Shown piece by piece: positions 1 through 26,149 of a stretch of DNA of 26,149 nucleotides; position 1 is the first letter of the stretch; each line of letters begins with the position of its first letter. The stretch comes from a virus. The notes beneath the pieces were generated by a model. The model saw only the letters and a list, made by a program, of their open reading frames with translations. It was not told the origin of the DNA and made no database searches. Location: the IMG/VR virus record IMGVR_UViG_3300028590_000080, positions 1 through 26,149 of that record. One strand, given 5' to 3'. The position numbers and the translations under genes are program-made.

Positions 1-1
1 C

Positions 2-1327
2 ATGAAGGACATGCCTGCATTCCTTCTGGCTGTTCTGGCGTCTCGGGACGTGGGCCTGTTCAAGCAGGTCTTCGATCGTGTCATCGACAACGGTCGCATG
101 CTGCGCAACTTCGTGCAGATCATGCGCTCGGGTGCAACCGGACGCTCGTCGCTCGGTACGGCTCCGAAGAAGAAGGTGCAGGAGTGGCTTGCAAAGCGCT
201 CCCCTGAGCAGCTTCTGCGTGACATGGTGGGTAACAACCCGTCGCTCGCAGACGTGATCAAGATGGTTCACCCAAAGCCTGAGACGAAGTCTCAGTCGGC
301 TGCGTTCGCATACCTATGCGATCGCAAGTACGATGGACGCTCTCTTCCGAAGTGCTTCAAGGAGTTCGAGGCGTTCAAGGCAGGTGAGAAGGGCAAGAGG
401 GTCATCCCGGACGTGCCGTTCCAGCTGCTCACGGCGTCCGACCTTTCCGACAAGGAGTGGACGGAGATCGCGAAGAACGCACGCTGGCAGATGACCAGGA
501 TGAACCTGAACACCTTCGCACGCCACAACGTGCTGAAGGACCAGGCGATGGTGGACATGCTCGCAGAGCGACTGCGTGACCCCGTACAGGTCCGTGCGTC
601 GAAGAACTTCCCGTACCAGTTGTTTACGAGCTACATGTTCGTGGATGCGGAAGTTCCTACCAAGCTGACGAATGCACTTCAGGATGCGATGGAGGTCGCG
701 GTCTCCAACGTTCCTAAGTTCGAGGGCAAGGTCCAGGTCCTTGTGGATACGTCTGGCTCCATGAGTGGCATCGTCACGGGTGACCGTGGCACTGCTTCGA
801 GCAAGATGCGCTACACGGACGTCGCTGCGCTGATTGCTTCGGTGGTCCTGCGTCAGAACGACGAGGCAGAAGTATACGGGTTCGATACGTCGGCTCGTAA
901 GCTGAAGCTCAACGGACGTGATTCGGTCGTCACCAACGCACAGAAGATCAACACCCCTGGTGGTGGTACGGACGTGTCGTGTGGTCTTCGACTCCTGAAC
1001 AGCGAGAAGGCGAAGGGCGACCTCGTCATCATCATCTCGGACAACGAGTCGTGGTTCGACGGCGGGAACAACCCGTTCGGGTACCGTGGAACCAGTGCAG
1101 CGCACGAGTGGCAGGCTTACAAGGCCCGCAACCCGAAGGCACGCATGGTCTGCATCAACATCGCACCTATGTCTACAGTACAGGTGCCTACTGACAAGAG
1201 CGTTCTCAACGTCGGTGGCTTCTCCGACCAGGTGTTCGAGGTCATTGCCTCGTTCATGAAGTCTGGTGGTGAGAAGGACTTCTGGGCCAAGGAGATTGAC
1301 AGCACGGTCAAGCTCATGGTAAGCTGA
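2..1327 (+). CDS. TROVE/Ro60-like RNA-binding protein with vWA domain (5' end outside window)
   Basis: The reading frame is open at the left edge, so the first Met here is probably internal: 441 residues are visible, while Ro60/Rsr proteins are usually about 530. The first ~230 residues are helical and basic, as in the TROVE HEAT-like ring that binds misfolded RNA and Y RNAs. The C-terminal ~200 residues form a von Willebrand A fold with a complete MIDAS: D249-x-S251-x-S253 in VDTSGSMSG, T323 in GGGTDV and D347 in IIISDNES. The known role of the family is RNA quality control and tethering of RNA effectors such as PNPase through Y RNA. Directly downstream lie a structured RNA, a tRNA-like cloverleaf and a tRNA, which suits an RNA-binding role. 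The family call is firm; its function in the phage is inference. Confidence 0.85.
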   Translation: MKDMPAFLLAVLASRDVGLFKQVFDRVIDNGRMLRNFVQIMRSGATGRSSLGTAPKKKVQEWLAKRSPEQLLRDMVGNNPSLADVIKMVHPKPETKSQSAAFAYLCDRKYDGRSLPKCFKEFEAFKAGEKGKRVIPDVPFQLLTASDLSDKEWTEIAKNARWQMTRMNLNTFARHNVLKDQAMVDMLAERLRDPVQVRASKNFPYQLFTSYMFVDAEVPTKLTNALQDAMEVAVSNVPKFEGKVQVLVDTSGSMSGIVTGDRGTASSKMRYTDVAALIASVVLRQNDEAEVYGFDTSARKLKLNGRDSVVTNAQKINTPGGGTDVSCGLRLLNSEKAKGDLVIIISDNESWFDGGNNPFGYRGTSAAHEWQAYKARNPKARMVCINIAPMSTVQVPTDKSVLNVGGFSDQVFEVIASFMKSGGEKDFWAKEIDSTVKLMVS

Positions 1328-1332
1328 TACGC

Positions 1333-1392
1333 ACAGGGTGCCAGTCCCTATGACTGGTGAGGAAGCCGGCAATCCTCAGTGAAACCGGCATT
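1333..1392 (+). ncRNA. Structured RNA: hairpin plus possible H-type pseudoknot, candidate Y-like RNA module
   Basis: The segment lies just after the TROVE stop codon and has no plausible ORF. A 6-bp hairpin pairs 1341-1346 (CCAGTC) with 1352-1357 (GACTGG). A second stem pairs 1358-1363 (TGAGGA) with 1373-1378 (TCCTCA); its loop carries GCCGG (1365-1369), which can pair with CCGGC at 1385-1389 to make a pseudoknot or a competing stem. The tRNA-like cloverleaf starts two bases later. Because bacterial Y RNAs are commonly encoded beside rsr genes and contain a tRNA-like module, this could be the Ro-binding half of such an RNA. The pairing is visible; the Y RNA identity is inference. Confidence 0.35.
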
Positions 1393-1393
1393 A

Positions 1394-1465
1394 GCCCGCA
1401 AAGTGTAGATAGCGACACACCTGATTCGTAACCAGGAAAGCCGAGCGCAAGTCTCGGTGTGGGCT
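1394..1465 (+). tRNA. Degenerate tRNA-Thr(CGT)-like cloverleaf
   Basis: A complete cloverleaf of normal size folds here. The 7-bp acceptor is 1394-1400/1458-1464 (one G-T pair). The D stem GTGT/ACAC is 1403-1406/1415-1418. The anticodon stem is 1420-1424/1432-1436 with one A-C mismatch, and its loop TTCGTAA has anticodon CGT at 1427-1429 and the usual U33 and A37. The T stem CCGAG/CTCGG is 1441-1445/1453-1457. G1-C72, C2-G71 and anticodon G35-U36 match threonine identity. The elbow nucleotides are abnormal: position 8 is A, the D loop AGATAGCG lacks GG, and the T loop is CGCAAGT instead of TTCRANT. No CCA is encoded. It is either a divergent phage tRNA-Thr or a tRNA mimic belonging to a Y-like RNA with the segment upstream. 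Confidence 0.5.
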
Positions 1466-1466
1466 C

Positions 1467-1538
1467 TCGGGGATCGTCTAACGGCAAGACAGTTGACTTT
1501 GAATCAGCGTAATGGGGGTTCGAATCCCTCTCCCCGAT
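1467..1538 (+). tRNA. tRNA-Gln (anticodon TTG)
   Basis: A standard 72-nt cloverleaf. The acceptor TCGGGGA pairs with TCCCCGA (1467-1473/1531-1537), with a weak T1-A72 first pair typical of tRNA-Gln. The D arm is 1476-1490 with GG in the loop. The anticodon arm is 1492-1508 with loop CTTTGAA and anticodon TTG at 1499-1501. The T arm is 1514-1530 with canonical loop TTCGAAT. CCA is not encoded, so host CCA addition is needed. It begins two bases after the degenerate Thr-like cloverleaf, implying a shared precursor transcript. It would decode CAA (and CAG by wobble). Confidence 0.93.
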
Positions 1539-1571
1539 TCTCCGGATCGTTACGGAGTGGTGGAGGCGCCG

Positions 1572-1610
1572 AACGGCTCGTCATGGAAACATGGCGGGCC
1601 GTTTTGCTTT
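1572..1610 (+). terminator. Intrinsic terminator after the tRNA cluster
   Basis: A 14-bp stem pairs 1572-1585 with 1590-1603 (two G-T pairs), capped by a GAAA tetraloop and followed by TTTTGCTTT. This is a textbook Rho-independent terminator that would end the TROVE/RNA/tRNA transcript. A smaller hairpin (CTCCG/CGGAG, 1540-1557) lies between the tRNA-Gln and the terminator. The S4-domain gene starts 17 bases after the T tract. Confidence 0.8.
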
Positions 1611-1611
1611 G

Positions 1612-1620
1612 TGGTATGTT
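1612..1620 (+). promoter_or_regulatory. Possible extended -10 promoter for a leaderless S4-domain gene
   Basis: TGGTATGTT reads as an extended -10 element (TG-N-TATGTT). There are six bases between its end and the ATG at 1627, so transcription would begin at or very near the start codon. No -35 is recognisable and no Shine-Dalgarno site precedes the ATG. The placement right after a terminator and the same six-base spacing as the better promoter at 13731-13758 are the main support. Confidence 0.35.
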
Positions 1621-1626
1621 ACGCTC

Positions 1627-1932
1627 ATGCCAGTCGTCGTCCAATGGCCAAGTATCACTGCTACGCAAGCCGAAGTGTGGGTAGTCCTACATCTATCAGG
1701 CATGGCAAAGAGTGTGAGGCAGGCCAAGGAGATGGTCAAGCGTGGATACGTTCGCCTGAATGGCGCTCCAGTAGACATGCGCACGAAGGTAGCGATCGGT
1801 GAAGATTTCACCCTCACAACATTAGATCCATTGCGGAGAGACTCAAAAATCATCAGGCTCGTCGAGCGTCAGTACTACGAGGGCAGAAATCCTAGGCAAA
1901 CTGGACCTAGGCAGGAGTTCAGGAGAGGTTGA
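1627..1932 (+). CDS. S4-domain RNA-binding protein
   Basis: Residues ~21-65 match an S4 domain like those of ribosomal protein S4 and TyrRS: SVRQAKEMVKRGYVRLNG followed by V-x-x-x-x-x-V-x-x-G-E-D. S4 domains bind structured RNA such as tRNA or rRNA. The C-terminus is short and basic (RNPRQTGPRQEFRRG). I chose ATG 1627 (101 residues): the upstream in-frame ATG at 1591 lies inside the terminator stem, and ATG 1702 would cut into the domain. There is no clear RBS; the message is probably leaderless or read through. With the TROVE protein and tRNAs it makes an RNA-metabolism neighbourhood. The target RNA is unknown. Confidence 0.75.
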   Translation: MPVVVQWPSITATQAEVWVVLHLSGMAKSVRQAKEMVKRGYVRLNGAPVDMRTKVAIGEDFTLTTLDPLRRDSKIIRLVERQYYEGRNPRQTGPRQEFRRG

Positions 1933-1934
1933 TC

Positions 1935-2462
1935 ATGCGCTGGAACCGCTTCATACCATACATTTGGACTTGGCCGTTCGACATTATTGTCTGGTTAGTC
2001 TGGGTCATACTGTGGGCTGCGTGGGGTGAGAACCTTCGCTGGGAGCAGGGATGCCTTGTCTTCAACTGGAAGGTAGACTCCTGGCCTGCTCGTACTTGGT
2101 ATCGTAGGTGGGGTGGTACTACCATGGGGCATGCCATCTTCTACAACTGGTACGTGAAGGAACAGAACGACGTTGAGAGGTTTGAGCCAATCCAGGTTCA
2201 CGAGCATGTGCACGTTGAACAGTTTGAAGTCTGGATGTTGTCCTCCTTTATCATCGGATTGATCGTCCAGCTGGTTGTTGGCCTCGGACACGGTGAATGG
2301 GTGACAGGCTCGGTTCTGGGTGGTATCATCTGGTTCCTTGGCTATGCATGGATGGGCATCGGCGGTTGGACAACTGCTCTAGTGCGTGGAGAGGACGCAT
2401 ACCGTAGCTCGGCGCACGAAGAGGCTGCCTACGCTATAGGCGATGCAAGCCGTGACCATTGA
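1935..2462 (+). CDS. Membrane protein with HExxH metallopeptidase-like motif
   Basis: ATG 1935 follows a strong RBS (AGGAGAGG at 1921-1928) and starts two bases after the S4 gene stop. The 175-residue protein has three hydrophobic segments (roughly residues 12-30, 101-118 and 124-146). Between the first and second sits H89-E90-H-V-H93, an exact HExxH, followed by EQ as in the HExxHxxQ class. A second acidic cluster, AHEEAAYA (E162/E163), could give the third zinc ligand. This suggests a small membrane-anchored zinc metallopeptidase, but the family is not recognised, and it could be a non-catalytic membrane protein. Possible roles include host envelope modification or lysis-related work. Confidence 0.6.
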   Translation: MRWNRFIPYIWTWPFDIIVWLVWVILWAAWGENLRWEQGCLVFNWKVDSWPARTWYRRWGGTTMGHAIFYNWYVKEQNDVERFEPIQVHEHVHVEQFEVWMLSSFIIGLIVQLVVGLGHGEWVTGSVLGGIIWFLGYAWMGIGGWTTALVRGEDAYRSSAHEEAAYAIGDASRDH

Positions 2463-2480
2463 TTCGAGAAACGAGGGGAT

Positions 2481-2843
2481 ATGAAGCCTTGGAAGGAACA
2501 AGCTATTCAGGAATCTCTCGACAAGGTTCTAGAAGGGCTGGAGCCAGAACTAGCAGATGTAGTTCGTAGGAAGTGGGCGGAAGATCAGGAGAAGTTCTCT
2601 GCGTGTGCTCGTGAGAACCTGCCTTCCGAAGTCCTGGAGTTCTGGGCCGACAGGAGCTGCCGAGACTGTCATGGTCGTGGTAGGATTGGTACCAACATCC
2701 AACTGGTGAGTGGTGGTAAGTCCGTTGAGACTCCAATCAAGTGCCGTTGCACGAACAAGAACTACCAGAAGTGGCTTGCACAGTTCAGGAGATATTACAA
2801 CGCTCTTCGAGACATCTCGAAGGCTAACGGACATGAGGTTTGA
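2481..2843 (+). CDS. Small protein with Cys-rich zinc-binding-like motif
   Basis: ATG 2481 has a close RBS (GAGGGG). The 120-residue product has a helical charged N-terminal half and then C60-x2-C63 in CRDCHGRGRIG, resembling one DnaJ-type zinc knuckle (CxxCxGxG), with C88 and C90 (CRC) as the likely other ligand pair. The C-terminus is basic and helical. It probably binds one zinc ion and perhaps nucleic acid or protein. It is not recognised as a named phage family. The next start lies 5 bases after its stop, so the genes should be cotranslated. Confidence 0.6.
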   Translation: MKPWKEQAIQESLDKVLEGLEPELADVVRRKWAEDQEKFSACARENLPSEVLEFWADRSCRDCHGRGRIGTNIQLVSGGKSVETPIKCRCTNKNYQKWLAQFRRYYNALRDISKANGHEV

Positions 2844-2848
2844 GGGGT

Positions 2849-3712
2849 ATGACGAAGGTTATCTACGCTGCACACAATCGTAAGGCAAGACACGGAGCAC
2901 CTGATCCAACGAAGATCAAGAAGCGCTCCCAGTACCGCGCTGAGCATGCGCAAGAGGTGCTTGGTGACACACATAGACCGCTTGGTGCTCGTGGTGTTGA
3001 CCCGAAGTCAGTTCCAACCGGCTACAGGCTAGGTGGTTATACGGGTAAGTATGAGATGTACCGTGAGGTCATGGCTCCTGGTGCTGTTGGTGCAAAGCTT
3101 CGTCACCAGAAGAAGTCTCGTACGTACGTTGTCATCACTGGAATGGGCTCTGTCTTTGTTGAGCAGGAAGGCGTGGAAGAGAAGAAGTACGCACGGCTGC
3201 TGCCTGGAGATGAGATCACCATTGCACCTGGTGAGACACATCAGCTGTTCACTACGGCAAAGGCTCATCTTGAGTTCCTGGTGTGCCAGGAAGCAAAGTA
3301 TGAGGACAAGCTAGAAACGCTTGAAGAAGCACGTGCACTAGAGGTACCTGCTGACCTCCTGAACAAGTCCAGGTCTGAGGAAGACCCTATGGAACTGACA
3401 GAAATGCCTGTGCGTAGGAAGCGCAACAACAGGACTGCTCAAATTCTGTGGGAAAAGAAGCGCGCAGCAGCTTACAGGGCTGGAGGAGAGCGTCTGGCAG
3501 AGTTCCTTGCAAACGAAGGAGCTTCACCTCCTACTGGAACTTCAGAAGAAAATGTGTCAGACTTGGTGCCGGCTCAACAACACGGTTCGCCAAAGGGCAA
3601 CGCGTCTGGTGGATTCCAGGGAATCAATGCGGATCCAAAGGCCATCATCAACGACATGTTGGAAGGCAGCGACTACACCGAGGCAGAACTTCGTGAGGCA
3701 GGCTTGATCTGA
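2849..3712 (+). CDS. Cupin-domain protein, possible virion/head-associated cargo
   Basis: I start at ATG 2849, with GAGG ten bases upstream. Residues ~55-150 form a cupin barrel: one histidine of motif 1 survives (H86 in LRHQKKSRTYVVITG) and motif 2 is clear (GDEITIAPGETH, G120 to H131). The other metal ligands of motif 1 are replaced, so a metal enzyme is doubtful and ligand binding is possible. Flanking regions are unrelated: a basic N-terminus (1-50), a basic segment near residue 190-220 and a flexible C-terminal tail. Closest general likeness is the mannose-6-phosphate isomerase-type cupins. Its TGA overlaps the next ATG (TGATG). The function in the phage is unknown. Confidence 0.65.
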   Translation: MTKVIYAAHNRKARHGAPDPTKIKKRSQYRAEHAQEVLGDTHRPLGARGVDPKSVPTGYRLGGYTGKYEMYREVMAPGAVGAKLRHQKKSRTYVVITGMGSVFVEQEGVEEKKYARLLPGDEITIAPGETHQLFTTAKAHLEFLVCQEAKYEDKLETLEEARALEVPADLLNKSRSEEDPMELTEMPVRRKRNNRTAQILWEKKRAAAYRAGGERLAEFLANEGASPPTGTSEENVSDLVPAQQHGSPKGNASGGFQGINADPKAIINDMLEGSDYTEAELREAGLI

Positions 3713-6420
3713 TGCGAGAGATTCTCTTCCTTCCACTAGACGTTACACTGGACGGCCTCAACAAGGGGCCGTCTGGCATTCGTCCGCCACAAGGTATGCG
3801 TGCGCCAGCAGGTTCTAAGGGACCTCCAGGGCAGCAGCCTAAGCTCGGCGCAGGTGGAATGGGTGGGAAGCCTCCAGCTCCTAAGATGGGTGGTGGTGGT
3901 GCGGGTCCAGGTGGCGGCTCTGGTAAGAAGTATGACTACGTCAAGGCCGACAAGCCACCTCCGGGAAACGCTGGTCGTACGCCTGGTGGCTACTGGAAGG
4001 TTCCAGTAGGCTCAGCTGCAGCTAAGCAGATGTCTCCGGACAATGAAGCGCCTGAGTCGACAGAGAAGAAGCGCGATCCTTTGTCCGGACAGTCTGTTTC
4101 GTCTGTTGATGAACGTGTTAGCAAGATACACGCTGAAACCTCTCAACCTGATCCGGCTGCTTCGGACAAGCCTGAGTCGTTTAGACAGAAGCAGTTTCGT
4201 AAGAAGAAGGAAGAAGAAGCTCAAGCAACGGCTGATACCGAGCAGAAGAACAAGATTGCCGAAGAAGGCATCGCTGCTCGTAACTCGATGAAGGATGAAG
4301 ACTTCAAGTATGAGCCGAAGCTTGAAGGTGAGCCTACGGGAGAGCCACGACAGGCACCTCCTGGTTCCTCAAAGAAGAAGGCAACTCAGCAGATCGATAT
4401 GTATTCGACTGACGAGAAGGACTTCGAGAGCGCACACCCAGCTACGCATTACGCACTTGCAGACAAGTTCCGCAAGGACGGGGACTCGAAGCTAGCTCAT
4501 TTTCATGAGCAGCAGGCAGCAAAGAAGACTGAAGGATTTGGGCATGCAGAACATGCGGAACTTTCAGATACCCTCCACAAGCACGGGCTGCACAAGGAAG
4601 CTGCGAAGCACGGCAGTAAGTCTTCGTCTATGCGTTCCGCTGAGATGAAGCAACGTGACCCAAACTGGCAGCGCGTAGCTGAGACTGACGGCACAATGCA
4701 CGTGTCAGACGACGAAGTTACTCAAGAGGTATCCGACAAGGATATCACTGAGTCAAAGCCAGAGCAGGACCCAGCAAAGAAGTGGGTGTCTGAGGTTGAT
4801 GAAGAGGATTCAGCTCAGCCTAAGCAGGATCCTATTGAAGGTCAAAAGGTCGAGAATCTAGATAAGGAACGTGCGTCTGAGAAGGCTAAGCGTGCTGTAT
4901 CTGATCACAAGGAAGCAGGCTCGAAGAAGGCAAAGGAGCTTTCGGATAAGCACGCTGCCGGTGAGAAGGAAATCGCTGAGCGTAGCAAGAAGAAGGCCTC
5001 CGACATGGCAAGCGCTCACGAAGAGAAGGGTCGCAAGCTGGCAGAAGGCCATTCTGCTCGTGAGAAGGAACTCTCAGACAAGCACAAGACTCGTGAGAAG
5101 GAGCTTACAGCAAAGCACGAGGCTGCAGGCAAGGAACTGTCAGAGAAGCACAGTTCTAAGCAGAAGGAGCTTACACAAGCACACAGGGATGCTCAAGACG
5201 AGCATGCCAAGGCACAGAAGCGTGTTAGCAGCCTCCGTTCTAGTGAAAAGCCTGACAAGGCGAAGATCAAGGAAGCACAGAAGGACGTTGCTGCTGCGAA
5301 GGAACTGATCACTGAGTCGAAGCGCAAGTTGGACGACCACAAGGTTAAGTCCAAGGAGCAAATGTCTGCTCACAAGGAAAAGACGTCCAAGGAGCTGGCT
5401 GCGCACAAGGAGAAGGCAGCAGCGGAGCTGTCTGCGCACAAGGAGAAGGCCTCGACTGAGATCGCAGACCATAAGTCCAAGGGCAAGGCAGCAGCAGCTG
5501 CACACAAGGAAGCGTCTGAGAAGGAGCTTTCTGACCACCGTACATCTGCTAAGAAGGAGATGGACGCTCATGCTGAGCAGCACAGTGCTCAGGCGAAGGA
5601 GCTTGGTCAGCAGCACGAACAGGCAAAGCAGGTCGACGCAGCAGCGGATAAGCAGGCCAAGGAAGACGCCAAGGCTCAGCAGAAGGCTCAGAAGGAGCAG
5701 GAGAAGGCCCAGGCTGCCCAGGCCAAGGACCAGGCGAAGGCAGAGTCTGAGAAGGCAGCGAACGTACGTCGTCCGCCTGCCAATGACCAGGAAAAGCTGC
5801 AGGCACAAGGTCATGCTGACAAGGCTCGTAAGATCCAGGAGAATCTCAAGACTCACCTGAACGACCCAAACCTTGACCCACAGCGCCGTGAGACACTTCA
5901 GCAAGCGCACGACATGCTACAGGAGCACATTGACGGCGGTCATGTTCCAACGCCTGAGATGACCCAGCAGATGAAGGACGTTGAGAAGGCAGCTGGTGAA
6001 CACGGAAAGAAGCCGTCTGAGAACGTACAGCAGAAGCCAGAAGCTGGTGGTGGTGCACAGAAGAAGACGCCTGGCATCTCCGCTGTGATGGCCAACGCGT
6101 ACAACCAGGGTGCAGCAGCTGGAAACGCTGTTGGTGCGGCTGCAGCTTCCCCTTACAGTGGAGCCCTCGGTCATGCTACTCTCCATTACGGAACCAAGGG
6201 CGTGGCGAGCGGTGGTCACTACCTGCTGTCGCCTCCGACGTCCGGTAAGTCTGAGAGTGAGAAGGCAACAGATAACGTTGCATCCAAGAGGAATGAGCCG
6301 GCGGGTGCAAAGCAGGACACAGCAGCGGGAAATGCTGATGATTCCACTGAGACAGTCTCAGCAAACAAGCACGTTGCTAAGGGACTTCGACTCTATGTGA
6401 AGGCAGGTTGGCAGCGATGA
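3712..6420 (+). CDS. Large collagen-like and coiled-coil virion-type protein
   Basis: ATG 3712 overlaps the preceding stop. The 902-residue protein has a Gly/Pro-rich, collagen-like N-terminus (residues ~18-75, with GPSGIRPPQG and GPPGQQPKLG), then a disordered charged part. A very long Lys/Glu/Ala coiled coil follows (roughly residues 383-683) built from degenerate units such as AHKEKA and KELSDKH. A Gly/Ala-rich segment and a short C-terminal end, HVAKGLRLYVK, finish it. That end resembles those of other proteins in this cluster. Sequence of this kind suits an elongated structural, internal-head or fibre protein. It lies upstream of the portal gene rather than with tail genes, favouring a head or internal protein. 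No enzyme domain is seen and I do not recognise the family. Confidence 0.7.
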   Translation: MREILFLPLDVTLDGLNKGPSGIRPPQGMRAPAGSKGPPGQQPKLGAGGMGGKPPAPKMGGGGAGPGGGSGKKYDYVKADKPPPGNAGRTPGGYWKVPVGSAAAKQMSPDNEAPESTEKKRDPLSGQSVSSVDERVSKIHAETSQPDPAASDKPESFRQKQFRKKKEEEAQATADTEQKNKIAEEGIAARNSMKDEDFKYEPKLEGEPTGEPRQAPPGSSKKKATQQIDMYSTDEKDFESAHPATHYALADKFRKDGDSKLAHFHEQQAAKKTEGFGHAEHAELSDTLHKHGLHKEAAKHGSKSSSMRSAEMKQRDPNWQRVAETDGTMHVSDDEVTQEVSDKDITESKPEQDPAKKWVSEVDEEDSAQPKQDPIEGQKVENLDKERASEKAKRAVSDHKEAGSKKAKELSDKHAAGEKEIAERSKKKASDMASAHEEKGRKLAEGHSAREKELSDKHKTREKELTAKHEAAGKELSEKHSSKQKELTQAHRDAQDEHAKAQKRVSSLRSSEKPDKAKIKEAQKDVAAAKELITESKRKLDDHKVKSKEQMSAHKEKTSKELAAHKEKAAAELSAHKEKASTEIADHKSKGKAAAAAHKEASEKELSDHRTSAKKEMDAHAEQHSAQAKELGQQHEQAKQVDAAADKQAKEDAKAQQKAQKEQEKAQAAQAKDQAKAESEKAANVRRPPANDQEKLQAQGHADKARKIQENLKTHLNDPNLDPQRRETLQQAHDMLQEHIDGGHVPTPEMTQQMKDVEKAAGEHGKKPSENVQQKPEAGGGAQKKTPGISAVMANAYNQGAAAGNAVGAAAASPYSGALGHATLHYGTKGVASGGHYLLSPPTSGKSESEKATDNVASKRNEPAGAKQDTAAGNADDSTETVSANKHVAKGLRLYVKAGWQR

Positions 6421-6920
6421 AGCACTACCTAGATATACGTAAGGCGCTACCCTCTGTGTCGTCTTCGGGAACGGACACGAAGGACGAAGACCGTGAAACC
6501 ATGGAGCACAAGGCTTCGTATACGAAGCGACCTGTTGGCGCTGCTTCTGGACACGAAGCTTCCCATGATGACCCAGACGAAGGTGGAAAGTACGGTGGCG
6601 GTGGCACTGTAGATGACGAGCTTGAGGGTGATCGTAAGGCAAACAACGAGAAGGCTGGCAAGAGAAACCTCATCCCAGTCAAGAAGTCCAACGATGCAGT
6701 AGACATGCTCAAGTCCCTTAGTACAGGACTAGCTGAGGTGTATGCTCAACTTACTCCGTCCGATCTAGAAGCCGAGTTCTTGGTAAACCAGCTAGGCTAT
6801 CCTAGTGACGAAGTTGCTAAGGGTCTGCATTGGATCGCAGGTAAGGATCGAGATTTGTTCGATCAGTGGGTGTGTGATAGAATGACCAAGTCCATTGATG
6901 CCCTTCTAAGGTGCGTATGA
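6417..6920 (+). CDS. Unknown small protein upstream of portal
   Basis: ATG 6417 overlaps the preceding stop (ATGA), and its own stop overlaps the portal start in the same way. The 167-residue product has a polar, probably disordered first half (residues ~15-80, Glu/Asp/Gly/Lys-rich). A compact helical second half contains DMLKSLSTGLAEVY and SDEVAKGLHWIAGKD, two of the K-S/K-G sites seen throughout the module. Its N-terminus MKHYLDIRKALP resembles the short Y-x-x-R peptide found at other protein ends here. Coupling to the portal suggests a head role such as scaffold accessory or portal partner. No family is recognised. Confidence 0.7.
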   Translation: MKHYLDIRKALPSVSSSGTDTKDEDRETMEHKASYTKRPVGAASGHEASHDDPDEGGKYGGGGTVDDELEGDRKANNEKAGKRNLIPVKKSNDAVDMLKSLSTGLAEVYAQLTPSDLEAEFLVNQLGYPSDEVAKGLHWIAGKDRDLFDQWVCDRMTKSIDALLRCV

Positions 6921-8743
6921 GCGAGTTCGACCAGTGGGTACATCAGGTCTCTTCGTGGACCGCTCCATCCAGTAACATCCCGCTACTGGCGAGGGAAGAT
7001 CTTGCCAAGTCCAGGATCAAGCTCGACGAACCCAAGCACGCATTCAACTCGTTGTTTGAGGATCCGCTGACAGTCCACTACGTGATGGGCTACAAGGATC
7101 GCAAGTACTCTCTCAGCTACGACATTCTCAAGAAGATCCCAGGACAGCTGGCAATCGTGGCTGCAATCCTCCAAACAAGGTGCAACCAGGTAGCTTCATT
7201 CTCTGTTCCATTCCGTAACTCCAAGTCTGTTGGATACGTCATCAAGCACAAGAACCCTGGTAAGATGACTACCAAGGGTGAACGTGAGATGATCCAAGAC
7301 ATGGAGAAGTTCGTCTACTCCTGTGGTTCGAAGGACGAGAATCCCCACAATCCGTACAAGCGTGATGACTTCGAGACCTTCCTCAAGAAGGTAGTTCGAG
7401 ACTCGCTCATGTACGATCAGATGACGTTCGAGATTGTGCCTGACCGTCGTGGACTCCCTTACGAGTTCATGGCAGTAGACGCGTCGACGATTCGCATGGC
7501 TGCTCCAATGCTCGATGGTGAGAAGGGCGATGGAGGCCGTGACCTACCTCTTTCATCACGCTTGACTAACGGCACAGTCAATGAGCAGTTGTATGGTAAT
7601 GGTGGTCCATACCGCAGCGCGCCAGATCCATTCAAGCTGATGAAGCTGTACAACCGCTCTCGTGACGATCGTCCTGCGTTCGTTCAGGTGTTCAACGGAC
7701 AAATCTGGAACGTATATACACGTGATGAACTGGCATTTGGTGTGCGTAACCCCCGCACAGATCTCTACATTCAAGGCTACGGTCAGTCTGAACTGGAGAT
7801 GCTGATCCAGACTATCACGTCGCATCTGTACGCTGAAGAGTACAACAGGCGCTTCTTCATGCAGGGAACTGCACCGAAGGGCATGCTTTCCTTCAAGGGT
7901 GATAGCATGACTCCGGATCAGCTTGAGGCGTTCCGTCGTCAGTGGAGGGCACAGATGGAAGGCGTTCAGAACGCATGGAAGACCCCTATCTTCCAGTCTG
8001 AACAGGGTATTGAGTGGATTCCGCTTGACCGTTCTAACTCCGAGATGGAGTACTCTCAGTGGATTGAGTATCTGATCAAGGTTACGTCTGCGGTGTTCCT
8101 CATCGACCCAGCAGAGTTGAACTTCGATCTGCATGGTGGTGTGAGCCAGACGCCGCTCTTCGAGAGCAGCCAGGAGTGGAAGCTCAAGGCATCACGTGAC
8201 CGAGGACTCAAGCCGCTGCTGCGCTTCATTGCTAAGCAGATCAACGAGAACATCATCGAGAAGATTGATGATCACTTCATCTTCGATTTCGTCGGCCTCG
8301 ATGAACTCACGGAGATGGAGAAGCACGAGCTGCGCAAGGAGCAGGTCTCGTCGTACATGACGCTGAACGAGATTCGTCGTGCAGAAGACCTGCCCGACCT
8401 TCCTGACGGCGACATCCCACTCAACCCGACGTACATCCAAGCAATGCAGGCTCGCCAGCAAGCAGAGCAGATGGACCAGGCAGCTGGTAGCCCTGGTGAA
8501 GAGCCTCCTGCTGAGGGTGGCGGTGAACAGGGGCAGGGTGGTGAAGACGAGACGCACGCGCCAAAGTACTCCGATACTTTCACTAAGGCACAGAAGCTGG
8601 GAGACGCACTGCGTTTGGCGAAGGCACTAGAGGATGGAAGGGTGAAGCCACCTACACGTGCGACTCCAACCGTACGTGTGGAATCTGGGGAGAAGTTCCT
8701 TGAGATTTCCCTAGACGATGTCATCGGAGACGTACGTAGATGA
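6917..8743 (+). CDS. Portal protein
   Basis: The 608-residue protein has the order of a phage portal. An N-terminal segment carries AILQTRCNQVASFSVPF, as in portals that dock on alternative DNA-entry subunits. A central block holds GYGQSELEMLIQTI and the stem/clip region around FMQGTAPKGMLSFKGDSM. Next come an F-R-x-Q-W wing segment and the IDPAELNF region. The tail is acidic, Gly/Pro/Gln-rich (residues ~515-560). The portal is the dodecameric vertex through which DNA is packaged and ejected. ATG 6917 (ATGA overlap with the upstream gene) is preferred over the GTG six bases earlier. The MuF-type protein that commonly follows a portal is here, but about 2.3 kb later, with small genes between. 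Confidence 0.88.
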   Translation: MSEFDQWVHQVSSWTAPSSNIPLLAREDLAKSRIKLDEPKHAFNSLFEDPLTVHYVMGYKDRKYSLSYDILKKIPGQLAIVAAILQTRCNQVASFSVPFRNSKSVGYVIKHKNPGKMTTKGEREMIQDMEKFVYSCGSKDENPHNPYKRDDFETFLKKVVRDSLMYDQMTFEIVPDRRGLPYEFMAVDASTIRMAAPMLDGEKGDGGRDLPLSSRLTNGTVNEQLYGNGGPYRSAPDPFKLMKLYNRSRDDRPAFVQVFNGQIWNVYTRDELAFGVRNPRTDLYIQGYGQSELEMLIQTITSHLYAEEYNRRFFMQGTAPKGMLSFKGDSMTPDQLEAFRRQWRAQMEGVQNAWKTPIFQSEQGIEWIPLDRSNSEMEYSQWIEYLIKVTSAVFLIDPAELNFDLHGGVSQTPLFESSQEWKLKASRDRGLKPLLRFIAKQINENIIEKIDDHFIFDFVGLDELTEMEKHELRKEQVSSYMTLNEIRRAEDLPDLPDGDIPLNPTYIQAMQARQQAEQMDQAAGSPGEEPPAEGGGEQGQGGEDETHAPKYSDTFTKAQKLGDALRLAKALEDGRVKPPTRATPTVRVESGEKFLEISLDDVIGDVRR

Positions 8744-9642
8744 GAAAGCTTCAGGGTCGCATCGATTTCCAAGGCCTGCCGATCTCAGTTGAGAATCGGA
8801 AGGGCTCGGTGCGCCAATGGTATGACGCGCACAATGATGAACATGGCGAAACCAAGATGAAGTACCCATACGGGTACGTTCGCGGTACGCTAGGTACAGA
8901 TGGTGATGCAGTAGACGTATACGTGGGCCCCAACGAGGAGTCCACCAAGGTGTTCATCATCACACAGATGAAGGCTCCAGAGTTCAAGTCTGTAGATGAG
9001 CAGAAGTGCATGCTCGGGTTCAACTCAGCTGCCGAAGCTAAGTCTGCGTATTTGCATCACTACAATGACGAGCGTTTCTTCGGTTCGATGAAGCAGATGA
9101 CAATCGAGCAGTTCAAGACGAAGCTCAGTACACACAAGGGTAAGTTGATCAAGGCATTGAACGAGCTATCTGCTTCTGCTACACTAGCAGATACTACCTT
9201 CATGAGGACTAGTATGACGAATCACGACGAAGCACTTCGCTTGCTGCGCCAGACCACCGACAACGTTCAGAAGTCGTGTCTTGGTCTTGAATCTGCTGAG
9301 GTGGAAGCCAAGCAGAAGAAGGAACATGAGGAGGAAGTCGAGAAGGGTCTACGTGCCCAGCAGGCACTGGGCATGGCTCGTGCTTATCGTCTGCATGACT
9401 TCTACGCTGGCACGGCTCAACCACAGCCCGCTATTGGTACTACTCGCCGTGCCAACGAGTGGGAGCCACCTGTTGTTCCTGTTAGGAAGGTGGAGACACC
9501 TCCTGATGAAGTCAGCAAGGGTGCGCTTGAGCAGTTTGTGACCTGCGGTTGTGGTATTATCCACAAGAGCACAAACGCCTGCCCTCGTTGCAGAGATGCA
9601 CATTCCATCAAGGAGACGCAGACTCCTAAGTGGGAGGGCTGA
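8740..9642 (+). CDS. InPase-domain (pyrophosphatase-like) protein with C-terminal zinc ribbon
   Basis: ATG 8740 overlaps the portal stop. Residues ~1-130 match the InPase domain known from phage polyvalent proteins: GTDGDAVDVYVGP (D54, D56, D59), then VFIITQ, DEQKCMLGF (D86-E87-x-K89), A-x-x-A-Y and a final F-K-x-x-L. In that family the acidic residues are thought to bind metal, as in inorganic pyrophosphatases. A charged coiled coil follows (~165-210), then a C-terminal zinc-ribbon-like motif C269-x-C271...C281-P-x-C284. VEKGL and VSKGA sites are candidate processing points. Lying between portal and MuF genes, it is probably a head-associated or injected protein. Domain assignment is good; activity is unproven. 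Confidence 0.75.
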   Translation: MRKLQGRIDFQGLPISVENRKGSVRQWYDAHNDEHGETKMKYPYGYVRGTLGTDGDAVDVYVGPNEESTKVFIITQMKAPEFKSVDEQKCMLGFNSAAEAKSAYLHHYNDERFFGSMKQMTIEQFKTKLSTHKGKLIKALNELSASATLADTTFMRTSMTNHDEALRLLRQTTDNVQKSCLGLESAEVEAKQKKEHEEEVEKGLRAQQALGMARAYRLHDFYAGTAQPQPAIGTTRRANEWEPPVVPVRKVETPPDEVSKGALEQFVTCGCGIIHKSTNACPRCRDAHSIKETQTPKWEG

Positions 9643-9645
9643 TTC

Positions 9646-10050
9646 ATGGAACTCTACATCCGTCACGACCTTCACAAGGGTCCAACTGCACCTGCAACGA
9701 CTGCTGCCAACAAGACGAAGCCAGTCAAGGACGCAGCTGCATCTAAGACAGTCGGTGAACAGCGTGGCGGCAAGTACGTAGCGCGCGTGCAGACGGGCTA
9801 CGATAAGGATGGTTCTCCAAAGTACAAGTACTTCGAGACTCAAGAAGAGTACAAGAAGTGGAAGGAGAACCACGGTAAGGGTAGCAAGCGTAAGAAGCCG
9901 GACAAGAACCCTCACAATCTGGCCCAGAAGGTCGAACGTGAGCACCGTGAGAGTAAGGAGAAGCAGGACAAGACAAAGCAGACTGCTGGCTCCGATCCAC
10001 TGAAGGACAACAAGACATCGGTTCGTAAGAGCCTATATGTGAGGATGTGA
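9646..10050 (+). CDS. Basic small protein with YVRx-type terminal peptides at both ends
   Basis: ATG 9646 begins three bases after the previous stop. The 134-residue product has a folded-looking core, GGKYVARVQTGYDKDGSPKY followed by an aromatic Y-F-x-T-x-E-E-Y helix start (residues ~43-65). A long Lys/Glu/Arg helical tail follows. The protein starts MELYIRHDLHKG and ends TSVRKSLYVRM, so an L-Y-[IV]-R peptide is present at both termini. Strongly basic composition suits DNA-associated or internal head cargo. I do not recognise the family. Its TGA overlaps the next ATG (TGATG). Confidence 0.7.
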   Translation: MELYIRHDLHKGPTAPATTAANKTKPVKDAAASKTVGEQRGGKYVARVQTGYDKDGSPKYKYFETQEEYKKWKENHGKGSKRKKPDKNPHNLAQKVEREHRESKEKQDKTKQTAGSDPLKDNKTSVRKSLYVRM

Positions 10051-10556
10051 TGCAGTCACGCATGCCAGTAAACATGATTCCTGGAAACGCTGACCTTTTG
10101 AAGGCTCAAGGCGCAGTGCCTCTCACTGGAATGCCTGAGACTGACATGGGAGCACCAGAAACCGTTCCAACGGAGACCATGCGTGCGCAGTATCGTGCAC
10201 CGATGGACCGTCCTAACGGCAACGTGATCTTCCGTCGCTACCCAGATGGCTCGCTGGACTACGACAACGCTGTTGCCATCGTCATGGAGGTCGTGAACCG
10301 TGTGAAGAACAGCCGTGGGGTTGATCCTCTCACGAACCAAGACCACGCCATTCTGTCCTGTGTCTTCCCGCCTGTTTTTGGCCCAGACGTCAATCCAGGC
10401 TTGATTTCTTCGATCCGTTCTGTCAGTCTCCGTGTGACCGAGTTGGAGTGCATGATGATTGCGATGAAGGTCGCAGGTACCCTCGCTGAGATCATGAACT
10501 TCAATGGTGGCAACGGTGGTGGCTCTGTGCCAGGGCGCAACGACACGAGGGCTTGA
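10050..10556 (+). CDS. Unknown head-module protein
   Basis: Start ATG 10050 overlaps the previous stop and is preferred over the in-frame GTG three bases earlier. The 168-residue product has a flexible N-terminus (Met, Pro and Thr rich). Then comes NVIFRRYPDGSLDYDNAVAI, a mixed segment, and a C-terminal amphipathic helix (SLRVTELECMMIAMKVAGTL) ending in a Gly-rich tail. No catalytic motif or transmembrane segment stands out. It is cotranscribed with portal and MuF genes, so a small virion or assembly factor is the reasonable guess. Confidence 0.7.
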   Translation: MQSRMPVNMIPGNADLLKAQGAVPLTGMPETDMGAPETVPTETMRAQYRAPMDRPNGNVIFRRYPDGSLDYDNAVAIVMEVVNRVKNSRGVDPLTNQDHAILSCVFPPVFGPDVNPGLISSIRSVSLRVTELECMMIAMKVAGTLAEIMNFNGGNGGGSVPGRNDTRA

Positions 10557-10769
10557 ATGAAGGTACGTACGAACCTACGCCCAGAGGAGCTTGCGCTTGT
10601 CGGAGAGGGATTGAAGAAGCTGGCGAAGTCTCAGGTAGAAGGCAAGGACGAAATCGTCCTTGAGAACAACGCTGAAGAAGAGCTAGTACGCAGGTCCGAT
10701 CACCTCTTCGACACAATGCTGAACAGCCTTCAGGACGAAGTGTCGAACATTCTAAGGAGTACATCATGA
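10557..10769 (+). CDS. Small helical hypothetical protein
   Basis: This 70-residue ORF begins immediately after the previous TGA and its own TGA overlaps the next ATG (ATGA). The sequence is mostly charged helix: LRPEELALVGEGLKKLAKSQ, then an acidic middle and a helical C-terminus. AAG-biased codon use matches the neighbours and supports it as a real gene. No domain is recognised; a small assembly or chaperone-like protein is possible. Confidence 0.6.
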   Translation: MKVRTNLRPEELALVGEGLKKLAKSQVEGKDEIVLENNAEEELVRRSDHLFDTMLNSLQDEVSNILRSTS

Positions 10770-11071
10770 GTCACGAATGGTCACCACGTCCACGTCGCGA
10801 AATCAACACAAATGGGTTGTTCCCGTTTGTTGAGGAGGAGCAGCCAGTACGTAAGAGCGCTTCTCCTATTGTACGTCAGCGCACAGAGGATGGAACTCCG
10901 ATCACTCGCACTCCTCTGAGCGGCCTTCGTCCAGCAGCGGACACATCCCTCTATCTGCGTGGCCACGAGCCCGTGAAGAAGTCCTTGCCTAGCAAGGATG
11001 ACTTGAAGAAGAGTGGCATGGAAGGTCTGAATAAGGCCTACGCGATCGTCAAGGCCTACATCGCTGGTTGA
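10766..11071 (+). CDS. Small protein rich in K-S sites, candidate cargo or accessory head protein
   Basis: ATG 10766 overlaps the preceding stop. The 101-residue protein is mostly disordered, with VRKSASPIVRQ, VKKSLPSKDD and LKKSG sites and an internal TSLYLRGHEP, resembling the L-Y-V-R ends of neighbouring proteins. A short helix ends it (EGLNKAYAIVKAYIAG). No enzyme motif is visible. A gap of 20 bases separates it from the MuF gene. It could be a small peptide-bearing adaptor or a substrate of the prohead protease; both are inference. Confidence 0.65.
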   Translation: MSHEWSPRPRREINTNGLFPFVEEEQPVRKSASPIVRQRTEDGTPITRTPLSGLRPAADTSLYLRGHEPVKKSLPSKDDLKKSGMEGLNKAYAIVKAYIAG

Positions 11072-11091
11072 GTGGTCGGAAAAGTTAGGGG

Positions 11092-13734
11092 ATGGCAAAG
11101 CTACCGCTCAACGAGCTTAGGCGTATTGTACGCATCCATATGAACTGGCTGACGATGGTTACCTTGGGAAAGGACGCCATCACGTCTGAAGAGTTCGAGG
11201 AGTTGCGTCAGTACGGCAAGCTGCCACTAGAATCGCTTGACCTCGTTGAGTCGTCCTACCTGTTGGGGCGACTCAAGAGTTTCTTGAAGTCACGTGAGTA
11301 CAAGGACATCACGTTCGAGAAGCTCCGCGACGAGAAGAAGGCAGTGGTGTACACTGAGAGCGAGCGCCTCGCTATCGAGCACGCACGTCTTACGGCCGCT
11401 GCCAGCCTGAAGCGCATCCAAGACGAGATCACGGACGGACTATACAGTCAGTTCGCTGCGATCAGCGGACAGATCCTCACCGAGGAAACTATTCGTGGAG
11501 TAGTTCGGGATGAGGTAGTGTCCGCTCTAGAGTCTCGCCGCTCAGCGCAAGAGCTTGCGTCAACGCTCGCAAGTAAGCTCCAGACAAACAAGCGTGATTG
11601 GCTCAAGGTAGCAAAGACTGAACTTCATCGTGCCAAGATGATGGGTGTGGCTCAGGCCATTTCCAACCGCCTTGGTCCGTACAGTGGTGGTGACGGGCCT
11701 GATTCAAACGTGGTTGTCATTCCAGCGGCTCACTGCTGTGAGGATTGCAGCTTTCACTTCTTGGATGACGATGGAAACCCACGAGTCTTCAAGCTACGTG
11801 ACCTGCTTGCCGCAGGAAGTAACGCGGATCCAGGAACCTCACACAAGAAGCGTGAGGGACTTCACATCCATTGGAAGCCTACTCTCCCTCCTCTGCACCC
11901 TAACTGTGGTTGCGTGGTACAGTATCTACCTCCTGGTACAGGTTTTGCTGCTGGTAAGATGGTTCTCAAGTCTTTGACTGAGTACCAAGAGTTCATCACA
12001 AAGGCTGACAGCAGCGGCGTTGGCAATCCTACAGCCAAGCCACCAGGACCTCCGCAGCCTTCGAAGCCTGCAAGCCCTGGCTCTGCACCAGGCGTTCACG
12101 CTCCTGGCGCTGGAGGAGGTACAGGTGGTGGTACGATCAAGGCCAAGGGTCCACGTGGACCGAAGGGACCAGCGGTCAACTATGTACCCAAGGATTCTGT
12201 AGACAAGCGTCCTACAGGTACGATTGGCGAGACAGACAGTTCGTACAAGGTCATTCCCGGTATGAAGGCTGGTAAGGCACCTACTGAGGAACAGAAGAAG
12301 ATCATGGCTCGTGAGAAGATGCACGAGTCGATCAACTGGTCGAAGACCACCAAGGACGACCGTGTGAAGTTGAATCACATGGCAACTGGTAAGGTCGCGT
12401 ACCAGCAGCGTCTTGGTGAGGAAACTGACGACGTTCAATCCGGTGTGACTGAGTCGTACCGTGTTGTGATTGAAGGTAACGGTCGTGCGCTAATGAAGCC
12501 TGCACAAGAACACAATCAGATGGTTCTTGATGGTCAGGCTATCACAGAAGGAGCAGCTACTGTTCCACACGGTCGTGGTGCTCATCACGAGGCTGGTGCA
12601 TATCACGCTCACGTGATGTTCGGTCTACACGACTACGTTCCACCTACTGCGGTTCGTGAAGGAGCAGATGGACAGCACAGCTCTTTCCAAAGCTGGATGG
12701 AGGACTACGCGCCTGTAACGGAATCTGCTGCATACAAGGCGCACCAGACGGCAACTGGTAATGCCAGCAGGAACATGGTTGCAAACATTCTTGCAGCAGC
12801 ACCTCCAGACAAGCGCGATGGACTTCGAGAGAAGATCGACAACCACTGCGTCATGGGTATTATCTTGAACCACAATGATGCCCACGGTGGTAACGCTCTG
12901 CTCTCTAACGACGGCAGTGATCTGCGTTTCATTGACAATACCACCACGGGTGGTACCGGTCTACATGGTCATAAGAACACGTTGTTCATGCATGCGCACA
13001 ACAACGGTATGAAGGTGAAGATCAGCCCGAAGCTGAACGAGCGCTTCAACAAGACCACTTTCCATGACATGCAGAGAAGCATGTCGGGTCACTATTCTGA
13101 TTGGCAGGTCGGTCAGGCGTTCCTGCGTATGCGCTACGCTCAGACACTGAACGAGCGTGACGGACATCTCAACTTCGAGTACTTCCGTCCAACTATCAGT
13201 AGTGTGGACGGTAAGGTGACCATGGGACGTATGGGTATGTTCAAGGACGAGGAGTTTGAACACCGTTCAAAGTTGGGGACCTTGCCTAACAACATGTTCG
13301 AGTCCTGGGCAAAGAGCTACATCGACGACGTGAAGTCGAACCCAGACCATCCAGACCATGAGTCGATCAAGACGATCGACGACATCGGCGTGTTCATGGG
13401 CATCGACAATATGGCTCCAAACCCAGGTGAATATCGCCGCCAGGGCAAGCACCGCGAGTACGAGAAGTCCATCACGAAGCGCAAGTTGCCCATGCATCCA
13501 GACGACCCGGTCCCGGATGTGCAGGTCAAGGGCGACATCGAGCCGGACAATATTGCTGCTCAGTACGCGAGGACCACAGAAGCGCCTGACAGGCCCGGTG
13601 ATAAGACTGTTAGGCCGAATAAGGCCGGCGACGGGCCAAGAATCCAACGCGCTGCGTCTACCAGGGACGAAAGCGATAAGACGGTCAAGCCTGGAAAGCT
13701 CAAGAAGGGTCTGAAGTTGTACGTTTCTCGTTGA
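11092..13734 (+). CDS. MuF-type head morphogenesis protein fused to a kinase-like domain
   Basis: The 880-residue protein has two parts. Residues ~90-285 match the MuF (SPP1 gp7/Mu gpF) family: a helical segment to AKTELHRAKMMGVAQA, then AAHCCEDC (C215, C216, C219) and the signature LHPNCGC (H269, C272, C274). A Pro/Gly-rich linker (~310-365) follows. Residues ~455-690 look like a PI3/4-kinase-like or HipA-like fold: NGRALMKPA with candidate ATP-lysine K469, E500 in GAHHEAGAYHA, GLHDYVPPT, a catalytic-loop-like HNDAHGGNALL (D596, N601) and metal-binding-like FIDN (D615). The C-terminus ends KKGLKLYVSR. MuF proteins act in head assembly and are injected; MuF fusions to toxin domains are known. 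The kinase call rests on motifs and needs structure comparison. Confidence 0.75.
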   Translation: MAKLPLNELRRIVRIHMNWLTMVTLGKDAITSEEFEELRQYGKLPLESLDLVESSYLLGRLKSFLKSREYKDITFEKLRDEKKAVVYTESERLAIEHARLTAAASLKRIQDEITDGLYSQFAAISGQILTEETIRGVVRDEVVSALESRRSAQELASTLASKLQTNKRDWLKVAKTELHRAKMMGVAQAISNRLGPYSGGDGPDSNVVVIPAAHCCEDCSFHFLDDDGNPRVFKLRDLLAAGSNADPGTSHKKREGLHIHWKPTLPPLHPNCGCVVQYLPPGTGFAAGKMVLKSLTEYQEFITKADSSGVGNPTAKPPGPPQPSKPASPGSAPGVHAPGAGGGTGGGTIKAKGPRGPKGPAVNYVPKDSVDKRPTGTIGETDSSYKVIPGMKAGKAPTEEQKKIMAREKMHESINWSKTTKDDRVKLNHMATGKVAYQQRLGEETDDVQSGVTESYRVVIEGNGRALMKPAQEHNQMVLDGQAITEGAATVPHGRGAHHEAGAYHAHVMFGLHDYVPPTAVREGADGQHSSFQSWMEDYAPVTESAAYKAHQTATGNASRNMVANILAAAPPDKRDGLREKIDNHCVMGIILNHNDAHGGNALLSNDGSDLRFIDNTTTGGTGLHGHKNTLFMHAHNNGMKVKISPKLNERFNKTTFHDMQRSMSGHYSDWQVGQAFLRMRYAQTLNERDGHLNFEYFRPTISSVDGKVTMGRMGMFKDEEFEHRSKLGTLPNNMFESWAKSYIDDVKSNPDHPDHESIKTIDDIGVFMGIDNMAPNPGEYRRQGKHREYEKSITKRKLPMHPDDPVPDVQVKGDIEPDNIAAQYARTTEAPDRPGDKTVRPNKAGDGPRIQRAASTRDESDKTVKPGKLKKGLKLYVSR

Positions 13735-13758
13735 CGCCGTAGAAGTAGTGGGTACAAT
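13731..13758 (+). promoter_or_regulatory. Promoter driving a leaderless transcript
   Basis: TTGACG (13731-13736) and TACAAT (13753-13758) are separated by 16 bases. The ATG of the 78-residue gene lies at 13765, six bases after the -10, so the start site should coincide with or nearly touch the start codon. No Shine-Dalgarno sequence is present. The -35 overlaps the stop codon of the MuF gene. It would start a separate transcript for the 13.8-16.8 kb block. Confidence 0.7.
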
Positions 13759-13764
13759 AGTAAT

Positions 13765-14001
13765 ATGCGAAGCCACGTGTGGGAGATCATTCGCCATCAC
13801 TCCGACGACAAGGTCCGTGCCACCCTTTGGTGGGACGGCCAGAAGGTGCGTTGTGACGACCAGGAGTTCCTTGAGCTTCTGAAGGACGGCACTACGTACG
13901 GTAACGACTTCAAGCACAGCCCCGAGTGGTTGGATACCCAACTTCCTCGAATCTTCAAGAGCGGTTACATGATGGCTCGCAAGGCTAAGGTAAAGAACTG
14001 A
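13765..14001 (+). CDS. Small unknown protein, probably translated from a leaderless mRNA
   Basis: The 78-residue ORF begins at ATG 13765, six bases from a promoter -10, without RBS. The product reads WEIIRHHSDDKVRATLWWDGQKV at its beta-like N-terminus and then an acidic helix (DQEFLELLKDG); the C-terminus is basic (MARKAKVKN). The size and W-D-G turn suggest one compact alpha/beta domain. I recognise no family. Its stop overlaps the next start (TGATG), so it leads an operon and may set its translation level. Confidence 0.7.
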   Translation: MRSHVWEIIRHHSDDKVRATLWWDGQKVRCDDQEFLELLKDGTTYGNDFKHSPEWLDTQLPRIFKSGYMMARKAKVKN

Positions 14002-14318
14002 TGGACGAAGAAGAGACCGAACAGCAGTCTGAGACAAGTGCCCCGGATGTCGAGGATGACTCTGAACCTACTACTCCAGAAGAAGTTGAAGGAGATGAGG
14101 AAGAGTCTGGTCCGTCGTTGTACAACTTCGACCTACAGTCTGCCGAAGGCGTAGACCGTATCTTGGCACTCCTCCCAATCTTGGACGAGGAGATTGTGAA
14201 GGCGTTGTACCAGGAGTGCTTTCCGGGCTACCCTACCGATAGTATTGCACCACGTATGGCCCGCATTGAGCTTCGTGGTTTCTTCATGGACTTCCTAGAT
14301 GGCGAACAAGCAGCCTAA
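14001..14318 (+). CDS. Acidic small protein of the head module
   Basis: The ORF of 105 residues starts within the preceding TGA. The first ~40 residues are almost all Glu, Asp, Ser, Thr and Pro (disordered, DNA-mimic-like in charge). The rest is helical: LQSAEGVDRILALLPILDEE and ARIELRGFFMDFLDG. It overlaps the next gene by 20 bases. No domain is recognised. A chaperone, scaffold accessory or acidic structural protein would be consistent. Confidence 0.65.
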   Translation: MDEEETEQQSETSAPDVEDDSEPTTPEEVEGDEEESGPSLYNFDLQSAEGVDRILALLPILDEEIVKALYQECFPGYPTDSIAPRMARIELRGFFMDFLDGEQAA

Positions 14319-14532
14319 CAAGTACGTCTCTGTAGCTCACATGATCAGCCTAGTGCTACTGGATGAGCTTCGAAAGATGGGTAGCTTCACTCGTCTTCAG
14401 TTGTTGAATCGTGGTGTGTCTGAACGAGCGATTCGACAGTTGGAAAAGCGTGGTATACTACGCACCTCCACAGACGCCCTAGGCATCACTCAGTACACGG
14501 TGGTTGATGACTTCCTCAGCAAGCTCACATGA
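14299..14532 (+). CDS. Small winged-helix-like protein
   Basis: ATG 14299 lies inside the end of the preceding gene (20-base overlap). The 77-residue product fits a winged helix-turn-helix: helix VAHMISLVLLDELRKMGS, a turn, a recognition-like helix VSERAIRQLEKRGIL, and a beta wing (LRTSTD...ITQYTVVDDFL). These domains bind DNA or mediate protein contacts. In a virion operon it might be a transcription regulator or a head-completion adaptor. No specific family is recognised. Confidence 0.6.
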   Translation: MANKQPNKYVSVAHMISLVLLDELRKMGSFTRLQLLNRGVSERAIRQLEKRGILRTSTDALGITQYTVVDDFLSKLT

Positions 14533-15808
14533 TGATGTCGCGAAGGGATTCGGTCTTCCGGAGACGATCGATCCAAACCACACGTACGTGTACCGCACGG
14601 GCGAGTATGGCTTGTACCAGTACTGGTACCAGGATCGCTTCGAGAACTACTGGCTGTACACCAATGCTCCTGTAGACTCCGAAGACTATGATCAGCATGC
14701 AGGCGAGGCCATGATCAGCCCAGATCAGCCGATGCCTCACACCTCTCCAGAGTTCTTCAACCAGGACGGCCAGAAGCGCAATGTAGCTGTGCCAGCCGAG
14801 GCAAACCTACAAGAGAACGGGAACTACAACCCCAGTGACCTGAGGAACATCTGGAAGGAAGTCTACCAAGCTCCTGACGGGCACCCCCGCTACGTCTACC
14901 TGGACAAGGACATCCGCGAGAACCCAGACATGTGGGTGCAGAACCAGCTGCGCGTTGTAGACGCAATGGTTCCGAAGTACCGTCAGTTCGCGAACAACCT
15001 GTTCCAGGGTAGCCATCCGAAGGACAAGGTCTTTGGCGCCATCCTCATGCTCGTGGACCAGGGCTGCTACTCAGTGGAGGAGCTGCTACATGCTGAGGTC
15101 TCCGACCTTGAGTTCGTCGATCAGACCGTTGTGCTGCTCGGCCGTAAGTTCATCTGCGACCTTCCTTTCTACGACTTCATGACGTCGCTGAAGGGTACGC
15201 GTGAACCGTCCGAGCCTTTGTTCGTGCTCAATACCGTGTACGGCAAGAACCAGATTGGCCTCAATCACATGGCCTCGTTCTTTGCTGGTATGCGCGTGTC
15301 TCCTGTGTTCCTCATGTACTGGAATGCAAGTCAGATGTACAGCCGCATCGTGCATCGCCTGGCTGCTGAACAGGTACCAGCAGAAGAACTGAAGGAGCGT
15401 GCCATGCAGGAAGTCTCCCTCGCCATGAACCTCGGCGAGGAAGCTGATTGCATGGTTGACATCCGTCTTCAAGATGTAGTCGAACAGAACTACAACAGCC
15501 TCGGTAAGAGCTTCGCCAGACTGACCAGTGACCCACTCGGTGTCTTCGTTGTGTTGTCGGACCTCACTTCACGAAAGCCTGATGAGCTTCAGTTCAGCAT
15601 GTGGATTCACACAGAGCCTATGCATCAGACTACACCAGAAGAAGAGATGCAGCTTGAAGCAGAACTTGGTCAGGCACACGAGGAAGCAGAGGCGGAGAAG
15701 AACCCAGAAGCCCAGCCAGAAGGTATGGGACCTAAGCCTTCCGGTGAGGGCGCATCTCCAGCACCTGGCGAAGGTGAAGCAGCATCCGCTGGACAGGAGG
15801 GAGAATGA
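14507..15808 (+). CDS. Topoisomerase IB/tyrosine-recombinase-like protein, probably catalytically dead
   Basis: The start ATG 14507 overlaps the previous gene by 26 bases; nearby ATGs at 14529-14534 are out of frame. Residues ~110-290 follow the order of a type IB topoisomerase. IWKEVYQAPDGHPRYVYLDK resembles the wtdVwi...GrxQYxYh segment. A linker helix ends MVPKYRQFANNLF, then a core helix FGAILMLVDQGCYSVEELL sits where the family has LLDxxxIRVGNEEY, and DQTVVLLGRKFICDLP is the beta hairpin with K214. The first catalytic Arg is replaced (CYSVEE), and VSPVFLMYW stands where HxxR is expected. Y278 is the only nearby tyrosine candidate. An acidic Pro/Glu/Gly tail (~375-433) follows. It may be a repurposed DNA-binding virion protein. 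This is fold inference. Confidence 0.55.
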   Translation: MTSSASSHDDVAKGFGLPETIDPNHTYVYRTGEYGLYQYWYQDRFENYWLYTNAPVDSEDYDQHAGEAMISPDQPMPHTSPEFFNQDGQKRNVAVPAEANLQENGNYNPSDLRNIWKEVYQAPDGHPRYVYLDKDIRENPDMWVQNQLRVVDAMVPKYRQFANNLFQGSHPKDKVFGAILMLVDQGCYSVEELLHAEVSDLEFVDQTVVLLGRKFICDLPFYDFMTSLKGTREPSEPLFVLNTVYGKNQIGLNHMASFFAGMRVSPVFLMYWNASQMYSRIVHRLAAEQVPAEELKERAMQEVSLAMNLGEEADCMVDIRLQDVVEQNYNSLGKSFARLTSDPLGVFVVLSDLTSRKPDELQFSMWIHTEPMHQTTPEEEMQLEAELGQAHEEAEAEKNPEAQPEGMGPKPSGEGASPAPGEGEAASAGQEGE

Positions 15809-16545
15809 CATCACCGTTTGAGATGTTCTCTGCTTGGGAACCACTGCTAAAGGCCCGTCCTACTAAGGACTTGGACCAGCACCAGCGTCTTGCGCACCTA
15901 GGTACGAAGCTTCAGGGAAAGAAGGCTAAGCAGCTTTCTTTCACCACATCCTACCCAGGACAGGAAGGACAGAAGAAGTATCTCGGAACCGTGGACGGCA
16001 ACCAGCAGTTTCTGTTGGGCTATGCCAACCCTAAGTTCCATCTTGCTCCTTACCACTGGCAGATCATCGACCCATCGCTGAGTGATGAAGAAGCAGAGAA
16101 GTTGCACTTGTCTGCTGGTCATCCATCGAAGCCCGAACTCTGGAACAACGAGGACGTTGGCGACGAAGGAGATCTGGAGGATGGTGAGCCTCACGTGTCT
16201 GTGAAGGAAGAGTATGATGCCCGTGATGCAAAGGCTGCTCGTGACGCTGAGACCGTTACCGTTCGCTGTGGTGCTGGACTCTACGATGCTGTGCCTTCGG
16301 AAGGTATGATCTACGGACAGCATAATGGTCATCGTTACAAGTGGGACCTGCTCAGGAACTCCTTCCTAGCTGCGAAGAATCCGGAACTTGCAGAGAAGAT
16401 GGAAGCACAGTACGCTATGGAGAAGGCTCTTCTGCGTCGTCGTGGAGAAGAGACTCCAGGCTTCGAGAATGTGACTGCGTTCATGCAGCCGCTACAGAGG
16501 GACGTTGTTCGTGTCGGCGATAGTCTCCGAGTTGTTGTAAGGTGA
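15805..16545 (+). CDS. Unknown structural-module protein
   Basis: ATG 15805 overlaps the preceding stop and has a strong RBS (GGAGGGAGA). The 246-residue protein starts MTSPFEMFSAWEPLLKARP. A beta-rich region holds aromatic motifs (KKYLGTVDGNQQFLLGY, APYHWQIID), then a helical acidic linker (~110-160). The C-terminal part has MIYGQHNGHRYKWDLLRN and ends VRVGDSLRVVVR, close to the L-Y-V-R ends of neighbours. No catalytic site, signal or membrane segment is visible. It is probably a virion or assembly protein; the family is not recognised. Confidence 0.7.
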   Translation: MTSPFEMFSAWEPLLKARPTKDLDQHQRLAHLGTKLQGKKAKQLSFTTSYPGQEGQKKYLGTVDGNQQFLLGYANPKFHLAPYHWQIIDPSLSDEEAEKLHLSAGHPSKPELWNNEDVGDEGDLEDGEPHVSVKEEYDARDAKAARDAETVTVRCGAGLYDAVPSEGMIYGQHNGHRYKWDLLRNSFLAAKNPELAEKMEAQYAMEKALLRRRGEETPGFENVTAFMQPLQRDVVRVGDSLRVVVR

Positions 16546-16548
16546 ACA

Positions 16549-16788
16549 TTGGATCACATTCAGAACTGTCCAAGATGCCGAGGCGTCATTGTCAAGTCAT
16601 TGGGCGACCAAGTAAAGGTCCGCTCGAAGATGATCATTGTCAAGCATGGCAAGACATGGGCTGCGTGCAGTGATTGTGGCTTCGAGTCAGAAGTCCCTTT
16701 GCTTCTGAATGAGCCTATGGTAAAGTCCCTTCAAGATGCGCATGAGACACAGAGACATGCGCCACTCTACGTTCGTAACAGAAAGTAG
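16549..16788 (+). CDS. Small zinc-ribbon protein
   Basis: The start is a TTG at 16549, supported by AAGGTG a few bases upstream and by retaining the first zinc knuckle; the first internal ATG (residue 28) would delete it. The 79-residue product has C7-x2-C10 and C40-x2-C43, a classic four-cysteine zinc ribbon around a beta sheet. IVKSL and MVKSL sites are present, and the C-terminus APLYVRNRK carries the L-Y-V-R peptide. Nucleic-acid or protein binding is likely; the role is unknown. It is the last gene before the promoter at 16789. Confidence 0.7.
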   Translation: MDHIQNCPRCRGVIVKSLGDQVKVRSKMIIVKHGKTWAACSDCGFESEVPLLLNEPMVKSLQDAHETQRHAPLYVRNRK

Positions 16789-16817
16789 TTGACAGCGTAA
16801 AAGGTACACCCTATACT
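16789..16817 (+). promoter_or_regulatory. Near-consensus promoter upstream of the capsid operon
   Basis: TTGACA at 16789-16794 and TATACT at 16812-16817 are separated by the ideal 17 bases. The expected start site is about 16824, in the gap after the zinc-ribbon gene stop (16788). It points at the protease, scaffold and capsid genes, which need high expression, but a terminator-like hairpin intervenes. Confidence 0.85.
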
Positions 16818-16841
16818 ACGCACACATTCAAGGTTCTCCAT

Positions 16842-16882
16842 AAAGGGAGTAGTTGGCGGATCACCGTCGACGCTCCCTTTTT
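16842..16882 (+). terminator. Terminator-like hairpin between promoter and protease gene (attenuator or sRNA end)
   Basis: AAAGGGAG (16842-16849) pairs with CTCCCTTT (16873-16880). The inner bases GTTGGCGG/CCGTCGAC also pair around an ATCA loop with one small bulge, and five T residues follow (16878-16882). The structure begins about 20 bases after the predicted transcription start. It would either end a ~60-nt RNA or attenuate the capsid operon. The protease RBS lies only about nine bases beyond it, so read-through is needed for expression from this promoter. Confidence 0.75.
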
Positions 16883-16901
16883 GGCTTTCAGGGTTCAACA
16901 C

Positions 16902-17633
16902 ATGAACGAAACCTACGGCTGGATTGACGAAGATACCTGGCGCTGCTTCGTACCTGCTGCTCAAGTAGTAAAGAGCGGCGGTAAGAGTGGTGCAGACAAG
17001 ACCGGCAAGCGCTGGATTCAGGGTATTGCGTCAACGTCATCTCGCGACCTACAGGGCGAGGTGGTGGACCAGGCCGGCATGGACCTGTCATACTTCTTGA
17101 AGCATGGCTGGTTCAACAATGACCACAAGGACGGTCCAGACAACAAGATTGGACTTCCAACAGAGGCTAAGATCACTAAGGATGGTCTCTGGGTCAAGGG
17201 CTACCTGCTAAAGGACAAGAAGGTAGCTGACGAGTTCTGGGAGTTGATGAACTCGCTAGAACGCTCTGGTACTGACCGTAAGGTTGGTTTTTCTATTCAG
17301 GGCAAGGTGAAGCGTCGTGAGGGTAAGACGATCAAGGAATGCTGGATTCAGGAGATCGCAATCACTACGGCACCTGTGAATACAACTACGTGGGCAGAGA
17401 TTGTGAAGTCTCTGTCTTCGCAGAGCGACAAGAATGAGGAGAAGGCTCTCTCTGCATCCGGCAACGGTGCAGTACTCATTCCTGAATCGCTGGACGGCAA
17501 GAAGAAGGAAGACATCGAGAAGTCCTACACCTTCGATCAGACGGTGGAGTTGCTTGTCAAGAGCCATGGTCTTTCACGCGAGGTCGCTGAAGGTGCGGCC
17601 CACACCATCTTCCACATGTACGGTAAGGAGTGA
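16902..17633 (+). CDS. Prohead maturation protease (S78-like serine protease)
   Basis: ATG 16902 is chosen because AGGG lies eight bases upstream; the in-frame TTG at 16881 sits in the terminator T tract. The 243-residue protein has the prohead serine protease order: W7-I-D, then WIQGIASTSSRDLQGEVVD, a histidine in WFNNDHKDGP (H75) with IGLPTEA, and GFSIQGKVK with the candidate nucleophile S131, then IQEIAITTAPVN. A flexible tail with IVKSL, IEKSY and LVKSH may be self-cleaved. Such proteases cut scaffold and capsid proteins during head maturation. It sits directly before the scaffold-like and major capsid genes, the usual order. Confidence 0.85.
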   Translation: MNETYGWIDEDTWRCFVPAAQVVKSGGKSGADKTGKRWIQGIASTSSRDLQGEVVDQAGMDLSYFLKHGWFNNDHKDGPDNKIGLPTEAKITKDGLWVKGYLLKDKKVADEFWELMNSLERSGTDRKVGFSIQGKVKRREGKTIKECWIQEIAITTAPVNTTTWAEIVKSLSSQSDKNEEKALSASGNGAVLIPESLDGKKKEDIEKSYTFDQTVELLVKSHGLSREVAEGAAHTIFHMYGKE

Positions 17634-17636
17634 ACA

Positions 17637-18593
17637 ATGACTGAGAAGGTTACTCAGGACGACATCCAGAAGGGTCTGGCAGTACTTCAGGATCTTGCGA
17701 AGGGTCACGCTTCCAAGGGCACGCCATCGACGGAATCGACGTCCATGGTAGGCCAGAGCGGACCAACCCAGATCCACCACACGCCATCCAACTCGGATCC
17801 AGGCTCGTGGGCAGGTTCGTCGGCATCGGCAGTTCCACAGAACGGCACGACTGACGCAATCGATGCAAATGGCACCGACTACACCCAGGCCAAGATGATG
17901 AAGTCCATCATGGACAAGATCGCTAAGGGCCAGGCTCTGAACGAGTTCGAGGCGTACTTCATGAAGTCCGTCATGGACAAGGCGCTTCCGCCTGCGTTCG
18001 ACAAGAAGAAGGACGAGAAGGAAGACGTCGAGAAGGGCGCACCTCCGTTCGGCAAGAAGGACGATGAAGACAAGGACGTTGCGAAGTCACTGGCTGACTA
18101 CGCAGGCGAGAACGAGACGGTCGAGAAGGGCCTGGAAGTCTCGGAGTTCCTTGCAAACTGGGCAGACGTCATGCACAAGTCGCAGTCTGCGATGGAGAAC
18201 CGCATCGTTTCCCGCATCCTGGGCGCACTGAGCGGCCAGGCAGAAGCATCTGCGGAGTTCCAGAAGAGCCTTGCAGGCGCAGTACACTCGCTGGGTCAGG
18301 GAGTAGCACTCCAGGCACAGCGTCTGGCACAGGTGGAGTCTACACCAGCACGTGGTCCGAAGTCGGCACCTCGCGTTGATGTGATCGAGAAGTCGCAGGG
18401 CGGTGCAGCACCAGCAGGTGCCGACGCGCTCGAAGGCTTCGAGAAGTCGTTGGTCGGTGACGCATTGGTTGAACTGGTCACTAAGGGCCAGGTAGCACCG
18501 AAGGAAGTGGTCGCATGGGAGTCGAGCAACGGCAACCCACGTGTACTTACTCCGGCAACCAAGGCAAAGGTAGCAGCGCACATCGGTCGCTGA
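17637..18593 (+). CDS. Probable scaffolding protein with many K-S/K-G sites
   Basis: ATG 17637 follows AAGGAG at good spacing. The 318-residue protein is hydrophilic, with a low-complexity Ser/Thr/Gly/Asn stretch (~30-75), a Lys/Asp/Glu-rich region (~120-145) and helical segments elsewhere. Position between protease and major capsid gene is the standard scaffold slot. It carries an unusual number of K-S/K-G sites in similar context, for example IQKGL, VEKGA, VAKSL, VEKGL, FQKSL, IEKSQ and FEKSL, which I take as candidate protease cut sites. The C-terminus is basic and helical, as in capsid-binding ends of scaffolds. Codon use is biased and shared with the capsid gene, fitting high expression. 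Confidence 0.72.
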   Translation: MTEKVTQDDIQKGLAVLQDLAKGHASKGTPSTESTSMVGQSGPTQIHHTPSNSDPGSWAGSSASAVPQNGTTDAIDANGTDYTQAKMMKSIMDKIAKGQALNEFEAYFMKSVMDKALPPAFDKKKDEKEDVEKGAPPFGKKDDEDKDVAKSLADYAGENETVEKGLEVSEFLANWADVMHKSQSAMENRIVSRILGALSGQAEASAEFQKSLAGAVHSLGQGVALQAQRLAQVESTPARGPKSAPRVDVIEKSQGGAAPAGADALEGFEKSLVGDALVELVTKGQVAPKEVVAWESSNGNPRVLTPATKAKVAAHIGR

Positions 18594-18629
18594 AACCCCG
18601 GACACTAGCATAGGCAAAAGGAGAAGAAC

Positions 18630-20081
18630 ATGTCTGTAGGTCTAAGCGCATTCCAGTCGACCGGTGGTTACAGCGGTCCAGGTATCGCAACGCGTAGTGA
18701 GATCGAAGAGCTTAGCAAGGCTCTTGAAGCTGGCTACTCGATCGGTGCGGGCCTGACTGGTGGATCAGCCATGCGCGTCCAGTCCCTTGAGCAGTCGCTC
18801 AAGGTGCTGACGTACAACAGCAACCACGTGAAGCTGTGGAAGAAGATCCACAAGAGCCCAGCGTTCAGCACGGTTGAAGAGTACAACCAGCTGACTGATT
18901 ACGGCGGAAACGCCTTCCCGTTCGTCCAGGAAGGTGAACTTCCTCAGGCGAGCGACTCCAGCTACGTACGTCGTACGCAGCTTGTGAAGTTCCTGGGTAC
19001 GGTACGTGAGGTCACGCACCAGGCAACGCTTGTGCACCCAGCACACGGCGACCTGATCGCACAGGAAAACCACAACGGTATCCTGTACCTCATGAACCAG
19101 ATCGAGAACTTCCTGTTCTCCGGTGACTCGTCGCTCGCATTCGACGGCGAAGCAGAGCAGTGGGACGGTCTTGACGCTCTGATCGACTCGACGTCGGTCA
19201 TCGACCTTGAGGGTGCAAGCCTTCAGGAGACCGACCTCGAAGAGGCATCGACGACGATCCTCGACAACTACGGTTACCCAACGGACCTGTTCCTTGGTCT
19301 CCGCGCGCTGTCGGATCTCCAGAAGACGCTGTACCCACGTCAGCGTATCCAGATGCCCCTGCCGCAGAACGGCAAGGTTGGTCTGACGATCGCATCGGCG
19401 CTCACGAGCGGTGGTGAGATCGAGTTCAACCCGGACATCTTCATCAAGAAGACGCCAAACCCACGCGCAGCAGCAACGTCTGCAAACGCACCAGCAACCC
19501 CAGCGTCGATCGCAGGCGCGCACTCGGCAACGGGTACGGGTGACTGGAACAAGGGCCACGACTCGGGCACCACGAACGTTGCATACGTAGTCACGGCATG
19601 CAACCGTTTCGGTGAGTCGGCACCTACGGCTGTCCTTGGCGCTGTCGTGGCAATCACGCAGGCTCAGAAGGACGCAAGCGGCGCAATCCAGCTGACGGTC
19701 ACGAACCCAGCTGTCATCGGCGCATTCCCGGTAGAGTACTTCCGTATCTACCGCTCGGCTGGTTCGTCTTCGACGACGGTTCCTACTGCAATGTCGAGCT
19801 ACTCGCTCGTCATGCAGGTTCCGGCAGCTTCGCAGGCAGCAGGTGGTACCACGGTTGTCAACGACGTGAACCTCACGCTCCCAGGCACCACGGTCGCCTA
19901 CATGGGACAGATGGACGCTTCGGTTCTTACCTTCCGTCAGCTTATGCCGATGATGAAGATGGACCTTGCAGTCCTGGGCCCAGCATACCGCTGGATGATC
20001 CTGCTCTACGGTACGCCAGTACTCTTCGCTCCGAAGAAGTGGCTCCGTATCATCAACATCGGCGAGCTTCAGTCTCGCTGA
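18630..20081 (+). CDS. Major capsid protein with an Ig/FN3-like insertion
   Basis: A strong RBS (AAAAGGAGAAGAAC) precedes ATG 18630. The 483-residue product has HK97-type coat features: a helical N-terminal arm (1-60), an E-loop-like region with YVRRTQLVKFLGTVREVTHQ, and a spine/P-domain around FLFSGDSSLAFDGEAEQWDG and LDNYGYPTDLFLGLRALSDL. A C-terminal block contains TPVLFAPKKWLRIINIGEL. Between ~276 and 420 lies an inserted beta-sandwich: YVVTACNRFGESAPT, VEYFRIYRSAG and a final TVVNDVNLTLPGT, typical of FN3/Ig-like modules. The insert probably projects from the capsid surface. Codon bias suggests very high expression. Scaffold upstream and a hairpin downstream support the assignment. Confidence 0.85.
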   Translation: MSVGLSAFQSTGGYSGPGIATRSEIEELSKALEAGYSIGAGLTGGSAMRVQSLEQSLKVLTYNSNHVKLWKKIHKSPAFSTVEEYNQLTDYGGNAFPFVQEGELPQASDSSYVRRTQLVKFLGTVREVTHQATLVHPAHGDLIAQENHNGILYLMNQIENFLFSGDSSLAFDGEAEQWDGLDALIDSTSVIDLEGASLQETDLEEASTTILDNYGYPTDLFLGLRALSDLQKTLYPRQRIQMPLPQNGKVGLTIASALTSGGEIEFNPDIFIKKTPNPRAAATSANAPATPASIAGAHSATGTGDWNKGHDSGTTNVAYVVTACNRFGESAPTAVLGAVVAITQAQKDASGAIQLTVTNPAVIGAFPVEYFRIYRSAGSSSTTVPTAMSSYSLVMQVPAASQAAGGTTVVNDVNLTLPGTTVAYMGQMDASVLTFRQLMPMMKMDLAVLGPAYRWMILLYGTPVLFAPKKWLRIINIGELQSR

Positions 20082-20096
20082 GCATGACGTGACCTG

Positions 20097-20121
20097 AGGG
20101 GGCCAGGCGACTGGCCCCCTT
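20097..20121 (+). terminator. GC-rich hairpin after the capsid gene (weak terminator or attenuator)
   Basis: A 9-bp stem pairs 20097-20105 (AGGGGGCCA) with 20112-20120 (TGGCCCCCT) around GGCGAC. Only two T residues follow, so termination may be partial. It lies 15 bases after the capsid stop and would stabilise the capsid mRNA end or lower expression of the next gene. Confidence 0.6.
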
Positions 20122-20132
20122 GAGGTGCTCTC

Positions 20133-20801
20133 ATGAAGTTGAAGAAGCAAGAGCCAATCTCTGGCAACAATCCGATCGGCCTAGCGGACCTGGCTGCAAA
20201 GCAAGCAGGGGAAACGAAGACTTCCAAGTCTTCCCTTTCTGTTGCGAACAGTCTCCATCGACTTGGTGAAAACCAGATCCCAACAGCGCTTGAGTATGAT
20301 CCGACAAAGAACGCAGCTTGGGAACGAGAGAAGTCTCTGGGCCGCGGTCTGAAGGAAGCACAGAAGCATGGAGGGAACATGGCAGTCCGTGTACGAGTGA
20401 AGAGCAACTCACACCGTGGTAAGACTGAGGTCATTGATGACGTCATTCTCCACTTTGACAACGATGGCTGGGCAACCATCCCAGCTGGCGAGGCATACAA
20501 GATTGAAGCCTTCGCAGCCAAGCGTCCAGGACGCATGACCGTTGTCCGTGAGGAAGTAACAACAGCTGAGGATCTACTGGCAGCAGCCAAGGCCGCAATG
20601 GCAAAGCATGCACCAGTTGCTCCTGTAGAGGAACCGCCTGTACAGTATGAAGTAGTACAGGTTCCTCCTTCAGTTGAAGTCCCAACAGAGCAGCAGGCAG
20701 CTGCTGAACTCGGTTTGGACATGACTCAGGTCGAAGAGGAAGAGGCGGTGCCTCCTCCTGTCAAGGAATCAAAGCCGAAGAAGGCGAACAAGAAGGAGTG
20801 A
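20133..20801 (+). CDS. Capsid-adjacent protein with a possible internal start
   Basis: ATG 20133 follows GAGGTG. The 222-residue product has a polar N-terminal part (1-80). A beta-rich core begins at M83 (MAVRVRVKSNS) and runs through TEVIDDVILHFDNDGWATIP to GRMTVV (~150). The C-terminal half is Ala/Pro/Glu-rich and flexible, ending in Lys-rich KPKKANKKE. ATG 20379 (M83) has GGAGGG just upstream, so a shorter protein starting at the beta core is possible. Position after the capsid gene suggests a decoration or head-stabilising protein. No family is recognised. Confidence 0.7.
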   Translation: MKLKKQEPISGNNPIGLADLAAKQAGETKTSKSSLSVANSLHRLGENQIPTALEYDPTKNAAWEREKSLGRGLKEAQKHGGNMAVRVRVKSNSHRGKTEVIDDVILHFDNDGWATIPAGEAYKIEAFAAKRPGRMTVVREEVTTAEDLLAAAKAAMAKHAPVAPVEEPPVQYEVVQVPPSVEVPTEQQAAAELGLDMTQVEEEEAVPPPVKESKPKKANKKE

Positions 20802-20807
20802 TGAGAC

Positions 20808-21131
20808 ATGGCTAAGAGGCGCAAGGTACAGGCAACCGGCAACGCTGAAGTGTTTGAGGTTCGCCGTCAGTTCAACAACCTGCTGCTCATCCTAGAGAAC
20901 ATCTCTGAGCAGGTAGACGCTGCAACGATTACCTCGACCGAGGGCTTCGTAGCCCTGGGCCTGGCAATCGACACTGGTCTGGATTCCAGCGTAACAGGCA
21001 TCAATGGTGGTGCTAACAACTACTCCGGAACAGGCCTTGAGCTTGTAGGTGTGAAGGCGGTCAACCCAGTACCACAGCGTGGTCCTCGTTCGCCGCTTGT
21101 TCCTATGGCTTCAACAGACGACGATCTCTGA
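20808..21131 (+). CDS. Small structural-module protein
   Basis: ATG 20808 follows AAGGAG. The 107-residue product has a basic N-terminus (MAKRRKVQATG), one amphipathic helix (EVRRQFNNLLLILENISEQV) and then Gly/Asn/Val-rich, beta- or coil-like sequence ending in an acidic tail. There is no signal peptide or transmembrane segment. It is the last gene of the capsid operon before a terminator. A decoration or connector protein is plausible; the family is not recognised. Confidence 0.7.
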   Translation: MAKRRKVQATGNAEVFEVRRQFNNLLLILENISEQVDAATITSTEGFVALGLAIDTGLDSSVTGINGGANNYSGTGLELVGVKAVNPVPQRGPRSPLVPMASTDDDL

Positions 21132-21159
21132 GCTTGGCTTGCTGAGCACTACTTGAAGG

Positions 21160-21196
21160 AGGGCATCCCGGGTAACCTGGGGTGCCCTTCTCGCTT
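21160..21196 (+). terminator. Intrinsic terminator closing the capsid operon
   Basis: A 13-bp stem pairs 21160-21172 (AGGGCATCCCGGG) with 21176-21188 (CCTGGGGTGCCCT), with two G-T pairs and a TAA loop. TCTCGCTTT follows, so the T tract is imperfect. It lies 28 bases after the stop of the preceding gene and just before a promoter. Confidence 0.7.
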
Positions 21197-21224
21197 TGCA
21201 AAGTCCTAGACTTTCGGCTACACT
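21196..21224 (+). promoter_or_regulatory. Promoter for the neck-protein operon
   Basis: TTGCAA (21196-21201) and TACACT (21219-21224) are 17 bases apart. The predicted start is near 21231, giving a leader of about 17 bases with GGAG at 21234-21237 ahead of ATG 21248. It directly follows the terminator at 21160-21196. Confidence 0.65.
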
Positions 21225-21247
21225 CATGCCACTGGAGTAGTGTACTT

Positions 21248-22186
21248 ATGACGACCACCTTCCTTGTCCAAAGCACAGCACAAACGGTCGTTGCTTACCT
21301 GGAAACTCCAGGAGGCAGCGCAGCTGAAGACTTGACGGCGTCCGATGTACAAGTTGCACTCAAGAAGACTTCCGACACGTACTTTGTACCGAAGACTCTC
21401 ACAAACTCTGCGAGTGCTTCTGCCTCTATTGGCAGTGGTGCTGATGGTACTGTCGACGTTAGTGTCGCTGGCACAGCTGGTAACTCCTACACTATTGAGG
21501 TGGTGGTTCCAGCAGGCACTTCAGATCTTAGTGTCACAGTAGTAGGCACAGTCATCACAGTCAACTTGGCGGTATCCAGCGGTACGCCTATCGCTGCAGA
21601 GAACACTGCAGCCCTGATTGCTGCAGCCATCGATGCTGCAGGAACACAGGTAGAAGCTGATTACTCTGGAGACGGCTCTGATCCTATCAGTGCTGCAGAG
21701 GGTCCAACCCCCTTGGTTGGTGGTTCGGACGGTAACTTCACCCATCTTGGCGATGGCTTCTATGAGATTGACCTGACCGCAGCAGATACCTTGGTGCTGG
21801 GCAACTTGCACATTCGTATCACTGGCGGTGGGCTCAAGACCTCATTGCTTGTTGCGTATGTAGCAGCTTCCAACCCTGATGTTCCTCCTACATCTCCTTC
21901 CATCGCAACGTCTATCCTCTTCGGTTTCTTGAAGAAGGCAGACGGATCGGCTCTTGTTGGTGCCTCTGTGTACGCAAGGCCTCTGAGTTCTCCTACAGTT
22001 CTACACTCTGGTACTGAAGGTATGGGTGTAGGAACTGATGCAGTCACCACACGCAGTGACGCAAGTGGCTACTTCACACTGTCGTTGGCCGCAGGCATGG
22101 CAGTAGACTTCTCCATCCCAAGCATCAACTTCCGTCGCACGCTCACAGTTCCTGGTAGCACTACGAACGTGTTCGACATCGCATGA
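21248..22186 (+). CDS. Beta-rich virion protein with C-terminal Ig/CarboxypepD-like domain
   Basis: ATG 21248 has GGAG ten bases upstream; a longer frame runs back through the promoter and is rejected. The 312-residue product has a domain often seen in tail or neck proteins: GTAGNSYTIEVVVPAGT, then ITVNLAVSSG, TAALIAAAIDAAG and GGSDG (~65-165). The C-terminal ~90 residues fit a carboxypeptidase-regulatory-like beta sandwich: ILFGFLKKADGSALVGASVY, TTRSDASGYFTLSLAAG, INFRRTLTVPG. A structural role in the neck, collar or head surface is likely. No catalytic residues are seen. Confidence 0.75.
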   Translation: MTTTFLVQSTAQTVVAYLETPGGSAAEDLTASDVQVALKKTSDTYFVPKTLTNSASASASIGSGADGTVDVSVAGTAGNSYTIEVVVPAGTSDLSVTVVGTVITVNLAVSSGTPIAAENTAALIAAAIDAAGTQVEADYSGDGSDPISAAEGPTPLVGGSDGNFTHLGDGFYEIDLTAADTLVLGNLHIRITGGGLKTSLLVAYVAASNPDVPPTSPSIATSILFGFLKKADGSALVGASVYARPLSSPTVLHSGTEGMGVGTDAVTTRSDASGYFTLSLAAGMAVDFSIPSINFRRTLTVPGSTTNVFDIA

Positions 22187-22192
22187 GGTAAC

Positions 22193-23677
22193 ATGGGTCA
22201 TCCTACTAGTATCTCAGTATCTGTAGACGACACTGAGTACAGCAGGTACGAAGACGACCACAAGACCATTACTGCGACAGTAGTGGTGAGTGGTGGCGCT
22301 CCGTACACTACTGAGGAAGTCGTTGTGTCTTTGCGAAAGGCACGAAGGAATCGAGACGCTATCGTAGCGACTCAAACACTTTCGCTAGCAGCTGCTACAG
22401 ACCCGGACACGCAGGTAGTTGAGTTCAACCTACCAGACATCATAGACTCTGACTTGATCAATCTGGTTCGCCACGGAAAGTACTTCGTTCACGCAGAGTA
22501 TGTAGCCACTGAGGTGGAAGGTGAGTCAGACGACTTCGACGTACGTATTGTGACCATAGACAAGCTGAAGAGAGACTTCCTCTTTGGCTTGGACCTGCGT
22601 GCCACAGAGCTGAAGCAACTGCGCTACCAGCCTGTATCCATCACAGGTATCCGTATCACTGATGTCAGTAAGGGACAGCCTGAAGGCTTCGGCACCTTGA
22701 GCTACCACTACCATGTGGACGGCGCAACTACGATTCGCACACTAGCGTGGAACGGTGGTCCTTCTGTCTCCATTCCGTCCGCTGGTACATACCTTCTTCA
22801 GAGTGGGTCAACCGCCCCTGTAGCGCTGCCGCTACCAATCCCCATGGCAAATCCTGCCTACATCGAGGTTAGGGTACAGAGCGTAGCGTTGCTTCCTACT
22901 TCCTCGGTCACAGAGTCTGTCCTCATCGAGCGCACGAAGATGGATGACAAGGCACTTGCTGGATTCCTAGAGAACGCAACTAAGTGGTTGGAGGAAGACG
23001 AGCTGGCAGTCTATGTGGAGCCAACGAACGTAGTCAGCGAGGTAGATCCGACGACGATCCAATACTCCACAGGCATCGCTGACCCTACGCCCATCACCAC
23101 AGATGCTGACTACGACTTTGTCAAGAGTCCGCTCACATACTTCATCCCGTCCGGTGGATATCCTGGTTGGGTGTGGATACAGACTCCATTCCTCTCGATC
23201 CTCCGTGTCGACTCCTTGTACGGAGCTATCGCAGGTACGAGAGTCATCGACGTGGACTTGGAGTGGATTGAGCATTCGACAGAAGGTGGCTTCATCCAGC
23301 TTGTGCCGTTCAACACTGAGGTTGCGTTCGACTTCCTCGGTCTGATGTGGGTGAACTCGATCCACGGGGCAACAGAGCTGCCTAACTTCTGGCGATACAA
23401 CATGATCGTCGGTCTGCGAGAGGCATCCGCAGACATTCGTAACATCATTGCTAAGAAGGCGGCTATTGACGCGCTTACACTGGCTGGTCAGGCAATCCGC
23501 CCTGGTGTCGGCTCCTTGTCCCTTGGTCGAGATGGCGTATCTCAGTCTGTATCGTTCACTGCACAGCAGCAGTACGGTATGTTCAATGCAGCTATCCAGC
23601 GCTACAATGACGAGATCAAGGACACCATGCCGAAGCTCCGTGCTCGTTACCGTGGTGCAACGTTGGTGGTAGTATGA
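22193..23677 (+). CDS. Virion structural protein (neck or head-tail connector type)
   Basis: ATG 22193 follows GAGGTAAC. The 494-residue protein starts with beta-sandwich-like sequence (KTITATVVVSGGAPYTTEEV to about residue 115). The middle is another beta-rich region (THP-like turns, SLRYHYHVDGA-type strands), and the C-terminus is helical: LREASADIRNIIAKKAAIDA followed by VGSLSLGRDGVSQSVSFTA and a final helix. The C-terminal region resembles large structural proteins placed after capsid genes in big myoviruses, but I cannot name a family. Its stop overlaps the next ATG (ATGA). It is probably a connector or neck component. Confidence 0.75.
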   Translation: MGHPTSISVSVDDTEYSRYEDDHKTITATVVVSGGAPYTTEEVVVSLRKARRNRDAIVATQTLSLAAATDPDTQVVEFNLPDIIDSDLINLVRHGKYFVHAEYVATEVEGESDDFDVRIVTIDKLKRDFLFGLDLRATELKQLRYQPVSITGIRITDVSKGQPEGFGTLSYHYHVDGATTIRTLAWNGGPSVSIPSAGTYLLQSGSTAPVALPLPIPMANPAYIEVRVQSVALLPTSSVTESVLIERTKMDDKALAGFLENATKWLEEDELAVYVEPTNVVSEVDPTTIQYSTGIADPTPITTDADYDFVKSPLTYFIPSGGYPGWVWIQTPFLSILRVDSLYGAIAGTRVIDVDLEWIEHSTEGGFIQLVPFNTEVAFDFLGLMWVNSIHGATELPNFWRYNMIVGLREASADIRNIIAKKAAIDALTLAGQAIRPGVGSLSLGRDGVSQSVSFTAQQQYGMFNAAIQRYNDEIKDTMPKLRARYRGATLVVV

Positions 23678-24468
23678 CTATTCCTGGCGATTGGGACCTT
23701 CCCCTACTTGAAGAGTTCATTCAGACTCGCAGTGACTTGGTCATTTGGGAGAAGGCTATTTCTGCGCCCGAAAGGAACGAGGACCACTACGCTGGTCAAC
23801 TCCTGATTGAACAACGTAGAGGCAATCGTCCAGACATGGACGACACACATGATGGTGGCACTGGCTGGCGTTACCGTGACGCACAATACGCACGAGGCCT
23901 GATCACTGCGATCGAAGGAGGGCGCAACAAGCAGTTGCTGGAGATGGGTTACGCCATCCCCGGTGATTGTGTGTTCTCCCCTTCTATGGAACTTGGTCTC
24001 ATAGGTGACTTCGACAAGATTACTTTCACAGTACCAGCGGTTGTGGACGATGGTCAGGTGATCGTCCGAAACGCTGCGAACTTGGACACCAACGCAGGTC
24101 TCAACCACGACATTGAGACTTACGAGGACCGTCTCTGGTACATCCCAGCCAATCCGATTTGGTGTGAAGACGTGTATGGTATTGTGTACACGTATGGTAC
24201 AGACTACACATTCGACACCAGGAAGAAGCGTATCGTCTGGCTCGGAGCTAAGAAGCCTGATGACGGTGTGTCGTACACACTGAAGTACTCGGCCTTTCTG
24301 GAGTGGATTGCATACGCAACGCCATTCCACAGGTATGACCAAGGGCGTTCTCTTGGGCAGCGCGTGCTACTGAGGAAGCACCACGTACACAATGTGCGAA
24401 ACTTCCTGGACACGCCAACCAAGCGCATTGAAGAAGAGCTTGCGTTCACCTCTCGCACGAAGCTATGA
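23674..24468 (+). CDS. Putative neck/head-completion protein
   Basis: The ATG at 23674 overlaps the preceding stop (ATGA). The 264-residue product has a helical, charged N-terminal half (DLPLLEEFIQTRSDLVIWEK, RDAQYARGLITAIEGG). The C-terminal half is aromatic and beta-rich, with YEDRLWYIPANPIWCEDVYG, TYGTDYTFDTRKKRIVWLG and YTLKYSAFLEWIAYATP. The latter looks like the Tyr/Trp-rich beta domains of neck and baseplate proteins. Coupling with the genes on both sides suggests a stoichiometric connector set. The family is not recognised. Confidence 0.72.
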   Translation: MTIPGDWDLPLLEEFIQTRSDLVIWEKAISAPERNEDHYAGQLLIEQRRGNRPDMDDTHDGGTGWRYRDAQYARGLITAIEGGRNKQLLEMGYAIPGDCVFSPSMELGLIGDFDKITFTVPAVVDDGQVIVRNAANLDTNAGLNHDIETYEDRLWYIPANPIWCEDVYGIVYTYGTDYTFDTRKKRIVWLGAKKPDDGVSYTLKYSAFLEWIAYATPFHRYDQGRSLGQRVLLRKHHVHNVRNFLDTPTKRIEEELAFTSRTKL

Positions 24469-25091
24469 CACACGTCAACATATCGACATTCCCAGTGAAC
24501 CATCAGGTTACTGGCTTGGATATCGAGGTCCACCTCCCCAAGGGGTTGTTGGACATGAAGGCGTTTGAGAAGAAGTTGCCTAGAACGTTGAAGAACATCG
24601 CTAAGGATGCTAAGCAGTTCTGGGAGTCCGAAGCCGGCAGAAAGCTCAAGACAGCGCGTGTGAAGTATCGTGAGGGTGTCAAGGTCATTGCCTTGGATAA
24701 CAGAACCATCCTCATCGAGTTGGATGCTTTTGGTGCTACACTAGAGAAGAGCAAGGGCTTCGATATGAAGCCTGGATTCATGTCATCTCCTAACGTAAAG
24801 ATCAAGGGCCACCAGAAGCTTCCGAAGTTCGTCTCGCAGATGCTTCCCAAGGCTCCCATCAACGTAAAGACCATGACAAGGTACCTTATCATCCCTATGC
24901 GCTACTCACAAGGTGGTACCAAGTTCAGGACAGTCTCCGATAAGTCACCCAAGAACACGTGGATCTGGAAGCGTAAGGACGAGACAAGAGACCTTGAACT
25001 GTCGAATGAAGTAGTCAAGGAACTACAACAGCGCATCATTCCTGAGCACATCAAGGCGCTGATTGAAGAGGTCTGGAGGACATCCGTATGA
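24465..25091 (+). CDS. HK97 gp10-like neck/tail-completion protein (tentative)
   Basis: The ATG at 24465 overlaps the preceding stop. The 208-residue product is basic, with an N-terminal helix pair (AFEKKLPRTLKNIAKDAKQF), a central beta part (VKVIALDNRTILIELDAFGA) and LEKSKGFDMKPGFMSSPNVK. Later RYLIIPMRYSQGGTKFRTVS leads to W-I-W-K-R. The pattern of a helical start followed by E-x-G-x-x-x-F-D and a K-x-R-T-V-S strand resembles HK97 gp10-type tail-completion proteins. That likeness is weak and by eye only. Position between neck proteins supports a head-tail joining role. Confidence 0.65.
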   Translation: MTHVNISTFPVNHQVTGLDIEVHLPKGLLDMKAFEKKLPRTLKNIAKDAKQFWESEAGRKLKTARVKYREGVKVIALDNRTILIELDAFGATLEKSKGFDMKPGFMSSPNVKIKGHQKLPKFVSQMLPKAPINVKTMTRYLIIPMRYSQGGTKFRTVSDKSPKNTWIWKRKDETRDLELSNEVVKELQQRIIPEHIKALIEEVWRTSV

Positions 25092-26125
25092 TCATCCCAG
25101 AAGTCATCCTACATAGAGTTCTGGTGGCTGGTATACAGGCTATCCGAAAGGACCCTCGTATTCTGGACAACATGTTTCGCCAGAGTGATCATGCTTGGAG
25201 ACAGAAGCTCAAGAGCTTCGTCTTGAACAACACGATCGACATGAACTTCAACTACCCGCGCAACAGCACGCCAAAGCTGCCTGCGATCATCATCATGCTG
25301 CGCAGTGAGTCTGAGGGTAACACGTTCCTCGGCGACATGATGGGTGAGTACCCCAACTACGACATCCCAGATGCTGAGATGACAGTAGATACTCTTGGTG
25401 GTCACGCCGCTTCTGTATCTACGTTGCAGGGATTGCCGAAGAAGGTTATCGGCTCGCTTCCTGTGTCGTCGTCTTACCTCCACACGGACGGTACTTACCG
25501 AGTAGTTCTAGATGACGATGACGACAATCTTACGGACTACTACGAGACTTTTGAGGGTCTCACCAACTTCCCTAGCATGACAGCGTACGTTGTTGCTGGT
25601 AGGGGTGCGGGCCAGAAGGCACAGGTAACAGGTATATCGAACAATGTACTTGACTTGAGTACCAGTTTCGATCCAAACTTGGACAGTTCTAGCGTCATAG
25701 ACCTTCGTTTGACGAGCGATCCTGAGCGGTCGGTTGGGGAAACCCCAAGGGTGTATGAGCCTGGTGAGGATCTCATAAGGATCGGTGCCAACTTTGAGGC
25801 ACAGTACCAGGTCGAGTTTCTAGCTGGAACATCAGACGAGACGATTTTCCTGTATTCAGTTGTAAAGGCAATCCTCTTCTCCCAGAAGATGTTCATGGAG
25901 AGTCAAGGGTTGATGGCCCTCAAGATCAGCGGAGCGGAACTCGCACCAAGGAGTGAGTACGTTCCAACTGAAGCATACATGCGTGCGATGACGCTGTCGT
26001 TCACCTACGCGTTCGCCTTCCTCGAAGAGAGGGACGACACGTTCGAGAACATCAACATCAGTCTAGCAGTCAGGAATGCGTTCACGTCTGTGTGTGAGAA
26101 GATTGACCTCAACATCGAAATCTGA
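25088..26125 (+). CDS. Virion structural protein (tail terminator/neck type)
   Basis: ATG 25088 overlaps the preceding stop. The 345-residue protein has a helical N-terminus (VILHRVLVAGIQAIRKDPRI), a beta segment PKLPAIIIMLRSESEGN, an inserted beta domain (~130-215) with an acidic DDDDDN turn, and a return to an alpha/beta core: ANFEAQYQVEFLAGTSDETI, FLYSVVKAILFSQKMFM and RAMTLSFTYAFAFLEE. This split core, a helix, strand and long helix facing a sheet, is common in tail-terminator and tail-tube-attachment proteins of myoviruses. The exact role is not certain. It ends eight bases before the next start. Confidence 0.7.
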   Translation: MIIPEVILHRVLVAGIQAIRKDPRILDNMFRQSDHAWRQKLKSFVLNNTIDMNFNYPRNSTPKLPAIIIMLRSESEGNTFLGDMMGEYPNYDIPDAEMTVDTLGGHAASVSTLQGLPKKVIGSLPVSSSYLHTDGTYRVVLDDDDDNLTDYYETFEGLTNFPSMTAYVVAGRGAGQKAQVTGISNNVLDLSTSFDPNLDSSSVIDLRLTSDPERSVGETPRVYEPGEDLIRIGANFEAQYQVEFLAGTSDETIFLYSVVKAILFSQKMFMESQGLMALKISGAELAPRSEYVPTEAYMRAMTLSFTYAFAFLEERDDTFENINISLAVRNAFTSVCEKIDLNIEI

Positions 26126-26133
26126 GGTGAGTG

Positions 26134-26149
26134 ATGAGCGGCAAGGCTA
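26134..26149 (+). CDS. Start of the next structural gene (truncated by the window)
   Basis: ATG 26134 follows GAGGTG (26124-26129), and only MSGKA is visible. A GTG at 26131 is an alternative start. By position it should be a tail sheath or further tail/neck gene, but the sequence here cannot show that. Confidence 0.5.

Follow-up and report, generated by a model that had tools for sequence, protein, structure and literature searches.

A phage tRNA-Thr(CGU) with A18 and G55 at the elbow, a paired swap that recurs in other viral and some microbial tRNAs

A 72-nt cloverleaf in a virus fragment is, in our judgement, probably a working phage elongator tRNA-Thr(CGU) for ACG codons, with an elbow that would be built on A18-G55 in place of G18-Psi55. 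As a gene this tRNA appears to be ordinary, and the surprising element is its elbow, in which two bases that differ from the textbook covary widely in other tRNAs. The window, by which we mean the whole stretch of DNA that was analysed, is an IMG/VR virus fragment of 26,149 bases that encodes an SPO1-like portal and a major head protein. The features of the window that the argument uses are as follows.

2 to 1327, plus strand: TROVE/Ro60-like gene, running in from the window edge (Pfam vWA_Ro60 4e-15, TROVE 7e-4)
1394 to 1465, plus strand: tRNA-Thr(CGU) with an A18/G55 elbow (Rfam RF00005, 38.2 bits; ortholog at L004:16-87; covariation in 14/21 pairs)
1401 to 1402, plus strand: A8-A9 linker, with A8 for the usual U8 (A8 likewise in the tRNA-Thr of L011, L013 and L039)
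1407 to 1414, plus strand: D-loop AGATAGCG, that is A14 G15 A16 U17 A18 (1411) G19 (1412) C20 G21
1427 to 1429, plus strand: anticodon CGU, reading ACG
1446 to 1452, plus strand: T-loop CGCAAGT, that is C54 G55 (1447) C56 (1448) A57 A58 G59 U60
1467 to 1538, plus strand: ordinary tRNA-Gln(UUG) (ARAGORN; Rfam 58 bits; the same neighbour in L004, L011, L013 and L039)
1591 to 1932, plus strand: S4-domain protein gene (Pfam S4 1e-6; L004 homolog 40% identical; same place in L013)

An earlier note, made from the letters of the window, had placed a full cloverleaf at exactly 1394-1465, between a TROVE gene and a normal tRNA-Gln, and both the limits and the position are confirmed: the Rfam tRNA model covers the whole of this interval at 38.2 bits (gathering threshold 29, E 7e-5 for the window), the TROVE gene ends at 1327 and the tRNA-Gln starts at 1467. 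The product of the TROVE gene matches Myxococcus phage Mx1 at 49%. On the plus strand the cloverleaf reads GCCCGCA-AA-GUGU-AGAUAGCG-ACAC-A-CCUGA-UUCGUAA-CCAGG-AAAG-CCGAG-CGCAAGU-CUCGG-UGUGGGC-U. Its arms have the standard lengths that had been claimed for them (7/4/5/5, with a variable loop of 4 nt), while the fifth pair of the anticodon stem is mismatched (A31.C39); the gene does not encode CCA and has U at position 73. The Thr identity set is known from established work in E. coli, and its bases G1-C72, C2-G71, G35 and U36 are present in the window and in the relatives L004 and L011, in agreement with the Thr identity (G1-C72, C2-G71, anticodon CGT) that had been proposed. A loop-blind scanner that requires only the stems and U33 found just the tRNA-Thr and the tRNA-Gln in the window, and in matched random sequence it found 0.025 cloverleafs per window. 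Because the Rfam score lies above the gathering threshold and matched random sequence yields so few cloverleafs, the cloverleaf is not a chance fold. ARAGORN reported the tRNA-Gln alone, so the expectation that standard scanners would miss this tRNA holds for ARAGORN but not for Rfam/Infernal, which finds it at default thresholds. Judged by its sequence, the cloverleaf is a tRNA-Thr(CGU) and no mimic. Among the 503 Thr codons of the window, ACG is the most frequent, with 154. Codon use in the window is uneven elsewhere too, with 601 AAG against 2 AAA codons for Lys and with CGG and TTA almost absent, in a genome of 54% G+C.

To describe the elbow we numbered the D-loop of the window tRNA-Thr by the Rfam alignment. 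The canonical elbow pair G18/U(Psi)55 is absent both in the window and in L004, which have A18 and G55 instead. The bases of the second elbow pair, G19 (1412) and C56 (1448), are present in the window and conserved in its relatives. Thus the claim that the D-loop GG is missing applies to position 18, which is A (1411), but not to position 19, and the claim that the T-loop TTC is missing applies to positions 54 and 55, now C and G, but not to C56, with A57 and A58 also in place. The window has C54 and A8 where the U54-A58 and U8-A14 pairs call for U, and L004 has U54. The T-loop of L004 is UGCGAGU and its D-loop is identical to that of the window. Together the window bases A18, G55, C56, A57 and A58 make up the base set of the A18-G55 purine trap, and the departures from the standard tRNA are A18, G55, C54, A8 and A31.C39. 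The missing U8 had also been counted as part of the degeneration; A8 is indeed there, but because it occurs as well in the ordinary G18/U55 tRNA-Thr of L011, L013 and L039, comparison among these phages marks it as a family trait that is normal in their tRNA-Thr. By base identity, Psi55, Gm18 and, in the window, m5U54 would be impossible in this tRNA.

Next, we looked for relatives by portal protein searches, which led to 68 viral loci; a direct search of viral contigs with the TROVE protein turned up no relatives, and the 72 nt, searched as DNA against isolate phages, had chance matches only. At L004:16-87 there is a close homolog of the window tRNA-Thr (39.3 bits), followed by a tRNA-Gln(TTG) and an S4 gene, and ARAGORN rejects this tRNA-Thr too. 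A covariance model was built from the window and L004 tRNAs and searched against the relatives, where it matched a tRNA-Thr next to a tRNA-Gln in L011, L013/L028 and L039. In L013/L028 the order TROVE, tRNA-Thr(CGT), tRNA-Gln(TTG), S4 is that of the window. The five orthologous 72-nt tRNA-Thr align without a gap, and when they are read as a cloverleaf, 95.2% of the pair cells are paired and 14 of the 21 stem pairs show changes on both sides, a level that none of 500 shuffles reached; slid controls gave at most 44%. Compensated changes separate the acceptor, D and T stems of the window from those of L004, while the D-loop, the anticodon arm and the T-loop core are unchanged. The homologues do compensate in their stems, the point on which the earlier note had let its claim depend, and this compensation looks like the picture of a working tRNA gene. 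RNAfold by itself did not fold the L004 tRNA into a complete cloverleaf, and L004 has A53-U61 in place of the near-universal G53-C61. The orthologs of L011, L013 and L039 have G18 and U55, yet A8. The D-loop of L011, the nearest relative with the usual elbow, is AGACGGCG against the window's AGATAGCG, so that the frame is the same, with G18/U55 on one side and A18/G55 on the other. In this phage family A18/G55 occurs in two members only, the window and L004.

The covariance model also matched further phage tRNAs that have the A18/G55 pair. To see how positions 18 and 55 go together beyond this family, we counted them in larger sets of tRNAs. Among 187 cloverleafs in the phage loci first gathered, U55C56 goes with a D-loop GG in 161 of 161 cases and G55C56 goes with AG in 15 of 17. 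We then scanned with matched patterns that differ at 18 and 55 only (D-arm GCTC/GAGC, class I spacing), and in viral contigs A18+G55 was found in at least 120 stretches, A18+U55 in 28 and G18+G55 in 3. The A18+G55 pattern was found in at least 114 stretches of bacteria and archaea, with one genome per species. Among the matches listed, the genomic A18+G55 cases come from Verrucomicrobiota, Elusimicrobia, Planctomycetota, Omnitrophota, Mycoplasmataceae, Patescibacteria and DPANN-type archaea, with the cultured bacterium Verrucomicrobium sp. BvORR034 among them, and there are full cloverleafs in 97 viral and 95 genomic matches, many with an encoded CCA. The A18/G55 tRNAs span all isotypes. In about 1,000 cloverleafs of the fetched loci, with the pattern-selected tRNA left out, G55 is accompanied by A18 in 309 and by G18 in 31, and U55 by A18 in 2 and by G18 in 687; these counts are not independent events, as most of the loci were chosen because they contain an A18/G55 tRNA, and their arrays are related. 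With one vote per locus, the numbers are 75 versus 6 for G55 with A18 or G18 and 159 versus 2 for U55 with G18 or A18. Twenty-five of the 31 cases of G55 with G18 can also be read as A18-G19-G20. Positions 54 and 58 likewise covary (U-A 416, G-G 31, A-U 26, C-A 19), and the C54.A58 of the window is the rarest of these four combinations. The sampled isolate phages Boopy, T5, Quantum, Enygma, phiLo, Mx1, RcXuper and DSS3_MAL1 have no A18/G55. Taken across these sets of tRNA genes, the A18/G55 swap is no local accident but is common among other viral tRNAs and those of some microbes, and its paired nature suggests a second natural way to build the tRNA corner. The claim that the elbow cannot form consequently does not follow, A18/G55 being a co-varying substitute.

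Some of the swapped-elbow tRNAs form a sub-type in which A18 goes with a T-loop GGCRG (G54..G58), as if the 54-58 and 18-55 contacts had both been exchanged together (L092:4424-5070 and 5966, L080:6905, L013:623, L024:885). At L013:623 and in L028 there is a cloverleaf that may be a phage suppressor tRNA, with a CTA (amber) anticodon and the T-loop GGCAGCA.

The C54.A58 and A31.C39 of the window, the A53-U61 of L004, and the rejection of both tRNAs by ARAGORN are what one would expect of a decaying tRNA-Thr pseudogene whose elbow bases drifted once selection was lost. We regard such a pseudogene as unlikely, since the stems of the window and L004 are compensated while the D-loop, anticodon arm and T-loop core are kept, and both elbow changes make up the exact pair that covaries elsewhere. 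Some decay may nevertheless have contributed to these further deviations.

The tRNA sits directly 3′ of the TROVE gene. Bacterial Y RNAs (YrlA) mimic tRNA, and true YrlA/YrlB adjoin a TROVE gene in L006/L007, so we also considered whether the cloverleaf is bound by Ro/TROVE, mimics tRNA in the manner of a Y RNA, or diverts host factors or defences as a decoy. The earlier note had thought of a decoy or a capsid- or Ro-bound RNA, and these ideas found no support. There is no match to YrlA or YrlB (RF02553, RF02565) up to E 5 over 1300-1620, and the same search detects both in L006/L007. Folding of the spacer at 1328-1393 is no better than that of shuffled sequence (z -0.27), and the TROVE genes of several phages lie near ordinary tRNA arrays. 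Because L013/L028, TROVE-adjacent in the same gene order, have the usual G18/U55 elbow in their tRNA-Thr(CGT), the odd elbow does not track the TROVE gene. We therefore rejected an identity as Y RNA or Ro RNA, and we consider any reading of this kind very improbable. A riboswitch in the spacer, where by eye a cobalamin core or an H-type pseudoknot seemed possible, was rejected as well for want of an Rfam match and with the same folding score. At 1358-1391, just 5′ of the tRNA, TGAGGA/TCCTCA and GCCGG/CCGGC could pair as an H-type pseudoknot, and L004 retains AAACC(A/G)GCA-TTA at the corresponding site.

Several TROVE loci are of interest in their own right. Two short, unverified records named as Escherichia and Salmonella phages (L006:872-1190 and L007:719-1037) carry TROVE together with YrlB and YrlA, the latter also in a second, weak copy. 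In phages, TROVE/Ro genes are often found next to or inside tRNA arrays (as in L095, L098 and L100; Boopy, Enygma and Mx1), and such loci sometimes carry tmRNA and peptidyl-tRNA hydrolase genes.

Whether an A18/G55 elbow serves in translation can be judged from genomes in which such a tRNA has no companion. In seven small genomes (L277, L282, L297, L331, L337, L342 and L346), the first four of them titled Mycoplasmataceae, closely similar A18/G55 tRNA-Phe are the only tRNA-Phe found, a statement that rests on pattern searches and, for the mycoplasmas, on draft assemblies of unstated completeness. Tight and loose searches with GAA-anticodon patterns found no other tRNA-Phe in these seven genomes, and the remaining loose GAA matches are not tRNAs according to ARAGORN. 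In four of the seven, the A18/G55 tRNA-Phe lies within a Ser-Met-Asp-Phe array. If the assemblies are near complete, the seven genomes would translate all their Phe codons with an A18/G55 tRNA, and because the sole tRNA-Phe found in them has A18/G55, the swapped elbow is probably functional in translation. Changes at the elbow are known as one means of weakening the use of a tRNA on the ribosome, and the staphylococcal cell-wall tRNA-Gly is a charged tRNA kept from translation as an amino-acid donor, but it is hardly credible that the window tRNA is likewise charged and excluded from translation to serve as a donor, given the same elbow in all isotypes and in the apparent sole tRNA-Phe of several genomes.

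In some tRNA arrays A18/G55 has become the rule, accounting for 18 of 19 tRNAs in L266 and 14 of 14 in L270, and for 23 of 23 and 20 of 20 in the viral loci L191 and L211. Arrays that are wholly or nearly A18/G55, with up to 23 tRNAs, also occur in the genomic loci L263, L299 and L350. The Planctomycetota and Verrucomicrobiota genomes tested keep canonical tRNAs beside their separate A18/G55 arrays, with a canonical tRNA-Phe in several, and these arrays look like a second, parallel tRNA set.

A functional but odd tRNA-Thr(CGT), the reading that the earlier note had listed last, is supported by ortholog synteny, by stem covariation and by the widespread A18/G55 covariation. The tRNA-Thr(CGU) would most likely decode ACG as an elongator during infection, with the corner between the D-loop and T-loop closed by the retained G19-C56 and by the purine A18 pairing with G55. 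We infer that A18 and G55 touch and that the L shape forms, and that the tRNA would accept threonine and serve on ribosomes. The swap may be a neutral equivalent that a rare double change has produced, or it may protect the tRNA from enzymes acting on its T-loop or elbow. A published proposal that phage tRNAs evade anticodon nucleases concerns changes in the anticodon loop and does not mention the elbow (PMC10264068). More broadly, and tentatively, A18-G55 could be a second standard tRNA elbow in which Psi55 is impossible, found in mobile or viral arrays and in the housekeeping tRNAs of some small genomes, with the window tRNA as one instance; the A18-G55 set is perhaps a parallel tRNA set that evades host T-loop enzymes or elbow-directed nucleases. 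A natural and strongly covarying replacement, found in arrays that serve most amino acids and apparently in sole housekeeping tRNAs, makes the requirements of the elbow directly testable, and the A18/G55 tRNAs are ready-made natural tRNAs without Psi55. In practical terms, ARAGORN, a common tRNA finder, missed both of the A18/G55 members found in this phage family.

Compared with the canonical tRNA-Thr (RF00005), the window tRNA shares the cloverleaf, the arm lengths, G1-C72/C2-G71, CGU, G19, C56 and synteny with ordinary orthologs, and it differs in A18/G55 for G18/U55, C54 for U54, A8 for U8 and A31.C39. With the Y RNAs YrlA and YrlB it shares a tRNA-like fold adjoining a TROVE gene, but it does not match them, is without a flanking Ro-binding stem and is syntenic with real tRNAs. 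Another likeness is to the specific purine trap A18-G55 of the Steinberg laboratory, where in about 2004 suppressor tRNAs selected in vivo in E. coli reportedly gave the rule that U55 needs G18 and G55 needs A18. The 18/55 rule is the same there, in a T-loop with U54-A58; that trap came from a randomised library, whereas here it occurs naturally in phages, in bacteria and in archaeal assemblies, and the window has C54. We found no published description of a natural A18-G55 pair or class in a partial coverage of the literature that included few subscription journals, and A18-G55 is absent from the passages covered of two reviews (PMC7912444, PMC7609411). The first of these describes G18-U55 as a shared elbow contact and Psi55 as the tRNA modification with the most universal conservation (PMC7912444). 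The second lists tRNA-Pyl and metazoan mitochondrial tRNAs, which lack G18G19/TPsiC, as exceptions (PMC7609411). These resemble the window tRNA in being functional tRNAs without the textbook elbow bases, but they have a smaller D-loop or other contacts (PMC7609411), whereas the window tRNA keeps standard arm and loop sizes and has the pair alone swapped.

What the first reader, a model, noticed from the sequence alone, without database searches (positions are those of the whole stretch)
11092..13734. MuF head protein fused to a PI3/4-kinase- or HipA-like kinase domain
The N-terminal half has the MuF signature LHPNCGC. After a Pro/Gly linker, the C-terminal half has a K469 candidate, E500, a catalytic-loop-like HNDAHGGN and FIDN metal site in the correct order and spacing for a PI3/4K-type or HipA-like kinase. 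MuF fusions to toxins are known and MuF-type proteins are injected with DNA. A kinase delivered by the phage head could modify host targets at the start of infection.
Basis: partly seen in the sequence, partly recalled or inferred. Interest (0 to 1): 0.85.

Follow-up and report, generated by a model that had tools for sequence, protein, structure and literature searches.

The report
Phage head protein carrying a kinase
An uncultured phage makes a head protein of the MuF kind with an intact-looking kinase domain attached; the same pairing turns up in other phages, so some phages may carry a ready-made kinase in the virus particle and deliver it with their DNA, which still has to be shown by experiment.

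Summary
Window 11092-13734 encodes 880 aa inside a phage head-gene block. Residues 1-290 are a divergent MuF-type minor head protein; after a Pro/Gly linker, about 421-764 fold like a PI3/4-kinase. The whole window protein matches no family alone. Of 13 aligned members, at E up to 1, 10 match Pfam PI3_PI4_kinase (best 4.6e-9) and 10 TIGR03843/SCO1664 (best 2.4e-9). The AlphaFold model (pLDDT 85.7, pTM 0.88) matches PI4KII best (Z 18.7), then Fam20C, CtkA, HipT/HipA. MuF-kinase fusions also occur on two short contigs with no BLAST-detectable window gene, and haloarchaeal virus HSTV-2 has a related kinase in a head-block gene. Most likely: a kinase packaged in the head, injected with the DNA, phosphorylating host proteins. 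Domains are well supported; packaging, injection, activity and substrate are inferred. MuF-effector fusions are known; I found none with a PI4K-like kinase in the searches named. New variant of a known kind.

The parts
11092..13734 (+). MuF-kinase fusion gene, 880 aa
11092..11961 (+). N-terminal MuF-type minor head protein domain (residues 1-290)
   Evidence: family profiles of aligned members; model and viral fold matches
11893..11913 (+). MuF signature LHPNCGC (residues 268-274)
   Evidence: H269, P270, C272, C274 nearly invariant
11962..12273 (+). region with the Pro/Gly-rich linker (residues 291-394)
12274..13491 (+). PI3/4K-like kinase domain with C-terminal helical extension as modelled (residues 395-800; the best PI4KII match spans model residues 27-370, that is 421-764)
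12496..12498 (+). K469, candidate ATP-binding lysine
   Evidence: invariant in 19 of 19 rows
12589..12591 (+). E500, candidate helix-C glutamate
   Evidence: invariant in 19 of 19 rows
12871..12894 (+). catalytic loop HNDAHGGN (residues 594-601), D596 and N601 invariant
12928..12939 (+). metal site FIDN (residues 613-616), D615 invariant
13705..13725 (+). C-terminal KGLKLYV (residues 872-878), candidate head-packaging or protease-processing tag
   Evidence: function inferred
6911..8743 (+). portal protein (context)
8740..9642 (+). InPase-domain protein next to portal (context)
16881..17633 (+). head maturation protease (context)
17637..18593 (+). head scaffold (context)
18630..20081 (+). major capsid protein, SPO1/Herelleviridae-like (context)

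Best explanation
The gene makes a minor head protein of the MuF type whose C-terminal half is a PI3/4K-superfamily kinase. Shown: the gene, the two domains, the conservation of the catalytic residues, the place inside the head-gene block, and the recurrence of the pairing in other phages. Inferred: the MuF half places the protein in the head near the portal, the protein is ejected into the host with the DNA, and the kinase then phosphorylates host proteins (rather than lipids) at the start of infection, either to redirect host machinery or to blunt defence.
For: Catalytic K, E, D, N, D invariant in 19 of 19 rows, although the relatives are only 21-37% identical to the window over this stretch. 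Of 13 aligned members (window included), at E up to 1, 10 hit PI3_PI4_kinase (best 4.6e-9) and 10 hit TIGR03843 (best 2.4e-9); L044 passes Pfam's own cut-off (33.2 against 27.1 bits). Confident model with PI4KII Z 18.7, 252 aligned, 3.4 A, then Fam20C, CtkA, HipT, HipA. MuF profiles for the N-half. Gene order from InPase to capsid conserved in L002 and L012. The same two-domain pairing on contigs L085 (4,159 bases) and L086 (9,444 bases), where no window protein matches by BLAST at 1e-3: Phage_Mu_F at 1.6e-8 and 2.8e-8 (27.2 and 27.3 bits, under the 29.6 cut-off) and PI3_PI4_kinase over its cut-off at 1.3e-10 and 2.5e-15 (E-values for one record), in one open frame each. Where the MuF core has decayed (L012, L079, L092), the kinase is kept. 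A C-terminal K[GS]LxLYV-like tail is shared with other head-block proteins. Published precedent for MuF-fused packaged effectors: PMC5512222 and PMC9503650, passages seen.
Against: No virion proteomics, no activity data, no known host. Six loci of the same lineage carry a MuF without the kinase (L031, L034, L035, L039, L043, L058), and the whole records of four of them (L031, L035, L039, L043) hold no match to the kinase profile (these records may be fragments), so it looks dispensable. The window's own copy has unusual loop residues (A597, N616, T617) and hits no family as a whole. Foldseek's own best matches had query TM-scores of only 0.44-0.45, and no PDB sequence passed 0.001 in the profile search (best 0.002). 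The tail expression was written after seeing some tails. L007 has an in-frame TGA between the MuF and kinase parts. In cultured phages the L085 and L086 proteins match only in the MuF half among the rows listed.
Confidence: 0.62

Rival explanations
1. An active kinase that works on the phage's own head or neck proteins during assembly, or regulates maturation or ejection, and is not an injected effector.
For: Encoded between portal and protease among head genes; in HSTV-2 a related kinase is part of a gene three places after the capsid gene.
Against: Absent from relatives with the same neighbouring head genes, which fits an optional effector better than an assembly factor; MuF fusions in the passages seen are read as injected effectors.
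Confidence: 0.18
2. The kinase fold transfers to something other than protein: a lipid, a nucleotide or another small molecule, or AMP rather than phosphate.
For: Best fold match is a lipid kinase, PI4KII (Z 18.7). That some kinase-fold enzymes are AMPylases or glutamylases is recalled, not from a call.
Against: Fold does not give the substrate; Fam20C and HipA/HipT, also in the list, are protein kinases (recalled); phosphatidylinositol is uncommon in bacteria (recalled).
Confidence: 0.15
3. A catalytically dead kinase fold used as a structural or binding module of the head.
For: A597, N616 and T617 in the window depart from the DRH and DHG read in many relatives; L079 lacks the loop histidine.
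Against: K, E, D, N and D are kept in 19 of 19 rows while only 13 of 406 columns are invariant.
Confidence: 0.05

Closest known systems
MuF-effector fusions and polyvalent proteins (PMC5512222, PMC3482391, PMC9503650; passages seen)
   Same: MuF domain joined to an enzyme, head-gene context, predicted packaging and injection
   Different: The MuF-fused effectors in the passages seen include ARTs, PBECR, 2H, RelA/SpoT, PRTase, Nudix, papain-like peptidase and zeta-toxin-like kinase; no PI3/4K-like kinase in the passages seen (not all places were shown, and PMC3482391 is held only in part)
Kinase-PolyVal (PF18762), the protein-kinase domain of polyvalent proteins
   Same: Kinase-type enzyme in phage proteins of conflict
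   Different: No match at E up to 1 in 0 of 19 records (no control genome passed the cut-off there either) and not among the 8 Pfam families; described as lacking the C-terminal subdomain, whereas here the PI4KII match covers about 250 residues
Type II phosphatidylinositol 4-kinases (PI4KII alpha and beta)
   Same: Best fold match, Z 18.1-18.7 over 246-254 residues
   Different: 15-16% identity; here joined to MuF; no lipid activity shown
SCO1664 family (TIGR03843)
   Same: 10 of 13 members match at E up to 1, best 2.4e-9
   Different: Far below the family cut-off in the member shown (33.1 against 172.4 bits)
HipA/HipT toxin kinases
   Same: Fold matches: rows named HipT Z 10.8-11.7, rows named HipA or hipBA 9.9-11.1; weak HipA_C matches in 5 of 13 (best 0.004)
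   Different: Weaker than PI4KII and Fam20C; no HipB-type antitoxin match among the 10 window proteins scanned against Pfam (most of the smaller genes were not scanned there)
HSTV-2 gp16 (YP_007379095.1); the matching gene is annotated phosphatidylinositol kinase in four relatives
   Same: PI4K-like kinase in a head-block gene; hhalign 93%, E 3.4e-7; Pfam PI3_PI4_kinase 1.5e-5, 25.5 bits, just under the cut-off
   Different: No Phage_Mu_F match at E up to 0.01; archaeal virus

Membership tests
MuF minor head proteins (PF04233) | profile match of the family the window belongs to | tested here: met
   at E up to 1, 8 of 20 members, best 6.4e-5; window itself only 0.12, 13.6 bits, under the 29.6 cut-off; phrog_115 minor head protein 12 of 20, best 1.4e-7, window not by that model but phrog_2468 head morphogenesis at 0.011
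MuF minor head proteins (PF04233) | gene in the head block near the portal | tested here: met
MuF minor head proteins (PF04233) | presence in the virion | not testable with these tools
   needs virion mass spectrometry
MuF minor head proteins (PF04233) | match to a solved MuF fold | tested here: inconclusive
   no PDB chain with Z 5 or more; viral library: 4 matches at E up to 0.001, one named head morphogenesis, two named Hint/intein, one uncharacterised; weaker rows include many minor capsid and head morphogenesis names
PI3/4-kinase superfamily (PF00454) | profile match of the family the window belongs to | tested here: met
   at E up to 1, 10 of 13 members, best 4.6e-9; L044 33.2 bits over the 27.1 cut-off; whole window protein none
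PI3/4-kinase superfamily (PF00454) | catalytic K, E, D, N, D | tested here: met
   19 of 19 rows; the roles assigned to the residues are recalled
PI3/4-kinase superfamily (PF00454) | fold | tested here: met
   predicted model, PI4KII Z 18.7, 252 aligned, 3.4 A
PI3/4-kinase superfamily (PF00454) | phosphotransfer activity | not testable with these tools
   needs enzyme assay
SCO1664 family (TIGR03843) | score over the curated cut-off | tested here: not met
   33.1 bits against 172.4 for the one member whose score is shown; no match at E up to 1 in the window's own record
Kinase-PolyVal (PF18762) | profile match | tested here: not met
   0 of 19 records at E up to 1; control genomes: 2 of 14 ring, none over the cut-off
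HipA toxins (PF07804) | profile match | tested here: inconclusive
   5 of 13 members at E up to 1, best 0.004; fold Z about 10-12

The most novel reading that the evidence does not exclude
PI4K-like kinases are a recurrent, interchangeable cargo of tailed-virus heads: fused to MuF in apparently three phage lineages (the SPO1-like group of the window, L085, L086), in a separate gene between portal and MuF in the distant relative L097, and part of a head-block gene close to the capsid gene in haloarchaeal virus HSTV-2. That would be a class of virion-delivered kinases acting on the cell at the moment of entry.
Probability: 0.45. Interest if true: 0.8.

Novelty: new variant of a known kind. Interest (0 to 1): 0.62.

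Why it matters
Phages are known to carry a few enzymes in the head that act before any phage gene is expressed. A kinase of the PI3/4K kind in that position would add a new activity to that set, gives named residues to test, and would link bacterial and archaeal tailed viruses through the same kind of cargo.

Tried and rejected
Direct searches with the window protein failed to find the kinase: no Pfam, PHROGs or NCBIfam family, two weak PDB sequence matches outside the kinase motifs that I take as chance, no tblastn match of residues 402-735 in phages up to E 1, no viral-contig relatives by back-translated patterns. Going through the capsid gene opened the family. Two genome-contig scans, with A3 and with the L086 protein, found no relative; such scans reach close relatives only. 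A tblastn of the L006 kinase part in phages found nothing at E up to 0.1.

The degenerate HNDAHGGN pattern found three contigs. The proteins read in two of them (L061, L062) share the loop but did not match the kinase profile, and were set aside; the third (L063) was not read.

HHTV-1 gp13 was considered as a further case; the profile comparison was weak (10%, E 0.003) and Pfam gave nothing at 0.01, so it is not counted. A control comparison with the window capsid protein gave 0.1%. HSTV-3 gp16 matches only the N-terminal part of HSTV-2 gp16 (query 11-130) and Pfam shows no kinase there at E up to 0.1.

Membership in HipA toxins, Kinase-PolyVal and SCO1664 was tested and is not claimed. The MuF model had pTM only 0.52 and no PDB match; the MuF assignment rests on profiles. 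In the identity comparison, 14 of 19 rows were used (L007, L012, L066, L078, L079 dropped as incomplete, decayed, interrupted or near-duplicate).

Paper searches. One search was poor because the phrase was altered by the parser, and because 'muf' matched unrelated words. So 'none found' is limited to these searches and to open-licence papers. PMC4284463 and PMC8651126 (passages seen) do not mention this kinase in HSTV-2; PMC4255298 was seen in a listing only.

Full report
What is there. Window 11092-13734 (+) is one open frame of 880 aa. It lies in a block of phage head genes: portal 6911-8743, an InPase-domain protein 8740-9642, three small genes, this gene, three further genes, head maturation protease 16881-17633, scaffold 17637-18593 and capsid 18630-20081. 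The capsid protein is 44-45% identical to the best-ranked ones in phages, Spounavirinae such as Exiguobacterium phage vB_EalM-132 and Bacillus phage Goe26 among them. The record is a 26,149-base virus contig.

Why direct searches failed. The whole window protein matches no Pfam, PHROGs or NCBIfam family, and residues 402-735 find nothing in 50,697 phage records up to E 1. A scan with the capsid protein gave 59 viral-contig loci. Seventeen of the 63 loci then held, the window's own L001 included, encode the C-terminal half by BLAST (E 1e-24 or better), giving 13 distinct proteins. A profile scan added six more, for 19 aligned rows, window included; L066 is nearly the same as L059. Later scans added L084 and L092, not in that alignment.

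The kinase half. In the 19 rows, 13 of 406 columns of residues 395-800 are invariant: K469, E500, G511, W535, D596, N601, I614, D615, Q675, R679, Y682, G691, P754 (the same 13). The four residues named in the finding are the only invariant K, E or D of 80 such residues. H598 is kept in 18 of 19. Many relatives read DRHxxN and IDHG; the window reads DAHGGN and IDNT. Of 13 aligned members, at E up to 1, 10 match PI3_PI4_kinase (best 4.6e-9), 5 HipA_C (best 0.004), 4 Fam20C (best 0.0058), and 10 match TIGR03843 (best 2.4e-9); 8 match phrog_3162, of unknown function (best 1.5e-7). A profile search of PDB sequences gave nothing below 0.001; first came SMG1 (0.002), Tel1 and ATM (0.004-0.006), then HipA_C/HipT entries (0.023-0.025).

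The fold. AlphaFold on the 19-row alignment gave pLDDT 85.7 and pTM 0.88. Foldseek had 173 PDB matches at E up to 0.001, the best Fam20C (4.9e-6) and PI4KII alpha (5.8e-6), with query TM-scores of 0.44 and 0.45. VIA-align, a second look at Foldseek's top 1000, ranked PI4KII first (Z 18.7, 252 aligned, 3.4 A, 16% identity), then Fam20 proteins (13.9-15.6), CtkA (13.4-13.9), HipT (10.8-11.7) and HipA (9.9-11.1). The viral library gave 11 matches at E up to 0.001, among them phage proteins annotated PI3K/PI4K and a 490-aa HSTV-2 protein, the length of gp16.

The MuF half. Of 20 members, at E up to 1, 8 match Phage_Mu_F (best 6.4e-5; window 0.12) and 12 match phrog_115 minor head protein (best 1.4e-7). 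The model has pLDDT 85.8 but pTM 0.52; viral matches include head morphogenesis and minor capsid proteins and no PDB match reached Z 5. In Bacillus phage Goe26 the homologue is a separate 286-aa gene directly before a portal gene.

Distribution. Six loci carry a MuF of 301-397 aa without the kinase; the records of four of these and of L026 have no match to the kinase profile (0 of 5), while all 19 kinase records do. I did not count how many of the 59 loci reach this gene. In L026 the place between the same neighbours holds a trypsin-like protease gene. In L012, L079 and L092 the MuF core is lost or barely recognisable while the kinase is kept. The kinase part is less conserved than the MuF part (mean pairwise identity 32% against 51%, 91 pairs of 14 rows, 5 rows dropped). 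In L085 and L086, where no window protein matches by BLAST at 1e-3, one open frame holds both Phage_Mu_F (1.6e-8, 2.8e-8; both under the cut-off) and PI3_PI4_kinase over the cut-off (1.3e-10, 2.5e-15; E-values for one record). These contigs are short, so their lineage is not settled; L085 has a portal-family match in its other long frame. Their matches in phage records, in the rows listed, are to Arthrobacter and other phage MuF-type proteins (L086; 20 of 29 records listed) and Vibrio and Aeromonas phage proteins (L085; 13 of 13 listed), and stop before the kinase. In L097, a distant relative (portal 33% identical), the kinase is in a 1047-aa gene after the portal and the MuF is a separate gene. 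HSTV-2 gp16, three places after the capsid gene, matches the kinase profile (hhalign 93%, 3.4e-7) and PI3_PI4_kinase just under the cut-off; in HSTV-3 only the N-terminal part is shared.

Candidate tag. The protein ends LKKGLKLYVSR. Endings of this kind were found in 13 of 2316 unique ORF tails against a mean of 1.15 (maximum 4) in 20 shuffles and 1 of 1044 mid-protein windows. Five of the 13 are MuF-kinase proteins, seven are other plus-strand frames, the window's 9646-10050 protein among them, and one is a probable chance frame on the minus strand (L032). The 902-aa window protein 3712-6420 also ends this way. The expression was written after seeing some tails. The scaffold is rich in a hydrophobic-x-K-[SGA] motif (11 against 1.7 expected, 0 of 300 shuffles as high). 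A role in packaging or protease processing is inference.

How it most likely works. The MuF half holds the protein in the head, the DNA carries it into the cell, and the kinase modifies host proteins early. Domains, conservation and context are shown; packaging, injection, activity and substrate are inferred. The best fold match is a lipid kinase, so the substrate is open.

What is known. MuF fused to effectors, packaged and injected, is described (PMC5512222, PMC3482391, PMC9503650; passages seen), as is a MuF-VIP2 fusion in Microbacterium phages (PMC7302621, passages seen). PMC3482391 also names a lantibiotic-synthetase-type kinase toxin, of another delivery system. The kinase of polyvalent proteins is a different model, PF18762, with a match in 0 of 19 records. 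None of the passages seen mentions a PI3/4K-like kinase on MuF; not all places in these papers were shown. Paper searches are listed in Tried and rejected.

What changed on checking. Counts now say that the window is one of the rows, thresholds of E up to 1 are named, the place of HSTV-2 gp16 is three genes after the capsid gene, and the weak points of the fold and profile searches are told.

Noticed in passing
L078:5496-8897: MuF-kinase gene with an intein-like Hint domain inserted at the MuF HPxC signature (Pfam Hint 3.7e-6 and Hom_end_hint 9.2e-6, both under their cut-offs); the two best viral fold matches of the MuF model are also named Hint or intein proteins.
   Followed up: partly
L007:871-3765: An in-frame TGA separates the MuF part from the kinase part; cause unknown.
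   Followed up: partly
L026:4508-5242: Trypsin-like protease gene (Trypsin_2 3.2e-22) in the place of the MuF-kinase between conserved neighbours.
   Followed up: partly
L039:2943-7595: 1550-aa protein with topoisomerase IB-like and InPase domains next to a MuF without kinase.
   Followed up: no
window 2-1327: Ro60-type vWA domain protein at the window start (4.2e-15), with a TROVE match under the cut-off; phrog_850 RNA-binding protein.
   Followed up: no
window 8740-9642: InPase-domain protein directly after the portal, a domain that PMC5512222 predicts to be packaged in other phages.
   Followed up: no
window 17637-18593: Scaffold protein rich in hydrophobic-x-K-[SGA] motifs, a possible protease cleavage motif.
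   Followed up: partly
L060:4972-7704: 910-aa head-block protein with a Pfam match to a metalloprotease-type domain (ATLF, 1.3e-6, 28.7 against 27.4 bits).
   Followed up: no
L061:320-1627, L062:3770-5074: Phage-contig proteins with an HNDAHGGN loop that do not match the window kinase profile.
   Followed up: partly
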